DNA from: Bacteriovoracaceae bacterium
Lineage (GTDB): Bacteria > Bdellovibrionota > Bacteriovoracia > Bacteriovoracales > Bacteriovoracaceae
DNA: 64,000 bases
Direction of reading: 5' to 3'
Assembly: GCA_023954635.1 (NCBI GenBank)
Contig: JAGSHI010000001.1
Coordinates: 1-64,000, forward strand
Part shown: positions 1-64,000 of the stretch, piece after piece
How positions within the stretch are numbered: the stretch's first letter is position 1
Layout of the letters: every line of letters starts with the position of its first letter
The notes under the pieces: generated by a model
Told to the model about the DNA's origin: nothing
The model's database searches: none
Seen by the model: only the letters and a program-made list of their open reading frames with translations
Made by a program: the position numbers and the translations under genes

Positions 1-47
1 AAACTCTCTTGTTTCATTCATCTCCAGTTTTCGTCTATACTAATAGT

Positions 48-1670
48 ATGAGTGAAGAACACAAAGTTGCCTGGCTTGGGCCAAAATCAAAATTCTCAGA
101 AAAATTGAAAGCTGAAGTGAGTAAACACTTTGATGAAGTAAAGGTTTCGTGGAACTACTTCAGTATTGAAAGTGAAAACATCGGTAAGTTTTTTCTTAAC
201 CATAGAGAAAATAAATTTGATTGGATACTTGTCGACTTTAGCGAAAAAATTTCTTACAAAATTGACCTGACTAAAATTATGGGTAAGTACTCAATGTTTA
301 AATCCAGCTTGATTGTTGGAATGATGAATAAAAAGGAAGATGTATTATTAAATACTGACTTCCTTGGATTACCCCTTAATGCTCTAGCTCTTCATAAAAA
401 AGATATAAAGGACATTATTGAAGACATTGAGATTCTTTCAGGACAGGGACAAGTTAATGATGAGCACTTTAAAACTCTAGGTTTTGAAAATACACTCTGG
501 GTTCAGATACCTTGTAGGGCAAACTACAAGGATAGAACAATCAAACTTTATCCTCAGACCGAAGACTTTAGTCCCATTTCAGGTATGAAGAATGAACTTC
601 GTAATATGAAGTTAGACCCAGATTCGATGGAGCATATATGGGCAAATCAGCCCGATGACTTTATGTCGATAACAATTTATGAAAATGACAAAGAGCTATT
701 CTTTCAAGGAAATGAATTCAGAAAGGATAGTGATAAGTTTCGAATTAAACTTCCTGAGAAAGAAGTCATAGAATTTGGTAATAGTATCCTCTCTCACAGA
801 GTGAGTAATGACAAAAGAAAGAGGGTGTTAATTTTTGATCCACAAATGGAATTTTTTACTAAGTGCTGGGGAACGAAACAGGCAGAGTCAGAAGTTAATA
901 TGTTTAACTTTCCATATTTTACTTCCGATTTTCGAATTGTAGATGCCCTTGAACCAGAAATGATAATTGTAAGAGGAAGCATAAAGGAGAACGATGGGGG
1001 AGTTGATGAGGTCGGTTTATTAGAACTCATGAATAAAGTTTCAAAGCTTGAAGAAAATAAACCTCACGTCGTCATATTCAACTGTCCTGATCTTTCTTCG
1101 ATAGATTATCAAAAATTATTAAAAGTTCCTTTTGATATGGATGGGAAGTTTATAGATAAGCTTCTTAAGTTAGTGGTCAAAGGCGAGTCATTTAATATTG
1201 ACGATAAACAGATTGAAATAGATCGAACAATATCAGAATGGCGGAATGCTAGGTTAACTAGTTTAGTCTTTCTTAATGTCCCGGTAATCATAAAAGAGAT
1301 TTCAGAAAACTGTGTAAAGATAAAGTGTCCTTTTAAAATTGATAAATCGATTATTGTCTATGAGAAATTTCTGTTTGGAGTTTTTCTAGCTTTAACACCT
1401 CACCTAGAAGCCAATGATAAGGATGCTATTTATAGTGGAGTCTTCATCGGTGAAAATGAATCTCAAAAAAGTGAAATAAGAAAATTCGTCAATGAACTAA
1501 ACTTTACTCCAAAAACGGAAGAGCAAAGAAAAGATCTACAGGACTTTCACGATATTAATCGCTTAAAGCTTGAAGAGATCGAAAAAGCAAAGCTTGAGGG
1601 AACCTCGGAAGAGGAAAGTGAAAAAGAGAGTGATGAATCAACAGATTCTGAACCAAAAGCCAAAAAGTAG
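48..1670 (+). CDS. Hypothetical protein with two receiver-like alpha/beta domains
   Basis: The reading frame is open from a TTG at 9, but the ATG at 48 (starting MSEEHKVAWLG) is the more natural start and gives 540 aa. The N-terminal ~130 residues alternate strands and helices like a response-regulator receiver and contain DWILVDFS, whose Asp sits where a phospho-acceptor might be. A second similar block begins at KRVLIFDP (about residue 260). The region between them could be a small beta-barrel such as PilZ, but I see no clear PilZ RxxxR motif. The C-terminus is a charged tail rich in Glu, Ser and Lys. No signal peptide or membrane segment is visible, so it is probably cytoplasmic. No family is recognised with confidence; a regulatory role is inference from fold pattern only. 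It stands alone, 120 bases before the next gene. Confidence 0.6.
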   Translation: MSEEHKVAWLGPKSKFSEKLKAEVSKHFDEVKVSWNYFSIESENIGKFFLNHRENKFDWILVDFSEKISYKIDLTKIMGKYSMFKSSLIVGMMNKKEDVLLNTDFLGLPLNALALHKKDIKDIIEDIEILSGQGQVNDEHFKTLGFENTLWVQIPCRANYKDRTIKLYPQTEDFSPISGMKNELRNMKLDPDSMEHIWANQPDDFMSITIYENDKELFFQGNEFRKDSDKFRIKLPEKEVIEFGNSILSHRVSNDKRKRVLIFDPQMEFFTKCWGTKQAESEVNMFNFPYFTSDFRIVDALEPEMIIVRGSIKENDGGVDEVGLLELMNKVSKLEENKPHVVIFNCPDLSSIDYQKLLKVPFDMDGKFIDKLLKLVVKGESFNIDDKQIEIDRTISEWRNARLTSLVFLNVPVIIKEISENCVKIKCPFKIDKSIIVYEKFLFGVFLALTPHLEANDKDAIYSGVFIGENESQKSEIRKFVNELNFTPKTEEQRKDLQDFHDINRLKLEEIEKAKLEGTSEEESEKESDESTDSEPKAKK

Positions 1671-1792
1671 ACTTATCTATCTATAATTATTGAGCATAAT
1701 CAAAACTTTTACAGGTATGTATCTTTTACTATTTTATGGTGCGATGCGTTAGATTTGTGTAAATTAGTGCAAACTACTAATTGGATTGTACT

Positions 1793-3352
1793 ATGATGAC
1801 AATTTCACATTTCATTTGTCTTACAGCACTTTTGCTCGTTTCCATTCTTCAAGGAGCGAATGCAGCTGATCCAAACTTTATTCTTAATAAGAATATTGCT
1901 CCTTATCCATTTTATGCTGCTCACAAGAGTGGAGATAAAGTTAGTGAGCAAAATAAGTTACAGCTTCTAAATTCTGGAATCGCATCATTACAAAAAAGAA
2001 TTGATCTTATTAAGAAAGCAAAAAAAGAAATCATCTTAGAATATTTTATTTATGAGCAAGATACAGCAGGGAAGGTTCTTTTAAAGCAACTCCAAATGAG
2101 AGCTGCTGAGGGAATCAAAGTCAGAGTTCTTCTTGATAAGTCTATTACAGTTATTGAAATGGATGAGTATTTTGCAAAGTTTATGAAAGAGTCTGGAATT
2201 GAAGTGGCCTTTCACCACAGAGCTATTGATCCAAGTTCGGCCCAGTTCAGAACTCACCGTAAGATACTTGCAATTGATGGGAAAGAGGCCATCACAGGTG
2301 GAAGAAACATTGGGGATGATTATTTTGATATTGATCCAGTTTATAACTTCCTCGATAGAGATGTTCATATAGAGGGACCAATTGTTAAAGCACTTTGGGA
2401 TTCTTTTGATGAGTTCTGGGAGCATAAATCAGTAAGAAAAGCTGAGGATCCAAAACCAACTCATAGATTAAGAATGTTTCGAGGAAATAGAAGAAACCAA
2501 GAGCGTTATTTAAATGTCAGAACAACTCAGCATCTAAGAAGACTTGAGGAAGGTCGTGAGTTTTCTGAAAATATGGAAGGAATCCTTGAATACACTAAGA
2601 AAATTGAAGAAGTTGCTAGACCAATCTTAGATAAAACAAAAATTCATGTTTGTCCTAAGGTTACTTACATTTCAGATCGTCCAGGTGGAAATCTAAATAC
2701 TCGTTTAAGAAGTGACTACAAGGTTAAGTGGAGAATTACGAGAAAAGAGATTTTCGATAGGCTCTATAAGTCAGCTGTAGAAGGAAATGAGGTTATCCTC
2801 GTCTCTCCTTATTTCATGTTAAATCGTGACTGGAGAGATGCAATTAATAATCTCTTGGATAGAAATACAAAAGTTAAGATGTATACAAACTCTTTAGGTT
2901 CAACGGATGCATTCTATGTTTCAGCAAACTTCTACAGAATCATTTTTGATATCGAGAAGAGAGGACTTATTCCTTATATTCACGACTCAAAGTATGCAGG
3001 CATAACAGATGTTGTTGACCCATCTATCGAAAAAACAAGATGGGGAGTGCATTCAAAAACTCACATCTATGATGAAGATTCGTTCTATATTGGTACATAT
3101 AATATCGATAATAGATCAGATTTTTATAATGCTGAAATGGGAATTTTCTGTGATGGGAATAAAGAGTTAACTGCAGAATTGAAAACTAATATTGAAAGAA
3201 GACTAGAGCAATCCTATGAGATCGTAGGTGATATGAAAGCCGTAGATAAGAACGGTGCAGAAGCTGATGTCTATGGAAATGCTGATGAAAAAGCAATAAA
3301 GATTATGAAGGCGATTAAATTACCTTCATGGCTATTTGAATTTGTAATGTAA
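1793..3352 (+). CDS. Secreted phospholipase D/cardiolipin synthase-like protein
   Basis: A 519-aa member of the phospholipase D superfamily, which hydrolyses or transfers phosphodiester bonds in phospholipids or, in some branches, nucleic acids. Both HKD motifs are intact: HRKILAID at residues 155-162, followed by GGRNIGDDY, and HSKTHIYD at 420-427, followed by GTYNIDNRSDFYNAE. The ATG at 1793 gives a clean signal peptide ending near LQGANA, so the enzyme should be exported; the TTG at 1781 is less likely. The overall pattern resembles periplasmic PLD proteins of the cardiolipin synthase (ClsC-like) branch, but a secreted predator lipase or nuclease is equally possible. A second, longer PLD-like gene lies at 43218-45353. 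The next gene follows 28 bases downstream and may be co-transcribed. Confidence 0.88.
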   Translation: MMTISHFICLTALLLVSILQGANAADPNFILNKNIAPYPFYAAHKSGDKVSEQNKLQLLNSGIASLQKRIDLIKKAKKEIILEYFIYEQDTAGKVLLKQLQMRAAEGIKVRVLLDKSITVIEMDEYFAKFMKESGIEVAFHHRAIDPSSAQFRTHRKILAIDGKEAITGGRNIGDDYFDIDPVYNFLDRDVHIEGPIVKALWDSFDEFWEHKSVRKAEDPKPTHRLRMFRGNRRNQERYLNVRTTQHLRRLEEGREFSENMEGILEYTKKIEEVARPILDKTKIHVCPKVTYISDRPGGNLNTRLRSDYKVKWRITRKEIFDRLYKSAVEGNEVILVSPYFMLNRDWRDAINNLLDRNTKVKMYTNSLGSTDAFYVSANFYRIIFDIEKRGLIPYIHDSKYAGITDVVDPSIEKTRWGVHSKTHIYDEDSFYIGTYNIDNRSDFYNAEMGIFCDGNKELTAELKTNIERRLEQSYEIVGDMKAVDKNGAEADVYGNADEKAIKIMKAIKLPSWLFEFVM

Positions 3353-3380
3353 TTGTTAAGAATAATATGCGGAGGTAGAA

Positions 3381-3737
3381 ATGAAAAAGTTAATGTTGAT
3401 TATGGTGGCTATGATGATGGCCGGAAGTGTGTTTGCTGACTTGAACCAAGAGTTTGAAAAAAGAAACGACGCTATTAGTACGATGAAGTCAGTTGTCAGG
3501 ATGACTGTTAAGAACATTTTAGCAGACAATGGAATGGGTAAAGTTGTTGAAGACGAATCAGCAATCTCTGTTCAGTCTGAGACAAGTGCAAGAGGCAAAA
3601 TTATCGTTAAAGATCATAGAGACACAATCTGTAAGGGCGACATAAATGTTGATCTTGTTGATGGTGTAGAAGAAGTAACTGGAAGAATTAAATGTGTTCT
3701 TACTGATGGTGAATCTGTAATAGTTCTGGACAAGTAA
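3381..3737 (+). CDS. Small periplasmic protein of unknown function
   Basis: 118 aa with a textbook signal peptide ending SVFA before DLNQEF, and a strong ribosome-binding site (GGAGG eight bases before the ATG). The mature part of about 99 residues begins with a helical stretch and ends with alternating hydrophobic residues and two cysteines (ICKGD and IKCVL) that could form a disulfide. No family is recognised. It lies 28 bases after the PLD-like gene on the same strand and is followed by two hairpins, the second a strong terminator, so the two genes probably form a short transcription unit. Confidence 0.75.
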   Translation: MKKLMLIMVAMMMAGSVFADLNQEFEKRNDAISTMKSVVRMTVKNILADNGMGKVVEDESAISVQSETSARGKIIVKDHRDTICKGDINVDLVDGVEEVTGRIKCVLTDGESVIVLDK

Positions 3738-3764
3738 GACTGTCTAAACTTTAAACACCCTCAT

Positions 3765-3791
3765 TAATCTCAGACATTTAAGCTGAGATTA
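3765..3791. repeat. Inverted repeat (9-bp stem) after the small periplasmic gene
   Basis: TAATCTCAG and CTGAGATTA flank a 9-base loop. There is no T-run after it, so it could protect or fold the 3' end of the mRNA rather than terminate on its own; a good terminator follows 34 bases later. Confidence 0.5.
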
Positions 3792-3824
3792 GTAGAGATT
3801 TCCTCAATTATATCAAATAGTTGC

Positions 3825-3848
3825 AAGGGCCTTTCTGGCCCTTTTTTT
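3825..3848 (+). terminator. Rho-independent terminator
   Basis: AAGGGCC, a five-base loop and GGCCCTT, followed by a run of T. It ends the PLD-like/small periplasmic protein transcript before the giant gene starting at 3896. Confidence 0.9.
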
Positions 3849-3895
3849 GCAATTTCATGGGCAAGCGCTAATTAATAAAACCCATGGGATAAATT

Positions 3896-6800
3896 ATGAG
3901 ACACAATGTCTTGAAACAAATTCTAACTTCTTTTTTAATCTACATTCTGAGTTTTCAGATGGCCTTTGCGAAGACTGCATTTCGTATGCCTGCAGCTTAT
4001 GGTCATGACATAACTCTAGAAGATCTTAAAAAAGACATTGAGGCCTTTAAAGTCGAGTTGAAAGGTAAGGACCTTGAAAGTGATTGTAATACTGACTCTG
4101 CCGATGCTGTAGAAGAAGCTGTTACTGAAGAGGACATCTCAACTCCAGCGGTTGACCCAAATACTATTCTTACGGGAGACAATACAGAAGAGAAATTTCA
4201 AGAATTGATGAGCAAGCTTAAAACGAATGCTTGTGGACAGTTTGTTTATACATTTGATCCAGAAACTCCTGCTGAGGAAATGGAAGAGTGTAAACCAAAA
4301 CATCAAGATGGAATATTCGATAAATTAATTACAAAGACCATGGATGATGAAGAGGCAGAGAAGGAACCTGAAGTCTTTAAGGTTATGGATCCTGTTGTTA
4401 GAAGGCTCCATAAAAAAGCTGAATTTCTTATGGAAGAAGTTCGAAAGTATTTAAGTGATGATGACTTTGATGAAGAAGAAAGAAAATCATTACTAGTTGA
4501 GTACCTTTCTAGTGTAGCTCTTCCAATGAGAGATTTAATCATTGTAAAAAGAGCTTATATGCCAAATGAGTACGATGGTGCTCATTATTACAATAGTCTT
4601 TTGCCGGAAATTCCAACGAGAATTTTTCCTAAAGATGACTTAGAGATTCGAGACAAAATTACAATGGGTAAAGACCCTTCATCTGATCCATTTTTTATTG
4701 AGATGGATGATCAGGCTTGGGGAAGAACTCAACTTCGTTATAATGAGACTCAAGTTTTAAGTAGAGATATTCTTACTCTTACGAAAGCACCTGTTAAAAG
4801 AAACTATATCCGAGCTTTGAAGTGGATGACACTTCATATGATGCTTAACCAAATATACATTTATGAGGCGATGCTTGGAAACGATCGTCCTGTCAATATT
4901 CCTAAATCATGTCAAAATCATTTTAATGCAGATCTTCCTGATTCTTTCACATTTAAGTTTCAAGAAGGTCAAGGTGAATCCTATATGGATAATATCCTTC
5001 AAAGCCAAGGGCTTGCTATAGATGATAACGGACAATACTTTGAATATTACATGAATAATGTCGATCTTGATCCAACGAAAAATGGATACAGTGGTCTGAT
5101 GCCTTTTCAAGAGTATAAAAATGCAAAACAAGGTTTAAAAAAGAAGTCAGGTCCTCTTTCTCCTGCTGTCGATGATATCACTCACTTCGATAGAGTCTTA
5201 AGTATGAAACTTCCTGAAGCCAATAAGGTTTTTAAAGGTGAAAAAACAACAGGATCTCGAGGGAAAAAGAAGAAAAAATCGATCACTTATAAAGGTGCCG
5301 AGCTTTGGGATAAAATTATAAGAACTCCTGAAGATGGAAAAGTTTATGAAATCATCATTGATGATGAACATAAAAGTATGGTTGATCCAAAGAGACAAAA
5401 CCTTTCAATATACTTAGCAGAGTTAATCCAAAGAAAAGGTGCAATTCATTTTGAAGATATTATTTCTGATTCGTTAAAGTCTAAACTTGAAAATAGAAGG
5501 GTTAGTATTGATTTACCTTCTCTATATGGATCTGCGACTTGGAGATCATGGGGACTACAAAGAATCCAAGAAGTTCTTGAAACAAAAATTGATTCTAATG
5601 ACAGTAACTTCAAAAATATTATTAGAAACAGATGTAGAGGAAATAAGCTTTGTGATACAAATCCTTTAAAGTCAGTCGAAAACTTAAGTGTATTTCTATC
5701 TGAGTTTACGAAACCTGGAAAATTCACGCCAATAAGAAGATTAAAAGAAAGTGGACTTGAGGGTGTTTATCCAATTCTATCTGGAATTTGGAAAGACCTA
5801 AGAGACAAGACAGATCTTTTAGATGTCGCAAGACCAAAAGAAATGGACTTTATAGTCAGCCAAATGAAAGCTCATAATCCTTGGGCGAGAGTAAGACTTG
5901 GTTACCTTATTGCTATGGATGAGCTTGAGCACTTTAGAGATGGTCATCAGCCAACGTACTCTAGGCATGCACGTCGTGGAAGAGTTATGGATAGTAACAG
6001 TCGTTGTTATTACTCAAATGTCGGTGGTCAGATTACGCGACTTAAAGATGCAGCAACAAAACTTGGTATTAATCAACAAATTGTTCCAAGTCATGCAACA
6101 AATATCCTAGATAAGGATGAAAAAGAATTTATTTGGAATGATATTTTAGAGTCAACAAATGAAGGTAACTCAAGACTTTTTACTGTCGTTGCGAGTGATG
6201 GAAGCGAGTATTACTCTCACCTTGAAAATTTAAGTTATCAGACAGTTTTAACTAAAAACAGTCTTGATAAAACAATTTCAAAAATGCCAGTAAGGCTTAA
6301 TGATAAAGATAGAGAAAATATCGATCAAGTACTTAAGTCTCCGATGGCAAAACATGGAGAATTCTTCCTAGAGTTGTACAAGGAAAGAGGAAATCCAGAG
6401 AAACAAAAAGCAATGTTTGAAAAATTCAGTGAAGAAAATGGAATTGATAACGAATTTCTCGTTAAACTCAATTTTTTATCTCTTGATAATGATTTGAAGA
6501 AACCTCTCTTCCACTCTCTTATTAGACAAGCTGCATATAAAAGGAAAATGTCTATTGTAGATAATCTAAATGAGTTCTGTGATCTTGAGCCAACGAATCA
6601 CGCTAGATTTAAAGCACTTTTTTACTCTACAACCAAGGCGCAAAGTAAGCTTAATCAAATGGCAGGACTTCCTGGTGTTCCAGAGAAAATATTAGATTAC
6701 ATGAACTCTATGTCTCCAGAAGAATGGACAGACCTTAAGTTAGGTTTAGGTGCTGGTCTACTTGGTGTAGGAGCGATACTTATTGGATCGGCCTGTGCTG

Positions 6801-8578
6801 GTATTACAGGTGGATTATGTGCACCATTATCAGTTGTCATGATCGGAGCTGGTGTAAAAGCTCTTGATATGCAAATGGAATTGGTTGGACGCGAACTCGA
6901 TCGAAAATTAGATGCCGATGATCTCGAACGGCAAGTTAAAAATATGGAAGGTCTAGGCTTTACGGATAAAGGCTCAGCTTCTCAAGTTTCTCGTTCTTGG
7001 TTTTGGACTGCATTTGAAGTTGTCTCTTTGATTCCAATGATTGGAGTTGTTTCAAGGTCAGCTTCTGTTGGAACAAAATTAGCAGTTGTTTCAGGCAAAC
7101 ATATGATTCAGAGAACTGGGAAAGTCGCATTCAAGCAAGCAGCGAAAAGAGTATTACAAGAAGCTGATGTAAAGTTAGCTAGATATGTATTAGGTTTTGA
7201 TTCACTCGCATCAGATTTTGGACTAAGGACTGCGGCTCGAGCAGGTGGCAAGCCAGCAGCTGATGCAGCAGCAGATTTGACAGCAAGATTAGCAAAAGCA
7301 GGTGTTCCTAAGCAAGAAGTAGCCAAAACTATTACAGGTTATAAAAAAGTAATGTTTTTATTTTCAAAAGGAAGACTATCAACTGATGGAATGATTAAAG
7401 CAGTTGGTAAGTTACTTCATCCTTTCAAAGTAGCCTTAAGAGGAACTCGAAATGCGATCTCAAGAGAAGTCGGACGAGTAGTTGTTAATGAATCAGTACA
7501 AACGATTGATAAGCAAACGGCTAAAATAGTTTCAGAATATTTTGGTCACAATGCAAAAGGGTTTCACAAGGTCTTCAAATCTTTTTCTGGTAAAAGATTG
7601 GATAAAGCCGTTAAGGCCTGGGATAAAGTAAAAGATGTTACATGGTTTGTAGGGAAGTGGCCTGTCTTACCAAAAAATCCAACACTATTGAATAGAGTCG
7701 GTAGAGCATTTAAAGCTGCTGGATACGTTGGGCATGGATTAGTTAGAACCCCATATAAGTTATGGACATGGGTTAGAAAACTTAGAGTTGAGCACCTCGC
7801 AAAAAATGCTGATAAAATTAAAGCACTTGAGAAACAATTAGCAACAATTGCCAAAAATGGTGGTGATCTTGAAGAGTTCATCTTGAAAAATATGGATGAT
7901 CTAACAGATATCTTAATGAAAGCTCCAATGAGAAAAAGGGAACTTCCTTATATTATCTTCTGGCAAGGGGCTCCACATATTGGAGGAGTTGGTCAGGTTC
8001 CATTCTTACACTTCTTTGCTGATGGTATGATCATGAGAAAGTTTTTTACTGCAAGAGGTAGACTTGTTTATGAATCTTTAAAGGCTGAAGCAAGAGGAGC
8101 ATTAGGACTTTCGAGATATGTTGCAGCTGAAACAACAATGGGTGCATTCAAATCATTCCAAGAAAGTATAGCAACAGCAGCTGAAGGTATGAGTGAAGAG
8201 GCCGGACAAAAATTGATTAAGAGATATAATGATCTTGAGCAGGATATTGTTAAGAAGCTTTATCAGCAAGTAACTCAAAGAGCTGATGATGGAGCTTTTA
8301 GGTTTAGACATGGGCAACAAGTTTTTGACATGACTGAAGAAGCTTTTAGAGGATATATCTTTAACCCAAGAAATATCAAAGAGGAGGCTCTTGGACACGC
8401 CGTTTGGGAAGCCACACCTGTTGATGACCTTTTAGATATGAGAAGTCTTGGTGAAATGGCCCATAGGGTAGTTAAGGAATTAGCAGATTATAAAAATGTT
8501 GATGAATTTCAAAGATTTGTTAATGCTCTGAAGGTACTCACAATTCAAAGAGATCCTGGCGTCGTCGAATTTATGTAA
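3896..8578 (+). CDS. Giant secreted protein (1560 aa), unknown function
   Basis: The ATG at 3896 begins a signal peptide ending in FQMAFA, so the protein enters the Sec pathway. Residues 30-160 are very acidic with several Cys; the middle (about 170-900) is mixed and charged with no repeat that I can see. From about 945 to 985 there is a long glycine-rich hydrophobic stretch (GLLGVGAILIG, then several Cys and GLCAPLSVVMIG) and another near 1033-1052 (VVSLIPMIGVVS), so the C-terminal third may be membrane-inserted or may need to cross a membrane. The remaining ~500 residues are basic and helical. This layout of a long secreted carrier, hydrophobic block and basic C-terminus recalls large toxins, but no toxin domain or catalytic motif is recognised, so function is unknown. 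A convergent 322-aa secreted protein shares its terminator. Confidence 0.8.
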   Translation: MRHNVLKQILTSFLIYILSFQMAFAKTAFRMPAAYGHDITLEDLKKDIEAFKVELKGKDLESDCNTDSADAVEEAVTEEDISTPAVDPNTILTGDNTEEKFQELMSKLKTNACGQFVYTFDPETPAEEMEECKPKHQDGIFDKLITKTMDDEEAEKEPEVFKVMDPVVRRLHKKAEFLMEEVRKYLSDDDFDEEERKSLLVEYLSSVALPMRDLIIVKRAYMPNEYDGAHYYNSLLPEIPTRIFPKDDLEIRDKITMGKDPSSDPFFIEMDDQAWGRTQLRYNETQVLSRDILTLTKAPVKRNYIRALKWMTLHMMLNQIYIYEAMLGNDRPVNIPKSCQNHFNADLPDSFTFKFQEGQGESYMDNILQSQGLAIDDNGQYFEYYMNNVDLDPTKNGYSGLMPFQEYKNAKQGLKKKSGPLSPAVDDITHFDRVLSMKLPEANKVFKGEKTTGSRGKKKKKSITYKGAELWDKIIRTPEDGKVYEIIIDDEHKSMVDPKRQNLSIYLAELIQRKGAIHFEDIISDSLKSKLENRRVSIDLPSLYGSATWRSWGLQRIQEVLETKIDSNDSNFKNIIRNRCRGNKLCDTNPLKSVENLSVFLSEFTKPGKFTPIRRLKESGLEGVYPILSGIWKDLRDKTDLLDVARPKEMDFIVSQMKAHNPWARVRLGYLIAMDELEHFRDGHQPTYSRHARRGRVMDSNSRCYYSNVGGQITRLKDAATKLGINQQIVPSHATNILDKDEKEFIWNDILESTNEGNSRLFTVVASDGSEYYSHLENLSYQTVLTKNSLDKTISKMPVRLNDKDRENIDQVLKSPMAKHGEFFLELYKERGNPEKQKAMFEKFSEENGIDNEFLVKLNFLSLDNDLKKPLFHSLIRQAAYKRKMSIVDNLNEFCDLEPTNHARFKALFYSTTKAQSKLNQMAGLPGVPEKILDYMNSMSPEEWTDLKLGLGAGLLGVGAILIGSACAGITGGLCAPLSVVMIGAGVKALDMQMELVGRELDRKLDADDLERQVKNMEGLGFTDKGSASQVSRSWFWTAFEVVSLIPMIGVVSRSASVGTKLAVVSGKHMIQRTGKVAFKQAAKRVLQEADVKLARYVLGFDSLASDFGLRTAARAGGKPAADAAADLTARLAKAGVPKQEVAKTITGYKKVMFLFSKGRLSTDGMIKAVGKLLHPFKVALRGTRNAISREVGRVVVNESVQTIDKQTAKIVSEYFGHNAKGFHKVFKSFSGKRLDKAVKAWDKVKDVTWFVGKWPVLPKNPTLLNRVGRAFKAAGYVGHGLVRTPYKLWTWVRKLRVEHLAKNADKIKALEKQLATIAKNGGDLEEFILKNMDDLTDILMKAPMRKRELPYIIFWQGAPHIGGVGQVPFLHFFADGMIMRKFFTARGRLVYESLKAEARGALGLSRYVAAETTMGAFKSFQESIATAAEGMSEEAGQKLIKRYNDLEQDIVKKLYQQVTQRADDGAFRFRHGQQVFDMTEEAFRGYIFNPRNIKEEALGHAVWEATPVDDLLDMRSLGEMAHRVVKELADYKNVDEFQRFVNALKVLTIQRDPGVVEFM

Positions 8579-8583
8579 AAAAA

Positions 8584-8603
8584 AAGCCACCTAAAGGTGG
8601 CTT
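8584..8603. terminator. Bidirectional hairpin terminator between convergent genes
   Basis: AAGCCACC, TAAA loop, GGTGGCTT, preceded by a run of A and followed by a T-rich stretch, so it can stop transcription from both the giant gene and the minus-strand gene at 8625-9593. Confidence 0.85.
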
Positions 8604-8624
8604 ATTTCTTATTTGGCTTATGTC

Positions 8625-9593
8625 TTATCTAAAGAAACATTTTTTTATTTTCATTTTTTCTAGATGATTATTAAGAATTGGATCATCTCCAGCTCTTCGC
8701 TTAAGGTACTTATAAAATGCACGTTTTTTTGCTTCATCTCCCTCTGAGTTTTTAGCAACTTGATGAAGCATATCTGCCCAACTATTAACTGAATCTCTAT
8801 TAAAGTTAGGGTCTGAAAACAGTTTCCATAATTTATGAGGATTTTTAGGGTTCAATAATTCGACCTTTCCCTCTGGAGTTTTTGAAATTTCCATGATGGC
8901 TTCAACAAGCTTTTTCTCTTGCCTTGTTCCATACTCAGCAAGCCCTAGGAATAAACCTAATGCTCTTTCCTCTTCCGGAGCAACTAGGTCTGCACTGACT
9001 CTTGAGAAATCGCCAACTCCAAGTGTTCCCATTCTTTCTGAAATAAAATTTTTCAGACTTCTAGGATTTCTAGGAAGTACATCATTTAGGACTCGTACAG
9101 CCGAAGCATTTTGTAGAACCTCTAGAGTGAACTTAAAACCATGACTTGATAACGAATCGCTAACGCAAGCAGAGCAGGCTAGAACAACAGCTCCTCTTTT
9201 TCCGTGTCTGTTGGCCAACCAGATAAGATTATTAATTGCTGAGACAACATCTTTTTTGTTCATGCTGTCTGCTGGCTTATCTAAAACCTCTTTTAAGGCA
9301 TTTCTAATTTTAATATCTTCAGAAGACCCTGAGATGCTTGCTAAAATTCTTTTGATTTCAACCTTCGTCGGGATCCTGTCACCAAACATATTTAAGGATT
9401 TCCAGGAAAGAGCGACATAATCAGAGGTCCTTTTGGCCGCTGCACCCTTAATTCCTTTTTTTCCAAGTAGCTCTATAAGCCCAGAGTCATTTACTAGGAC
9501 ATCAATAAGCTTTCCTGCACCGGCAGCATTAGCATTAAAGCTAAATAAGCAGATTAGAAGACTTAAAGTCATTAACTTTTTAATTGAATACAT
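8625..9593 (-). CDS. Secreted protein of unknown function (322 aa)
   Basis: An N-terminal signal peptide (basic MYSIKK, hydrophobic core, cleavage near FNANA) is followed by an almost entirely helical, basic protein. A CSAC pair (about residues 140-143) could form a disulfide or bind metal; the sequence otherwise lacks motifs I know. The helix-rich character suggests an armadillo/HEAT-like or simple helical bundle fold, which is only an impression. It is convergent with the 1560-aa secreted protein and divergent from the 1412-aa one, with no gene overlapping it. Whether the three are functionally linked cannot be decided from the sequence. Confidence 0.7.
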   Translation of the reverse strand: MYSIKKLMTLSLLICLFSFNANAAGAGKLIDVLVNDSGLIELLGKKGIKGAAAKRTSDYVALSWKSLNMFGDRIPTKVEIKRILASISGSSEDIKIRNALKEVLDKPADSMNKKDVVSAINNLIWLANRHGKRGAVVLACSACVSDSLSSHGFKFTLEVLQNASAVRVLNDVLPRNPRSLKNFISERMGTLGVGDFSRVSADLVAPEEERALGLFLGLAEYGTRQEKKLVEAIMEISKTPEGKVELLNPKNPHKLWKLFSDPNFNRDSVNSWADMLHQVAKNSEGDEAKKRAFYKYLKRRAGDDPILNNHLEKMKIKKCFFR

Positions 9594-9754
9594 AAATGCA
9601 CCTTTTCTCTAGTTCACTAGCTTCATTATTAGGTTCAGATACTTTTCGGCAAAATACGATACAAACTTAAGCCTCAAATCCATGAATATATGGGCTAAAA
9701 CTCAAGGTTTTTCAGATATTTACCGATAATTATACTGGATTGGAGCAAACAAAA

Positions 9755-12700
9755 ATGAGAGTTCAGGCAGGGCCCAAATTCATATTAATTATACTTGGAA
9801 TAATAATGTTTTATTCCGGTGGAGTTTTTTCTTCAGAAAAAACGAAATGGCTGAACCTATATGCAAACTCTAGTTTTGGAAATCAAGTTCTCTTAGATCT
9901 TGATCCGAGTACAAAGAAAATACGCTTCACTTTTGATAAACCAAAAATTAATAATAAAAAAGAAGTCTTTGTTCTGGATGCAGACACACCAGAAAACGTC
10001 TCAAAGTCAATCGTTAAACTTTCTGATAAAATGAAAAACTCCTGGGGCCTGAGGTCTGGAGTTCAAGAATCTATTGTAAAGAAACTTTCAGAACTTATTT
10101 ATTTAAATACAAAAACGGGAAAAGTATTACATTTTGGAGTTAGTGGAAGGTCTCCTGCTTCTAGAGCTCCGGCCTATAGCCGCAGTGTTGGGTTATTTAA
10201 CATAAGACTTTCTTCCTCTAATCACCTCTTTCAAATGCGGGCAGTATTAGATGAAAGCTCCAATATCGAAAGATTTTCTCTTGTTAGTGAAGAACAAGAC
10301 ATGAGTAAATTTGAAGTAACGAGGAAAGGGGAGTCAATTGCTCTCGTTTCAAAAAAAGATCAGAAAGTTCTCTTCTTTTTTAGAATAAATGAACATGGAG
10401 ATGATTTAAATGAAGTTGTTTTTTATAATAAGCTTCAAGGGTTTGAGCTAGAGCAATTTACACGTAACCGTTACTCTCTTAAGAGAAATGATTCGGAGTG
10501 GTTAGTTCAAAGATATAGTGAGTCAGATCATGAATTTATTGATTTTACAGAAGAAGTTGTTTTAACTAATAAAAGTGTTGGTCATGAACCTGTCGTTAGA
10601 GTTCAGGGATCAGATAAATATTTCCCGTCGTTCAGCGAAGAAGAAATTAGTAACTTAATTAGTAAGGTCCTTCTTATCTCAAGCTCTGAAACTCTTGAGT
10701 CTGAGTTTCAAAGCACTTATCACAATTGTATGATTGAAAAATATCAAGTTGCTTTAAGTAGTAAGAAGAGTCCAGATGAGAGTGAACTTCTTGAGGGCTG
10801 TAAAAAAGTAGCTTTACTTCACGTAGAGTATAAAGACCTCTTGGAGAAATCAAAGCTACAGTTAAGTGAATCCGAAATATCTACAGAAGATTTAGAGAAG
10901 GCAATGCTTGCAACTCACTTAGAGTTTAAGTCTTGCTTAGTAGAGAAAGATATAATGATTAAGGATGATTTTCATTCTGAAATTAATTTTATTGAAATAT
11001 CGTCAAGAGAGGGTGGCCTTACCTTCCTCGAAAATCTTGTTGACTGTAAACAAACAGCAAAAGGTAGAAGCTACGTCGAAGAAATGCAAAGAAGTGTAGA
11101 AGGTGAAGCTAACTTGACAGCAGTTGGGACAACTTCTCAAACTGATTACATAATGGGAGCAAAACAACTCTCTGAAGCGAGTTATAAGAAGTGTACTGAT
11201 AAGATTGGTGCTCGTTATGCTGACTTTTGCAAAGATTATAGCGAATTGGTAAGTAGCTCATCATTATTTGAAAAGTCACATCTGTCTTTGTTAAAAGGTT
11301 CTAGAAAGAAGACGTTTAGAGATTGTATTGCTTTAGTTCAAAAGTCTGCATTGACTAACTTTAAATCGGGTCAAAGCCATGAAAAGGTGCTTTCTGAATC
11401 TCATAAGTCACAGGTCGCATGTGCCGCAATCGCTCTTCAACAACAAGTCGAGGATGAAGGTATTTCTGGTATCGAAACTTTTTTAAGTCGAATCGATTTT
11501 ATAAAAGGTCTCGGAATAAGAGTATCGAGTTCTGTTTTAAGTGAAGTTAAGCAGTCAGTAAGAACATGTTTAATCCAAAAAAGTAATGAATCGATTACAT
11601 TAAGTGATTTACTCTCAAGGCATGATCAAAATCTTGAAGCATGCCGAATTTCTAGTGTTAAAGATAAACTTCCACTTTTTTATAAATTTGTAACAAACAT
11701 TAGAATTAATAAATTTACAAATGATAAAGAAATTACCGAGTACCTAGAAGGACGAATTACAAGGAACCTTAAAAGACAAATAAGGGATCTTGTGACTGTT
11801 GCAGATATCAATTCAACTATTGCTAAAGATAGTATTTTTTCTTTTTCAATGATTATCAGCAAAATTATAACTGAAAACCTTAAGTCGACTTTCAGCCTAG
11901 ATGTTGAGGATAACCAAGTCTATCAATTCAACGTAGATAGTTTTGATGCTCTAGAATCTAAAGTAAATGTTCTTATTGGTAACAATAGTGGTAGTTCTTT
12001 GAGAACGGCTCTCGTCAAATACTTTGGAACTGCTTTTGAAAAGAATGGGGAGTGGGGAGTAGAAATCTACTCAAATGAACTAATGGTTAATTATCATAAC
12101 GAGAGAGCGTCTTATGAACTAACTCAAAAAGTTATGAAAAGTATCAAAGACATTGAAATATTAAAAGTAATGGTGACATCAATTCAAAAAGAATATGCAG
12201 AATGTTTAACTAAGTATTCTCCAAATGATAAGAATACAACATTCTTAGCTGAACTTAATAAATGTGATAAGAAGAAAGAAGGTGGTCTTATCTTCTCGTT
12301 AGCTAAAGACCTTTTTGAAGTTCAGGTTGCGAGTCATTACCCTAAAAATTCCGTACAAGCTTCAAAGATACTCAACCCTATTCATTATTTAAATGAATGT
12401 ATTAAGAGAGTTGATGAGTTTGAAGGAATGGGGATTGATGAATTTAGAAAGTTCGCGGTAGCCTGTACTGATATTGCTCAAATAGATATTGCACACAATA
12501 TAAACCTGAACTTGATTGAAAGTTACAAGCCAGTAATTCGAGGTCAAAATATTAGAAAGCCCAATCAGATAGATTACTCTTGTCAGAAAGATATTATTTT
12601 AAATATTCATAATAAGGTTGGATCAAACTCTGATCTTACTCTTGAGGCATTTAAAGCAGAACATAAACTAAATGGAAAAATGGTTAGACCAATATATGAG

Positions 12701-13993
12701 TTAATTATGACTAAAATTAGAGCTGGAAAGGGTGATGGCTCACTCTTAATGTATCTAGATGAAAGCAATCAGTTCGATTACGATTTTAAGTATTGGGATA
12801 ATAAAAATATTAAGAATTTACTCTCGACATTAGCTAAGAATGACTCTGTCGGTGGTGACCATATCAAAGAGTTAACAGACATCTGTTTGAAGTCTGTTAA
12901 AGACGAACTTTATCTTAAATTTAAAGATTATATTATTAGTGTCATACCTGCTGCTTTTGACGGAAGTCAGATTAATAGGGCTGGTGAATCTAATATTGAA
13001 GTAATTGATAAAATCGTAGATCTTGAAATGATTGATTTAATAATAAAGTTTAAGAGCCTGAAAGGAGATGAAGATGGAGTGCTTAACTCTACAGCTTCTC
13101 CACTGGATAAAGTTATTACCCCTGCAATGGGAATTCAAGTTTTATCAAATATGATCGCTGTTGTAGGTTCTTATATTTCTAAAGGATTTGTTTTTGATCC
13201 AGATAGAATGAAAACTGAACTTGTTGTATTCAAAGCAGAGTTTAAAAATGCCCTTCATTGGATTAATACTACCACTGATGTCGTAAGAGTAAGAGATCTC
13301 GAACGATTTTTTATCGAAAGTAAAGTTGCTGACCATTTGGCCCTCGCGGAAGTTTCGGAGAATGTTTATAGACAGTTTATGAACTTTATTACTGAAATGG
13401 AGCGAGAAGATTTTGAATCATTCAAAAGAAGAACTGGGAACAGGTCTTATGGGTCTCTCTCTACGGCACAAAGAAATGACTATCGATCTCTTGGGGAAAA
13501 ATATAGAAAACTAAAATCACTTGTTCGAAAAATGACTTCTTCATATGATTTTAGAAGGATTATGAGAACAGGAAGCCGAAGAGGCGAGCAGGTCTTAGAC
13601 TTCATTAAGGAAAATTATCTTCTCGTACGAGTTCTCGGAGATAATGTATCTTCTACAACAAAAAGAAAGATTGGTTTTGATGTAGCGAGACTTATAGTTA
13701 GAGATAATACAGAGGGTGGTTTCGCTGAGCAGTTTGTAAAAAATATTGCTCAACACTCTCTTAATGTTCAAAGCAATAATAAATGGTCTATTACTAAATG
13801 GCTTTTCTATGACAAGGGTGACTTTAATTGGAGCCATTTACGTAGGACAACAGCCGGTAGAAAGGCCCTTACTTATTACTGTGAATACATACTTTTACCA
13901 AAGATGCTAAATGCTAAATTGAGTAAAACGGTGATGAGACAGAGGACCGAACACTTCTCTGAATTGTTAAAAGAAGCACAAGGTCAAAACTAG
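9755..13993 (+). CDS. Giant secreted protein (1412 aa), unknown function
   Basis: Start chosen at the ATG at 9755 because GGAG lies nine bases upstream; a TTG at 9740 is in frame but has no better site. The first ~28 residues form a signal peptide with a strongly hydrophobic core (FILIILGIIMFYSGG). The first 270 residues are beta-like; the rest is largely helical with cysteines at intervals in repeating contexts such as CLIEK/CLVEK and CKKVAL, which might indicate weakly repeated helical units held by disulfides. The C-terminal 200 residues are basic. No family, protease or lipase motif is recognised. Size, export signal and position between other secreted proteins suggest a cell-surface or secreted factor. 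Confidence 0.78.
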   Translation: MRVQAGPKFILIILGIIMFYSGGVFSSEKTKWLNLYANSSFGNQVLLDLDPSTKKIRFTFDKPKINNKKEVFVLDADTPENVSKSIVKLSDKMKNSWGLRSGVQESIVKKLSELIYLNTKTGKVLHFGVSGRSPASRAPAYSRSVGLFNIRLSSSNHLFQMRAVLDESSNIERFSLVSEEQDMSKFEVTRKGESIALVSKKDQKVLFFFRINEHGDDLNEVVFYNKLQGFELEQFTRNRYSLKRNDSEWLVQRYSESDHEFIDFTEEVVLTNKSVGHEPVVRVQGSDKYFPSFSEEEISNLISKVLLISSSETLESEFQSTYHNCMIEKYQVALSSKKSPDESELLEGCKKVALLHVEYKDLLEKSKLQLSESEISTEDLEKAMLATHLEFKSCLVEKDIMIKDDFHSEINFIEISSREGGLTFLENLVDCKQTAKGRSYVEEMQRSVEGEANLTAVGTTSQTDYIMGAKQLSEASYKKCTDKIGARYADFCKDYSELVSSSSLFEKSHLSLLKGSRKKTFRDCIALVQKSALTNFKSGQSHEKVLSESHKSQVACAAIALQQQVEDEGISGIETFLSRIDFIKGLGIRVSSSVLSEVKQSVRTCLIQKSNESITLSDLLSRHDQNLEACRISSVKDKLPLFYKFVTNIRINKFTNDKEITEYLEGRITRNLKRQIRDLVTVADINSTIAKDSIFSFSMIISKIITENLKSTFSLDVEDNQVYQFNVDSFDALESKVNVLIGNNSGSSLRTALVKYFGTAFEKNGEWGVEIYSNELMVNYHNERASYELTQKVMKSIKDIEILKVMVTSIQKEYAECLTKYSPNDKNTTFLAELNKCDKKKEGGLIFSLAKDLFEVQVASHYPKNSVQASKILNPIHYLNECIKRVDEFEGMGIDEFRKFAVACTDIAQIDIAHNINLNLIESYKPVIRGQNIRKPNQIDYSCQKDIILNIHNKVGSNSDLTLEAFKAEHKLNGKMVRPIYELIMTKIRAGKGDGSLLMYLDESNQFDYDFKYWDNKNIKNLLSTLAKNDSVGGDHIKELTDICLKSVKDELYLKFKDYIISVIPAAFDGSQINRAGESNIEVIDKIVDLEMIDLIIKFKSLKGDEDGVLNSTASPLDKVITPAMGIQVLSNMIAVVGSYISKGFVFDPDRMKTELVVFKAEFKNALHWINTTTDVVRVRDLERFFIESKVADHLALAEVSENVYRQFMNFITEMEREDFESFKRRTGNRSYGSLSTAQRNDYRSLGEKYRKLKSLVRKMTSSYDFRRIMRTGSRRGEQVLDFIKENYLLVRVLGDNVSSTTKRKIGFDVARLIVRDNTEGGFAEQFVKNIAQHSLNVQSNNKWSITKWLFYDKGDFNWSHLRRTTAGRKALTYYCEYILLPKMLNAKLSKTVMRQRTEHFSELLKEAQGQN

Positions 13994-14216
13994 CATGTGA
14001 TTTCAATCATTTATGACTATACAATTTTGTAATCTTTTTAAGTTCATCTATCTTTAACTACTTGTGTTAAATACCTGAATTTCCTCAAAAGTTTGGACTT
14101 TTATTCCTAAAATATTAGTGATTTCAATAATTTGATTGACGGCCTTCGATTGGAAATCACCCGTTCGATTTGCTAGGGTATTGCCTTAGTTACGGGTTAC
14201 ACGCGCGGGGAGAAAA

Positions 14217-15899
14217 ATGGGAAAGGATGGATGGAAAATCCACCTTTATTTAATAGGCTTACTAACGGCCTATTCAGCTTTTGCTGTCACGGATCAACAA
14301 GATCTGGAAGGTCGCGTTCACTATAAAGAAAAATGCCAAGAGATAAAAAAGTATATTGTTGGCTCTAAATTTTCAGTTGATTGTTATCATAACTATCATC
14401 ACTACAATTCAAAAGCGTATAAATCTAATTACAATAAAACCAAAGTCAAAAGTAAGGGGAGACTCAAGGTTGCAGGGTATAACCTATGGCATCCGGGTTC
14501 TCTTAGAAGTGGATTTAAAGATTTAACTCTTGTCGCTAAGATCATGAATCGATGGGACTTAATTTCAGCGACGGAACTTCTTCCTGTCATTGGACGAGAT
14601 GAAGAAAACAATAAAGCGGTGGTTGAGTTTTTGGAAGAGGGCCCTTCTCTTATTGAAGCTCTTAAGAAATCTAATGATGAAAGAATTAGCGAGATCAAAA
14701 CAGACTTAAAGAAAGCAAAAAGTTTATACCGAGCTCCAGGATATTTGAAAATTCTGGAAGAGCTAAGAAAGCTAGATCGATCTTGGGCCTTGTTATTGGC
14801 TCCTCGAGGGGAAGCCGCGAAGTCCTCACATGTTCAAGAACTAGTCGGATTCTTTTATCGCTCATCTATGCTTAAACCTATTGTTAATGAACATTGCGAG
14901 GAATACAAAACGAGTCGGGGTGGTACTCCATTTGCTTGTATTCCAAATCTAAAAAAAGAATTTATGGGTAGAGACACGAGACAAGTTTTCTCGAGACGTC
15001 CTTTTATGGCCAATTTTGAGAGTGGAAATTTCGATTTCACCATGATCACTAGCCATATTATTTTCACTTCGCCTGATGAAGAGAACCAAATTGCTAGAAT
15101 TTTAAAACCGTCATTTGGAGTGAGTTCATACGAAGATATTGGTATTGGAGTCACTAAAGAAACATATGCTCGTGTTGCCGAAACAAAAATAATCTTAGAG
15201 TTCATGAACAAACTTCGAGAGTTTTATTACGAAGAAGATATTTTATACACTGGAGATATGAACTTGAATCACTCGAATCAATATTGGAGTGAGTTATTGA
15301 AAGAGCTTCCTGGCTCTAGTGTCTTCGTTAAGGAACCAACAACTTTATCTCAGCCTCGTTTTCATTCAACTGGAGTTCCAACAAATGGAAATTCTAATGA
15401 TTTCGATCATTTTATATTCTCTAAAAAGAAAACTCGGGAATGTATGAACGGCAGCAAAGATACAGTAAATATATTTCCTTACTACACAGGAACTGTTCAA
15501 ACTTACTTAAAATCGAACTACTTGATTCGAGACCCTGCTGAAATAGTCATCAACACTATTGTGGATGAAGTTTTAGGGATTAATGAAGCAGATACTATCG
15601 ATAGTGATGATAAGGTCGAGTTCGACTACAGTATGATCCCAGGTGCGAAATCTAAGATGTCGATCAAGGTGAAGGCCTTTGAAAAGAGCCTTAAGGGTGT
15701 CAAAACTATTAAAAACAATAGAATTGTTTGGGATGACTACAGATTTAAAGAGAAAGTAGAATTCTATAAGAGACGTGTTTTTACAGATCAGTTAAGAAAT
15801 AGATTCTATTATAGAGTATATGCTGAGTTGATTTCAGATCACTTTCCAATCTACATGACTTGTAAAACTTCAATGTCTGATGACGATAGTAACGATTAG
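14217..15899 (+). CDS. Secreted endonuclease/exonuclease/phosphatase (DNase I-fold) family protein
   Basis: 560 aa with a signal peptide ending YSAFA. The catalytic blocks of the EEP superfamily can be followed in order: YNLW (Asn89), TELLPVIG (metal-binding Glu120), TSHI (His280), GDMNLN (Asp347, Asn349), NDFDHF and a final SDHFP (Asp541, His542). The family includes DNase I, sphingomyelinases and inositol phosphatases, all metal-dependent phosphodiesterases; the exact substrate cannot be told here. The protein is longer than typical members (250-350 aa) because of inserts between blocks 2 and 3 and before the last block. A secreted nuclease or sphingomyelinase fits a predator that digests prey, which is inference. 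GGGGAG eight bases before the ATG supports the start. It converges with yqeY, two bases apart. Confidence 0.85.
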   Translation: MGKDGWKIHLYLIGLLTAYSAFAVTDQQDLEGRVHYKEKCQEIKKYIVGSKFSVDCYHNYHHYNSKAYKSNYNKTKVKSKGRLKVAGYNLWHPGSLRSGFKDLTLVAKIMNRWDLISATELLPVIGRDEENNKAVVEFLEEGPSLIEALKKSNDERISEIKTDLKKAKSLYRAPGYLKILEELRKLDRSWALLLAPRGEAAKSSHVQELVGFFYRSSMLKPIVNEHCEEYKTSRGGTPFACIPNLKKEFMGRDTRQVFSRRPFMANFESGNFDFTMITSHIIFTSPDEENQIARILKPSFGVSSYEDIGIGVTKETYARVAETKIILEFMNKLREFYYEEDILYTGDMNLNHSNQYWSELLKELPGSSVFVKEPTTLSQPRFHSTGVPTNGNSNDFDHFIFSKKKTRECMNGSKDTVNIFPYYTGTVQTYLKSNYLIRDPAEIVINTIVDEVLGINEADTIDSDDKVEFDYSMIPGAKSKMSIKVKAFEKSLKGVKTIKNNRIVWDDYRFKEKVEFYKRRVFTDQLRNRFYYRVYAELISDHFPIYMTCKTSMSDDDSND

Positions 15900-15901
15900 A
15901 G

Positions 15902-16312
15902 TTATTTAAGTTTTGCTATAACCAGTTGAGACGCTTTTTTTCCATCAAATTTACCTTTTATCTGTGGAGAAAGCTCTTTCATCACTCCACCCATATTTGG
16001 ATTCTCAAGAGTGGAAATAATTTGATCAATAATTGTTGAAACTTCTTCTTCAGTCATTTGCTTAGGCAGATAAGTTTCAAGAATTTTAATTTCTTTGCTC
16101 GCTTGTTCTTTCATTTCGTGCCCATCTGGGTACATTGAAAGAGAATCATTTAACTTCTTATGATATTTAATGACAACTTCGATCTCAGGAATTGGTTTCT
16201 TGGCAACTTTGTTCTCTGTGAGCATAGACTTAATATAACGTAAGGCCTGGAGCTTTTCCTTGTCCTTGCTTTTCATTGCACTCTTGATGTCATCATTTAT
16301 TTGATCAAGCAT
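15902..16312 (-). CDS. yqeY: GatB/YqeY domain protein
   Basis: 136 aa, close to the usual YqeY length of about 150. The family features are present: MLDQINDDIKSAMKSKD at the start, LRYIKS, the central YHKKLNDSL helix, and the C-terminal YLPKQMTEEE then MGGVMK block with FDGKKAS. YqeY resembles the tRNA-binding tail domain of the GatB amidotransferase subunit; its own role is not firmly established. It is cytoplasmic and lies two bases after the 229-aa secreted protein on the same strand, so the two are probably co-transcribed. Confidence 0.9.
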   Translation of the reverse strand: MLDQINDDIKSAMKSKDKEKLQALRYIKSMLTENKVAKKPIPEIEVVIKYHKKLNDSLSMYPDGHEMKEQASKEIKILETYLPKQMTEEEVSTIIDQIISTLENPNMGGVMKELSPQIKGKFDGKKASQLVIAKLK

Positions 16313-16314
16313 TC

Positions 16315-17004
16315 TTAATACTCCAGTTCACCGATTCTGAAGCCATGGAGATCGTAACGAACAAGAACTTCAAAGGTTTCGTTACTATCTAAGTCTCTAA
16401 CATTAGAGACTTCAAAATAACCCATTCTCTTTCTAGTATTAGAAGGGTCCATAACTCGATAATATTTTGTTGAAATATAGTCTAGTGTTGACTCTAGCTC
16501 GATCTCGAGATCAAACTCTTCAATCCGCTCACGGGTTTTCTTATTTACCCTAGAGAATGCAGAAGGTGAGAGGTATTTAACGTGAGATTCCTCTAATGTC
16601 GCTTGAAGGACAATCTGGTTTTCTCTTAACTCACAATTATCGACATAGATAACTTCCCAGCTGGCAGGTTTATGAATGACTTCACCGCGATGGTTAACGT
16701 ATGTTGTAGCGAAAGTTTTCTTGAGTTTTCCTTCACAAGTAACTCCTAAAACATCAATCGCAAGTCTCATCAAAGTCACAACTGTACTTCCCTGATGGTT
16801 TGTAATGTACTTTTTAGAAACCTTTATTGTGGAACTTTCAATACACTCATCTGAATCAAAATTTCTTTCAGTTTCATTACTAACGACAACTTCACTACAA
16901 ATTTTTGGGATAAGAAATTGGTTTTTGAGCTCTTCGTTTGTTTCAACCCATCCAGCTTGAACGGCCGTACTAAGCATGATTAATATGAAAAGAGATTTGT
17001 TCAT
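16315..17004 (-). CDS. Secreted/periplasmic protein of unknown function
   Basis: 229 aa, with a signal peptide ending AVQA before GWVETN. The mature protein is beta-rich with four Cys (ICSEVV, DECIES, VTCEGK, NCELRE) that may pair in disulfides. No family recognised. It sits between a LysR regulator 78 bases upstream and yqeY two bases downstream, all on the minus strand. Confidence 0.72.
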   Translation of the reverse strand: MNKSLFILIMLSTAVQAGWVETNEELKNQFLIPKICSEVVVSNETERNFDSDECIESSTIKVSKKYITNHQGSTVVTLMRLAIDVLGVTCEGKLKKTFATTYVNHRGEVIHKPASWEVIYVDNCELRENQIVLQATLEESHVKYLSPSAFSRVNKKTRERIEEFDLEIELESTLDYISTKYYRVMDPSNTRKRMGYFEVSNVRDLDSNETFEVLVRYDLHGFRIGELEY

Positions 17005-17082
17005 AGTGTCACTTTTACCGCGATCGGGACTCTTTGTTAAGATTTAGATTTTAAAAGCTTTACTAGAATTCAGGTATTTAAC

Positions 17083-17958
17083 TTATTTAAGTGCTTTTAG
17101 TACGCTAGAAATATGTCTCGTCATGGTTTTAGCCGCATTCGATTTCAAAAAATCACTTCTATAGACCAAACATATACTGTCCTTAAAGGAGGGATAACCT
17201 CCATCTAAAGGGCGTAAGCTATTCCCTTCAAGTTCAGCGACTCTTGTTGGAAGTATTCCAATACCTGCACCCATTGAGGTGAGTTTTGCGACGACTTCTA
17301 GATTTGAAGAGGAAAGAGTTCTCTTGAACTTCAATCCCTTCTTTTGCATTTTACCCATGAGGCTTTGCGTTTGAGCAAGGCTAGGCTCTTGAATAAGTAT
17401 TTTGTCTTCAGAGTCCTCGTCATTATTTGGAGACTTCGTTTTAGATTTAAAAAACCTAACTTCGTCTTTGAAAAGTTCGACAATAACTAAGTCTGGGTGG
17501 GCCGGCGGATTAACTACTATTCCAAAGTCTATCTGGAAGCTGATAATTTTTTCAGTAATCTTTCTAGAAAGATCATGAACAAGATCAATTTGCAGGTTGG
17601 AATAATCGGCTAAAAGCTGAGGTAAAAATTTATCTAATGTAAAAAGTGCTACAGAAGGATGAATACCTAGTGTGTACCTTCCTCTAATTTCGCTCTCATC
17701 CCGGGCAGTTTCAGAAACTAAATGCTCCCATTTTGTAAGGAGTTCTCTGGCCTCTCTTACTAATCTTTGGCCCGCCCGAGTTAGTTTTACTCCAGACTTT
17801 GATCTCACCAGAAGAGTTTGGTCCATGGAGGCCTCCAAACGCTTAACTGCTTGAGTTAGGGAAGGCTGACTGGTCCCAAGACGTTCAGCGGCCCGTGAGA
17901 GGTTCTCGGCCTTGGATATTTCGATAAATGAGCGTAAATCGTGTGGGTTTGGTAACAT
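17083..17958 (-). CDS. LysR-family transcriptional regulator
   Basis: 291 aa, the standard LysR length. The N-terminal winged helix-turn-helix is clear: LRSFIEISKAENLSRAAERL, then TSQPSLTQAVKRLE and LLVRSKSGVKLTRAG. The remaining 200 residues match the two-lobed effector-binding domain, with a block ending GAGIGILPTRV that is typical of the second lobe. The ligand is unknown. It is transcribed divergently from the beta-helix protein at 18051, and a T-N11-A dyad of LysR type lies ten bases before its start codon, so autoregulation and control of the divergent gene are likely, as in many LysR systems. Confidence 0.93.
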   Translation of the reverse strand: MLPNPHDLRSFIEISKAENLSRAAERLGTSQPSLTQAVKRLEASMDQTLLVRSKSGVKLTRAGQRLVREARELLTKWEHLVSETARDESEIRGRYTLGIHPSVALFTLDKFLPQLLADYSNLQIDLVHDLSRKITEKIISFQIDFGIVVNPPAHPDLVIVELFKDEVRFFKSKTKSPNNDEDSEDKILIQEPSLAQTQSLMGKMQKKGLKFKRTLSSSNLEVVAKLTSMGAGIGILPTRVAELEGNSLRPLDGGYPSFKDSICLVYRSDFLKSNAAKTMTRHISSVLKALK

Positions 17959-17967
17959 AAGTACCTG

Positions 17968-17986
17968 TTATAATAAGTAGTTATAA
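17968..17986. promoter_or_regulatory. Candidate LysR operator (T-N11-A dyad)
   Basis: TTATAA, seven bases, TTATAA. The inner part is ATAA-N7-TTAT, which meets the T-N11-A pattern of LysR sites. It lies in the divergent region between the LysR gene and the gene at 18051, overlapping the expected -35 of the latter. AT-rich sequence makes chance occurrence possible. Confidence 0.4.
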
Positions 17987-18005
17987 GTATTTCAAGAGGT
18001 TATAG

Positions 18006-18011
18006 TATAAT
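18006..18011 (+). promoter_or_regulatory. Candidate -10 box for the gene at 18051
   Basis: A perfect TATAAT about 40 bases before the TTG start. The -35 would fall in the LysR-like dyad and is not a good TTGACA match, consistent with an activator-dependent promoter. Confidence 0.4.
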
Positions 18012-18050
18012 TGAGTAATAAAGGAAAGTATTTCTATATCTGGAGCTATT

Positions 18051-18821
18051 TTGGAAGAGAAGAAGAAAGAGAAAGATATTGATATTAATGAACAATCATC
18101 TAAAAAATCAGGTGTTCTAGGACTTCTTGAGACTCTCTTGAGAAAGCTTCCTAATATTAGTTATGTCTTTCTTTTGTCTCCGATTCTCATTATGTTTGTC
18201 ATCTGTGTGGGGGCCTCTCTTACCCCCGGAGCATTAATCTTTTTAAAGGTCGAAGAGCTAACTCGTGATGGAAGTGTTCTTCTACGTGCATTTGGTTTGG
18301 GATGTTCTCTAGGTTTAGGATTCTTTCTCTACGGCCTAACGATTATCTTTATCGTTCCACTTTTTAACTTACCATTTATTCCTTTCGTTCGAAGTTATCG
18401 AGGGCCATGGTTTAGTTTAGAATCAATTCCTTGGTATATTCATAATGCATTAACATATCTTGTTCGTTATACAATTTTAGACCTTATGACTCCTTCTCCA
18501 ATTAACCTTCTCTTTTACAAGATGATGGGAATGAAGATGGGAAAAAACGTCATGATTAATAGTACTAATATTTCAGACCCATGTTTAATTGAACTAGATG
18601 ACTATGTTGTTATAGGTGGTTCCGCTTCTTTGATGGCCCACTATGGAATGAAGGGATATCTGATCATTGATAAGTTAGTGATAGGAAAAGGTACTACTGT
18701 AGGATTAAATGCAAATATAATGGGTGGAGTCAGAATAGGTGAGAAATGCACTATCACTCCAAATGCAGTTGTGCTTCCTAAAACTGTTATACCTGACCAT
18801 ACAAAATATGGAATTGAGTAA
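18051..18821 (+). CDS. Membrane-anchored left-handed beta-helix (hexapeptide acyltransferase-like) protein
   Basis: 256 aa from a TTG start, supported by GGAG five bases upstream; there is no alternative start before the first membrane segment. After a charged leader come two or three hydrophobic segments (about residues 37-60, 82-112). The C-terminal 100 residues form a short left-handed beta-helix of hexapeptide repeats: MGKNVMI, LIELDDYVVIG, LVIGKGTTVGL, IMGGVRIGEKCTI, then VVLPKTVIPD. Similar modules occur as the C-terminal part of Pls/Dlt-like synthetases and in acetyltransferases, so it may acylate an envelope compound, but the repeat number is low and catalytic His is uncertain. It is divergent from the LysR regulator and 50 bases before hemN. 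Confidence 0.75.
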   Translation: MEEKKKEKDIDINEQSSKKSGVLGLLETLLRKLPNISYVFLLSPILIMFVICVGASLTPGALIFLKVEELTRDGSVLLRAFGLGCSLGLGFFLYGLTIIFIVPLFNLPFIPFVRSYRGPWFSLESIPWYIHNALTYLVRYTILDLMTPSPINLLFYKMMGMKMGKNVMINSTNISDPCLIELDDYVVIGGSASLMAHYGMKGYLIIDKLVIGKGTTVGLNANIMGGVRIGEKCTITPNAVVLPKTVIPDHTKYGIE

Positions 18822-18871
18822 ATCTGATTAATATCATAGAAATCGACGCATTCTAGGCTTAACCTGTGCCT

Positions 18872-20215
18872 ATGATAAATGACCAACTATTAATTCAAAA
18901 ATACGATCGACCAGGACCAAGGTATACGAGTTATCCTGCCCATCCTCATTGGAAACAGTCTCCTTCGCAAAGTGAGTGGTTAGAGCAAGTCTTACTTCGA
19001 AAAGAACTTGGTGCAAATTTTGATCTTTATGTTCACATTCCTTTTTGCAGTAGCCTTTGCATTTATTGCGGATGCTCTAGAGTCATCACTAAAGATATGG
19101 AGTTAGCAAGTAGGTATGTAGATTCCCTAATAAAAGAATGGAATTTATATCAGGAAAAATGCGGACCCATCTCTCTATCAAGTATCCATCTTGGGGGAGG
19201 GACTCCAACTTTTCTTGAACCTAGTCTTTTAAGTAAACTGATTACTTCAATTAAGGGGAATAAAGATATCAGTTGGGGAGCCGTAGAAGTTGACCCTAGG
19301 GTAACGACCAAAGAGCATTGTGATGTCCTCATTCGAAACGGATTTCAAAAATTTTCTTTAGGTATCCAAGACTTTGATCCTGTTGTTCAAAAAAATATTA
19401 ATAGGAAACAGCCCTATGAAATGGTCGAAGATATGGTTTCGTATCTAAGGGACAATGGAGTTGAGAGTATTAACTTTGATATTATTTACGGACTTCCTGG
19501 GCAGTCTGTTGAAACAATAAAATCTACCTTTGAAAAAGTTGAAAAATTAAAGCCTGATACCATCGCATTTTACAGTTATGCACATGTTCCTTGGAAAATT
19601 AAATCTCAAAAAGCTTTAGAGAAAATTGGTCTTCCAAAAGCAGAAGAGAAAAGAGACCTCTATGAAGAAGGTAAGAGATACCTTGAGAAGCTTGGTTATG
19701 CTGAGCTTGGAATGGATCATTTCTCTCTCAAGGATGATCAACTTTATCATGCTTATGAAAAGGGAGAACTTAAAAGAAGTTTTATGGGCTACACCTCTAA
19801 AAAGGGAGAATGCCTAATAGGTCTAGGTTGTTCTAGTATCTCAAGTTCAGGTTTGGGATATGTTCAAAATGAAAAAGATGTAACAGCATATATGAATACT
19901 GTTAATTCAGGAAACCTACCTTTGATTTATGGGCATACCATGAGTCAGCAAGATAAAATGATCGATCAAACGATTCAAGATCTTATGTGCCAAGGTAAAA
20001 CAGATTTAGAAAGAGTTCTAAATAGTCTTGATGATAATCATGTCAATAACATCCGAAACACTTATAACGAGATGATGAGTGACGGTCTTCTAAATTTAGA
20101 AAAATCGAATTTAGAAATATTAGAAAAAGGTAAACCGTTTGTTCGAAATATTTGTATGGCATTGGACCCTAACTTGAAGATAAAGTCAGAAAATCAATTT
20201 TCGAGAACGATCTAA
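18872..20215 (+). CDS. hemN: Oxygen-independent coproporphyrinogen III oxidase
   Basis: A radical-SAM enzyme that decarboxylates coproporphyrinogen III to protoporphyrinogen IX without oxygen, a haem biosynthesis step. From the ATG at 18872 the protein has 447 aa, matching HemN (about 450). It shows the N-terminal YDRPGPRYTSYP block and HIPFCSSLCIYCGC, whose Cys59, Cys63 and Cys66 bind the iron-sulfur cluster and Cys68 is the extra HemN cysteine, then GGGTPTFL, VEVDPR, FSLGIQDFD and NFDIIYGLPGQ. This distinguishes HemN proper from HemW. An in-frame GTG at 18866 is an alternative start. Its stop codon overlaps by four bases that of the convergent regulator gene. Confidence 0.95.
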   Translation: MINDQLLIQKYDRPGPRYTSYPAHPHWKQSPSQSEWLEQVLLRKELGANFDLYVHIPFCSSLCIYCGCSRVITKDMELASRYVDSLIKEWNLYQEKCGPISLSSIHLGGGTPTFLEPSLLSKLITSIKGNKDISWGAVEVDPRVTTKEHCDVLIRNGFQKFSLGIQDFDPVVQKNINRKQPYEMVEDMVSYLRDNGVESINFDIIYGLPGQSVETIKSTFEKVEKLKPDTIAFYSYAHVPWKIKSQKALEKIGLPKAEEKRDLYEEGKRYLEKLGYAELGMDHFSLKDDQLYHAYEKGELKRSFMGYTSKKGECLIGLGCSSISSSGLGYVQNEKDVTAYMNTVNSGNLPLIYGHTMSQQDKMIDQTIQDLMCQGKTDLERVLNSLDDNHVNNIRNTYNEMMSDGLLNLEKSNLEILEKGKPFVRNICMALDPNLKIKSENQFSRTI

Positions 20216-20742
20216 TTTGGAATGATTAATAAATCTTCTAGAAAAAAGGCGGAGAGTTCGTTTCTTCCTGAGAGGTTACTTTTTTGATAAATACCAGTCG
20301 CCTGCTGGCGAACAGTTTTCTCACTTGTTTCTCTAATGTTTGCAATTTCTTTATTGGAAAGGCCCTTAAGAATGAGAAGGGAGATTTCTTTCTCTGCTAG
20401 AGTTAGATTCCAGTCACTTAATTGGTCATCAATTTTTTTAGAAAGGCCCTCTGTTAAAGTCTTAGTTTCAAGCTTCCATTTATCGAGATCACTTCTCACT
20501 TTTGAGAGGTCAATATTGAGTTTTTGTACCTCTTTTTTTGTCTTAAAAAGTTGTAACCAGAGGGTGAGAATTCCCACTAAACAGAGTATGATTATGCCTG
20601 CTTCTATGGCCACGTGGCCCATGGATGAGCCATGTGCCAGGTCTTCTGCTACATCGCCAATGAGAAGCCCTATGACGACGATGAAAATAAGGCTCAAAGT
20701 TAGTCTTTCTTTACTTTCAAGTGTGGATAGGACTTTTGTCAT
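20212..20742 (-). CDS. Membrane-anchored LuxR-type transcriptional regulator
   Basis: 176 aa with an unusual order: two hydrophobic segments (about residues 15-33 and 44-65), a coiled-coil-like stretch (66-105) and a C-terminal LuxR/GerE helix-turn-helix (LAEKEISLLILKGLSNKEIA, then SEKTVRQQATGIYQKSNL). No receiver or autoinducer domain is present, so the membrane part is the only candidate sensor. It is divergent from the type III polyketide synthase operon with 158 bases between, which contain a perfect 12-bp palindrome; control of that operon is therefore a reasonable inference. Confidence 0.88.
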   Translation of the reverse strand: MTKVLSTLESKERLTLSLIFIVVIGLLIGDVAEDLAHGSSMGHVAIEAGIIILCLVGILTLWLQLFKTKKEVQKLNIDLSKVRSDLDKWKLETKTLTEGLSKKIDDQLSDWNLTLAEKEISLLILKGLSNKEIANIRETSEKTVRQQATGIYQKSNLSGRNELSAFFLEDLLIIPN

Positions 20743-20787
20743 ATAGATACCGTAAAGGGTTGTATTTATTAGTAAATATAGCTCTTA

Positions 20788-20799
20788 GGACATATGTCC
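20788..20799. promoter_or_regulatory. Perfect 12-bp palindrome, candidate operator
   Basis: GGACATATGTCC lies in the divergent intergenic region between the membrane-anchored LuxR-type gene and the polyketide synthase operon. Dimeric LuxR/NarL-type proteins bind short dyads of this kind, but no binding site is known for this protein. Confidence 0.45.
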
Positions 20800-20900
20800 A
20801 CTAGAGAAATCTAATGATTATGGCGACAATAGTATAAGTGAACGGTTCAAAGAAACCAAGGTATGATGGGCTTTCGACATGGCCATAAAGGAATTTTATT

Positions 20901-21953
20901 ATGACTCTAATTAAATCAGTTACAGCGCAAAAACCACCTTATGAGTACACAACTGACCAGATAGTGAGGTCTGCCGAGCAGTGGCTGAGTGACGCACCTG
21001 AGCTCATCAGAAGAAAAGGTATTAAAATTTTTAAAAGCGCTAATATAGATAAAAGGGGTTCAGTAGCTCCTTTGGAATTTATTTTCTCTGATGCGACCTT
21101 TGAAGAAAAAAACGATTTTTATGTGAAGTCATCGATAGAGCTTAGTGAAAAAGTTTTAGCTAAAGCACTTGAAGACTCCGGTTGGGAAGCTAGAGATTTA
21201 GATTATATTATTACTACGAGTTGTACAGGATTCATGATTCCATCTGTTGATGCATACCTCATTAATAAATTCGACATGAAAACTGATATTGTGAGATTAC
21301 CTGTTACAGAAATGGGTTGCGCTGGAGGAACAAGTGGTCTCATTTATGCTCATAGTTTTCTCAAGAATAATCCAGGAAAAAAAGCGGCACTTATAACTGT
21401 AGAGGCCCCTAGCTTAACATTCAGAAAAGATGATCTTTCTGTCGAGAATTTAGTAAGTACTGCAATCTTTGCTGATGGAGCAACATGTACATTACTTGAA
21501 GGTGGAGAAGAAGGACCAGGGCTTAAAATATTAGACTTTGATATGTACCACTTTCAAGAAGCGACTTATTTAATGGGTTACAATTTAACGAATACTGGCT
21601 TTAAAATTGTCCTTGATAAAGATGTTCCAGACTCAATCAAATCTCACTTCCCAAATATACTGCCTCCATTTCTTAAAAAGAATAATTTGGAAGTAGCTGA
21701 TGTGGAGAATTATATGTTCCACCCTGGAGGGAAAAAAATAATTAATATGGTTGAGGATTATATTTGTCGATTTGATAAAGATATCAGTGACTCTATAGAT
21801 GTTCTACGTCAACATGGTAATATGTCTTCCAGTACAATTATTTTTATTCTCGAACGATTTCTTAAAAAAGAAATCAAGAAAGGGGAGAAAGGTTATATGC
21901 TAGCATTTGGGCCAGGCTTCACAGCTCAAAGTCTTCTTGTCGAGTGGAGCTAA
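20901..21953 (+). CDS. Type III polyketide synthase (chalcone/stilbene synthase family)
   Basis: 350 aa, the normal family length. It condenses an acyl-CoA starter with malonyl-CoA units and cyclises the chain, giving for example alkylpyrones, alkylresorcinols or phloroglucinols. The catalytic triad is complete: Cys140 in TEMGCAGG, His274 in MFHPGGK and Asn307 in QHGNMSS, with spacing close to that of chalcone synthase. The ribosome-binding site AAGGAA precedes the ATG. It is the first gene of a four-gene unit; the next start codon overlaps its stop (TAATG). In a bacterium with abundant long-chain acyl chains the likely product is an alkylated pyrone or resorcinol lipid, but starter and ring type cannot be read from the sequence. 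Confidence 0.93.
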   Translation: MTLIKSVTAQKPPYEYTTDQIVRSAEQWLSDAPELIRRKGIKIFKSANIDKRGSVAPLEFIFSDATFEEKNDFYVKSSIELSEKVLAKALEDSGWEARDLDYIITTSCTGFMIPSVDAYLINKFDMKTDIVRLPVTEMGCAGGTSGLIYAHSFLKNNPGKKAALITVEAPSLTFRKDDLSVENLVSTAIFADGATCTLLEGGEEGPGLKILDFDMYHFQEATYLMGYNLTNTGFKIVLDKDVPDSIKSHFPNILPPFLKKNNLEVADVENYMFHPGGKKIINMVEDYICRFDKDISDSIDVLRQHGNMSSSTIIFILERFLKKEIKKGEKGYMLAFGPGFTAQSLLVEWS

Positions 21954-23959
21954 TGACAAAAAAAAATAGCTTACTTATTCTTTTACTTTTTTTAACGGCC
22001 TTCACGGCATGGTTTTCTAGTGACATTAAACAATTAAATCCAGAGACACTTTTTCTAACTAAAGAAAGTGCTGGGGAATATTTAAAATTTAAAGAAAAAT
22101 TTAACGAATCTGATCACCTTGTAGCAAGTATCAACTTCTCTGGGGATCAGGATGCTGTTGAAAAATTAACTAGTATTGAAAAATTAAAAGAATCATTTTC
22201 AAGCTTAACATTTATTATTCCTGATTTTAACAAAAGAGAAATTGGTCCAAAAATGACTCTTAAATTAATTGGCCCAAACCATGTCGGTTTTATGGCCATC
22301 GGGAAAAAAGAGTCTGGAGCATTTAAAAAACTCATCACAGAGCTTAAGAATAAAAAAGGATGGAGGCTTTCAGGCCTTCCTTATACTAATTATATGTTGG
22401 ATAGCTATTCAAAAAACATACAGGAAAAACTTTTTCCTTTTATGTTTATTCTTTCATTTATTCTTTGCCTTCTCATAACTCGAAATTTTCCGGCTTCAAT
22501 CTTTATATTCGTCCCTTCTCTTTTTTCTGCATTATTCTCTTTAGCATCGATAAAGCTTATTTTCGGCTCAATGAATATGGTTACTTCGATCGTTCCATTA
22601 CTTTCGTTCTCAATAATATTCTCTTTGGGCTTTCATCTCTACTACAGCCTTGTCGAGTATCAAGATTTTAAAACAGCATTGAATCGAAAGAAAAAGCCAA
22701 TTTCATTGATGCTTTTTACTACAAGTATTGGTTTTGGAGCATTATTAACAAGCAAAATCCCTGTGATTGCTCACTTTGGAATTCTTGTGGCCGGTATGAC
22801 ATTTCTTTCTGCCATATTTTCAATTCTCTTTTTCTACACAGGAGAAGAGGTCTTGTTGAAGTATGGGATACGCAAATGGATGAACGTTAAGAGTTTGCCA
22901 GAGAAATGGTTTTCAAAGGGTTCACCTTATAGCTTTATTATAATTTTAAGTGCTCTTCTCTTAGGAGGAGGCTCATATGTTTACTTTAAATTACCTGTAC
23001 TAACTGATGCCACTCGATACTTCCCAGATGACTCAGGAGTTAGAAAGGAAATGGATTGGGTTAGCCAAAATGTTGCAGGCTTTCCTCTCTATAATTTTGT
23101 ATTAAAATCTAATAGTGACGAGACATTTCAAAAAATACAGAAAATGGAAGTCATCGAAGGGGAGTTACGAAGTGAATTCGACTTCGCTTCAAATCTCGTC
23201 TCTCCAGTGAGTCTAACGAGAGATGCCAATCTCTTTTATAGTGGGAATCATCAAATACCTGAAAATAAATTTGCTTTCTTTGCACTATATTCACGTATGC
23301 CAGATTCTTTAAAAGATTCATACCCGTTAGAGAAAGACTATCGAATGACCATTATGGGGAAGTCACTGAATGTCACTGAATACAATCAAAATCTAGGAAG
23401 GTTAGAGAAATTCTTTAAAGATAACGGTATCGTTTATTCAACAAACGGGCTGTATCATCAATTAATGTCTTCTCAAGATGAAATGATCAAAACATTATTT
23501 AAAAGTTTTGGTCTGAGCGTGGCCCTTGTCAGTCTTTTGGCCTTCTTTTTCTTTAAAAAACTAAGGATTCTTTTTATATTTTTACTTGTAAATACTGTTC
23601 CAGTTTTCTTCAGTTTTATCTTTATGTGGCTGGCAGGGCTGTCAATTAATATTGCAACAGTGATGACATATAGTATCTCGATCGGCTTAGTCGTTGATAG
23701 TTCTTTTCATGTACTCCATAGCTTGGGAGAAGGAAGGACTAGCTTTAAAGAATATGTGAAAACTACAGTGAATCCAATACTCGCATCTTCATTTATCTTC
23801 ATACTTAGTTTTAGCTCGTTTGCCTCAAATGATTTTTTACCAATCAGAGAGTTTGGGGTCATACTCGCTTTTATATTATTAATTGGTATGTTTATGGACC
23901 TTTTTGTTCTGCCTACTTTGTTTCTCGGAGACAAAGATATAGAGGGGAGGATTCAATGA
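21953..23959 (+). CDS. RND-superfamily (MMPL-type) exporter
   Basis: 668 aa from the ATG at 21953, which overlaps the polyketide synthase stop and is preceded by GGAG. The protein has the two-fold RND plan: one N-terminal membrane segment, a periplasmic loop of about 160 residues, five or so membrane segments (from FPFMFILSFILCLL), a second segment and loop (from about 325), and another set of membrane segments at the end. Loops are short compared with AcrB, as in the hydrophobe/MMPL branch that moves lipids, hopanoids or polyketide lipids. The Asp in the second membrane set (SIGLVVDSSFHVLHS) fits a proton-relay residue. The context indicates transport of the product of the upstream polyketide synthase across the inner membrane. 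Confidence 0.88.
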   Translation: MTKKNSLLILLLFLTAFTAWFSSDIKQLNPETLFLTKESAGEYLKFKEKFNESDHLVASINFSGDQDAVEKLTSIEKLKESFSSLTFIIPDFNKREIGPKMTLKLIGPNHVGFMAIGKKESGAFKKLITELKNKKGWRLSGLPYTNYMLDSYSKNIQEKLFPFMFILSFILCLLITRNFPASIFIFVPSLFSALFSLASIKLIFGSMNMVTSIVPLLSFSIIFSLGFHLYYSLVEYQDFKTALNRKKKPISLMLFTTSIGFGALLTSKIPVIAHFGILVAGMTFLSAIFSILFFYTGEEVLLKYGIRKWMNVKSLPEKWFSKGSPYSFIIILSALLLGGGSYVYFKLPVLTDATRYFPDDSGVRKEMDWVSQNVAGFPLYNFVLKSNSDETFQKIQKMEVIEGELRSEFDFASNLVSPVSLTRDANLFYSGNHQIPENKFAFFALYSRMPDSLKDSYPLEKDYRMTIMGKSLNVTEYNQNLGRLEKFFKDNGIVYSTNGLYHQLMSSQDEMIKTLFKSFGLSVALVSLLAFFFFKKLRILFIFLLVNTVPVFFSFIFMWLAGLSINIATVMTYSISIGLVVDSSFHVLHSLGEGRTSFKEYVKTTVNPILASSFIFILSFSSFASNDFLPIREFGVILAFILLIGMFMDLFVLPTLFLGDKDIEGRIQ

Positions 23960-25128
23960 GTAAAATATATGACTTTGTCGTCGTTGGAGGGGGGCCCTCT
24001 GGGAGTGTGACTTCATGGCTTCTCTCAAAGCAAGGGTTTCAAGTTGTTCAAATTGAGAGACAAAAAGAACTATCAAGAAAAGTTTGCGGAGAATATTTAA
24101 GTCCACTTGGTGTCGATATTCTTAATGACCTAGGTTTATTAGAAGAGATGAAAGAGTTTCCAAAGGTCTTTGGAATGAAGATCGTTTCACCAGCTGGAAA
24201 GATAGTGAAAACAGACTTTCCAAGTAGTGAGACCAGCTTAGGTTATGGCCTCTCTGTTAATAGGAAATCCTTTGATACAAAACTGTTAGAGAAATCTACT
24301 TCTTCTGGAACAGAACTAAAACTTGGAGTAGCTGTTAGAAGCTTCTCTAAAACTTCCTCAGGCTGGAAAATTCAATTAAGCGACAATTCTATTTTATATG
24401 CCCGCTTCTTAATCGGAGCAGATGGAAGAAATGGAATTGTTGCAAAAGAGCTAGGCCTAAAAATAGAAGACTCTGTTAAGAAAGTTGCACTTCATTGTTT
24501 TATAGATAAAAAAACTGATAATGAAAGATATGGTGAAATGCATATATTGGAAGGTGGTTATATAGGACTTGATCCGACAGGAAAAAGAGAGATGAACTTC
24601 TCTTTGGTATGTAATGCCGATGAAATCATTAAAAATAATGGAAAACGAGAATGTTTTAATGCTTTTATTAAGAAATCCCCTCTATTGTTAAATGAATTCG
24701 GACTTCTTGGACGCGACGTTGAAATTAATGCTGTAACACCTATCACTAACTCAGTTAAGTCCTTACTTATTAGTGGGGCGGCTCTCATAGGAGATGCCGC
24801 AGGGTTTATTGATCCACTTACTGGTGAAGGAATGACAAACTCTCTTTGGATGGCCAAGGAGTTCGCAGCTCGAGTCAAGGAAAAGCAAAGTACTCTGTTT
24901 GACTTTGATAATGCTTCTATTGATTTTTTAAAGATGAAAGAGCGTAACTTTAAACAAAAAAGTATCTTAAATAAATTGTTCCAGGTTATTATTAAGTATC
25001 CTATCATTTGTGAACTTATTGCAAAATTTCTTCAAGGAAGTAAATTGCGAGGGGATACTTTTATAGGAATTATTGGAAATATATACACTCCACTTCGTGG
25101 ATTTAAAAAGATGATTACTAAGGGATGA
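23956..25128 (+). CDS. FAD-dependent oxidoreductase (geranylgeranyl reductase/halogenase-like)
   Basis: 390 aa, starting inside an ATGA overlap with the exporter gene. The N-terminal dinucleotide-binding motif is VVVGGGPSGSVTSWLL, followed by the Glu of IERQ and the RKVCGEYLSPLG block of the geranylgeranyl-reductase family. The central LIGADGRNG and the second FAD motif ALIGDAAGFIDPLTGEGM are also present. Members reduce isoprenoid double bonds, hydroxylate or halogenate aromatic rings. In type III polyketide clusters such an enzyme often hydroxylates the resorcinol ring to a quinol, so a tailoring role is likely; the reaction itself cannot be decided. Confidence 0.9.
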   Translation: MSKIYDFVVVGGGPSGSVTSWLLSKQGFQVVQIERQKELSRKVCGEYLSPLGVDILNDLGLLEEMKEFPKVFGMKIVSPAGKIVKTDFPSSETSLGYGLSVNRKSFDTKLLEKSTSSGTELKLGVAVRSFSKTSSGWKIQLSDNSILYARFLIGADGRNGIVAKELGLKIEDSVKKVALHCFIDKKTDNERYGEMHILEGGYIGLDPTGKREMNFSLVCNADEIIKNNGKRECFNAFIKKSPLLLNEFGLLGRDVEINAVTPITNSVKSLLISGAALIGDAAGFIDPLTGEGMTNSLWMAKEFAARVKEKQSTLFDFDNASIDFLKMKERNFKQKSILNKLFQVIIKYPIICELIAKFLQGSKLRGDTFIGIIGNIYTPLRGFKKMITKG

Positions 25129-25715
25129 AAATGAAACTATTGTATGTCTTATTGTTAAACTTGATTTTGGTAAACTTTTCATTTGCTGGTGAAGTCATTA
25201 ATAACTGCAAGAGTGACACATTTAAAAAGTCTCTTAAATCTAATTGTTATATGAAGTTTGACATGGAGAGTACAAAGGCGGGAATGATTACAACAGCATT
25301 CACTGGTGTTGTAAAAAATATACAAACTGCTTTTAATTGGAATGGGTCAGAGTTTGCCAATGCATTGATTAAATTTAATGTAAAAGATATGGATACAGAT
25401 AACGATAGTCGTGATGAAAAGATGTATGAAAAGAGCTTTGAGTCCGATAAACATCCCATTATCACGGTTCAGATCGGTGGACCTTTAACAGCAGGCTCTC
25501 ACCAAGGAGTTGATGCCTTAATGACTGTCAGAGGACAAAGAAAAGAAATTAAGGTGAACCTTGAAACTTCTGTAAATCCAAATGGGTATTTTGTTATATC
25601 GGGTAACAGCTCTGTAAGCTTGAAAGCGTTGGGGATTCCTGATCCTAGCATTTGGATCGCTTCTGTAAGAGATCGAGTAGATATCAAGTTTAAATTAATT
25701 GGAAACATTAAATAG
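25125..25715 (+). CDS. YceI-family periplasmic lipid-binding protein
   Basis: 196 aa with a signal peptide ending NFSFA, starting in an ATGA overlap with the reductase gene; a second in-frame ATG lies six bases on. The mature part has the YceI pattern: FDMESTKAGMITTAFTGVVKN, NALIKFNVKDMDTDNDSRDEKM, then SDKHPIITVQ, the GVDALMTVRGQRKEI block and the C-terminal DRVDIKFKLIG. The family folds as a lipocalin-like barrel that holds polyisoprenoids or other long amphiphiles. As the last gene of the polyketide operon it may carry the lipid product through the periplasm. It converges with the outer-membrane protein gene four bases away. Confidence 0.92.
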   Translation: MKMKLLYVLLLNLILVNFSFAGEVINNCKSDTFKKSLKSNCYMKFDMESTKAGMITTAFTGVVKNIQTAFNWNGSEFANALIKFNVKDMDTDNDSRDEKMYEKSFESDKHPIITVQIGGPLTAGSHQGVDALMTVRGQRKEIKVNLETSVNPNGYFVISGNSSVSLKALGIPDPSIWIASVRDRVDIKFKLIGNIK

Positions 25716-25719
25716 TTAC

Positions 25720-26577
25720 TTAGAAGTTTATCGTTAAATTTAAACCGGTCATTTTAGTCGTATTGGCCGGCTCATAATAGTATCGAGTTTCTAAAACTTC
25801 ATCATTATCATCAAGAAGCTGAACTTCTGCTACATCACTATCTTCTATTTGATAAATTCTGTAGTAGGGAGAAACTGTAAATGAATATCCTTCTCCTACA
25901 AAGGTAAATTGAGCTTCAAACTTTAAACTTTTTCCTTTGTCCTGTTTGTTTTCTATTGATGGATGATCAGGAATGGCTTCCCCAAGATTCGATTTAACAT
26001 TTCCGATTAAAAGATGATTATAGGTAAGACCAAGTCCAAAAATATTTCCTGAACTTAAAACAAAGTCTAACCCAGTGTGAACGGGAATCATTGTATAAGA
26101 AATTTCTCTACTGTAGTCTCCTTGAACACCTGAATTTGCATTTTTTAAGAGTCTTCCATTCAACGCTATCGAGAGATCCCAAACGGCATCCATTACTTCA
26201 ATATCCGATGATTTTCCTAGGCCTAAACTAAAGCTAGAGATAGAGTTTTGAGTATTAATTTTTACTGCTGTTCCATCGCTATACTGACCATCATAAACGG
26301 TATTTCCAGATAGGTAGTTCCAGTTTCCAAACCAGTAATAGTCATTGGAAGATATGAAATTTGAATAATCTACTGTAAACCCTTTCATGGTTCCTGAGTC
26401 TTTCATGATTTGCTCGTTACTTTTATCTTGGTCATATTCCCGATAATCCCACTTTGCCGTCTCGTATCCAACCCTCAGATTATCTCTATGAACATGACTC
26501 GAAAGAGAAAAATCACCGGCCAAAGTATTGAAAACAGGAGCAAAAATTATGAATATCAATGCGTAAATTTTGAGCAT
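25720..26577 (-). CDS. Predicted outer-membrane beta-barrel protein
   Basis: 285 aa with a signal peptide ending NTLAG and alternating hydrophobic/aromatic strands throughout, ending in LTINF; a C-terminal Phe is the usual signal for the outer-membrane assembly machinery. About ten to twelve strands can be guessed. No specific family is recognised. It is convergent with the YceI gene, so it is not part of that operon, although an outer-membrane partner for the polyketide pathway would be welcome. Divergent from the gene at 26689. Confidence 0.7.
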   Translation of the reverse strand: MLKIYALIFIIFAPVFNTLAGDFSLSSHVHRDNLRVGYETAKWDYREYDQDKSNEQIMKDSGTMKGFTVDYSNFISSNDYYWFGNWNYLSGNTVYDGQYSDGTAVKINTQNSISSFSLGLGKSSDIEVMDAVWDLSIALNGRLLKNANSGVQGDYSREISYTMIPVHTGLDFVLSSGNIFGLGLTYNHLLIGNVKSNLGEAIPDHPSIENKQDKGKSLKFEAQFTFVGEGYSFTVSPYYRIYQIEDSDVAEVQLLDDNDEVLETRYYYEPANTTKMTGLNLTINF

Positions 26578-26688
26578 ATGTCAGTACCTTATACAGTCTG
26601 GTAAACTATAACCTCTTGATTTTTCAAGGATCGTTTGTTTCACTATACTTATAGTTACAATATCGATGCCAAACCTTTAGGAGTATCT

Positions 26689-27456
26689 GTGTCTAAGAAC
26701 TTATTGATTTTTTTCTTACTAGTTGGAGGGCTCTTTTTCTATGTTCATAAGAATATGAAAACAATCTTGAAAAAGAATAATTCACCTAAGACAACGCAGT
26801 CTAGTACAGCGAGTGGCCAAGAAGAAACTGAGTATGAAGATGATGATGCAGAATATGAAGATGAAACAGAAGAGGTGAGTGCTGGTAGTAATGCAAAAGT
26901 TTCTAATACTTTTACCAACTACCCAAGTAAGGTTTATAAATGTCCAGAGAAAGTAATTGCGACTCCGTATGGGCTCAGAGATAACCCTTCTACTTCAGGC
27001 CCTTATTTTCAAAAAACAATTAGCCTTTCTTTATCATCTAATAATATTGATAAGAAAAAGATCCGCTGTGAATACTCCGGAAATTTTAGTGACACCTATT
27101 ATTTATATGAGTCGATTGAAGGATACAATTGTAGAAAGATTCAAAATAAAAATAGTTATCAATGTTATGATTCCGATAATAACAATAAGAAATTTTCATG
27201 TTGGGAAATTAGGACAACCTCTTCAGAACAACCTTATCTTAGGTTTAATTTTGAAGCAGTTAATGGATCATTCTCAAGAGATGATGGCTGGGAATATGTG
27301 ATACCAAAGGCCTTTGCACAAAGCTCGAGAATCACAAATGAAAATTTATTGGAATGTGCATATCAATTTGAAAGCTCTAGCTCATTTGTTATTGAAAATA
27401 AAGTTCCACAATTCAAAGAATGTTATCAAAATAATAAAGGCTATCAATGTAATTGA
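26689..27456 (+). CDS. Membrane-anchored, Cys-rich periplasmic protein of unknown function
   Basis: The GTG at 26689 is chosen because TAGGAG lies five bases upstream; the longer frame from 26635 has no such site. The 255-aa product starts with an uncleaved hydrophobic anchor (LLIFFLLVGGLFFY), then a Ser/Thr linker and a strongly acidic stretch of alternating Glu/Asp/Tyr, and a globular region with about nine Cys, including CEYSGNF, YNCRK, YQCYD, SCWE and a final YQCN. Disulfide-bonded periplasmic or surface location is inferred. No family recognised. Confidence 0.72.
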   Translation: MSKNLLIFFLLVGGLFFYVHKNMKTILKKNNSPKTTQSSTASGQEETEYEDDDAEYEDETEEVSAGSNAKVSNTFTNYPSKVYKCPEKVIATPYGLRDNPSTSGPYFQKTISLSLSSNNIDKKKIRCEYSGNFSDTYYLYESIEGYNCRKIQNKNSYQCYDSDNNNKKFSCWEIRTTSSEQPYLRFNFEAVNGSFSRDDGWEYVIPKAFAQSSRITNENLLECAYQFESSSSFVIENKVPQFKECYQNNKGYQCN

Positions 27457-27462
27457 TAGCCT
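27438..27462. terminator. Hairpin overlapping the stop codon, between convergent genes
   Basis: An 11-bp perfect stem (AGGCTATCAAT/ATTGATAGCCT) with a 3-base loop spans the last codons of the plus-strand gene and lies just before the end of the CpaF-like gene. There is little T-run, so termination strength is uncertain. Confidence 0.6.
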
Positions 27463-27469
27463 CGTTATC

Positions 27470-28456
27470 TTAAGACTCTAAGAATTTTTCACCTTCTTTT
27501 GTGAGGTAAAATGAATCAGATGAGTCGTCATAGCAATAAAGTGGCTTCATAATATATTTTCCCTCTTCGTTAAGCCCTTCAATCGCGGTAACTTGAGTCA
27601 ATTTTCTTTTCCCATTTTCAAGTCTCGTTTGATTAATAACAATATCTACCCCCGAGGCAATTTGTTGTCTAACCTCTTCAATTTGAAATCCATAGCTACT
27701 CATAAGTGATAAAAGTTCAATTCTTTTTAAAGCATCGAGGCAACCATTGGCCATCAATGTACCAAGAACTGAGTATCCCTCTTTCATCAACTTTACACAT
27801 TCAAAAGATTCCCCACCTTGAAGTTCATTTACGATGAAATAATCTGCTCTTAAGTGAGATGCTTTCTTGATGAGATCTAACATACTCTCTTGTTTTGCAT
27901 CCGCGGTCTCGAGACGAAGAGATCTTTTCCTTGAAAACATTAACTCAGCTGTTTTTTCGACAGTGACAATTCGCCAAGGCTTTTGGATAGCATCAATTAA
28001 AATATTAGCTACTGTCGTTTTTCCACTTCCCGCATTCCCCGCAAGAATTGTATTTTTTCCTTTTTCCATAACTTTTTTTAGAACTTCAACTCCTTTAGAA
28101 TCTATACATCCAAACTTTATGAGTTCATCAAAAGTTAAGTTTTGTTTAGGCATTTTCCTAATGACAAGCGCTGGACCATTTAAGCTGATCGGTCCGTATA
28201 CTGCTGCGACTCTAGTTCCATCCTCAAGTCTACAGTCAGCATACCCGGCTTGTTCGTCTAGTTCTCTACCTACACTTCTGAAAATATTTTTAATTATTGT
28301 AAAAATCTCATCGCTATTTTTAAATAACTCATTAGATTCAACAATTTTTCCTTCGCATTCGTAATAAACATCATCAAAAGAATCGACTATAATCTCACTA
28401 ACCTTAGGGTCTATAAATATCTCACTAATAGGTCCCATCATCTGTTCAACGTTCAT
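27470..28456 (-). CDS. CpaF/VirB11-type secretion ATPase, orphan and with altered His box
   Basis: 328 aa. The N-terminal PAS-like part (SEIFIDPKVSEIIVDS, then YADCRLEDGTRVAAVYGP) and the ATPase core match CpaF proteins of tight-adherence and type II/IV secretion systems: Walker A GNAGSGKTT at 140-148 and the Walker B-like DYFIVNELQGGE (Glu211). It is shorter than CpaF (about 450 aa), lacking the long N-terminal arm. In the His box the usual GTxHAN reads GTLMANG, so the conserved His is Met. No other pilus or secretion gene is near. The gene is preceded by a lux-box-like dyad and a plausible -10; GGAGG lies eight bases before the ATG. Role unknown: energising a pilus or secretion complex encoded elsewhere, or a regulatory offshoot. 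Confidence 0.88.
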   Translation of the reverse strand: MNVEQMMGPISEIFIDPKVSEIIVDSFDDVYYECEGKIVESNELFKNSDEIFTIIKNIFRSVGRELDEQAGYADCRLEDGTRVAAVYGPISLNGPALVIRKMPKQNLTFDELIKFGCIDSKGVEVLKKVMEKGKNTILAGNAGSGKTTVANILIDAIQKPWRIVTVEKTAELMFSRKRSLRLETADAKQESMLDLIKKASHLRADYFIVNELQGGESFECVKLMKEGYSVLGTLMANGCLDALKRIELLSLMSSYGFQIEEVRQQIASGVDIVINQTRLENGKRKLTQVTAIEGLNEEGKYIMKPLYCYDDSSDSFYLTKEGEKFLES

Positions 28457-28509
28457 AATTTCAACCTCCGTTTATTTGGTAATGAAATATTGCCATGAGT
28501 CATGATGAT

Positions 28510-28515
28510 ATTCTA
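28510..28515 (-). promoter_or_regulatory. Candidate -10 box for the CpaF-like gene
   Basis: TAGAAT on the minus strand. A start site about seven bases on would place the lux-box-like dyad at roughly -43, the position of LuxR-type class II activator sites. No good -35 is present, as expected for such promoters. Confidence 0.4.
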
Positions 28516-28536
28516 TACGCAATTGGAACAGGTATC

Positions 28537-28556
28537 ACCTGTCATTTTACACAGGT
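28537..28556. promoter_or_regulatory. Lux-box-like 20-bp dyad
   Basis: ACCTGT, eight bases, ACAGGT: the same half-sites and spacing as the classic lux box of quorum-regulated promoters. A third half-site, ACAGGT at 28528-28533, forms a second, tighter dyad with ACCTGT at 28537-28542. The site lies eleven bases after the stop of a LuxR-type gene and about 80 bases before the CpaF-like gene. A weak RNA hairpin is the alternative reading, but no T-run follows. Confidence 0.6.
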
Positions 28557-28567
28557 TACAAGTAAAA

Positions 28568-28963
28568 TTAGATAGTTAGGAGGCCTATTTTGATGGCCTT
28601 GATAACGACATCAGTCCTTGAAGTGGCCTCAATTTTGGTGAAAAGGGACTTGATATGAAACTGTACAGTTCTCTCAGAGATAGAGAGTTGATAAGCAATC
28701 TCTTTGTTGGCGAAGCCTTCGCTTAGCAAAACCAATATTTCATTTTCTCTTTTTGAGAGAGTTGATTTTGATTGTTCTTCTTTTTTCGAGAGAATATTTT
28801 CAAGCTCTTTTATGATAATTAAATTGTCTTGTCTGAGTTGTTCTAATGTAAAACTGAACTCTGGCTCTGACTTAAATTTCAAACGTTGAGCTTCTAGGTT
28901 CTCAATACTTCTTTTTTGATGCTCGAGAAGATAAATTAATTGATTCCGAGTCTCATCCTTCAT
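28568..28963 (-). CDS. Small LuxR-type helix-turn-helix regulator without sensor domain
   Basis: 131 aa. Residues 1-65 form a charged helical, probably coiled-coil region; residues 67-128 are a clear LuxR/GerE DNA-binding domain (LSKRENEILVLLSEGFANKEIA, SERTVQFHIKSLFTKI). There is no autoinducer-binding or receiver domain, so any signal must come through partner proteins or expression level. The start codon shares one base with the stop of the LD-carboxypeptidase gene (TAATG), indicating translational coupling. The lux-box-like site begins eleven bases after its stop, in front of the CpaF-like gene, which it may activate. Confidence 0.92.
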   Translation of the reverse strand: MKDETRNQLIYLLEHQKRSIENLEAQRLKFKSEPEFSFTLEQLRQDNLIIIKELENILSKKEEQSKSTLSKRENEILVLLSEGFANKEIAYQLSISERTVQFHIKSLFTKIEATSRTDVVIKAIKIGLLTI

Positions 28964-29868
28964 TAGAAGTCCAGAATGAGTGATTTCTTTTTAGGGTCGA
29001 TAGTCGCCATTGAGTTAAAAACTAATGGATTGTTAGATTTTCCGTGACCGGATTTTAGTCCTTTGAAAATAGGGACGTTTAATCTTTCTTGGAGTCTTTT
29101 AATCGCTTTAGATGTGAGATCTTTTCCATTTGGTTCGCGGGACTCAGTAAAATCTCCTAGGACAATGGCCTTTATTTTATTATTGAAAACACCAGATTGT
29201 ATAAGTTGTTCAAACATCCTATCAACTCGGTAACCTCTTTCTCCAACCTCTTCTAGAAACACAATCTTGTTATTTAAATTAGCTTGGCATTTAGTTCCAA
29301 TCGAAGTGGCAAGCATACAAAGGTTTCCTCCTACCAGTTTGCCTTTGATTAACTTAGTGTGAGAATCACCAAATGACTTTAAGGACTTGTATATACTCTG
29401 GTCTTCTTTGCCTTGAATTAGGTTTAAGTATTTTTTCTGATGAACTTTCGTGGCCCCTGCTCCAAAAGCAGATAAGTTAGATCCGTGAATTGTTTTCCAA
29501 TTCCACTCTTGATTGAGAAATAAATGAAGAGTCGTGATGTCACTAAAGCCGACAAAAAGCTTATTATTGTTTGGCTTTTTTAACTTTGTTAACTGGGGGA
29601 TAAAGCGCATTGAACCCCAACCTCCGCGTAGACACCAAATGGCCTTACTGTCTTTTGATATAAGGGCATTTTTGAGTTGTTGCCATTGAAGTTCTTCATT
29701 AGAGGCAAAGAATCCATCTCCGCTGATAATTTTTTTATCGAAACGAGGTTTAAAACCTTGCTCTTCAAGCCATGAGATAGAGTCTTTAAAAATTTTAGTT
29801 GTAGATTTACTTGCCGGAGCAATGACATCAACAATATCGCCTTTATTTAAAATAGGTAAGGTACTCAT
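28963..29868 (-). CDS. ldcA: LD-carboxypeptidase (peptidase S66, LdcA family)
   Basis: 301 aa, the family's usual size. LdcA removes the terminal D-alanine from tetrapeptide stems during peptidoglycan recycling. Visible motifs: the N-terminal VIAPAS, CLRGGWGSMR, the nucleophile Ser109 in VGFSDIT, Glu206 in FLEEVGERGYRVDR and His275 in SGHGKSN, giving a complete Ser-Glu-His triad with spacing close to known LdcA. No signal peptide, so cytoplasmic. MccF-type immunity proteins share the fold, but the RGG and SDIT blocks do not separate them. It starts in a four-base overlap with the small secreted protein gene and is coupled to the LuxR-type gene. Confidence 0.9.
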   Translation of the reverse strand: MSTLPILNKGDIVDVIAPASKSTTKIFKDSISWLEEQGFKPRFDKKIISGDGFFASNEELQWQQLKNALISKDSKAIWCLRGGWGSMRFIPQLTKLKKPNNNKLFVGFSDITTLHLFLNQEWNWKTIHGSNLSAFGAGATKVHQKKYLNLIQGKEDQSIYKSLKSFGDSHTKLIKGKLVGGNLCMLATSIGTKCQANLNNKIVFLEEVGERGYRVDRMFEQLIQSGVFNNKIKAIVLGDFTESREPNGKDLTSKAIKRLQERLNVPIFKGLKSGHGKSNNPLVFNSMATIDPKKKSLILDF

Positions 29869-30254
29869 TTAATCTCACACTCCGCAAAGTACTGCTCTCC
29901 CTTATAGGTGAGAATAGAATTACCGCTTGGCCTAGGGTGATTCCCGGCGATATTTAAAAATGTGTAGTCCGTTCTATTAGTTGGAATGAGCTCAGCTAAA
30001 TAAACTAATTGCCCATCGAGATAAGCTAATTGAAAAAAGCCCATAGAATCAATTCTAGATTTGGAGAAAATAACCCCTCCAGCTTTTTTAACTTCTAGAT
30101 TTAGAAAACCATCAAGGAAACTGGTTCCAGACTCCTCAATTTCACCATTTAGAGTGAAGGTATTCTGATCTCCCCATTCCTTACAAGATACAGAGTAATA
30201 TTCTCCCGCGAAGGCACAATTTATTAAAAAGAGACATGTTATAAATATTTTCAT
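29865..30254 (-). CDS. Small secreted protein of unknown function
   Basis: 129 aa with a signal peptide ending NCAFAG and a compact beta-rich mature part with two Cys (VSCKEWG near the start, AECEIK at the end), which may pair. No family recognised. First gene of a run with ldcA and the LuxR-type regulator, joined to ldcA by an ATGA overlap. Confidence 0.7.
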   Translation of the reverse strand: MKIFITCLFLINCAFAGEYYSVSCKEWGDQNTFTLNGEIEESGTSFLDGFLNLEVKKAGGVIFSKSRIDSMGFFQLAYLDGQLVYLAELIPTNRTDYTFLNIAGNHPRPSGNSILTYKGEQYFAECEIK

Positions 30255-30400
30255 TAAAATATTATTTCTCCTAAAAATCAGTATGTAAAATTAAGAGCTT
30301 ATCTTACTCATTGTGTTGAAATCATTACAGGCCAAGTAGTTTAAAGTGCTTGAAAATGCTAGTTTTCACTTAGAAATCAATCTTAATTTCCGGGGGAAAA

Positions 30401-31180
30401 ATGAAACTCATTTCAATGTTTATTCTTCTATTGGCCTTCTCTGCACAGGCCAAAGACTGTGACTTATCTAAAGGGATGTCTAAAAAACAAATCAAAATTT
30501 TAAAAAGGGCCAACAAAATTCATAGAATTGGACCCAATAGAACACTTCTTGGAAAAAAGGTTTATGAAATTGATATTTTAAGCACAACAGGTGATGAACA
30601 ATTTGTTGTACTTCTTGGTGAGGCCCATATCAAAGGTCCAAGATCTTCGATCATGGGAAAAAGATTAGTCAGTAACTTCAAACTGAGAATGCTTGAAGGA
30701 ATTCCTAAAGCTGAATCAGAATATATTTCAAATAATAATGATGAACTAAATGATGCTCTTGGATGGCAAAGAGTTCTTGCTAGAGTTATTACTTTTAACT
30801 TTTTTGGAAGCACTATTTCTGTTGCTCAAAAGAAAGGTCTTTCATTTCTTCCAGGTTATGATGCTGTAATGTTAAATAAAGAAGTTATTTCAAGAGATGA
30901 AACTGATACTGCTGATGATGTTTTAGCACTTCTTCCTGATTTAATAGATAAATCAACAAAAGGTTTAAATCTACCTTTAGAAGTTGGAGAATTTCTAACT
31001 CCTTCATCTAATGAGAGTTATATTCTTGAGGCTAGAAATGTGAGAATGGCTTCAAATATTATTACTTATCTCGATCATGAAGATGTAAGTGGAACTCCAA
31101 TTGTTATTTTAGGTTCTGCTCACAATGAAGGGATTGCAAAATTATTAGAGACTAATGATTTTAAAAAGTGTGAATTCTAA
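30401..31180 (+). CDS. Secreted TraB/ChaN/EreA-superfamily-like protein
   Basis: 259 aa with a signal peptide ending SAQA before KDCDLSKG. Two blocks suggest the TraB/Tiki/EreA-like fold: VVLLGEAHIKG (Glu-x-His of the GExH motif) near residue 70 and IVILGSAHNEGIAKLL near the C-terminus. Family members include proteases of the Tiki type and esterases; activity here is unknown. A GGGGG-rich ribosome-binding site precedes the ATG. Assignment is by motif only and tentative. Confidence 0.6.
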   Translation: MKLISMFILLLAFSAQAKDCDLSKGMSKKQIKILKRANKIHRIGPNRTLLGKKVYEIDILSTTGDEQFVVLLGEAHIKGPRSSIMGKRLVSNFKLRMLEGIPKAESEYISNNNDELNDALGWQRVLARVITFNFFGSTISVAQKKGLSFLPGYDAVMLNKEVISRDETDTADDVLALLPDLIDKSTKGLNLPLEVGEFLTPSSNESYILEARNVRMASNIITYLDHEDVSGTPIVILGSAHNEGIAKLLETNDFKKCEF

Positions 31181-31194
31181 TTAGATCTGTATTG

Positions 31195-31228
31195 CCTGCC
31201 GGCAAAATGATTAAATTAAGCCGGCAGG
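31195..31228. terminator. Inverted repeat between convergent genes, possible bidirectional terminator
   Basis: CCTGCCGGC and GCCGGCAGG, nine bp, with a 16-base AT-rich loop. It separates the TraB-like gene from lepB. The T-run is poor, so the role as terminator is inferred from position. Confidence 0.55.
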
Positions 31229-31231
31229 TGG

Positions 31232-31903
31232 TTATATTAAAACCTTCGCGAATCGATTGAAGTTAAACTTCGGGATGAGATTTTCGAAGGTGACGGAAAT
31301 TGATGTTCCTGTCACTTCTCCTCTTAAATTTTCTCTTGGGACAAATCCCCAAAATCTTGAATCATAAGAGTTATCCCTATTATCACCCAGGACAAAGTAT
31401 TGTTCGGGGGGAATCTTGAACCTGAGTGACTCTTGGGAGGGAGAAGGGTGGCGGACGATTTGATATTTTCGCCCGCCAAGTGATTCATTATATTTAAAAG
31501 GAATAGTTCTACTTTTTAGGGCCTCATAAAGGATGGCCTCATTGAGCGTTATAGTGGGACTGCCGTTAACTTTTAAAACTCCTTGGTTAATTTCAATAAT
31601 ATCTCCGGGGAGGCCCACTAGCCGTTTTACATATTTAGTATCAGGGTCCTTTGGAAAATCGAAGACGATTATATCTCCTCTTTTAGGTTCACCTGTTTTC
31701 TTTAAAACAAAATCTGTGAAAGGGAGTCGAAGATCATAAGCCATTTTATTGACTAAGACATGATCACCGATCTGGATTGTGGGGAGCATAGATCCAGTCG
31801 GTACCCGGTAGTGGTCGGCGAAACTCCACCGGATGCTAACAAACACAAAGAGGAATAGAAGGAAACCTTTATTTTTTCGATACAAATTAAATAACTTTTC
31901 CAT
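31232..31903 (-). CDS. lepB: Signal peptidase I
   Basis: 223 aa from the ATG at 31903, which has AAGGAG six bases upstream. It cleaves Sec and Tat signal peptides on the outer face of the inner membrane. One N-terminal membrane segment (FLLFLFVFVSIRW) is followed by box B with the catalytic Ser38 (VPTGSMLPT), box D with the catalytic Lys93 (YVKRLVGLPGD) and box E (GDNRDNSYDSR). The large number of secreted proteins in the window makes it busy, although signal peptidases are often present in several copies in related predators. Confidence 0.95.
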   Translation of the reverse strand: MEKLFNLYRKNKGFLLFLFVFVSIRWSFADHYRVPTGSMLPTIQIGDHVLVNKMAYDLRLPFTDFVLKKTGEPKRGDIIVFDFPKDPDTKYVKRLVGLPGDIIEINQGVLKVNGSPTITLNEAILYEALKSRTIPFKYNESLGGRKYQIVRHPSPSQESLRFKIPPEQYFVLGDNRDNSYDSRFWGFVPRENLRGEVTGTSISVTFENLIPKFNFNRFAKVLI

Positions 31904-32044
31904 CTTCAACTCCTTTCTACGAGATCCAATCTAGCAAGAGCTTTTGCAAAGTGTGTGGTTTAAATGTCAACTCTTTGTCAAAATGAAATTTACAAGGCAA
32001 ACAAGGGTTGTTACTCTAAATTAAATAAATTTTAAGGATTGACT

Positions 32045-32935
32045 ATGAACGTGTTAACTCAGGTATTGCTTCCACTCATTTTAGCTTTCATTATGTTTTC
32101 TATGGGACTCTCTCTAGTGATAGATGACTTTAAAAGAGTTGCTAAATATCCTAAGGCGTTTGTTGTTGGTCTCCTTCTTCAAGTGATAACACTTCCATTA
32201 CTTGGGTTCCTCGTCGCGACAGTTTGGACGAACTATTTTGGACTCAATCCAGTTTATGCTGCCGGATTAATTATTATTGCTGCCTGTCCAGGTGGAGTAA
32301 CTTCAAACTTAATGACTCACCTAGGGAAAGGGGATACAGCACTTTCAATTTCATTAACAGCAGTTATAAGCTTTTTAACAGTGATTACTCTTCCAATCAT
32401 AGTTAATTTAGGACTTTCAAACTTTATGGGTTCTGAAAGTGATGTGAAGTTAAATGTAATTAAAACAGTTGTTGGAATTTTTGTGATTACATCAGTTCCA
32501 GTCATTATAGGAATGGTGATAAAGGCTAAAAATTCTAGCTTAGCAGATAAAATTGAACCCCTTTGTCGAAAGTTAGCAACGTTCTTCTTTATTGCAATAG
32601 TTCTTGTGGCGGTAGCTAAAGACTTTAAACTTCTCATGGAATCAATTTCAACGATTGGTCCATCAGCTTTAACGTTAAATATTTTAACCATGGTTTTAGC
32701 ATATGGTGCTTCAAGACTATTAACATTATCTAAAGAACAATCTCGGGCCATTACGTTTGAGTGTGGGCTGCAAAATGGAACTCTTGCCATTTTTATTGCT
32801 GTAACTCTTCTTGGAGATGAGCGAATGATGTTGCCTGGAGTTGTCTATGGACTCCTGATGTTTGTAACCGGTGGTATCTACCTGTTTAAACTTCTTCATA
32901 AAGACAAGCGCACAATCCCTGCTCCCTCTCTTTAG
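32045..32935 (+). CDS. Bile acid:sodium symporter family (BASS) transporter
   Basis: 296 aa with about nine or ten membrane segments. The BASS signatures are present: MFSMGLSLVIDDFKRV in the first helices, CPGGVTSNLMTHLGKGD in the core and TFECGLQNGTLAIF near the end, which form the sodium-binding crossover. Bacterial members import organic anions such as pantoate or keto acids; the substrate is not predictable. The ATG at 32045 has AAGGA six bases upstream. It stands alone. Confidence 0.93.
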   Translation: MNVLTQVLLPLILAFIMFSMGLSLVIDDFKRVAKYPKAFVVGLLLQVITLPLLGFLVATVWTNYFGLNPVYAAGLIIIAACPGGVTSNLMTHLGKGDTALSISLTAVISFLTVITLPIIVNLGLSNFMGSESDVKLNVIKTVVGIFVITSVPVIIGMVIKAKNSSLADKIEPLCRKLATFFFIAIVLVAVAKDFKLLMESISTIGPSALTLNILTMVLAYGASRLLTLSKEQSRAITFECGLQNGTLAIFIAVTLLGDERMMLPGVVYGLLMFVTGGIYLFKLLHKDKRTIPAPSL

Positions 32936-33030
32936 GTCTAGGTTGGGCTATCTGACACCGAAAAAGACGCTGCGCGCGGTGCGGCCCGCAACCAAAAGTT
33001 CCAATAAGGCACTGAATTTATAGCCTAAAG

Positions 33031-33047
33031 TTGGCATCCCTTTCGCA
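33031..33047 (+). promoter_or_regulatory. Sigma-54-like -24/-12 element
   Basis: TTGGCA, six bases, TTCGCA: GG and GC are exactly ten bases apart, as required by sigma-54 (consensus TTGGCAC-N5-TTGCA). It lies about 47 bases before the ATG of the small Cys-rich secreted protein. No enhancer site was identified. Confidence 0.5.
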
Positions 33048-33093
33048 ATTATTAAGTTTAAGTGTTCTACGAAGGAGTCGTGGGAGGGACAAT

Positions 33094-33330
33094 ATGAGAC
33101 ACCTTATTCTTTTTACTTTTTTAATTTTAATGGCCAAAAATGTTACAGCTTTTGAAGTTCAAACAGAAATAGATCCATGTCTGAAGAAATCAACTGAAAG
33201 TAGGAGGTCCTGCGAAAAAACTTGTCAGGATAAATCTGCGATCTCGGTTAAGAGTACCTGTATACAATCCTGCGATGTTTACTGGTATTCGGAACTGAAA
33301 ATGTGTCATCAGAAAATTGGATTCAATTAG
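33094..33330 (+). CDS. Small secreted Cys-rich peptide
   Basis: The ATG at 33094 has GGGAGGG eight bases upstream and starts a signal peptide ending NVTA before FEVQTE. The mature peptide of about 60 residues has six Cys (DPC, RRSC, KTC, STC, QSC, KMC), enough for three disulfides, with charged residues between. The longer frame upstream overlaps the promoter and is rejected. No family recognised; small Cys-rich secreted peptides can be toxins, inhibitors or surface structural proteins. Confidence 0.75.
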   Translation: MRHLILFTFLILMAKNVTAFEVQTEIDPCLKKSTESRRSCEKTCQDKSAISVKSTCIQSCDVYWYSELKMCHQKIGFN

Positions 33331-33342
33331 AAATCAATCTTG

Positions 33343-33366
33343 TAGACGGTCTGAATAGACCGTCTA
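33343..33366. terminator. Bidirectional hairpin terminator
   Basis: TAGACGGTCT, GAAT, AGACCGTCTA, a ten-bp stem ending right at the stop codon of the convergent outer-membrane protein gene. Confidence 0.75.
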
Positions 33367-34554
33367 TTAATAAAAGTATTTATACTTAGTGAAGATTGAT
33401 TTACCGTAGAGTCCAAACTCTGACTTAGGTAAAAGTAGAAAATTACTCTTATTACCAACTCCTAGAAATATTCCAGTAGTTAATGTTGACTCGTCTGAAA
33501 GACTCCAATCCCATGAAGGAGAGAAAAGGAAAGAGTCATCATTTAAATTGTAGAAATTTGTAAGTCCAATTGAATGAAGAGGACTAGCTTGCCAAGAAAA
33601 AAGAAAGTTTACGTAATGCCTAGCAAATAAAAAAGAACCACCTTTGGAAATAGCAAAACTGGTGCCGGACGAATCATAAAGAGAAGGTTGTGTTTGACCA
33701 GCACCATTGAAATGATATTCCATGACGGAATAAAACTCATCAGTCCACTGATACTCGTAACCTGTTGTTCCTCGAAGATATGAAGAGCCTTTTTGAGGGT
33801 GAGTGGATAGAGCTTCAAGGTAAAAGTTTGCACCAAGGATTGGATAAAGTATATCTACTCCGAATCCCCATGCATCTTTATAATTGGTAAATAAAGGTTT
33901 TACCTCAGCCTTGCTGATTGGAAGAACCATTCTAAAATAAACTGCGTTATCTTCACTTCTTCCACTTTGTCCAATTACCATCCCCACATCAAATTCGGAA
34001 TTGGCCCCAAGAGACTTCCTTAAACGAATGGCATCGACTCCATTCCTTTCTTCTTTATTAATTTCGACCAAGTTAAATGGGGAGAATAAGTCAGTAGGGT
34101 TTACAAGTTTTGCGGAACCGAATGAGATTTGTTGTCGCCCAATAATTAAGTCATAAGCATTAATTGATTGTGACCAACTTAAGCGATCAAGCTGTTTCAG
34201 GCCATACCATGATTTATTCCCGGAATCGGACTTTATAAACTTTTTATTAAGGTCATCTACTCGATAAGCTGAACTTGTATTATCAAATTTCCTAGATTGT
34301 AGAGGGTCATCAATTTTTTGAAAGACTTGATTAATTTCGAGACCAAGTTCAATTGTCGTATTTGTTGAAGCATCAAACATAATATTAAAACGATTAATAT
34401 TTTCAACTGCAATGAAACCGAGTTCATGAGTATTACTTTTCAAAATAGGCGAGTTGACTTTACCCTGACCAATAGAATAACCATTAAAGTTGTATGATGC
34501 ATTGGCTGACAATGCTGTCAGTAAAATACATATTTCAAGAACGAACTTCTTCAT
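33367..34554 (-). CDS. Predicted outer-membrane beta-barrel (porin-like) protein
   Basis: 395 aa from the ATG at 34554, which begins a good signal peptide ending LSANA; an in-frame start at 34569 adds five residues. The mature chain is rich in aromatic residues and Gly in alternating strands and ends KYKYFY, an aromatic C-terminus typical of barrels. A motif like DLIIGRQQISFGSAKLVNPTD is reminiscent of DUF1302-type or alginate-export barrels, not decisive. It is the last gene of the LolA-like/FtsX/FtsX/ATPase operon and overlaps the ATPase gene by about 20 bases, so a joint role in export to the outer membrane is likely. Confidence 0.75.
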   Translation of the reverse strand: MKKFVLEICILLTALSANASYNFNGYSIGQGKVNSPILKSNTHELGFIAVENINRFNIMFDASTNTTIELGLEINQVFQKIDDPLQSRKFDNTSSAYRVDDLNKKFIKSDSGNKSWYGLKQLDRLSWSQSINAYDLIIGRQQISFGSAKLVNPTDLFSPFNLVEINKEERNGVDAIRLRKSLGANSEFDVGMVIGQSGRSEDNAVYFRMVLPISKAEVKPLFTNYKDAWGFGVDILYPILGANFYLEALSTHPQKGSSYLRGTTGYEYQWTDEFYSVMEYHFNGAGQTQPSLYDSSGTSFAISKGGSFLFARHYVNFLFSWQASPLHSIGLTNFYNLNDDSFLFSPSWDWSLSDESTLTTGIFLGVGNKSNFLLLPKSEFGLYGKSIFTKYKYFY

Positions 34555-35230
34555 TTTGAATTCTTCCATCTTCTAAAGTTACTAGTCTTTTCGCCTTATC
34601 CATAATTTTCTGGTCATGAGTTGAAAAAATGAACGTTTTGCCTAAGTCATCATTTAGGTTTTGCATCATCTCTATTAAAGCTGCACCAGTTTTGGAGTCT
34701 AGGTTTGCAGTAGGTTCATCGGCCAAGATGATGTCTGGGTCAGCTGCGATTGCTCTGGCCACAGCTACCCTTTGTTGTTGTCCACCGGAAAGTTGTGAAG
34801 GAAGTCTATTCTCTTTCCCTTCTATTCCAACAGATTTGAGAACTTCAGAAACTCGTTCCGCTCTCTCCTGTTCACTCTTTCCCTGTAAAACCATAATGTA
34901 TTCAATATTTTCTTTAACACTAAGAACCGGAATCAAATTATAAGATTGGAAAATAAATCCAATATGGTCTCTTCTAAAGTGAGAAAGCTCCTTTCCTGTC
35001 ATACTATTAATGTGTTTTCCGTTTAGTATAACTTCTCCACTTGTCGGTACATCGAGACCACTCATTATATTTAAGAGAGTCGACTTTCCTGAACCGGAAG
35101 GTCCCACAAGAGCGCTAAATTCACCTCTCTTTATTGATAAATTAATATCCGCTAGTGCATGAACTAATGTTTCTGGATCATCACCAAAAGTTCTATTTAT
35201 TCCTTCAATTTGAAATATAGTTTCACTCAT
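34535..35230 (-). CDS. ABC transporter ATP-binding protein, LolD/MacB-like
   Basis: 231 aa. Walker A GPSGSGKST, Q-loop region FIFQSYNLIPVLSV, signature LSGGQQQRVAVARA, Walker B IILADEPTANLD and switch FSTHDQ are all present. The sequence is of the LolD/MacB/FtsE class that drives FtsX-type permeases as mechanotransmission machines rather than classic importers. Its neighbours are two FtsX-type permeases upstream, a LolA-like protein and a porin-like barrel. Confidence 0.95.
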   Translation of the reverse strand: MSETIFQIEGINRTFGDDPETLVHALADINLSIKRGEFSALVGPSGSGKSTLLNIMSGLDVPTSGEVILNGKHINSMTGKELSHFRRDHIGFIFQSYNLIPVLSVKENIEYIMVLQGKSEQERAERVSEVLKSVGIEGKENRLPSQLSGGQQQRVAVARAIAADPDIILADEPTANLDSKTGAALIEMMQNLNDDLGKTFIFSTHDQKIMDKAKRLVTLEDGRIQNEEVRS

Positions 35231-35240
35231 TATAAATTCC

Positions 35241-36458
35241 TCAAAGTGACTTCTTTAAAGCATGGGCAATATTTAATCTCGTTGTAAAAATTGCGGGATA
35301 GAGCCCAACAAAACAAGTAAATACGATAGTTAGTATTGGAAAAACCACCCATTGATGCCATCTGAAAATAAAGTAAATAGGTTCTCTAAATGTAATATTG
35401 TTAAATTCAACTCCGCCATAATCAATTCCTTGAATGGCCATCCAGCCACCAAAAATTAAGGCGACTATCATTCCAACGATGCTAGATAAAAAGCCAAGAG
35501 CGGCAGATTCTGATGCAACCATTGTTATTAGGTGTCGATTGTCAGTTCCTAGGGCACGAACGACTCCAAATTCAAAGAGTCTTTCAAAGATGGCCATAAA
35601 AAGCGTATTGGTAGTCAAGAGCGCCATTAGGATTGCCATGATTGAACCAATGATCATGACTGAAAAAGAACTCATCTTGATGGCAGAAGAAAGAGCAGGG
35701 GAGAGTGTCGACCATCTTCTCGCTAGGTTTCCATCTATTTCGAGATTGCTCCAGAATTTGTCTATTTGTACAGGACTTTGAAAAGGTCCACCTAAGTTTA
35801 GTACGATCTCGTGGTATTGATCCTTGATTCCAAGCATTGTTTGAAGCTTTGAAATTTTGACGAAGGCCAGTGATGAATCACCTCGATCAGAGCCAAAAGA
35901 AATGACTCCGCCAACTCTAAAAACATCCTGAGTTAATTCCCCGGTTTTAACTTCTGAAGTTGTAAGAACTACTTTATCACCAAGATCAACACCTAACTTT
36001 TTCATGAGTTTGGTTCCAATCACGATATGGTTATCTTCTTTTAGAAAGACTCCATCTTTTAAGTACTTTATAAAACCTGTGGTCTTTGTTTCCGTAAGGG
36101 TATCAATTCCATAAATCGAAATATTTCTTGAGTTTCTAGGACTCGCGATCATACCTAAACTTTGAGCTCTCTTTGTCCATGAAATGACTTTTGAATCTGC
36201 ATTGAGCAAGGATTCAATTTTTTTATGTCCTTGAATAACAAATTCCGACTCAGGGCTTTTTACATAACGACTATGATGGATTTGACCATGACCAAGTAGA
36301 CCACTGGTTGCAGTCTTGATCATATTTTGAATCATTCCTTCCATGAATCCATCTGTGATAATCATGGCGGCCAGCCCTACTCCAATTGCAAGTGCTGTGA
36401 GAAACGACCTTCTTTTATTTCGAGCAATATTTCTGATCCCAAGCTTAACAAATATCAT
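35241..36458 (-). CDS. FtsX/LolC-type ABC permease
   Basis: 405 aa with the LolC/MacB plan: one N-terminal membrane helix (NKRRSFLTALAIGVGLAAMII), a periplasmic domain of about 240 residues, and three C-terminal helices (MIIGSIMAILMALLTTNTLF; AALGFLSSIVGMIVALIFGG; VVFPILTIVFTCFVGLYPAI). The FERLFEFGVVRALGT coupling-helix motif is the canonical contact with the ATPase. Its start overlaps by one base the stop of the preceding permease gene. Confidence 0.93.
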   Translation of the reverse strand: MIFVKLGIRNIARNKRRSFLTALAIGVGLAAMIITDGFMEGMIQNMIKTATSGLLGHGQIHHSRYVKSPESEFVIQGHKKIESLLNADSKVISWTKRAQSLGMIASPRNSRNISIYGIDTLTETKTTGFIKYLKDGVFLKEDNHIVIGTKLMKKLGVDLGDKVVLTTSEVKTGELTQDVFRVGGVISFGSDRGDSSLAFVKISKLQTMLGIKDQYHEIVLNLGGPFQSPVQIDKFWSNLEIDGNLARRWSTLSPALSSAIKMSSFSVMIIGSIMAILMALLTTNTLFMAIFERLFEFGVVRALGTDNRHLITMVASESAALGFLSSIVGMIVALIFGGWMAIQGIDYGGVEFNNITFREPIYFIFRWHQWVVFPILTIVFTCFVGLYPAIFTTRLNIAHALKKSL

Positions 36459-37660
36459 TAGACTTCCCTCATCGCATCTAGAGGGGAGATCCTAGCGGCT
36501 CTTATCGCAGGAAAAATACTAACAAAAAGAGTTGAAACTAAAACGATAACAGCTGGTCTTAAATAACTATTAAGGGTGATACGAGCGTACATGGCCGAAA
36601 TCGTCATTCCTCCATAAGTCATCGGTTCAGAAAAAGAAATTCCATGCTTTGAGAAATATGAATTCAACAGAGTCGCAATAATTGAACCGATAATAAGACT
36701 CATCATTGCTAAGATTTGGGATTCTAAAATTATCATTAAAGAAAGTGAGCCTGGCGTAGTTCCTATTGCTTTAAGGACTCCAAGTTCTTTTGTACGCTCC
36801 AGAATAGACATTAAAACAGTGTTGAGAACTCCAAGAGCAACAACAAACATGATTATGGAATAACTTATTGTGTTTCCTTTCTTATCAATTTCCATCGCCT
36901 TGAAGAAGTCTTTTTCAACTTCTTGCCAAGGGCGAATGATTAGACCTTCTTCTACTTTGAAATGAGTAGAGAATTTCTTCGCATTGTAGATACTCGCAAG
37001 TTTTATGGCGACTTCATGAATATGAGAGGTGCTATAAAACATTTGGGCCGAAGCAAGGTCTGTGTAAACTCTGTAGTCATCAACACCTTGTTCTTCTTTT
37101 TCGAAAATTCCTTTAACGAAGAAGATATCGTTGGCAATCGATCCATCAGCACCTTGTGAGATAAGAACAATTTCATCTCCAACCTTTAGTCCGAGTACTT
37201 CTGAAATTTTACTACCTATAAGAACTTGATTTTCTCCATTGGTACTCGGCCAACTTCCTAAGGCGAGTCTTTGCTTTATCGTGGTCACTTTTGGTTCTGA
37301 CGCCCAATCGATACCCCACATCTCAACAGCAAATGTTTTTTTGTGACTAAAGGCCAGGGCACCATTCTTTAGCCTTGGAGAAAAAGAGACGACCTCGCTA
37401 TTATTTTTGAGGTCTTCTTTTATCTTGTCCCATGACTTAATAGAATCGTGAATTGATTCTGAGTTTATAAATTTATCATTGTGAATTTGAGCATGACCAG
37501 TCGTTTGAGAAGTAAAAAGAGAGATCATATCTCCATACGAGCCATCAACAAATGCAAGTGAAAATGAAAGAAGAACATAACCGCCAATCATCATAAGAGC
37601 TGTTAAGGCCGTTCGCCTCTTATGTCTGAAAATATTTCGAAATGCCATTTTTAGTATCAT
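36458..37660 (-). CDS. FtsX/LolE-type ABC permease
   Basis: 400 aa, same four-helix plan as its neighbour, with ERTKELGVLKAIGTTPGSL as the coupling-helix motif and a C-terminal FPAIRAARISPLDAMREV tail characteristic of the LolC/E-MacB family. The two permeases differ enough to form a heterodimer like LolC/LolE. Its start overlaps by one base the stop of the LolA-like gene, showing tight coupling. Confidence 0.93.
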   Translation of the reverse strand: MILKMAFRNIFRHKRRTALTALMMIGGYVLLSFSLAFVDGSYGDMISLFTSQTTGHAQIHNDKFINSESIHDSIKSWDKIKEDLKNNSEVVSFSPRLKNGALAFSHKKTFAVEMWGIDWASEPKVTTIKQRLALGSWPSTNGENQVLIGSKISEVLGLKVGDEIVLISQGADGSIANDIFFVKGIFEKEEQGVDDYRVYTDLASAQMFYSTSHIHEVAIKLASIYNAKKFSTHFKVEEGLIIRPWQEVEKDFFKAMEIDKKGNTISYSIIMFVVALGVLNTVLMSILERTKELGVLKAIGTTPGSLSLMIILESQILAMMSLIIGSIIATLLNSYFSKHGISFSEPMTYGGMTISAMYARITLNSYLRPAVIVLVSTLFVSIFPAIRAARISPLDAMREV

Positions 37661-38397
37661 TATCGTCTCTTTTGAAGATTCCTTCTGGTGAAAAGCGAAT
37701 CACTAATTTTGGCATTAAAATCTAATTTTATGTATCTAATGATAGTTTTGTGCCCATCTTTTTCTTTAGTGTGTGGGGTTAAGATCATCGTCATTGGAAT
37801 GAGTCTATTTCCAGACTTTTTAATATCAGTAAAAGAAATCGTTCTAATCATGATTCCTTTTTCATCGTAAAAAATTTGTCTTACCGGATAGAGGTCTTTC
37901 TTATTTATTTCGAGTTCGATCCTCCCCCAAACTGAAATGGCATTCTTTTTAGGAGTTAGGATAGCATGATAAAGGGTGTCACCTTTTTTAACTGGAGTTA
38001 GGACTCCATTGTAATCATCTCTTAAAGTGTTTTCTTTTACTAAATCGTCATTTGTGAAATCACTTCCCATCCAAGAACTCATCATCATTGAAGGCGGAAT
38101 CTTCATGATTTTGTTTATTTTTGGAAAGAAATTCCACATTTCACTTTTTCTTTTTAGTGTAGATATCCCTTTGTCTTTTCGTGGTTTTTTGATCACGACA
38201 AATGTGTAATCAAGTCCCTTAGTCCAAATATCCATGGAAAGTGTTCTTTTCCAATTGGGGGTCGTGATTTCCATTTGGACATCAGAGTAACTTTTATCAG
38301 AACGGTAAAGTTTATCTACTTTGTCTAAGAGCTCATTCAATGTAACGGCATATAAATTTGGAGATAATAGAAATAAAGTAAATAGGAGTAGCTTCAT
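37660..38397 (-). CDS. LolA-like outer-membrane lipoprotein-sorting protein
   Basis: 245 aa from the ATG at 38397, with a signal peptide ending SPNLYA. The mature protein matches COG2834-type LolA relatives: a repeated antiparallel beta pattern with MDIWTKGLDYTFVVIKKPRKDKG, KRKSEMWNFFPKINKIMKI and a C-terminal LIPMTMILTPHTKEK block. Such proteins carry lipoproteins or lipids through the periplasm. First gene of an operon with two FtsX permeases, LolD-like ATPase and a barrel. A longer frame from a TTG at 38433 would spoil the signal peptide. Confidence 0.85.
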   Translation of the reverse strand: MKLLLFTLFLLSPNLYAVTLNELLDKVDKLYRSDKSYSDVQMEITTPNWKRTLSMDIWTKGLDYTFVVIKKPRKDKGISTLKRKSEMWNFFPKINKIMKIPPSMMMSSWMGSDFTNDDLVKENTLRDDYNGVLTPVKKGDTLYHAILTPKKNAISVWGRIELEINKKDLYPVRQIFYDEKGIMIRTISFTDIKKSGNRLIPMTMILTPHTKEKDGHKTIIRYIKLDFNAKISDSLFTRRNLQKRR

Positions 38398-38463
38398 CTT
38401 TTGGATGATACTCCTCTCAATTGATCTTCGCAATGAATCACACTTGGTGCGTCGCGAGATGTC

Positions 38464-39954
38464 CTAGGCGCTGGCAGGGAAGGTTTTCGACCCCTTAAGC
38501 TGGTCTTGATTTTGCTTGATAGAATCTTCATGGAGGCGAATGGACATCTGCCCGTCTTTATCAATCCACTCAAATAGATTTGCGATTCTGTCGTTACTCG
38601 AATCAATCCATACAAAATGTTGTTTCCCTATAGGAATTTCACATTCTAGATCTTCAAACAAAGGAGTCCAAGAACCACAATTTAGATATTCAATTGAATC
38701 CAGTATCTGGTGACTTTCAATATGTGTATGTCCCACCACAACTCTTGTGACATTGGCAGTTCTTGCAGAAACGGGAGATCTCTTTAGAGATTTTTGGGCG
38801 TTCTTTTTCACATCCGATTGAACCTTGTGAGCATAATATCCAAAGAAGGGAAGTGAGAGCAAAACTGGAACGAGAAACCACCAAAGAGAAACGTTTGCGA
38901 ATAGATAAGAAGTTGTAAAAAACTGCCAACTTGCCCAGATAATAAAGGTCATCAAGAAAGCTCTATCGAGCCAAAGTTCTCTAATCACTTTTAGGGGATT
39001 AAAAACTGCGGGGTGAGCATGATTTTGTTTAAGGGCCAACACTGTATGTGGATTTGCATTTGATTTAAGAGCAATTTTTTTAACCCTATCTTCAAAAGTG
39101 AGTGGATCTTTAAGCGCAGGCATTTGTCCTTCAGTTACTGAAACCCATAATGTTTTCATGGCACCAAAAAACCATGTTAGAAGAAGAAATGGTTGAATAC
39201 GAAATTCATACTTAAAAAAGAATCTCGCAAATTCAAAACCTGTTTTGACGTAGGCATCGTCGCTGTGTGGGTTTTTTAATCCCATTTTGTTGACCATGAA
39301 TCGATTCGCTAGATTTCCAAAGGGAAGTCTTACTCTGTATTCACCTTTTTTCTCAATGAGAGGGTGGATCGGATCCGTGCAAAGGCAATAAGGATCGTAC
39401 TGATGACCGTGTTCAACAAGAGTGTCTTGTCCGCTGATATAGAACCAGTCGCAAAATCGAACATTGTGAATAAGGCTGTCTTCAAGATTGAGAGAGTCGA
39501 CAATGGCTTTTTGAACGGCCGGCCAGACAAGTTCAATGTCATGGTTACCAATGACAAAAACCACATGGTGACCGGATCTGATAAATTCTCCAAGAGTATC
39601 GAAAAAGAGTGAGTGATCTGAAATGATCTTTTTCATCTTCGATGTACTTTTATTTTCTAAAGGTTTGAGTCCTACTTTCTTTTCACTATTTGAAACATTA
39701 AATTCTGCTTCGTTAGGATATGAAGTGACAGAGTCGAAATCAAAAACATCTCCATTTAGTATGAGTTCAATTTGTTCACCATTTGTTTTCTTTTCCATGA
39801 ACCCTAGAAAGTTTTTAAATGTCTGGTCGATGAAATAACGAGGGTGTTTAAATTTTTTCCATAGGGGATGGTGGTGGTTGTCCTCATCTTCTGTTGAGAG
39901 ATGAAGATCGCTAAGAATAATTGTATGTGGAAGTTTGTGATAGTCTGTTTCCAT
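38464..39954 (-). CDS. Metallophosphoesterase with membrane segments inserted in the catalytic fold
   Basis: 496 aa. The calcineurin-like motifs are all there: SDLHLS (Asp16, His18), NGDVFDF (Asp69), GNHD (136-139), GHQYD (183-187) and GHTH (408-411). Between the fifth and sixth motifs are about 220 residues with hydrophobic stretches at about 254-272 and 331-374, so the enzyme is membrane-tethered by an insertion. LpxH-type UDP-diacylglucosamine hydrolases share motifs, but are near 240 aa. The substrate is unknown; a membrane phospholipid or lipid A intermediate is plausible. It lies 66 bases upstream of the LolA-like gene. Confidence 0.9.
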   Translation of the reverse strand: METDYHKLPHTIILSDLHLSTEDEDNHHHPLWKKFKHPRYFIDQTFKNFLGFMEKKTNGEQIELILNGDVFDFDSVTSYPNEAEFNVSNSEKKVGLKPLENKSTSKMKKIISDHSLFFDTLGEFIRSGHHVVFVIGNHDIELVWPAVQKAIVDSLNLEDSLIHNVRFCDWFYISGQDTLVEHGHQYDPYCLCTDPIHPLIEKKGEYRVRLPFGNLANRFMVNKMGLKNPHSDDAYVKTGFEFARFFFKYEFRIQPFLLLTWFFGAMKTLWVSVTEGQMPALKDPLTFEDRVKKIALKSNANPHTVLALKQNHAHPAVFNPLKVIRELWLDRAFLMTFIIWASWQFFTTSYLFANVSLWWFLVPVLLSLPFFGYYAHKVQSDVKKNAQKSLKRSPVSARTANVTRVVVGHTHIESHQILDSIEYLNCGSWTPLFEDLECEIPIGKQHFVWIDSSNDRIANLFEWIDKDGQMSIRLHEDSIKQNQDQLKGSKTFPASA

Positions 39955-40068
39955 AGTTAGGCTATTTTACCAGTTGGCGTTGTTTGAAAGTAGAGTGGGA
40001 ATGTAAAACAACTGTCACAGGGATAGATTAACTCTGATACCAACTTGTAATTTCAGTGATTTATAGGC

Positions 40069-40097
40069 AAAAAAAAAGCCCTGTAAAACAGGGCTTT
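40069..40097 (-). terminator. Rho-independent terminator of tRNA-Asp
   Basis: On the minus strand, AAAGCCCTG, a five-base loop, CAGGGCTTT and a run of nine T, about 20 bases after the tRNA 3' end. Confidence 0.92.
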
Positions 40098-40117
40098 CTT
40101 ATACACAGATTTCAAAA

Positions 40118-40194
40118 TGGCGGGAGCGAAGGGACTCGAACCCTCGACCTTCGCCGTGACAGGGCGACATTGTAACCAACTCAACTACGCCCCC
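40118..40194 (-). tRNA. tRNA-Asp (anticodon GTC)
   Basis: A 77-base cloverleaf: acceptor GGGGGCG/CGCTCCC, anticodon stem-loop TCGCC-CTGTCAC-GGCGA with GTC, T-arm GAGGG-TTCGAGT-CCCTT, discriminator G and an encoded CCA. Asp identity is supported by the GTC anticodon and discriminator G73. Confidence 0.97.
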
Positions 40195-40249
40195 GCACTT
40201 TGAAATTGTTTTAGAAATATAGTGGAGAGGTGGATTATCGTCAATAGTT

Positions 40250-41062
40250 TTAAAGCAGAGTTTTCAAAAAGATACGAGCAGAGACGATAATTAGTAATGA
40301 TGCAAAGAGTCTTTTGGCCACTTCAGGGCTCACTTTCTGACTCCATTTTACGCCAAGCTTGGAGCTGAGAGTCGCCCCTCCAAAGATACAAAGAGCAATC
40401 CCAAAGTTCACGTGTCCGAACTGCATAGAAGCAATCCACCCTTCAGTAAATGGCTCAATAGGAGACTTGGTAAACATATAGCTAATCATTCCAATACAGG
40501 TCCCAACCCCCATAGCTACATTTGAATAAACCGGAACCCATCCATAGGGCATATGCAAGACAGTTATGAATAGGGGAACGAGTACTGCTCCTCCTCCTAG
40601 GCCTGTAAGCCCACTGATGATTCCACCAAAAGCTGAAGCGAAGATAGTCTTTAAAATGTCTTTTGTCGTTCCAATCCCACCCCATTCTTCTTGACCAGCT
40701 TTGGCCTTTAAGAGCAATGTTCTAAGCGCAATAGGAACGAGAGTCGCCGCAAAGATAAGCTTTATACTCTTATCACTTAGACCTATGGCCAACCTAGAAC
40801 TTAGAAGAACACCTGCCACCATTGAAGCCGATAAGAGCAGGCAAACTTTTAATTGGGGCTTTTTTCCGGCCTTAATAAAATTAAAAACATTGATGAAGCT
40901 GTTTACAAAAATGACGGCCAAACTCGTCCCAATGACAGACTGCGCCGGAATTTTACTAAACAAAGTATAGAGAGTGGGAACAATGAGAATTCCGCCCCCA
41001 ACACCGAAAAAGCTCGAGAGGACACCTACAAATAGGCCAGTTATAACGAGAATCAAAGCCAT
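40250..41062 (-). CDS. TauE/SafE-family sulfite/sulfonate exporter-like permease
   Basis: 270 aa from the ATG at 41062, which has AAGGA seven bases upstream; the longer frame to 41143 is not needed. Eight or so membrane segments and two family repeats: FFGVGGGILIVPTL near the start and TGLGGGAVLVPLF in the second half. Members export sulfite or sulfonates or import related anions. Divergent from the gene at 41162, 99 bases apart. Confidence 0.92.
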   Translation of the reverse strand: MALILVITGLFVGVLSSFFGVGGGILIVPTLYTLFSKIPAQSVIGTSLAVIFVNSFINVFNFIKAGKKPQLKVCLLLSASMVAGVLLSSRLAIGLSDKSIKLIFAATLVPIALRTLLLKAKAGQEEWGGIGTTKDILKTIFASAFGGIISGLTGLGGGAVLVPLFITVLHMPYGWVPVYSNVAMGVGTCIGMISYMFTKSPIEPFTEGWIASMQFGHVNFGIALCIFGGATLSSKLGVKWSQKVSPEVAKRLFASLLIIVSARIFLKTLL

Positions 41063-41161
41063 TATTAGTCCTTTCGCTTGAAGGTTTGTTCTTACATGGG
41101 ATAATAATTCGATTCTAGCCTCAGTTTCGGAGCTTGAAAACACTTATAGAAATGAATCTTT

Positions 41162-42193
41162 ATGGAATTTTTAAATGCCCTTTGGAAATTTTTAACACTA
41201 TCCGCACCGTATTTATTATTCGGTTTATTAATTGCTTCTGTCCTAAATCACTTTGTGACAGTTGAAAAAATCAAATCTCTTTTTGGAGGATCGAAGCTCG
41301 CTGGAGTTCTCAAGGCCTCTCTTTTGGGAGTTCCACTTCCTCTTTGTTCTTGTTCAGTTATTCCTGTGGCCGTTACTTTAAAAAAGAATGGAGCCTCGAA
41401 TGGCGCTACTTCAAGTTTTCTGATTTCGACTCCTGAAAGTGGAGTAGACTCAATAATGGTTACCTATGGGATGATGGATCCTGTAATGACAATAGTTCGT
41501 CCTATTTCAGCTTTTCTTTCGGCCTTTATTGCAGGAGTCCTGCAGATCGTTCTCAAAACAGATATAGCACTTCCAGTTGAAGAAGAAGTTAAGAAATCTT
41601 GTTGTGCTGGTGAGAAAAAGAAGCAAGATTCAGTAGTTAAAAAAATCGTCAAGTACGCTTATTCTGATTTATTAGAAGACTTTGCATTGTGGCTTACTTT
41701 TGGAATTCTTCTTGGGGCTATGGTTGATATTTTTGTACCTGCCGATATGTTTTCAAGGTTTGACGGTTTCAGTGCTAGGATTGTCTTTATTTTAATTGGT
41801 GTTCCCGTTTATATTTGCGCCTCGGCCTCTACTCCGATAGCCGCTTCATTGATTTTAAAAGGACTTTCTCCTGGAACAGCATTGATTTTACTCCTGGTCG
41901 GTCCAGCAACAAATTTATCCAACTTATTAGTTCTTCAAAAATATATGGGGAAAAAAGCGGTTATTGTAAATGTAATAGCGATTTCACTAGCTGCACTGGC
42001 TTTATCTTTTGGCGTTGATTTTATTTACTCTTATTATAATCTCCCTCTAGACTTTAAAATTTCCCATGAACACGAGCATTCAAATTGGTTTGTAAATGCG
42101 ACAACTGTTTTATTCGTCGGTCTACTTCTTCATGCTCTTTGGAAAAAAGAAATTCTTCCTAGAGTAAAAGGAAAAAAAAATGGCTGCAGCTAA
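41162..42193 (+). CDS. SO_0444-type Cu/Zn efflux permease (PF03773)
   Basis: 343 aa, eight or more membrane segments. The family block LGVPLPLCSCSVIPVA (Cys62, Cys64) and the following NGATSSFLISTPESGVDS are present, with a cytoplasmic KSCCAGEKKK loop that may bind metal. SO_0444-like proteins are implicated in metal efflux, and the arsenite permease ArsP is a relative. The substrate is inferred only from family. The last 14 bases overlap the SDR gene. Confidence 0.88.
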   Translation: MEFLNALWKFLTLSAPYLLFGLLIASVLNHFVTVEKIKSLFGGSKLAGVLKASLLGVPLPLCSCSVIPVAVTLKKNGASNGATSSFLISTPESGVDSIMVTYGMMDPVMTIVRPISAFLSAFIAGVLQIVLKTDIALPVEEEVKKSCCAGEKKKQDSVVKKIVKYAYSDLLEDFALWLTFGILLGAMVDIFVPADMFSRFDGFSARIVFILIGVPVYICASASTPIAASLILKGLSPGTALILLLVGPATNLSNLLVLQKYMGKKAVIVNVIAISLAALALSFGVDFIYSYYNLPLDFKISHEHEHSNWFVNATTVLFVGLLLHALWKKEILPRVKGKKNGCS

Positions 42194-42935
42194 AAGTGTT
42201 TTTATAACAGGAGGGACTACAGGAATTGGTTTTGACCTAGCGAAAATGTATCTTGATGAAGGTGCAAGAGTTGCTGTTACCGGAAGAAATCTTTCTAAAC
42301 TTCCTGAGAAAATTCAAGAGAAGTACCCAAAGCTTATAACATTTGAATTAGACGTTTTGGATAAAGAGGGTATGGAGAAGGCAATTATTGACTTCTCAAA
42401 TGAGGGGCTTGATATCGTCATTGCGAATGCTGGTCGAAGTGTTGGCGACAAATCTGATATACCTGATTTTTCTGGAGGCTCTGATGTCATTCAGACGAAT
42501 ATTCAGGGTGTACTAAATACTTTTGGACCAAGTCTTGAAATCATGATTCCTAAAAAGAGTGGCCAAATTGTTGGTCTTGCTTCTCTTGCTGCATTTATCG
42601 GACTTCCTGGAGCTTCTTTTTATTGTGCTTCAAAAGCAGCAGTTCTTAAAATGATGGAGACTTGGTCAATTGATTTGAAGCAGTTTAATATTACGAGTAC
42701 TTGTATTTGTCCTGGTTTTATCGATACACCCCTTACTCAAAAAAATAAACATTCAATGCCTTTTTTAATGCCTGCTGAAAAAGGGGCCAGATTAATAAAA
42801 AATGCAATCGATGGGAAAAAAGCGTTGTATATTTTTCCATGGCAAATGAAAATATTGATTACAATCTTAAATAAAATGCCGAGATGGCTTTATCGATTAA
42901 TATTAAGTTCAAAACTAGCTAATTATAGAGGGTAA
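42180..42935 (+). CDS. Short-chain dehydrogenase/reductase
   Basis: 251 aa. Cofactor motif TGGTTGIG near residue 10, NAG in VIANAGRS, catalytic Ser in LASLAAF and YCASK with Tyr and Lys. The C-terminal hydrophobic tail (MKILITILNKMPRWLYRLILSS) could attach it to the membrane. Substrate unknown. Overlaps the preceding permease gene by 14 bases and is followed one base later by a lipoprotein gene. Confidence 0.92.
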   Translation: MAAAKSVFITGGTTGIGFDLAKMYLDEGARVAVTGRNLSKLPEKIQEKYPKLITFELDVLDKEGMEKAIIDFSNEGLDIVIANAGRSVGDKSDIPDFSGGSDVIQTNIQGVLNTFGPSLEIMIPKKSGQIVGLASLAAFIGLPGASFYCASKAAVLKMMETWSIDLKQFNITSTCICPGFIDTPLTQKNKHSMPFLMPAEKGARLIKNAIDGKKALYIFPWQMKILITILNKMPRWLYRLILSSKLANYRG

Positions 42936-42936
42936 A

Positions 42937-43221
42937 ATGAAGTTTCTAGCTGTTTCTCTACTTTTATTTCTTGTTTCCTGTAATAAAGAGACAGAAAGTC
43001 CTGCACCCGTTTCTCTTCAGAAAACAAAGAAAACAACCACCACAACAAATACCGGAACTGCAATCAATCCAAATGATGATTTCTCAGACCTAAAGAAAAA
43101 AGACGATGAACATTGTGATAGTGAGGAAGAGTTACTAAAGAAACAAATTGAAAAAGCAAAGAAGGCCAAAGAACAACCCATAAAATTGCAAGGGGGAGAC
43201 GAGGGATGTGAGATTAATTAG
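42937..43221 (+). CDS. Small lipoprotein
   Basis: 94 aa. A lipoprotein signal peptide ends in LFLVSC, with Cys as the lipidated residue, followed by NKETES. The mature chain is low-complexity: a Thr/Asn linker, then charged Lys/Glu/Asp helical residues and Cys in HCDSEEE and GCEIN. Probably a small envelope lipoprotein; no function assigned. Its stop overlaps by four bases that of the convergent PLD-like gene. Confidence 0.75.
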   Translation: MKFLAVSLLLFLVSCNKETESPAPVSLQKTKKTTTTTNTGTAINPNDDFSDLKKKDDEHCDSEEELLKKQIEKAKKAKEQPIKLQGGDEGCEIN

Positions 43222-45353
43222 TCTCGCCCTTCTAAATCATCTTTAGCACGAAGAAGCATTGCGGCCACTCCATTTATGAGCCTTGAAAACTCTTTGCTCA
43301 TTTTATGACCACCAAGGATAGCTTGAAAATTGAGAATGTCTAACTCTACGACTTTTTCAGGGTCTTTCCAGTCTTCTAAAAACTCAGTTTCAAATCTCTT
43401 AATTTCAGAAGTCGTAAATAATTGAACACCAAACTCTCTAAAACTTCCTTGAAGAGTATCCGGGTTTAGATTACTTGAACCTGTTAGCAAGGCCTTTCCG
43501 TCTATTGATGTGATTTTCCTATGATTCTCCTGGAAGTAGGTTTTTGATGAACCATCTGGAAAAGTGTTATCGACTGAAATGGTATTTCTAGCTCTTATTT
43601 TAATTCCATAAGATTTTAATTCTCTAAGGAAGATACTATTTGGGAGTCCACCCATCTTGAAGTTACCGTTGTGATCAACAAGAATTCTAATATCTAGAGC
43701 TGTTTGTTGGATTTTTCTTTTGATTAATGCATCAACAATATAAGGATCATAGAGAAAAAGCTGTTCCATATAGATGTGATGTTTAGCTTTTTGGATCATG
43801 TCGATTAACATATTTCGAGTATTCTTAATCGTTCCATTAACATCAGCTTCTGTTAATCGAACGGTGTCACTACCTTTGTAGGAATACTTTTTCCTTGTCA
43901 CTTTAAATGACTTTAAAATTTGTTTTTTCTTAGAGTGGTATTTTTTATTATCTAGTCCTTCTTCTTGGTAATAAAACCATTTTGTCTCATTCTCATCTGT
44001 CGTTAAGGCAGCTTCAATATCACTATAATACGAATGTTGAACTAGGGCAGCCGCAGGTCCTTCTATATGAACGGCATTGTCAAAATAATAACCACCACTA
44101 TGATCGGTCCAGTTTTTAGAACCTACCCAAGCTTCTGGGTTATCTGTGTTCGCATCAATAACCATAACTTTGCTGTGATCAATTTTAGACTCGTAGTAAG
44201 AGCTTCTTTCTTTTAAAACATCAAAGGTATTCGCATTGCGAGGAATGAGGTTTGAAATGGCAAAAGGAATACCTGGAGGATGTCTCTGGATATTTGATTG
44301 TAATAAGAAAAATGACTTTTCAAGTTTCGGGTTTTCTTTTCTTCTTTTCTCAAGGTATTTAAAAATAGGAAGCATTTCATCTTTAAGCCCATAATGAGTT
44401 GCATAGTCATGAAGTATGACTAACTTAAAGTTTGGGTTCTTTTTAAGTTTTTCAAGAGTTTGATCCAACATATACTCAGCAAGAGTCGCACCAATTGTTC
44501 CACCGAAAAGAAAAATATCAACAAAGATGGAATCTTTAGACTTCTTAACCATCTCTTTGAGGGCCTTAAAGATAGGCTCATTAAAAGAGGGGTGACCTCC
44601 ATTATTGTCAGGCATACCAATTAAAGAAGATTTGAAGTCGAGGACACCACCATTTGTAATAGCATGATGATTGAAGAAATCAATTTTACTTGTTGTTGTA
44701 TCATTATAGTTGAGGAGTTTAACCTTGTTACCTTTAATAAATCCGTAGTGATCTAAACAATAGGTTTGTCTAAGTCCTAGAGATTCTTGAAGGTCGAGAG
44801 TGAATAGGTCAGTTTCCTTAATCGCTTGAATGAGAATCTTATTCTCACTAATTCCAGATAAGATTTGCCCCTTTTCCATGAAGATAGGTAAGAGGGTTTG
44901 AATAATTTTATCTGTTTCAAGAGCTGGGATTCTAGTAATAGATCTAAGTGTATTTAGGGCTTCAATATTTTTATCATATGAAGGATCGTCGGCATAATCT
45001 CTAAGGATAAGAACTTTATCAAGTAAAAGGTATGAAATTATCTTGGCAACATTTCTTTGAGATTTTTCAATTTCTCTCCAATAAACAAAAGGAATTAAAA
45101 TTTTCTCAGGAATGAGTCCATCAAGTTCCTTGATAAGGGATTTAATTTTATTTCTTTTCCTCTTGCTTAAATTATTCACAACTTTCTTAAAAGCATCTCT
45201 ATTTCTAAATTCTTTTTTTCCAAAGAGAATCGGCCAAGAATCTTTTTGAAACTCTCGTGAGGCCTTTCTATCATGTAAGTTAAAACTTGCTCCCTGAGCA
45301 CTTAAAGAAATGAATAGACAGAGTAGAATATAAAGAGAGGTCATTTTTTTCAT
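43218..45353 (-). CDS. Secreted phospholipase D-like protein (711 aa)
   Basis: A signal peptide ending SAQGAS leads a 711-aa chain. Both HKD motifs of the PLD superfamily are intact: HSKVMVID (393-400) followed by VGSKNWTDHSGG, and HRKITSID (611-618) followed by GSSNLNPDTLQGSFREF. The first 190 residues are a helical domain not found in short PLD enzymes. Phosphodiester hydrolysis or transfer in the periplasm or outside the cell is expected; phospholipid is the first guess, nucleic acid is possible. Translationally coupled (ATGA) to the 416-aa protein upstream. Confidence 0.87.
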   Translation of the reverse strand: MKKMTSLYILLCLFISLSAQGASFNLHDRKASREFQKDSWPILFGKKEFRNRDAFKKVVNNLSKRKRNKIKSLIKELDGLIPEKILIPFVYWREIEKSQRNVAKIISYLLLDKVLILRDYADDPSYDKNIEALNTLRSITRIPALETDKIIQTLLPIFMEKGQILSGISENKILIQAIKETDLFTLDLQESLGLRQTYCLDHYGFIKGNKVKLLNYNDTTTSKIDFFNHHAITNGGVLDFKSSLIGMPDNNGGHPSFNEPIFKALKEMVKKSKDSIFVDIFLFGGTIGATLAEYMLDQTLEKLKKNPNFKLVILHDYATHYGLKDEMLPIFKYLEKRRKENPKLEKSFFLLQSNIQRHPPGIPFAISNLIPRNANTFDVLKERSSYYESKIDHSKVMVIDANTDNPEAWVGSKNWTDHSGGYYFDNAVHIEGPAAALVQHSYYSDIEAALTTDENETKWFYYQEEGLDNKKYHSKKKQILKSFKVTRKKYSYKGSDTVRLTEADVNGTIKNTRNMLIDMIQKAKHHIYMEQLFLYDPYIVDALIKRKIQQTALDIRILVDHNGNFKMGGLPNSIFLRELKSYGIKIRARNTISVDNTFPDGSSKTYFQENHRKITSIDGKALLTGSSNLNPDTLQGSFREFGVQLFTTSEIKRFETEFLEDWKDPEKVVELDILNFQAILGGHKMSKEFSRLINGVAAMLLRAKDDLEGRD

Positions 45354-46600
45354 TGGTTTCTGACCTCTTTGTGAAATCTTTCAAGTTGAAAGCTATTAAT
45401 GATGTAATGACCATATTTTGTTAATAAGTGGTCTTTTATTTTTGTTTTGAGTTCACCGGCATTGTCGACGGCCTTGGAGAGTTTAACTTTCAGGTCAGAC
45501 TTGTTTTCAAATTTGCCTTCAGAGAAATCCCAGTTAAGCTTTGTCAGTTCTGCGACATACCCAACTTTATTCATCTCACCGTTGAACTTCATTACACCTG
45601 TATTGATACTTTTCTCATTTTTTTGAATGAGGTTGGGAATAAAGCCTTTTCTGTAAAAGTTAGATGGAATGAGGTCTCCAAATCCAATATTCAAATTTGT
45701 CAGTTGAGGACTTATATTTTCTAAATTGAATTCTTTTTCAATATCAACAGTCATAAATGGTTGTAGAAAGCCTCTTTGACGTTTGAAGTGTACATAATCC
45801 ATTTTGAAAGTTTCTTTATCTAGACTAAAGTCTATGTCGGGAAGTCTATTCAATCTGAAATACCTTCGATAACGGACAAATCCCTTAATGGCATTTTTTG
45901 ATACATCGGGGATTGGATTTGCGAAATCATAGTTCATATCAAGAACCTTTATCCAAATACTGACGACTCCTCCCATATACTGATAAGTGTCTCCATCTGA
46001 TGGAATATTGTTCTCAGAAATTATTTCGACAAGTGTCTTCTCTTTTTCTTCGAGGAAGTCTGAGAGATTTCCTTTCTGGTGATGATTGATTAAATTATTG
46101 GAGTTGAGAAGTTTATTAAAATTAAAATTTCTGTTTTCCTTTGGAATAAACTGTAAATCAATCTGGAAGGCACCATTCGCAATCTTAACAATTTTTAAAG
46201 TCTTGATGAACTTCTTTATAAAACCTTCAACTAGGTTATTTTTTAAGTTGTGATGGAAAGGATTCTCTCCATTTTTAGAGTCAATTATACTTTTAGCAAG
46301 TGATGATTGGATAACTTCGTTAAGTTTTTCTTTTACAAATTGTCCGTCTTTGTTTGTTCTTACTCTTGGTACAATTTTATAGTCGAGCATTCTTCCAAAT
46401 GTATTTGGCATGAAGAAATCTCTGTAGAGGTTTATGTCACGACTTTTCTTTTCTTCATGGGCAGGCATTCTTTTGAGTGATTGGTTATCACTCCAAAAAT
46501 TTGTATAAGATTCTTGTTGATGAATATTCCATAGGGCAGCTGATCCCATCAATCCCAATGATAAGACAGCTCCGTATAAATATCTTTTCCTGACACGCAT
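45350..46600 (-). CDS. Membrane-anchored protein of unknown function, PLD partner
   Basis: 416 aa with a basic N-terminus and one hydrophobic segment (GAVLSLGLMGSAALW) that could be an uncleaved anchor. The rest is beta-like, without known motif, with two blocks (about 120-190 and 250-330) of alternating hydrophobic residues reminiscent of lipid-binding tubular domains, a weak impression only. Its stop overlaps the start of the 711-aa PLD-like gene (ATGA), so the two are co-produced and may act together. Confidence 0.7.
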   Translation of the reverse strand: MRVRKRYLYGAVLSLGLMGSAALWNIHQQESYTNFWSDNQSLKRMPAHEEKKSRDINLYRDFFMPNTFGRMLDYKIVPRVRTNKDGQFVKEKLNEVIQSSLAKSIIDSKNGENPFHHNLKNNLVEGFIKKFIKTLKIVKIANGAFQIDLQFIPKENRNFNFNKLLNSNNLINHHQKGNLSDFLEEKEKTLVEIISENNIPSDGDTYQYMGGVVSIWIKVLDMNYDFANPIPDVSKNAIKGFVRYRRYFRLNRLPDIDFSLDKETFKMDYVHFKRQRGFLQPFMTVDIEKEFNLENISPQLTNLNIGFGDLIPSNFYRKGFIPNLIQKNEKSINTGVMKFNGEMNKVGYVAELTKLNWDFSEGKFENKSDLKVKLSKAVDNAGELKTKIKDHLLTKYGHYIINSFQLERFHKEVRNQ

Positions 46601-46766
46601 AAATTCCTCAGATTCCTTGCTAACTTATCGGAAAACGAAGAAGTATTATTAGAAGTTGAACTTTTTGATCATGTTTTTTGAGGTGAAGTTAGGACACTAC
46701 TTTCAATGATTTGAGTCGCTATAAATATTATAGTAAATATTTTTTTAATTAAAGTGAATCACTCCA

Positions 46767-47300
46767 CTAATCTTCAGTGTGAAATTCTTGAAATTCCTCA
46801 TTATATGAGAGTTTGGTAATGTCTTTTATTCTGTCGACATAGAGCTGACCGAATAAATGATCTAACTCGTGTTGAAACACAGTCGCTAGAAAATCTTCGA
46901 CTTCAATTTTTTGTTGATTGGCCTGATGGTCATAATATTCAATGAGAACTTTTCTTGGCCTTTCTACAAAACCTCTAAGTCCAGGAACAGATAAACATCC
47001 CTCCCAAAAACCTTGGAGCTCTTCATCAATCACACTTATTTTTGGATTAAAGACAACAATAACAGGAGAGGAGTCTGGGTCTTCTTTTCCCTCCTCACTT
47101 GGAATTGTAATAATGGCAACTTGTTTGGAAACACCAATTTGTGGGGCAGCAATCCCAATTCCTTGTTCAGCATTCATAGTCTCGAACATATCTTGGACAA
47201 GTTCTTTCATTGCATCTGATGTAATTTCATCAACTGGAACAACTTCAGCCACTTTTCTAAGTATAGGATTTCCCATTCTGATGACATCTCTAATGGCCAT
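46767..47300 (-). CDS. def: Peptide deformylase
   Basis: 177 aa, normal length. Removes the formyl group from nascent protein N-termini. Motifs: GIGIAAPQ (47-54), EGCLSVPG with the metal-binding Cys102, and QHELDH with His144, Glu145 and His148. Divergent from the phosphatase/GreB operon. No methionyl-tRNA formyltransferase gene lies adjacent, unlike in many bacteria. Confidence 0.97.
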   Translation of the reverse strand: MAIRDVIRMGNPILRKVAEVVPVDEITSDAMKELVQDMFETMNAEQGIGIAAPQIGVSKQVAIITIPSEEGKEDPDSSPVIVVFNPKISVIDEELQGFWEGCLSVPGLRGFVERPRKVLIEYYDHQANQQKIEVEDFLATVFQHELDHLFGQLYVDRIKDITKLSYNEEFQEFHTED

Positions 47301-47382
47301 TTCTCACCTTCAAATAATAGTGTTGATAGAATAAAATAGAAGTACTATCAATTTTTGAATTTGTCATTTCTATGAGGACTCC

Positions 47383-47847
47383 ATGCACAAGATACTCTTC
47401 GTTTGTTTAGGAAATATATGTCGATCCCCTGCTGCTGAAGGAGTTTTCACACATCTTGTAAGAGAGAGTGGATTAGACCAAAATTTTCAAATTGACTCAT
47501 GTGGAATCACTGGGTTTCACGCTGGGGAGATGGCAGACATTAGAATGAGGGATCACGCCGATAGACGGGGAGTGGAATTAGCATCAATCTCGAGAAAATT
47601 TGCTCTAGAAGATTTTAAAAAGTTTGATCTAATAATTGCAATGGACAATAGAAACTTTAAGGATCTCTATGAACTTGATCATTCCAAAGAGTATCGAGAA
47701 AAAATCGTAATGTTTTGTGACTACTGTGAAACTCGACCCGAAAAAGAAGTTCCAGATCCTTATTATGGTGGTGCTGATGGATTTGAAGAAGTTCTAGATA
47801 TTGTCGAAGATGCTTCAAAAGGTTTGTTAAAATCATTGTCAGTATGA
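47383..47847 (+). CDS. Low-molecular-weight protein tyrosine phosphatase
   Basis: 154 aa. The signature CLGNICRS (Cys8, Arg14) follows MHKILFV at the very N-terminus, and the catalytic Asp is in VPDPYYGG, which is the usual DPYY block. Such enzymes dephosphorylate tyrosine or arginine residues. The first gene of a three-gene run; the start of greB overlaps its stop (ATGA). Confidence 0.96.
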   Translation: MHKILFVCLGNICRSPAAEGVFTHLVRESGLDQNFQIDSCGITGFHAGEMADIRMRDHADRRGVELASISRKFALEDFKKFDLIIAMDNRNFKDLYELDHSKEYREKIVMFCDYCETRPEKEVPDPYYGGADGFEEVLDIVEDASKGLLKSLSV

Positions 47848-48347
47848 ACAATCCAAAAAACTATATAACACCATTAGGATTTAAGAAGTTACAAGATGAG
47901 CATAACCATCTAACCAAAAATGAGAGACCCAAAACCGTTAAGGTTGTGACTTGGGCAGCTTCCTTGGGGGATCGTTCTGAAAATGCAGATTATCAGTATG
48001 GAAAGAAAAGACTTCGAGAGATAGATAGAAGACTAAGGTTTCTCTCTAAGAGAATAGATATAGCTCTTATTGTTGACCCGGAAATTTCAAGAAGTGAGAA
48101 AATACAGTTCGGTGCTACTGTTCTACTCGAATCAGAAGATAACATTAAAAAAACTTATTCCATTGTTGGTGCTGATGAAATTGATACTCCTAAAGGACTT
48201 ATTAGTTGGCTTTCTCCTATCGGAAAAGCTCTAATTGGAAAAGAAGAAGGGGATGAAGTGACGGTCCACTCCCCAAAGGGCACAATGGAGTATATGATTT
48301 TAGAAGTTAAATATATTAAAATTGAGTTAGAGGAGTTTTCGCCATGA
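47844..48347 (+). CDS. greB: Transcription elongation factor GreB
   Basis: 167 aa. The N-terminal antiparallel coiled coil includes YITPLGFKKLQDEHNHL and GDRSENADYQYGKKRLREIDRRL, whose acidic Asp/Glu tip stimulates transcript cleavage in stalled RNA polymerase. The length and the RRLRFLSKRI segment fit GreB rather than GreA. It overlaps the phosphatase upstream and the DUF6165 gene downstream by ATGA. Confidence 0.95.
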   Translation: MNNPKNYITPLGFKKLQDEHNHLTKNERPKTVKVVTWAASLGDRSENADYQYGKKRLREIDRRLRFLSKRIDIALIVDPEISRSEKIQFGATVLLESEDNIKKTYSIVGADEIDTPKGLISWLSPIGKALIGKEEGDEVTVHSPKGTMEYMILEVKYIKIELEEFSP

Positions 48348-48724
48348 ATGTAACCGTAGAAGTTCCCTTAGGTGAGTTAGTTGATAAGCTCTCAATTCTT
48401 AGAATCAAACAAAAGTTCATTACGGACGAAGAAAAACTAATCCATGTGAACAAAGAAGAGTCTGTACTCACGAAGACTCTCGCGGACCTCAAATTAGAAG
48501 GAATAGAGACCTTCTTAAATGATCTGATTGAAGTAAATACAAAGCTTTGGAAAATTGAAGATGATATTCGAGATAAGGAGCGGAGCAAAAAATTTGACCA
48601 GGAATTTATTGATCTGGCCCGGGCAGTCTACGTCACAAATGACCTCAGATTTGAGGCCAAAGGTCGCGTGAACGACCACTTTGGCTCTGGATTACAAGAG
48701 GTTAAATCCTACCAGAAATATTAA
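48344..48724 (+). CDS. DUF6165 family protein
   Basis: 126 aa, mostly helical and charged. The N-terminal VTVEVPLGELVDKLSILRIK, LWKIEDDIRDKE and the C-terminal YVTNDLRFEAKGRVNDHFGS blocks match the DUF6165 family as I remember it. No known function; such genes sit near glycan-related genes in other bacteria. Here it ends the phosphatase-greB run, joined by ATGA. Confidence 0.8.
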   Translation: MNVTVEVPLGELVDKLSILRIKQKFITDEEKLIHVNKEESVLTKTLADLKLEGIETFLNDLIEVNTKLWKIEDDIRDKERSKKFDQEFIDLARAVYVTNDLRFEAKGRVNDHFGSGLQEVKSYQKY

Positions 48725-48803
48725 GATTTCATTAATTGTGATGACACATCTTTCCACCGGATATATGCTGTTGATCTAAAAATTGAGAATGTGGAGTTAA
48801 GAG

Positions 48804-49610
48804 ATGACCAAGAAAAAAATGGCCAGCGCCCTTACGGTTGAAGAGAAACATAGACTATATGAAGACTCTGTCCAGTGTCATGAAGCTGATATTGAATTTA
48901 TCAATAAAGAATATAAAAGGTTATTCAAAAGAGACCCACTTTCTCTTAGAGAAGACTTTGGTGGAACTGCTGCCATGGCCTGTGACTGGGTTAAGCAAGA
49001 TGCCACAAGAACTGCTTGGGGAATTGATCTCGATCCTGAGCCAATTGAGTATGGTAAAAAGCACCACTACACAAGACTAAATGAAGAAGAACAGACAAGA
49101 ATGAAATACATCGAAGGAAATGTTCTCGATGAATTTGATTTTAAATCTGATGTTATCGTGGCCTTTAATTTTTCTTATTTTTGTTTCAAGAAAAGAAAGC
49201 AACTTCTTGAATACTTTAAAAAAGTTCACCAAGGCCTTAAAGACGAAGGAACATTCTTTATTGACCTTTTTGGTGGAACTGAATGCTTTCAACCAATGGA
49301 AGAAAAGACTAAACATGGAACCCATAACTATTATTGGGACTGTGATCGATATAACCCATTAACGGGTGAAGTTCTCTATTATATTCATTTTAAAATTGAC
49401 GGTGTTAAGCATAAGAAAGTTTTTACTTACGACTGGAGAATGTGGTCACCTGCAGAGCTTAGAGAGATCCTAGAAGAGGCCGGCTTTTCAAAATCAATAA
49501 TCTATTGGGAAGGTGACGAAGAAGACGGAACTGGAGACGGTGAGTTTTATCCAAGTGAGGATGAAGAAAACTGCGACTCTTGGGTTACTTATATCTGCGC
49601 TATAAAATAG
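48804..49610 (+). CDS. SAM-dependent methyltransferase
   Basis: 268 aa. Motif I is LREDFGGTAAMACDW, followed by GIDLDPEPIEYGKKH with the acidic residue that holds the ribose, YIEGNVLDEF (motif II region) and VIVAFNFSYFCFKKR, then GTFFIDLFGGTE. Class I fold; substrate unknown. GGAG nine bases upstream supports the start. It stands apart from greB by 79 bases and converges with the 132-aa protein gene. Confidence 0.88.
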   Translation: MTKKKMASALTVEEKHRLYEDSVQCHEADIEFINKEYKRLFKRDPLSLREDFGGTAAMACDWVKQDATRTAWGIDLDPEPIEYGKKHHYTRLNEEEQTRMKYIEGNVLDEFDFKSDVIVAFNFSYFCFKKRKQLLEYFKKVHQGLKDEGTFFIDLFGGTECFQPMEEKTKHGTHNYYWDCDRYNPLTGEVLYYIHFKIDGVKHKKVFTYDWRMWSPAELREILEEAGFSKSIIYWEGDEEDGTGDGEFYPSEDEENCDSWVTYICAIK

Positions 49611-49617
49611 AATTTTA

Positions 49618-49645
49618 TTGAGTCAGTTTTAGTTAACTGACTCAA
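49618..49645. terminator. Hairpin between convergent genes
   Basis: TTGAGTCAGTT, six bases, AACTGACTCAA: an 11-bp stem that overlaps the last codons of the minus-strand gene. T-run weak; most likely a shared terminator. Confidence 0.65.
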
Positions 49646-50027
49646 ACTCCAGACCTGGAAATGATTTCGACAATTCTTTTGAAATACGAGCATTTGTATT
49701 ATTAATGACAAGAAACTTCTTTCTTGGCTCATCTTCTTTAAGTGAAATCTTTAGAAGGTTTTTACTTTCTTCTAAGATCTTTTGAAGGTTTTCTTCGAGG
49801 TGGATAAGGAAAAAAGGTCTATCGAAACTTTTTCCAATGAATAGATTTTTCTTACTGTTAACAAAAGACTCGTTACTTAGAAACTTCGTCAGAACTCCAT
49901 CCATTAGGTAGTCCATAGTCTCAAAAAAATCAGGTTTATTCTCAAGGGAGCTTTTAGTTACCCAAATAATCCCAAGAAAGTCTTGAGAGAATTTTTCAAG
50001 TATTTCTGAGTCTTTACTTACTTCCAT
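49629..50027 (-). CDS. Hypothetical protein downstream of nusB
   Basis: 132 aa, no signal peptide, helix-rich with a FLGIIWVTKSS strand near residue 18 and a C-terminal FLVINNTNARISKELS block. Overlaps nusB by 14 bases, so it is translated in the nrdR-nusB operon. No family recognised. It is conserved-looking in codon use and composition compared with its neighbours. Confidence 0.65.
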   Translation of the reverse strand: MEVSKDSEILEKFSQDFLGIIWVTKSSLENKPDFFETMDYLMDGVLTKFLSNESFVNSKKNLFIGKSFDRPFFLIHLEENLQKILEESKNLLKISLKEDEPRKKFLVINNTNARISKELSKSFPGLEFESVN

Positions 50028-50511
50028 AACTGTCTAGAACGCCATTGACGAATGAATAGCTGTCTTTGTTTCCATACTTTTTAGAAAGATTTATGGCTTC
50101 ATTGATAACGACTTTCTTAGGAGTTGAGCTATCGTTAAGCTCAGAGAGACCTAGAAGTAATACTATGAGGTCTGTTTTATCAATACGATCAAGAGTCCAG
50201 CCACGAAGGAAAGGTTTAAGTTCTTCTTTAAGAGTTTCGTATCGACCTAAAATATTATTGATGTGTTTGAATCCAAAAAAACGAGCTTCTTCTGGAAGAC
50301 TATTGTTTGGATGTTCATTGTCTTCTTCAAAAAAGGAAACATCAAAAGCAAGTCTTTCTGTTTCAAGTTCACCCATCGGATTCTCAGATGACTTTAGCTT
50401 CTCAACAAGGTCAGAATTGTTCTCAAGTTGAAGATGGTAAACAAATTTAAATGCATATTCTCTAGCAAGAGAATTACTACTGGAGTTGCTCACTTTGGTT
50501 GCCTTTTTCAA
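50014..50511 (-). CDS. nusB: Transcription antitermination factor NusB
   Basis: 165 aa. The NusB family features are an N-terminal LAREYAFKFVYHLQ, a central KPFLRGWTLDRIDKTDLIVLLLGLSEL and NEAINLSKKYGNKDSYSFVNGVLD at the C-terminus. It binds boxA RNA with NusE/S10 in rRNA antitermination. The start overlaps nrdR by 35 bases, so the start could be slightly later. Confidence 0.95.
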   Translation of the reverse strand: MKKATKVSNSSSNSLAREYAFKFVYHLQLENNSDLVEKLKSSENPMGELETERLAFDVSFFEEDNEHPNNSLPEEARFFGFKHINNILGRYETLKEELKPFLRGWTLDRIDKTDLIVLLLGLSELNDSSTPKKVVINEAINLSKKYGNKDSYSFVNGVLDSYGSK

Positions 50512-50968
50512 TGATAGGAGAAGATTTAGATTTCAAACTGCTGACAAAGTCTTCAACATCATCAAAGTTCCAATAAAAGGAACCATATCTAATATATGAC
50601 ACTGGATCGAGCTTGTTTAGACTTTGCATAATGTGTTCACCAATAAAACTCGAAGGAACTTCTTTTCCTTCAAACTCTAAGAGGCTTTTTTCGAGATCAT
50701 CTAATAATTCGTCAATTTGCTCCATTGATATGGGGCGCTTTTGGCAGGCCTTTTTCAGACCCTTAAGTATTTTGTCTCGATTGTAGGATTCTCTTCTTCC
50801 GTCACTACTTTTGACAACGACAGGCATTTGAACTTGGAATTTTTCATAGGTAGTGAACCTATGCTCACAGGAGAGACATTTTCTTCGTCTTCTCACAGTT
50901 TTGCCTTCCATGAGTAGTCTGGAATCGATAACTTTTGTATCTTCAGCGACGCATACGGGGCAGTGCAT
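50477..50968 (-). CDS. nrdR: Ribonucleotide reductase repressor NrdR
   Basis: 163 aa from the ATG at 50968 (ATAGGAG seven bases upstream); the open frame reaching 51070 has no basis. The zinc finger is Cys3-Cys6/Cys31-Cys34 (MHCPVC, KCLSCEHRF), followed by the ATP-cone block VVKSSDGRRESYNRDKIL and YGSFYWNFDDVEDF. NrdR represses ribonucleotide reductase genes by sensing dATP/ATP. Typical operon partner of nusB. Confidence 0.96.
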   Translation of the reverse strand: MHCPVCVAEDTKVIDSRLLMEGKTVRRRRKCLSCEHRFTTYEKFQVQMPVVVKSSDGRRESYNRDKILKGLKKACQKRPISMEQIDELLDDLEKSLLEFEGKEVPSSFIGEHIMQSLNKLDPVSYIRYGSFYWNFDDVEDFVSSLKSKSSPIIEKGNQSEQLQ

Positions 50969-51139
50969 AAATTCTCCTATAACTCTCAACATACCTAATG
51001 GGAGAATCCATTGGCAAGACCAAGATAATTTTTGCAGAGGAATTTGTAAGATGATGTTTGTTGTAGCCAAAAGGGCAGGCTGTTAGGCTTTTAGTACACA
51101 CAAAGACACACACAAATTACGCTTAAAGAGAGACTCAAA

Positions 51140-51214
51140 ATGTACGTTCGCATATTATCTCAGTTCATTCTGGTTATATTTTTGGTTGTTGTTGCCGGGC
51201 AGGCTTTTTCTTAA
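51140..51214 (+). CDS. Tiny ORF encoding a signal-peptide-like hydrophobic peptide
   Basis: 24 codons with a basic start (MYVRILSQ), a hydrophobic core (FILVIFLVVVAG) and AFS at the end before TAA. It is the only ORF in the 297-base space between nrdR (whose start is at 50968) and glyA (ending at 51266). A weak AGAG lies upstream. It may be a small membrane peptide or the remnant of a secreted-protein gene; it may also be chance. Confidence 0.3.
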   Translation: MYVRILSQFILVIFLVVVAGQAFS

Positions 51215-51228
51215 GAATTTAAGAATTT

Positions 51229-51255
51229 GCCCATCTCACACCTGCAAGATGGGGC
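51229..51255. repeat. Inverted repeat near glyA 3' end
   Basis: GCCCATCT and AGATGGGGC, about seven to eight bp, ten-base loop. On the minus strand it lies just after the glyA stop. Without a T-run it is a weak terminator candidate. Confidence 0.4.
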
Positions 51256-51265
51256 CTAGTGATAT

Positions 51266-52522
51266 TTAGTTTTTATAGACTGGAAAATCTCTACAAAGCG
51301 AGAGAACTTCTTTTCTAATATCAGCAATAATTTTCTCATCGCCAGAGTTACGAAGAGATTTGTTAATCCATCCTGCTATCATTTGCATATGTGATGAATC
51401 TAGCCCTCTTGTGGTTATGGCCGGAGTCCCAAGCCTTACACCAGAGGTTACAAATGGAGATCTTGTATCGTTTGGAATCATATTTTTATTACAAGTAATT
51501 CCCGCTAGCTCTAAAGTCTTTTCGGCCTCTTTTCCTGTGAGCCCAACAGAATCTGTTTTAACTAATAAGAGATGGTTGTCAGATCCACCTGAAACAATCT
51601 CAACCCCTTCTTTCTTAAGAGAGTTGGCGAGAACTTCAGCGTTAGCAATCACTCTTTGTTGGTAGTCTTTAAACTGAGGGTCTAGGGCCTCTTTAAATGC
51701 CACAGCTTTCGCTGCGATCACATGCTCTAATGGTCCACCTTGAATTCCTGGGAATACATGAAAATCAATTTTCTTAGCGATTTCTTCATCGTTAGATAAA
51801 ATGATTCCACCTCTTGGGCCTCTCAAAGTTTTGTGAGTTGTTGAAGTCACAACATGGGCATGAGGAAATGGAGAAGGATGAACTCCCGCGGCTACAAGTC
51901 CTGCGATGTGGGCCATATCTACCATGAGGTAGGCCCCGACTGAATCTGCAATTTCTCTAAACTTTTTAAAGTCAATTGTTCGAGGATAAGCACTGGCCCC
52001 GGCCACAATCATTTTTGGTTTATGCTCAGTGGCCAGCTTGGCCAAAGCATCATAATCAATTTGTTCTGTATCGTCTGAAAGTCCGTAAGGAACAACATTA
52101 TAAGTTCGTCCAGAAAAGTTAACTGGAGAGCCATGTGTAAGGTGTCCACCTTGAGCTAGATCCATTCCAAGGATTGTGTCACCTGGTTGAATGAGAGCAA
52201 AATAAGCTGCCATATTTGCTTGGGATCCTGAGTGGGGTTGAACATTGGCGAACTTACAATCGAAAAGCTCGCAGGCCCTTTGTTTTGCAATAAGTTCTAC
52301 TTCATCAACAAACTCACATCCACCATAATATCTTTTCTTAGGTTGCCCTTCAGCATACTTGTTAGTCAGAACTGATCCCTGAGCTTCCATTACTGCCAAA
52401 GAAGCATAATTTTCTGAAGCGATTAGTTCTAATCCTTCTTCTTGCCTCGTTTTCTCTTTTTCAATGAGTGCCTGAACTTCAGGGTCCATCGTTTTTAGTG
52501 TTTGTGCATCCTTGTGAAACAT
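51266..52522 (-). CDS. glyA: Serine hydroxymethyltransferase
   Basis: 418 aa, normal size. Converts serine and tetrahydrofolate to glycine and methylene-tetrahydrofolate. Recognised by [41 protein letters not shown], the PLP-binding Lys in [14 protein letters not shown] and [20 protein letters not shown] precedes the ATG. Follows fabF by nine bases, so it probably belongs to the same transcript. Confidence 0.98.
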
Positions 52523-52531
52523 GGCTTCTCC

Positions 52532-53782
52532 TTAAGCGTCGTATCGTTTGAGTACCAATGATGAATTGGTCCCACCAAAACCAAAAGAATTATTAAGAAC
52601 ATAATCAACTTGTTTTTTTATGGCCTTATTTGGAATGTAGTTAAGATCACATTGTGGATCTTGATCATTCAAATTAATTGTTGGAGGTAAAACTCCAGTG
52701 TGAAGGGCCATTGTACAAAAGACAGATTCAATTCCACCAGCGGCACCAAGTAGGTGGCCAGTCATACTCTTAGTTGAACTTACATACATATTGTAAGCAT
52801 GATCTTCAAAAGTTCTCTTTACTGCATTGGTTTCACCAACATCTCCAAGAGGTGTTGAAGTTCCATGAGCATTTACGTAGCCAATATCGCTTGGCTTAAT
52901 ACCTGCAAACTCAATTGCTTGAGTCATACATCTATAAGCACCTTCTCCATCTGGGTGTGGAGCAGTGATATGGTGAGCATCAGAAGTTGCTCCATGTCCT
53001 ACTACTTCAGCATAAATGGTTGCACCTCTTTCTACTGCCTTGTCATAGTTTTCTAAAACTAAAATTCCAGAACCTTCACCCATAACAAAACCGTCTCGAC
53101 CAGTATCAAAAGGTCTTGAAGCTGTCGCCGGATCATCATTTCTTTTTGAAAGTGCTTTCATTGAGATGAAACCTTGCATAGGCAAATCAGTGATCACTGA
53201 CTCGGCTCCGCCGGTTACCATAACGTCTTGTCTTCCAAGCATAATTTCATATGCTGCTGATGAAATAGCATGAGCAGCTGATGCACAAGCAGAAGCAACT
53301 GTATAATTTAACCCTTTCATTCCAAGTTGAATTGAAAGAAGTCCTGTAACCATATTAGGAATTACTGATGGAATGAAAAAAGGAGAAACTCTTCTTGGCC
53401 CTCTATCCATCATTGTTTTATGAGATCTCAAAATCTCTGGGAAACCACCCATTCCAACACCCATGATTGAACCAATTCGAGTTGGATCGTAAGGGTTGTT
53501 TTGATCGAGACCAGATTTTTTCCAGGCCTCATGACTAGCAGCTAATCCAAAGTGGATAAACCGGTCATACCTAGGCTGTTCTCTTTCTGAAAGTACATCA
53601 TCAGAAAGTTTAAAATTTTTAACCTCTCCTGCAATTTGTACTGCGAGGTGAGACATGTCCATTTGTTCTATTTTTGAAATTCCGGGATTTCCGGCCGTGA
53701 TGCTTTCCCATGTCTCTTCAAGATTGTGTCCATTGCTACAAACTATTCCAAGACCTGTGATCGCTACTCGATTTGTCTTCAT
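52532..53782 (-). CDS. fabF: 3-oxoacyl-ACP synthase II
   Basis: 416 aa. Elongates acyl-ACP with malonyl-ACP in fatty-acid synthesis. Active site Cys166 in VASACASAAHAI, His residues in NAHGTSTPLGD and GHLLGAAG, and the C-terminal NNSFGFGGTNSSLV. The FabF branch (rather than FabB) is supported by length and PRRVSPFFIPS. Lies 97 bases after acpP; a strong hairpin terminator between them probably lowers its expression relative to acpP. Confidence 0.98.
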   Translation of the reverse strand: MKTNRVAITGLGIVCSNGHNLEETWESITAGNPGISKIEQMDMSHLAVQIAGEVKNFKLSDDVLSEREQPRYDRFIHFGLAASHEAWKKSGLDQNNPYDPTRIGSIMGVGMGGFPEILRSHKTMMDRGPRRVSPFFIPSVIPNMVTGLLSIQLGMKGLNYTVASACASAAHAISSAAYEIMLGRQDVMVTGGAESVITDLPMQGFISMKALSKRNDDPATASRPFDTGRDGFVMGEGSGILVLENYDKAVERGATIYAEVVGHGATSDAHHITAPHPDGEGAYRCMTQAIEFAGIKPSDIGYVNAHGTSTPLGDVGETNAVKRTFEDHAYNMYVSSTKSMTGHLLGAAGGIESVFCTMALHTGVLPPTINLNDQDPQCDLNYIPNKAIKKQVDYVLNNSFGFGGTNSSLVLKRYDA

Positions 53783-53840
53783 GTTTTCCTTCCTGATTTT
53801 GATTCTTAAAAGATCAAATACTAATCAAGTCGTTACCAAG

Positions 53841-53864
53841 AAAAAAGGCTCCGAAAGGAGCCTT
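53841..53864 (-). terminator. Rho-independent terminator between acpP and fabF
   Basis: On the minus strand: AAGGCTCC, TTTC loop, GGAGCCTT, then TTTT. It follows the acpP stop by 16 bases. Partial read-through would give more acyl carrier protein than FabF, a known arrangement. Confidence 0.9.
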
Positions 53865-53879
53865 GAAACTTTCGAATTG

Positions 53880-54101
53880 TTACTTCTTTTCGAGATATCC
53901 GACTACGTCTTTTACAGACTTAAGTCCTTCAGCGTCCTCTTCAGGTATTTCAACACCAAACTCGTCTTCCATCTTCATCATAAGTTCTACGATGTCGAGT
54001 GAATCAAGATTGAGGTCATCAACGAATGAAGTCTCTCCACTGATTTTTGTTTTGTCGATTTTTGTCGCTTCAGAGATAAGGTTGATTACTTTCTCTTCCA
54101 T
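53880..54101 (-). CDS. acpP: Acyl carrier protein
   Basis: 73 aa from the ATG at 54101 (MEEKV), preceded by GAAGGAG. The phosphopantetheine Ser34 is in [11 protein letters not shown]. Acidic, four-helix, typical ACP. It carries intermediates of fatty-acid synthesis and lies between fabG and fabF as in many bacteria. Confidence 0.98.
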
Positions 54102-54133
54102 AGTTGTCTCCTTCAATTATTATTCGGCTTTAA

Positions 54134-54898
54134 TTAAATATATAAACCGCCATCTATTTTTATTATTTCACCAGTTAAATAAGCAGATGCCTTGGATAGC
54201 AAAAAGCTCACAAGATTGGCCACCTCTGAAGTGGTCCCAAATCTATTTAAAGGTATCGAAGAAAGATACGTTTCTTTTACCTTTTCATCAAGACTATCTG
54301 TCATATCTGTAGCAATAAATCCCGGGCATATTGCGTTGCATCTTACATTTTTACTCGCTAACTCTTTGGCATAGGATTTTGTGAACCCTAACATTCCTGC
54401 TTTTGACGCAGCGTATGCTATTTGGCCAGGGTTGCCCATCAGGCCCACAATAGAGCTGATATTCACAATAGAGACGTCTTCTGCTCTCAGGAATGATCTA
54501 GAGAGGATCTGAGTCAGCATAATAGCTCCTCTAAGGTTGGTATCTAGAACTTGTTGAAGTTCTTCTTCTTTAAGTCTTAGAACCAACGTATCTCTAGATA
54601 TTCCTGCATTGTTAACCACTCCAGTTATGGCGCCGTTCTCTTTAACAAAAGTTTCAAGCGACTCTTTCATTGTTGCAGTGTCCGTAATATCAAACTTTAG
54701 GGGAGTGGCATCGCTTGCTCCAAGTTCTTTTAACTTAACTTGAAGTTCTTCAGCTTGGGCCTCTTTTCCTTCTCTAAAGTTGAAAATGACATGAGCCCCT
54801 TGAGCGGCCAAAGATTCAGCCAACGCTCTTCCGATTCCTCTTGTGGCCCCTGTAACGAGAATTTTTTTATCTTTTAAATCATTATATGTCGCAATCAT
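54134..54898 (-). CDS. fabG: 3-oxoacyl-ACP reductase
   Basis: 254 aa SDR. GATRGIGRALAESL is the NADPH-binding motif, NNAGI follows, the catalytic Ser is in NISSIVG and Tyr/Lys in YAASKAG; the C-terminus GEIIKIDGGLYI is typical of FabG. It reduces the keto group in each elongation cycle. Nine bases separate it from fabD. Confidence 0.97.
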   Translation of the reverse strand: MIATYNDLKDKKILVTGATRGIGRALAESLAAQGAHVIFNFREGKEAQAEELQVKLKELGASDATPLKFDITDTATMKESLETFVKENGAITGVVNNAGISRDTLVLRLKEEELQQVLDTNLRGAIMLTQILSRSFLRAEDVSIVNISSIVGLMGNPGQIAYAASKAGMLGFTKSYAKELASKNVRCNAICPGFIATDMTDSLDEKVKETYLSSIPLNRFGTTSEVANLVSFLLSKASAYLTGEIIKIDGGLYI

Positions 54899-54907
54899 CT
54901 TTACTCC

Positions 54908-55855
54908 TTACAGTTCTTTGACATCGTCAAAAGCACCATCTTTATCTAGAGAAATGACTTTTATCCCTCTATTAATTTTTCGAACGAGTCCCATTAGTAC
55001 TCTTCCTGGTCCAACTTCTAGACAAACAGTGTCCTCCGGAAGTGATTGAATACTTTGAGTCCAAAGAACACTCCCATCAACTTGTTTGAAAAGATTTTCT
55101 TTTATGACCTCAGGATCTGTTCCTGCCCCATATTCTTTAGCATCAATATTTGCCACATATGGAATTTCATTTTTATTAAAAGTGAAACTTCCAAAAGCTT
55201 CATTCAATTTTTTAGCAGCAGGCTCCATGAGAGAAGAATGAAATGGAGCAGAGACTTGTAGTTCAACTGCTCTATAAGGGTCACTATGATTCTCTTCAAT
55301 CCACTTTATAGCTTTGTCACATGCTTCTGCTTCTCCACTAATAACGATTTGATTAGGTTCATTAAAGTTTGCTGGCATAACTTTCGCATTTTCAGTTGAA
55401 GCAGCATCACAAGCTTTTCTAATCGTATCTTCTGGAACTTTCATTACAGCGTACATTTTGCCTTTCCCTTCAGGGACAGCTTCTTGCATAAATTTCCCTC
55501 GAAGATTCACGGCCTTTAGGGCGTCTTCAAAAGAGATAACTCCTGCTGAAACGAGAGCAGCATATTCTCCTACAGAGTGACCTAAAACACGGTCAATCTT
55601 TATTCCCTTCTCATCAAGAATATTTTTCACTTTTTGAAAAAGAGCAACTGAATGAGCGAGAATGGCAGGTTGAGTATTTTCTGTGAGTTTTAGATCTTCT
55701 TCTGGACCTTCAAACATTAAAGTTGAAAGTGAAAAACCTAGGGCCTCATTGGCCTTTTCAAAAAGTTCATAAGAAGGGGAACCTTCAAGGGCTTTTCCCA
55801 TTCCAACATATTGAGTCCCTTGACCAGGGAATAAAAGTGTAACTGATTTTGTCAT
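54908..55855 (-). CDS. fabD: Malonyl-CoA:ACP transacylase
   Basis: 315 aa. FPGQGTQYVGMG near the start, nucleophile Ser94 in GHSVGEYAAL, catalytic His in SAPFHSSLM and a conserved Arg in LRGKFMQEA. Loads malonate on ACP. Follows fabH by 14 bases. Confidence 0.97.
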   Translation of the reverse strand: MTKSVTLLFPGQGTQYVGMGKALEGSPSYELFEKANEALGFSLSTLMFEGPEEDLKLTENTQPAILAHSVALFQKVKNILDEKGIKIDRVLGHSVGEYAALVSAGVISFEDALKAVNLRGKFMQEAVPEGKGKMYAVMKVPEDTIRKACDAASTENAKVMPANFNEPNQIVISGEAEACDKAIKWIEENHSDPYRAVELQVSAPFHSSLMEPAAKKLNEAFGSFTFNKNEIPYVANIDAKEYGAGTDPEVIKENLFKQVDGSVLWTQSIQSLPEDTVCLEVGPGRVLMGLVRKINRGIKVISLDKDGAFDDVKEL

Positions 55856-55869
55856 TAAAGACTCCTGGG

Positions 55870-56871
55870 TTAGTAGCGCAACAGAGTCGCTCCATGAGTT
55901 AAACCTGCTCCAAAGGCATCAAAGAGAACGATATCTCCACGTTTGATTCGTCCATCTTTAATAGCTTCGTGAAAGGCCATAGGTACAGTTGCGGCTGAAG
56001 TATTAGCATACTTATCGATATTAACAATCACCTTTTCCATAGGTGCACCCAACATTTTTGCTGTTGTCTCGATGATTCTTATATTTGCTTGATGAGGAAC
56101 AATCCAATCCACATCATCTAGAGTCATTTCTGCCATGGCTAAAACTTTCTTTGCATTTTTTGCAAGAGTTCTTGTGGCGACCTTAAACATTTCTGTTCCC
56201 TTCATTTGCATGAAGTGTTCTCTATTTATAATGATATCTGGAGTTAAGGGTTGAACGGCTCCTCCAACGGTCTGTTGAAAAAATTCTTTTCCTGACCCGT
56301 CAGCTCCTAGGCAAGACGCTAGAATTTCTGGACCATCACTACTCTCGTCTTCAGATCTTCCCACTACGGCGACACCGCAACCATCTCCAAAAAGGATACA
56401 TATTCTTCTGTCTTTCCAATCAACTTCTTGAGAAAGCATTTCAGAACCAACAACTAAAACATTTTTCATTAGTCCTGTTTTAATCATGGTGTCTGCCATA
56501 TTAACTCCGTAAACAAATCCGGAGCAGGCAGCCGCTATATCTAAACATGCACATTGATTTTTAATTCCAAGTTTTGTTTGAAGAATTGAAGCAGAGTTTG
56601 GAAGCTTCATATCTGGAGTTACTGAAGCAAAGAGGATCATATCCAAATCTTCAGGCTCTAGGTTAGCATCTTTTAAGGCATCGAGAGTTGCATTGTAGGC
56701 CATGTCACTCGGGAACTCCCCACCTTCATTACTACAAATATGCCTTTGCCGAATACCCGTTCTTTCATATATCCATTCGTCATTTGTCTCAACGACCTCA
56801 GCAAGATCATTGTTAGTCATAACTTTTTTAGGAACAAACATTCCTGTTCCAAGAATTTTCGTTTTGTGCAT
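55870..56871 (-). CDS. fabH: 3-oxoacyl-ACP synthase III
   Basis: 333 aa from the ATG at 56871 (MHKTKILG). The in-frame ATG at 56886 directly abuts the T-run of a terminator and has no ribosome-binding site, whereas GAGG lies five bases before 56871. Cys116 is in IAAACSGFVYG, with His in VPHQANIRI and Asn in KYANTSAATVP. FabH starts fatty-acid synthesis by condensing acetyl-CoA with malonyl-ACP. plsX, often between rpmF and fabH, is absent here. Confidence 0.96.
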   Translation of the reverse strand: MHKTKILGTGMFVPKKVMTNNDLAEVVETNDEWIYERTGIRQRHICSNEGGEFPSDMAYNATLDALKDANLEPEDLDMILFASVTPDMKLPNSASILQTKLGIKNQCACLDIAAACSGFVYGVNMADTMIKTGLMKNVLVVGSEMLSQEVDWKDRRICILFGDGCGVAVVGRSEDESSDGPEILASCLGADGSGKEFFQQTVGGAVQPLTPDIIINREHFMQMKGTEMFKVATRTLAKNAKKVLAMAEMTLDDVDWIVPHQANIRIIETTAKMLGAPMEKVIVNIDKYANTSAATVPMAFHEAIKDGRIKRGDIVLFDAFGAGLTHGATLLRY

Positions 56872-56887
56872 ATTATCCTCTGCCATT

Positions 56888-56914
56888 AAAAAAAAGGGCC
56901 CTACTTGAGGGCCC
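56888..56914 (-). terminator. Strong terminator/attenuator between rpmF and fabH
   Basis: On the minus strand GGGCCCT, five-base loop, AGGGCCC, then eight T. It lies immediately before the first ATG of the fabH frame, so there is no room for a separate promoter downstream of it; fabH transcripts must read through or start inside or before it. Confidence 0.9.
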
Positions 56915-56969
56915 CGGCATATTTTTTTTTAATTTCTATCTTTTGACAAGTCTTTTTGTCGACAGGTTT

Positions 56970-57182
56970 TTACGCCTCGTCTTCAACCTCTTCTCTGTCA
57001 GCTTTCGTTTCGAAAACTTTTGTTCCTTTGTAAGTTCCAGATGGAGTTACACAATGTCTTAATGTAAGTTCTCCAGTTGTAGGATCTACTAGGATATTTC
57101 CTTTTTGGCTTAGTTTATGGTGTTGTCCACCTCTTCTCTTGCCTTTTCTTGATACACTTGTTTTCTTCTTAGGTACTGCCAT
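56970..57182 (-). CDS. rpmF: 50S ribosomal protein L32
   Basis: 70 aa from the ATG at 57182, with GGAG seven bases upstream. MAVPKKKTSVSRKGKRRG is the characteristic N-terminus. The zinc-binding Cys pairs of the C+ form are missing: only one Cys remains (RHCVTPSGTY), so this is a C-minus L32. The acidic tail ADREEVEDEA is longer than usual. First gene of the fatty-acid operon. Confidence 0.95.
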   Translation of the reverse strand: MAVPKKKTSVSRKGKRRGGQHHKLSQKGNILVDPTTGELTLRHCVTPSGTYKGTKVFETKADREEVEDEA

Positions 57183-57415
57183 TTCCAACTCCAGAAAATA
57201 TCTTCAACTTCAAATTAGTTTATTGAACATGAATCTTTACGCCACTAGGGGTGCTTATGCAAGTCTTTTTGCGTATCAGCATGAAATTTCATGGAGATAG
57301 ATTCATTTATTCACCCTTATCTGAGTAAATTCTTCGAGCTTGGCTTCCTTTGGAGTTACAGGATAGAATGGGGCGTTAGAAGATCAGAGCCTAAGATTGG
57401 GCCTTGGAGATCAGA

Positions 57416-57919
57416 ATGATTTATTTACTTTGCGGATTCATGGGAAGTGGTAAAAGCACACTTCTAAAAAAATTTTCCAAGAATACAAATACTTATCAAT
57501 GTTTTGATCTAGATGAAGAAATATTCAAAAAAGCCGGGCAAGGTTTTAAAAGTTTGGCCGAATTTATCGAGTCCAAAGGGTGGGACCATTTTAGACGCAG
57601 GGAGTCTGAAACTTTGGAAGAGTTTTTAAAATCGAGTCACGATACTGTCTTGGCCCTTGGAGGTGGAGCAGTAAGTGGAGTTAATGTCGCGAAAATAAAA
57701 GGGTTTAAAGAAGCCAGAATGGTTTACCTCAACTGCCCATTTGAAGTTTGCTTCGAACGAATAGCGGATGATAAATCGAGGCCGCTTGTGAAACTTGGAA
57801 AAGAGAAACTCCTAGATCTCTATAATGAAAGAGTCCCACTGTATGAATTGGCCCAAATACACCTGAGCTCTGAGCAATTGGCTAAAATTGAATCTCCTGA
57901 ACAGCTTTTGCAGTCCTAA
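57416..57919 (+). CDS. aroK: Shikimate kinase
   Basis: 167 aa from the ATG at 57416 (GGAG six bases upstream). Phosphorylates shikimate in aromatic amino-acid synthesis. P-loop GFMGSGKST near residue 7, substrate-binding Asp in FDLDEEI, Arg in FRRRE, and ALGGGAV. The C-terminal lid and Arg in YNERVPLYELA are present. Transcribed toward the regulator-like gene at 57969. Confidence 0.93.
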   Translation: MIYLLCGFMGSGKSTLLKKFSKNTNTYQCFDLDEEIFKKAGQGFKSLAEFIESKGWDHFRRRESETLEEFLKSSHDTVLALGGGAVSGVNVAKIKGFKEARMVYLNCPFEVCFERIADDKSRPLVKLGKEKLLDLYNERVPLYELAQIHLSSEQLAKIESPEQLLQS

Positions 57920-57968
57920 ATTAGACGAATTGCAGAAGATTGGGCATAATGGCAAAAAAGGTGATCTT

Positions 57969-59492
57969 ATGAACTGGAAGACCGAAAGAGAAAATGAAAG
58001 AGAAGAACTTGAGAACTTTGACAATCTCTCAGTAGCACTTCTTTTACCCGAAATTGAAGATGTGAAAGAAATTTCAGATATCTTTAGATCAATGGGTGTA
58101 ATTCCTCACTTTTATCAAGACTTAAAATCTTTTTGGCAGGGCGTTCTTGCTAAAATTCCTTCACTCGCTATTGTTGACGTAAGAAACATGAGTGAGGGTG
58201 AAAGACTTCTAAGAAATCATCCTTTTGTGAAATCAAATCAACTGCCACTTTGTTTTTATTATAATGAAGCTACAGTTCCTCTCGTCTTTTCAACTTTTGA
58301 AATTCCAAACTACGGACTTATTAAGAAAGAGACTAATCTTCGAGGACAGTTGAAATCAGTTCTTGTTCGATACAATAGAGACATGGCCGCTATTAAAAGA
58401 GATGAAAACTTCAAGCTGACTCAAGGAAAGCTTGAACGACAAGTAACATCGCTTTTGGGGGCAACTGAAAAATTTAAAGAAGAAAATTATTATCACGATT
58501 ACTTAAAATCTATAATTGATCGTTTTGAGGCCCATAGAGATGTTTACGACTTTTATAAAGTCTTAGAAAAATCATTTGATTCTATTAAAGAAGTGAGAGA
58601 GTGGGCCCTATTAGAACTATCTCAAAATGGACAGAGACTAGTTTCTCCAGAGTTAGAAAATGATAAATACAAAAAAATTCCTTCTCTATGGTTAGGTCAA
58701 GCTTGCCAATCTGGAATCCAGCAATTCGCCCAAAATATGGCGAACCAAATAGGATTAGATATGTTGGGCGGAGAAATTATGTCACTCATGATTAGAGGTC
58801 GACATGATTTACCGGATAAAGTTCTTCTTGTTAGGGCATGTGACGAAGAGTTTTTAAATAACTTTGACTGGGAGTCTTTAGAACTTCACATCTCAGGGAT
58901 CTACTGCAGACTTTTACTCCGAGAACAAAGAAGTGTCAAAGAGAGAGAGTCTCAACTCGTTCAACCATGGGAGCTTTTCTCTCTTATGGATAATGTAAAT
59001 TACGATAGCAAAAATGTTCTTGCAGCTGATGAATATACATTGATTGATTTAAATTTTTCAGGCCTCGTTGACTTTGTCAGAGACAAGCCTTCTGTTAGAT
59101 TTTACTGGCAGCAGTTTATAACAGAATTTTTTAACGGGTTTGATAATCAATATAAACTTTCTTATCGAACAAACTGCATGGGCGTAAACAATATTGGACT
59201 CGTGGCTACTGCTGAAAATGCAGAAAGAGTTTTTAGAAGTATGAAGGCATACGTCAGCCGATATCCATTTTGGAAATATTTTGAAGATGTGGATATAGTT
59301 CTCGCTAGAGATCTTGCACCAAAAATTCAGGTTGTTCCTTTCTCAAGTGATGCTTGGATGAATCATGTCGAAGGAAAAGTTCTTCATGGTGTAAGAGTGA
59401 AATCTCCTGAGCCAATAAACGTTGAAGAAAAAGTCATGCCACCTTTGAAAGAAGGATTCTTCATGGGATTTGATAAAAGCCCGGACCTCTAG
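57969..59492 (+). CDS. Protein with N-terminal receiver-like domain, unknown function
   Basis: 507 aa from the ATG at 57969, with AAGGTGAT as ribosome-binding site. Residues about 20-135 alternate like a receiver domain (VALLLPEIEDVKEISDIF, LAIVDVRN at the phospho-site position, PLCFYYN). A coiled-coil or helical linker follows (to about 230). The C-terminal 260 residues are globular and may hold a degenerate GGDEF-like or GAF-like domain (YTLIDLNFSGLVDFVRD, then ENAERVFRSMKAYVS), but the GGDEF signature is absent. No family assigned; regulatory role inferred. Two bases before alr. Confidence 0.6.
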   Translation: MNWKTERENEREELENFDNLSVALLLPEIEDVKEISDIFRSMGVIPHFYQDLKSFWQGVLAKIPSLAIVDVRNMSEGERLLRNHPFVKSNQLPLCFYYNEATVPLVFSTFEIPNYGLIKKETNLRGQLKSVLVRYNRDMAAIKRDENFKLTQGKLERQVTSLLGATEKFKEENYYHDYLKSIIDRFEAHRDVYDFYKVLEKSFDSIKEVREWALLELSQNGQRLVSPELENDKYKKIPSLWLGQACQSGIQQFAQNMANQIGLDMLGGEIMSLMIRGRHDLPDKVLLVRACDEEFLNNFDWESLELHISGIYCRLLLREQRSVKERESQLVQPWELFSLMDNVNYDSKNVLAADEYTLIDLNFSGLVDFVRDKPSVRFYWQQFITEFFNGFDNQYKLSYRTNCMGVNNIGLVATAENAERVFRSMKAYVSRYPFWKYFEDVDIVLARDLAPKIQVVPFSSDAWMNHVEGKVLHGVRVKSPEPINVEEKVMPPLKEGFFMGFDKSPDL

Positions 59493-59494
59493 AC

Positions 59495-60628
59495 ATGCGT
59501 TTTAGAAGTCGGCTTTTTGTAGATCTTTCAAAGTTCGAATCTAATTTCTCTTTATTAAAAGAAATTTGTCCCTCCAATGAAGTTCTTTTCATGGTTAAAG
59601 CGGATGCCTATGGACACGGAGCTGTCCCAATCGTTAGATTTTCATATAGTGAACTTGGAATAAAGGAATTTGGAACTGCTACCTTAGGAGAAGCTCTTCA
59701 GCTTCGCCAAGAAATTCCAGATGGAGAGTTCGAAATATATGTATTCTCAGATATACAAATTTACTTAAAAGAATGTGCTGAACAATATTTAAATAGAAGA
59801 ATTATCCCTGTTATTTCAAATAAAGAAGATCTTGATTACTTTTTGAAAAATAGTGAGTTTAAACACTTTCCCCTTACTCTAAAATTTAATACCGGTATGA
59901 ATCGTCTTGGCCTCGATATAGACCAAACCGAAGAAATTATTTTAGATATTAAAAAAAGCGGAAGAAAATCAATTTATCATTTAATGTCTCATTTCTCTTC
60001 GGCCTCATTAAGCATGAGCAAAAGTAAAAGAAATGTTCAACAATTAGAAAAGTTCGATAGTCTTAAAAATGATTTTCAAAGTGCTGGTATTGATGTTGAA
60101 AGAACATCTCTTTCAAACTCGGGGGCCATTGAGCAAAAGGGTGGTCTTAGTGAAACTCATGTTAGGCCAGGTCTAATGATGTACGGACCTTCAAGCCTTA
60201 TAAAACCAGAAAGACCTAATAGTTTTTGGAAAGGGGAGATAATCTCAAGACTTGAGACTTATATTATTAGAGTTTTTGAGGTCGATCGGGGGATGCCATT
60301 GGGTTACGGAGCAACTCCTTGTCCCGATGACGGTTTTGTCGCGATTATTGCTCTTGGTTATGGAGACGGATTTCTTACTCGTTTTCAGGGAGCGACCATT
60401 CCATATAAAGGTCATCTTGGAAAAATTGTGGGGCGAGTCAATATGGATATGGCCCAAGTGTTCTTTGATAAAAGTGCAGGGGAAGCTCTCAAAGCAGGTG
60501 AGGTCTTCACTGTTTGGGATCATAACCCTGAGCGATTCCTAGATTTTGCCGAACAAACAGGAACAATTCCTTATGAGTTATTTTGTCTGCTGACTTCTCG
60601 TGTCCCAAGGACCTATAATTTAGATTAA
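59495..60628 (+). CDS. alr: Alanine racemase
   Basis: 377 aa, normal size. Interconverts L- and D-alanine for peptidoglycan. PLP-binding Lys35 in MVKADAYGHG, RVNMDMAQV, GYGATPCPDDG with the catalytic Tyr and GYGDGFLTRF. Two bases after the receiver-like gene. Confidence 0.96.
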   Translation: MRFRSRLFVDLSKFESNFSLLKEICPSNEVLFMVKADAYGHGAVPIVRFSYSELGIKEFGTATLGEALQLRQEIPDGEFEIYVFSDIQIYLKECAEQYLNRRIIPVISNKEDLDYFLKNSEFKHFPLTLKFNTGMNRLGLDIDQTEEIILDIKKSGRKSIYHLMSHFSSASLSMSKSKRNVQQLEKFDSLKNDFQSAGIDVERTSLSNSGAIEQKGGLSETHVRPGLMMYGPSSLIKPERPNSFWKGEIISRLETYIIRVFEVDRGMPLGYGATPCPDDGFVAIIALGYGDGFLTRFQGATIPYKGHLGKIVGRVNMDMAQVFFDKSAGEALKAGEVFTVWDHNPERFLDFAEQTGTIPYELFCLLTSRVPRTYNLD

Positions 60629-60649
60629 GTTCTATTCAAGGAGAGAAGA

Positions 60650-61447
60650 TTGAACTTGGCAAGCCTTGGGCGAACCTATACCGAAAAGTTAGGAGCAGCG
60701 ATTATCGAATCCATAGATGGGTTGGGATCTGTTTCTCGTTTTGGTTCAAAATTTTTCTATTGGTTTTTAAAACCACCTTTTCGAATAAATATATTAATGC
60801 AGCAATTATATTTTATTGGAAATAAAAGTCTCTTTATCATCTGTCTCGCAGGGGGCTTCACTGGAATGGTGATGGCCTATCAAGTTTACTTCGGTTTTAA
60901 ATTGATTTCAGTGGACTCCTTAGTTGGTCCTGTTGTTTCTATTACACTCGCGAGAGAGCTTGGTCCTGTTCTAACTGGACTCATTGTTGCTGGCCGTGCA
61001 GGAGCAGCAATGGCTGCACAGATTGGAACGATGAAAGTGACCGAGCAAGTTGATGCCTTAGAAGTAATGGGTATTGATTCATTTCAGTATTTAGCCGTAC
61101 CACGAATTATTGCAGGAACCATTTGTTTGCCAATGCTTTCAACAATCTTCTGTCTGGTTGGAAATGTTGGTTCATGGTTAGTCGGAACAAAAGCATTAAT
61201 GATTGATGAAGCAGTTTATTTGAATAAACTTGGAGAATTCATGTTTATGGAAGACATGATCCAAGGAATTATCAAGGCCTTCGTTTTTGGTTTTATTGTC
61301 GCTGTTATCGGTACTTACTTTGGCTTTACCGTAACCAAAGGTGCTGAGGGAGTCGGGCGTGGAACAAACTTGGCCGTGGTTTGGGGAATGATATCGGTAT
61401 TAATACTAGACTACTTTTTGACCAGCTTTTTGGTTCACATACTTTAA
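60650..61447 (+). CDS. mlaE: MlaE-type phospholipid transport permease
   Basis: 265 aa. TTG start at 60650, backed by AAGGAG a few bases upstream; no ATG competes. Five membrane segments, with the family blocks GFTGMVMAYQVYFGF, LARELGPVLTGLIVAGRAGAAMAAQIGTMKVTEQ and the AVWGMISV end. Inner-membrane subunit of the Mla ABC system, which moves phospholipids between inner and outer membrane. Confidence 0.95.
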   Translation: MNLASLGRTYTEKLGAAIIESIDGLGSVSRFGSKFFYWFLKPPFRINILMQQLYFIGNKSLFIICLAGGFTGMVMAYQVYFGFKLISVDSLVGPVVSITLARELGPVLTGLIVAGRAGAAMAAQIGTMKVTEQVDALEVMGIDSFQYLAVPRIIAGTICLPMLSTIFCLVGNVGSWLVGTKALMIDEAVYLNKLGEFMFMEDMIQGIIKAFVFGFIVAVIGTYFGFTVTKGAEGVGRGTNLAVVWGMISVLILDYFLTSFLVHIL

Positions 61448-61448
61448 T

Positions 61449-62195
61449 ATGATTGATCACATCGAAGATGCCATTCAAATTAACAATCTAACCAAAACGT
61501 TTGGTCCCCATACAATATTAAATGAATTAGATTTCAATATTGCTAAGGGAAAAATAACGACTATCTTGGGTTTCTCAGGAGCGGGGAAGTCGACTCTTTT
61601 GAAGCATATTCTTGGATTACTTCATCCTACTAGTGGTCAAATTGTGGTTCTGGGAAAAGATCTCGCCACATTAACCCCAATGCAACTAAGAGAGTTTAGA
61701 AGAAATTTTGGAATGCTTTTTCAATACGCAGCTCTTTTTGACTCTCGAACGGCCCACGGGAATGTTTCTTTTCCTCTTCACGAGTTTACAAATCTAGATG
61801 AAAAACAAATTGATGAGAGAGTCTCAGAATTATTGTTGAGCGTTGGAATTAATGAAGAGGCCTTTCATAGACTCCCTTCTGAACTGTCTGGCGGAATGCG
61901 TAAGAGGGTTGGCCTCGCAAGAGCATTGGCACTTTCTCCACAGATTATGCTTTATGATGAGCCGACAACTGGGCTTGATCCGATTACGACAAAAATGGTG
62001 AACGATCTTATTGTTGAAACACATGAGAAAAACCGAGGAATGACCTCTATTATTATTAGTCACGATATAAAAGCAACTTTAGAGATTTCCGACTTTATTG
62101 CTTTTTTGGATCGTGGTAGCATTGTTGAGTACTTACCAGTTTCAGAATTTAAAAAATCGACGAACCCAATAGTTCAAGAGTTTTTAAATCTGTAA
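61449..62195 (+). CDS. mlaF: MlaF-type ABC ATPase
   Basis: 248 aa. Walker A GFSGAGKST (41-49), signature LSGGMRKRVGLARAL, Walker B MLYDEPTTGLDP and switch ISHD. The GGMRKRV motif is typical of MlaF. ATG one base after the mlaE stop. Confidence 0.96.
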   Translation: MIDHIEDAIQINNLTKTFGPHTILNELDFNIAKGKITTILGFSGAGKSTLLKHILGLLHPTSGQIVVLGKDLATLTPMQLREFRRNFGMLFQYAALFDSRTAHGNVSFPLHEFTNLDEKQIDERVSELLLSVGINEEAFHRLPSELSGGMRKRVGLARALALSPQIMLYDEPTTGLDPITTKMVNDLIVETHEKNRGMTSIIISHDIKATLEISDFIAFLDRGSIVEYLPVSEFKKSTNPIVQEFLNL

Positions 62196-62236
62196 TCATG
62201 GATGAATAAATATTTGGGCAAGGAAGTCTGAACTAA

Positions 62237-63616
62237 ATGACTGAGTTTAAAGTTGGCTTGATGGCATTAGCTACCATGGCCGCCATCGTTTTTATGTCTT
62301 TCAAAATAACATCTAACCAATCTGGTTTTGGTGATTATGTTGAATACAAAACCATCGTTAAAGATGCCTCTGGGATCTTTCCTAAAACTCCAATTAAAGT
62401 TGCTGGTATTAATGCTGGTCGAATTAAGAAAATTGAACTGATCGGAAACAACGCTTTAATTACCTTTGAAGTATTAGAGAAAGTAAAAATTTCTACTGAC
62501 TCAAAACTTCGAATCAAGACAGTAGGGTTTTTAGGAGACAAATTCTTAGAAATTCAAATAGGTAAGAGTGATAAAAGGCTAGAGTCAGGTGGAAGTATCG
62601 TGGCCCTCGAGGGAGCTGGTCTCGAAACAATTATGAAAGATGCATCTGAAGTTGTTAAAGATGTTAAAGAAATGATCTCTTCTCTTAAAAATACTTTAGC
62701 TCCTGTTGATTCAACACCTCCAATAAAGAAAATTTTAAACAACGTTGAAAAACTAACGGCCGATGCAAAAGACTTTATTGGAAAAATGAAAACAGTTGTT
62801 GTTGATAATGATAAAAGAATCAATGACATGATTGTGAACTTTGAAAAAGTTTCAAAAAATCTTGCTAAACATACTGATGATCAAAACAAAGAGTCTGCCA
62901 TCTCAGACTTAAAAAATATTTTATCAAATGCTAAAAAAGCTTCTGATGACTTAAGGCAAATTATTGCAGACATTAAGGCGGGAAAAGGAACAGTAGGTCA
63001 ATTCTTAGCTGATGACGGAATTGCTGATGAAGTTAAAGAAACTCTTTCTGGAGTTCAGAAACTAGTTAATAAAGTTGACTCAATTAGAACAGAACTTGCG
63101 GTCTTCACTGGGGCCAATACAGAATACGGTGCAGAGTCTTCAGCCCATTTAAAAATATTCCCATCACCTGAAAGGTTTTACCTACTTGGTCTAACGACTA
63201 GTGAGTTTGGTCCAGAGTCTGAGAATATAACTACGACATCCGTAAACGGTGGTGCCGAAACCATTACTATTAACAAAGAAAAGAAAAAGGACCAATGGAG
63301 ATTTGATGTTCAGTTAGGAAGAAAAATCCATAATTGGTCATTTAGGGGAGGCTTGATAGAGTCTTCTGGTGGGCTAGGACTTGATTATCATTTAGAGTCT
63401 TGGACTCAGCGCTTCAGTTTCGATATTTTTGATTATAGTGACGCTAGAGAATACGGAGTGAATTTTAGAATTAGTACACAAATTCAAATGTGGAACGTAT
63501 TATATGGAAAATTAGCAGGTGAAGACTTGTTGGAAGATAACCGAAGTGCCACCATTAGTGCCGGGCTTCGATTTAATGATGAAGACCTTAAAGGCCTGAT
63601 AGGCTTTTTCTTTTAA
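62237..63616 (+). CDS. mlaD: MlaD-type MCE protein with C-terminal beta-rich domain
   Basis: 459 aa, much longer than E. coli MlaD (183). An N-terminal membrane anchor, one MCE domain (about 30-115; VKDASGIFPKTPIKVAGINAGRI, LRIKTVGFLGDKFLEI), a long helical stretch (about 130-285) and a C-terminal beta-rich domain (from about 295) that ends in GLIGFFF, like an outer-membrane barrel segment. It may bridge the periplasm from inner-membrane MlaE/F to the outer membrane, replacing separate shuttle proteins. Start 41 bases after mlaF. Confidence 0.93.
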   Translation: MTEFKVGLMALATMAAIVFMSFKITSNQSGFGDYVEYKTIVKDASGIFPKTPIKVAGINAGRIKKIELIGNNALITFEVLEKVKISTDSKLRIKTVGFLGDKFLEIQIGKSDKRLESGGSIVALEGAGLETIMKDASEVVKDVKEMISSLKNTLAPVDSTPPIKKILNNVEKLTADAKDFIGKMKTVVVDNDKRINDMIVNFEKVSKNLAKHTDDQNKESAISDLKNILSNAKKASDDLRQIIADIKAGKGTVGQFLADDGIADEVKETLSGVQKLVNKVDSIRTELAVFTGANTEYGAESSAHLKIFPSPERFYLLGLTTSEFGPESENITTTSVNGGAETITINKEKKKDQWRFDVQLGRKIHNWSFRGGLIESSGGLGLDYHLESWTQRFSFDIFDYSDAREYGVNFRISTQIQMWNVLYGKLAGEDLLEDNRSATISAGLRFNDEDLKGLIGFFF

Positions 63617-63621
63617 AGATT

Positions 63622-64000
63622 ATGAGCGAAGAAAACGAAAAAATTTGGCTAATAAGAACTAGGAATAAACAAATTCTAGGTCCAGTTAGTAAAAAGAAAA
63701 TTCTAGAGTTCGTAGAGAGAAACTCTCTTCAGCCAAACGATGAGATTAGTCGTGGTAATGGTTATTGGTTTCTTATAAAAGAACAGGATCTTCTAGATAA
63801 ATATGTTTTTGGAGATGTTCCTCAAGAATTTAATCCAATTACAGAGGCTCCTTCAGTTGTCGTAACTCAAGACAAGCCTGGAAATACTTCTTCTTTTAAT
63901 CCTTCAAAACCAAATCTTGGAAGAAGAAAGGCCGATACAAATGAAAAAATTCCAGAGTCTGGAGAATTAGATTATCCAAAAGTGGATGATGGTTCAACTC
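63622..64000 (+). CDS. GYF_2-like N-terminal domain protein, cut by window end
   Basis: The ATG at 63622 opens a frame with no stop up to the window edge (126 codons). The first 55 residues (IWLIRTRNKQILGPVSKKKILEF, then NGYWFLIKE) resemble the GYF_2/DUF4339 domain that begins with a W and ILGP motif. A Pro/Ser/Asn-rich linker follows. It begins five bases after mlaD, so probably belongs to the mla operon. Confidence 0.65.
   Translation, partial: MSEENEKIWLIRTRNKQILGPVSKKKILEFVERNSLQPNDEISRGNGYWFLIKEQDLLDKYVFGDVPQEFNPITEAPSVVVTQDKPGNTSSFNPSKPNLGRRKADTNEKIPESGELDYPKVDDGST

Follow-up and report, generated by a model that had tools for sequence, protein, structure and literature searches.

A type III polyketide synthase operon with its own transporter and carrier in Bacteriovoracaceae, and its predicted aromatic lipid product

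In srsABC of Streptomyces griseus and pkq of Mycobacterium smegmatis, genes for a type III polyketide synthase (PKS), an ICMT methyltransferase and a FAD hydroxylase form one operon that leads from an alkylresorcinol to a quinone. This conversion has been reported for the PKS-ICMT-FAD operon kind (PMC9927152; PMC10896814), and we see the same order in loci of S. clavifer, S. globisporus and Mycobacterium. The bpsAB operon of Bacillus comprises PKS and ICMT genes, with no adjoining FAD, transporter or carrier gene. In planctomycetes and in ‘Saltatorellus ferox’, type III PKS genes occur in operons with FAD or methyltransferase genes (PMC10896814). The S. ferox operon has a gene for a lipid/isoprenoid-binding protein, and the linkage of PKS and carrier is therefore already in print (PMC10896814).

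The locus described here lies in a window of 64,000 nucleotides, the whole stretch of DNA analysed, from a Bacteriovoracaceae genome. Like bpsAB, it is an operon of few genes centred on a type III PKS, and like srsABC and pkq it combines such a synthase with a FAD enzyme of the KxCGE...TGEG type. It differs from the latter two in having no methyltransferase, in the placement of its PKS (p-AU 5e-7) and its FAD enzyme in other clades, and in the addition of an RND transporter, a YceI carrier and a membrane-bound LuxR regulator. The planctomycetal and S. ferox operons differ from it in having methyltransferases, in having no RND exporter described and in a PKS shown to make alkylresorcinols (PMC10896814). 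Judged from its genes, the operon would be a variant of the Srs/PkQ phenolic-lipid kind and not a member of it. The preliminary description of this DNA named no described pathway with exactly this gene order; this stands for the literature searched, where no paper on type III PKS, MMPL and YceI together was found, although each part is of a sort already familiar from the Srs/PkQ operons.

Table 1. Features of the operon and its upstream region in the window
Feature	Position	Strand	Evidence
LuxR/GerE-type regulator, divergent, LIC13292-like	20212..20742	-	GerE 30.6 bits; LIC13292_fam 90.5 bits
Perfect palindrome GGACATATGTCC, putative operator	20788..20799	.	single match in window, partial copies in relatives
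Type III polyketide synthase, class A	20901..21953	+	Pfam, tree, catalytic residues, model
MmpL/HpnN-type RND lipid transporter, cassette-specific family	21953..23959	+	tree, predicted fold
FAD oxidoreductase, KxCGE...DPLTGEG type (geranylgeranyl-reductase / SrsC-like)	23956..25128	+	FAD_binding_3, motifs, trees
YceI-family periplasmic lipid-binding protein, hydrophobic N-terminal segment	25125..25715	+	PF04264, PDB relatives, hydropathy

The four genes overlap as first described (Table 1). The PKS/transporter junction is TAATG, the last base of the stop TAA at 21951-21953 being the first base of the transporter ATG at 21953 (with an in-frame GTG at 21944 as another possible start), and the transporter/FAD and FAD/YceI junctions are ATGA at 23956-23959 and 25125-25128. 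This overlap, conserved order and co-occurrence together give good support to the proposal that the four are transcribed as a unit and cover synthesis, tailoring, inner-membrane export and carriage in the periplasm. A gene-neighbourhood search, which had been suggested as a check, recovered the exact order PKS-MMPL-FAD-YceI in six genomes of four genera. The divergent LuxR gene precedes it in G002, G058, G123 (the same contig as locus L067, Halobacteriovorax marinus isolate 36_234_T64) and G125; G041 has the same order without LuxR, and G030 has PKS-FAD-YceI without the transporter. Among 97 genomes, the transporter is present in 24/27 with the PKS and 1/70 without it (p = 2e-18), the YceI gene in 24/27 and 2/70, and the FAD gene in 16/27 and 0/70. 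Scans for E. coli-type promoters and terminators gave no excess over shuffles. The downstream gene at 25720-26577 (-) and hemN were rejected as parts of the operon, as they are kept within the same genus only.

A type III PKS is found in 48 of 129 genomes of the family (E <= 1e-30), and two classes can be told apart. The commoner arrangement, the class B cassette, reads LuxR | FAD-PKS-ICMT-YceI-MMPL and shares its regulator, FAD-I, YceI and transporter families with the window, but it has an ICMT gene, as in the Srs, PkQ and Bps operons, and the family's ordinary alkylresorcinol-type PKS with the signature V108, C170 and W227. Class A carries Cys108, Pro170 and Tyr/Phe227 (C108, P170 and Y227 in the window), so that the residue at the ArsB-281 position is not the Trp of the alkylresorcinol clade. 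A tree test rejected the two classes as one clade (p-AU 5e-7), and the window synthase is not an ortholog of the ordinary one. In trees, by contrast with the synthases, the window FAD-I, YceI and transporter all fall in cassette-specific clades, of which those of the transporter (100/100) and YceI (99/98) mix the two synthase classes. Since the synthases are non-orthologous and the FAD enzyme, transporter and carrier are common to both, the conserved cassette works with a second synthase class, here without a methyltransferase. The absence of a methyltransferase was noted correctly before, and is informative because the majority of family cassettes include one. No ICMT-family gene was found in the window operon; three lie elsewhere in the genome, and the two that were examined do not resemble cassette members (38 and 57 bits on a cassette model that gives full-length members 149-230 bits). 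An in-place swap of synthases at one chromosomal site was rejected: in genus g3, class A and class B cassettes differ in their flanks, and the exchange is therefore older or took place at the cassette level.

The synthase has both chalcone/stilbene synthase domains, N and C, above Pfam cut-offs (61 and 66 bits) and a complete Cys-His-Asn triad (C140, H274, N307). Its model (pLDDT 94.2) is nearest in the PDB to PKS11 and THNS (TM 0.93), at 28% and 27% identity by structure alignment, and the class has no characterised close relative. The transporter falls below family cut-offs by sequence, including that of the HpnN equivalog TIGR03480 (37.7 bits against 751.85). Its model (pLDDT 88.3) has the MmpL/HpnN fold by Foldseek, with two halves and two periplasmic domains; the nearest structures, MmpL4, MmpL5, MmpL3 and HpnN, share this RND fold (TM about 0.70-0.75) but only about 10-15% identity with what is a family of its own. 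The last protein matches PF04264 (43.5 bits, cut-off 23.7), has 5w2x, 1y0g and 1wub as PDB relatives, and bears a hydrophobic, signal-like N-terminal segment at residues 3-21 by hydropathy.

On balance, the probable product of the operon is a single aromatic polyketide lipid, bound to membranes, which the encoded proteins would both synthesise and move out of the inner membrane. Sequence and models provide the basis: a single gene unit, an intact triad, an MmpL/HpnN fold and a signal-like YceI N-terminus. The membrane-bound regulator would sense an envelope condition and act at the palindrome. The PKS would then extend an acyl starter with malonyl-CoA; position 227 corresponds to Tyr224 of THNS and Trp281 of ArsB, a site at which aromatic side chains direct the reaction towards aldol closure (PMC6274091), and Tyr227 may thus favour a resorcinol- or phloroglucinol-type ring. 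The FAD enzyme would hydroxylate this ring to a hydroquinone or quinone, the RND protein would take the lipid from the inner membrane, and YceI would take over as its periplasmic carrier, perhaps as far as the outer membrane. Taken as a whole, this would be an Srs/PkQ-like phenolic-lipid operation that has envelope transport of its own, uses a different synthase class and leaves out O-methylation. The relatives' shared kit with two synthase classes hints at a putative quinone-like envelope lipid.

The nature of the product is where other readings have to be weighed. The synthase may make a long-chain lipid, as the preliminary description supposed, but its class stands apart from the known alkylresorcinol and alkylpyrone synthases. 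It could instead be RppA-like and form a small malonyl-primed aromatic of naphthalene or phloroglucinol type, leading to a pigment or antibiotic that the RND and YceI proteins handle in place of a long-chain lipid. C108 and Y227 are the equivalents of Cys106 and Tyr224 of THNS, the best NCBIfam model is DpgA (160 bits against a cut-off of 425), and RppA is placed on the class A side of the tree, although on a long branch and with a support of only 92/78. We nevertheless find this rather unlikely: L033 and L067 have Phe at position 227 despite an identical gene order, Pro170 and HPGG are unlike THNS, the second active-site Cys is also present in the long-chain enzyme ORAS (PMC6274091), and transporter and carrier are of the lipid type. 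An unlikely alternative concerns the FAD enzyme (FAD_binding_3, 82 bits), called a reductase in the preliminary description. As a true geranylgeranyl-reductase-like C=C reductase, it would saturate the lipid chain or an enone, and the product would be a structural phenolic or pyrone envelope lipid and not a quinone. Its KxCGE cysteine motif, its best curated family (TIGR02032 GG-red-SF, 137.6 bits) and its best single-sequence PDB match (3oz2, digeranylgeranylglycerophospholipid reductase) fit that role. However, the TIGR02032 score is below the cut-off of 158.8, profile matches also include halogenases and monooxygenases, and the KxCGE/TGEG motifs recur in the third enzyme of the Streptomyces and Mycobacterium PKS-ICMT-FAD operons, at the SrsC position. 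The window-type FAD-I and the SrsC-like FAD-II of class B loci are nevertheless not one clade (rejected, p 5e-4). A halogenase role was rejected, as the CGE of cassette FAD enzymes corresponds to GES, with the Cys missing, in halogenase-like paralogs.

Sister cassettes favour hydroxylation over chain reduction. In three of them a U32 (UbiU/V-like) protein takes the place of the FAD enzyme, and a UbiE/MenG-family enzyme adjoins the PKS. When ubiquinone is made independently of O2, the U32 proteins UbiU and UbiV substitute for flavin hydroxylases (PMC6747719), and the exchange at one place beside UbiE recalls that of the UbiH-type and U32 hydroxylases of ubiquinone synthesis, with the difference that the ring comes from a PKS and not from 4-hydroxybenzoate and that the cassette has no UbiA. 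This replacement makes ring hydroxylation the most likely role of the FAD enzyme, and a quinone-like compound the most likely product. The UbiE of G019 and G166, the best one of its genome, may have a housekeeping role instead. Two further explanations concern the purpose of the operon and its coherence. A compound exported chiefly as a weapon or self-protectant in predation or competition, with RND and YceI serving efflux and immunity, would suit the presence of predators among the Bacteriovoracaceae and the frequent bioactivity of phenolic lipids. This is very improbable, as a PKS in 48/129 genomes, a minority of the family, does not belong to a core set of predation genes and no toxin or immunity gene lies nearby. 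Variation of gene order among relatives could suggest four unrelated genes adjacent by accident, but overlaps, co-occurrence and cassette-specific clades contradict this and reduce its probability to a negligible one.

If a quinone-like lipid is formed, one possibility is that Bacteriovoracaceae build a polyketide quinone of respiratory type by way of a type III PKS, with O2-dependent (FAD) and O2-independent (U32 and UbiE) ring tailoring interchangeable. This compound would be the only quinone of the cell in genus g18, where MenD, futalosine genes and a credible quinone prenyltransferase are missing. We regard this reading as doubtful. In G166, respiratory genes were sought in 1.0 of about 2.1 Mb as a test of the sole-quinone idea: E. 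coli nuoH, sdh, cydA, cyoB and ndh had no counterpart there, and only NuoEFGI-like proteins turned up. For this half of the genome, quinone respiration is not favoured.

The cassettes amount to a natural experiment: two polyketide synthases that are not orthologous share one set of regulator, oxidase, transporter and carrier families, and the feature that these recognise must therefore be present in both products. This opens a direct way to test what the little-understood YceI family and MmpL-like transporters do in the trafficking of phenolic lipids. Type III PKS lipids are also linked to the FAD/U32 hydroxylase exchange of ubiquinone synthesis; such an exchange for polyketides was not found in the literature searched, where type III PKS and the U32 family together returned one paper only, unrelated by title.

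The four genes first listed stand, but the set left out the divergent regulator, which belongs to the system. Below the LIC13292_fam cut-off of 200 bits in profile searches, its product has two N-terminal transmembrane helices predicted by hydropathy (residues 14-32 and 44-62). A divergent LIC13292-like LuxR gene is a trait of the Bacteriovoracaceae PKS-FAD-YceI-MMPL cassette that the window shares, and such genes adjoin cassettes of both synthase classes. The palindrome is the sole match in the window at <=1 mismatch (0.13 expected). It was not found in the corresponding gap of L034; in the same gap of L032, L033 and L036 it recurs at 11/12, 9/12 and 10/12 positions, each with p <= 0.01 against shuffles.

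Genes overlapping by their start and stop codons had been proposed for the operon, and both its place and its codon overlaps hold: four reading frames fill precisely the interval 20901-25715, the TAA of the type III polyketide synthase (PKS) gene and the ATG of the transporter gene have one base in common, and the remaining two junctions read ATGA. By family searches the first gene encodes a type III PKS, the second an RND permease, the third an oxidoreductase with a FAD_binding_3 domain and the fourth a YceI protein. The transporter is a weak match by sequence, and its AlphaFold model (pLDDT 88) resembles MmpL4, MmpL5, MmpL3 and HpnN (TM about 0.70-0.75). The PKS model (pLDDT 94) resembles PKS11 and THNS (TM 0.93) and has a complete C140-H274-N307 triad. 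Elsewhere in the window, a hexapeptide acyltransferase-like protein gives a sub-threshold match of 48 bits to the Pls/PosA NRPS terminal domain.

Coordinates of features in the window and in compared loci
Feature	Sequence	Position	Strand	Remark
Hexapeptide acyltransferase-like protein	window	18051-18821		
LuxR/GerE-type regulator gene	window	20212-20742	-	two predicted membrane helices
Perfect palindrome GGACATATGTCC	window	20788-20799		gap between LuxR gene and PKS
Four-gene operon	window	20901-25715	+	
ICMT-YceI fusion frame	L052 (G016)	9523-10647		
YceI, PKS, U32 trio	L079	8369-11247		Candidatus Hydrogenedentota contig
FAD, MMPL, YceI-domain, UbiE-like, PKS genes	L080	2420-10047		Planctomycetota contig
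Lipid-type gene row	L241 (G000, contig C13)	1979-12363		

The divergent LuxR/GerE-type gene belongs to the cassette; such a gene adjoins it in most relatives, whether the synthase is of the window type (class A) or of the family's alkylresorcinol-type, ICMT-linked type (class B). The palindrome has a single match within the window (0.13 expected at one mismatch) and recurs in the corresponding LuxR-PKS gap of three compared loci, L032 (11/12), L033 (9/12) and L036 (10/12), each with p <= 0.01; it was not found in that of L034. Summed over the 14 other gaps, its score was 112, against a maximum of 104 among 300 shuffles.

A PKS was found at E <= 1e-30 in 48 of 129 Bacteriovoracaceae genomes, 11 of them class A by score. 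The exact order, a divergent LuxR gene and then PKS-MMPL-FAD-YceI, is present in the window genome and in G002, G058, G123 and G125; Halobacteriovorax marinus isolate 36_234_T64 (L067) has the same order as G123. G041 keeps the order without the LuxR gene, G022 has YceI relocated upstream, and G030 is without the transporter. Commoner among relatives is a divergent LuxR gene with FAD-PKS-ICMT-YceI-MMPL, including variants with NnrU-like, UbiE-like or AMP-ligase genes. Among 97 genomes, the cassette transporter, called across a clear score gap (195 vs 104 bits), occurs in 24 of the 27 that have a class A or B PKS, compared with 1 of the 70 that have neither (p = 2e-18; p = 3e-12 when restricted to Bacteriovoracaceae). 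In two loci, L052 and L262, a single reading frame encodes both the ICMT methyltransferase and the YceI carrier, a hint that the two act on the same lipid.

In a PKS tree of 75 rows, class A lies outside a 99/90 clade of class B and synthases of Bacilli, Actinomycetota and Planctomycetota. Its characteristic residues are Cys108, Pro170 and Tyr/Phe227; at these positions Val, Cys and Trp are found in class B, in PKS11 and in the Streptomyces enzymes. The other components do not track this split: class A FADs and some class B FADs form one clade (FAD-I, 96/91), transporters of most class A loci intermingle with those of the remaining class B loci (99/100), and YceI proteins of both classes form a single cassette clade (99/98). 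Constraints uniting the PKS classes (p-AU 5e-7), grouping class B FADs without class A (p 9e-98) and keeping the transporters unmixed (p 0.002) were rejected. The groups had been defined after inspection of the initial trees, a choice for which the AU test makes no correction; rejection is by a wide margin for PKS and FAD and by a modest one for the transporter. Judged from these trees, a conserved tailoring-and-transport kit serves two non-orthologous synthases. Within one genus (g3), G123 and G125 carry class A and G050 and G124 class B, at different chromosomal sites. Bacteriovoracaceae also have a third class of type III PKS, deeply separated from the others, at L057-L063, followed by a protein of ~147 aa (5/7 loci) and a UbiE/UbiG-like methyltransferase.

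PKS position 227 aligns with THNS Tyr224, CHS Gly256 and ArsB Trp281, and an aromatic residue there favours aldol ring closure over pyrone formation (PMC6274091); a ring is thus the more likely class A product. The synthase may be an RppA-like enzyme using a short starter; its Cys108 aligns with THNS Cys106, and a cysteine at that position occurs also in the long-chain enzyme ORAS (PMC6274091). For the FAD enzyme, geranylgeranyl reductases are the nearest curated model (below cut-off), and KxCGE and TGEG motifs are common to it and the third gene of PKS-ICMT-FAD operons, in which a methyltransferase and a hydroxylase reportedly convert alkylresorcinols to quinones (PMC9927152; PMC10896814). 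The strongest hint comes from three class A cassettes (L037, L038 and L256, of G019, G021 and G166), which hold YceI, the transporter and, instead of FAD, a UbiU/V-like, multi-cysteine U32 protein (Peptidase_U32, 40-48 bits, cut-off 22.4) with a methyltransferase of the UbiE/MenG family (in G019, 185.8 bits against a cut-off of 158.4). Because UbiU and UbiV, both U32 proteins, contribute to O2-independent hydroxylation during ubiquinone biosynthesis (PMC6747719), the FAD enzyme would, by analogy, most likely hydroxylate the ring. The Candidatus Hydrogenedentota trio likewise joins U32 to a PKS with class A residues, the YceI, PKS and U32 genes being direct neighbours.

The window operon resembles the Srs/PkQ phenolic-lipid operons in its parts and likely logic. 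It is nevertheless not a member, since its PKS lies outside the resorcinol clade, ICMT is missing and its FAD enzyme lies outside the SrsC clade; it operates in the same manner and adds envelope transport of its own. The literature searched yielded no type III PKS together with MMPL and YceI; for 'Saltatorellus ferox', however, a PKS operon that includes a gene for a lipid/isoprenoid-binding protein has been published (PMC10896814), and on the Planctomycetota contig (L080) FAD, MMPL, YceI, UbiE-like and PKS genes adjoin one another.

Could the cassette, with FAD or U32 and UbiE tailoring, supply a respiratory quinone? In the window genome it would be at most an extra source, since MenD, a MenA-like UbiA and UbiE are present on one contig. 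In G019 and G166 no MenD over cut-off, no futalosine genes and no credible UbiA were found, and the best UbiE of each genome is that of the cassette; G030 and G036 likewise gave no MenD over cut-off. Such organisms as G019 and G166 may simply not respire, since in half of the G166 genome no typical quinone-linked respiratory enzyme was found, and we regard a respiratory quinone as a low-probability product. The window genome has another, uncharacterised lipid-type operon on contig C13, with ketoacyl synthase/AfsA, AMP-ligase, two ICMT, epimerase, PPDK-like and weakly UbiA-like genes.
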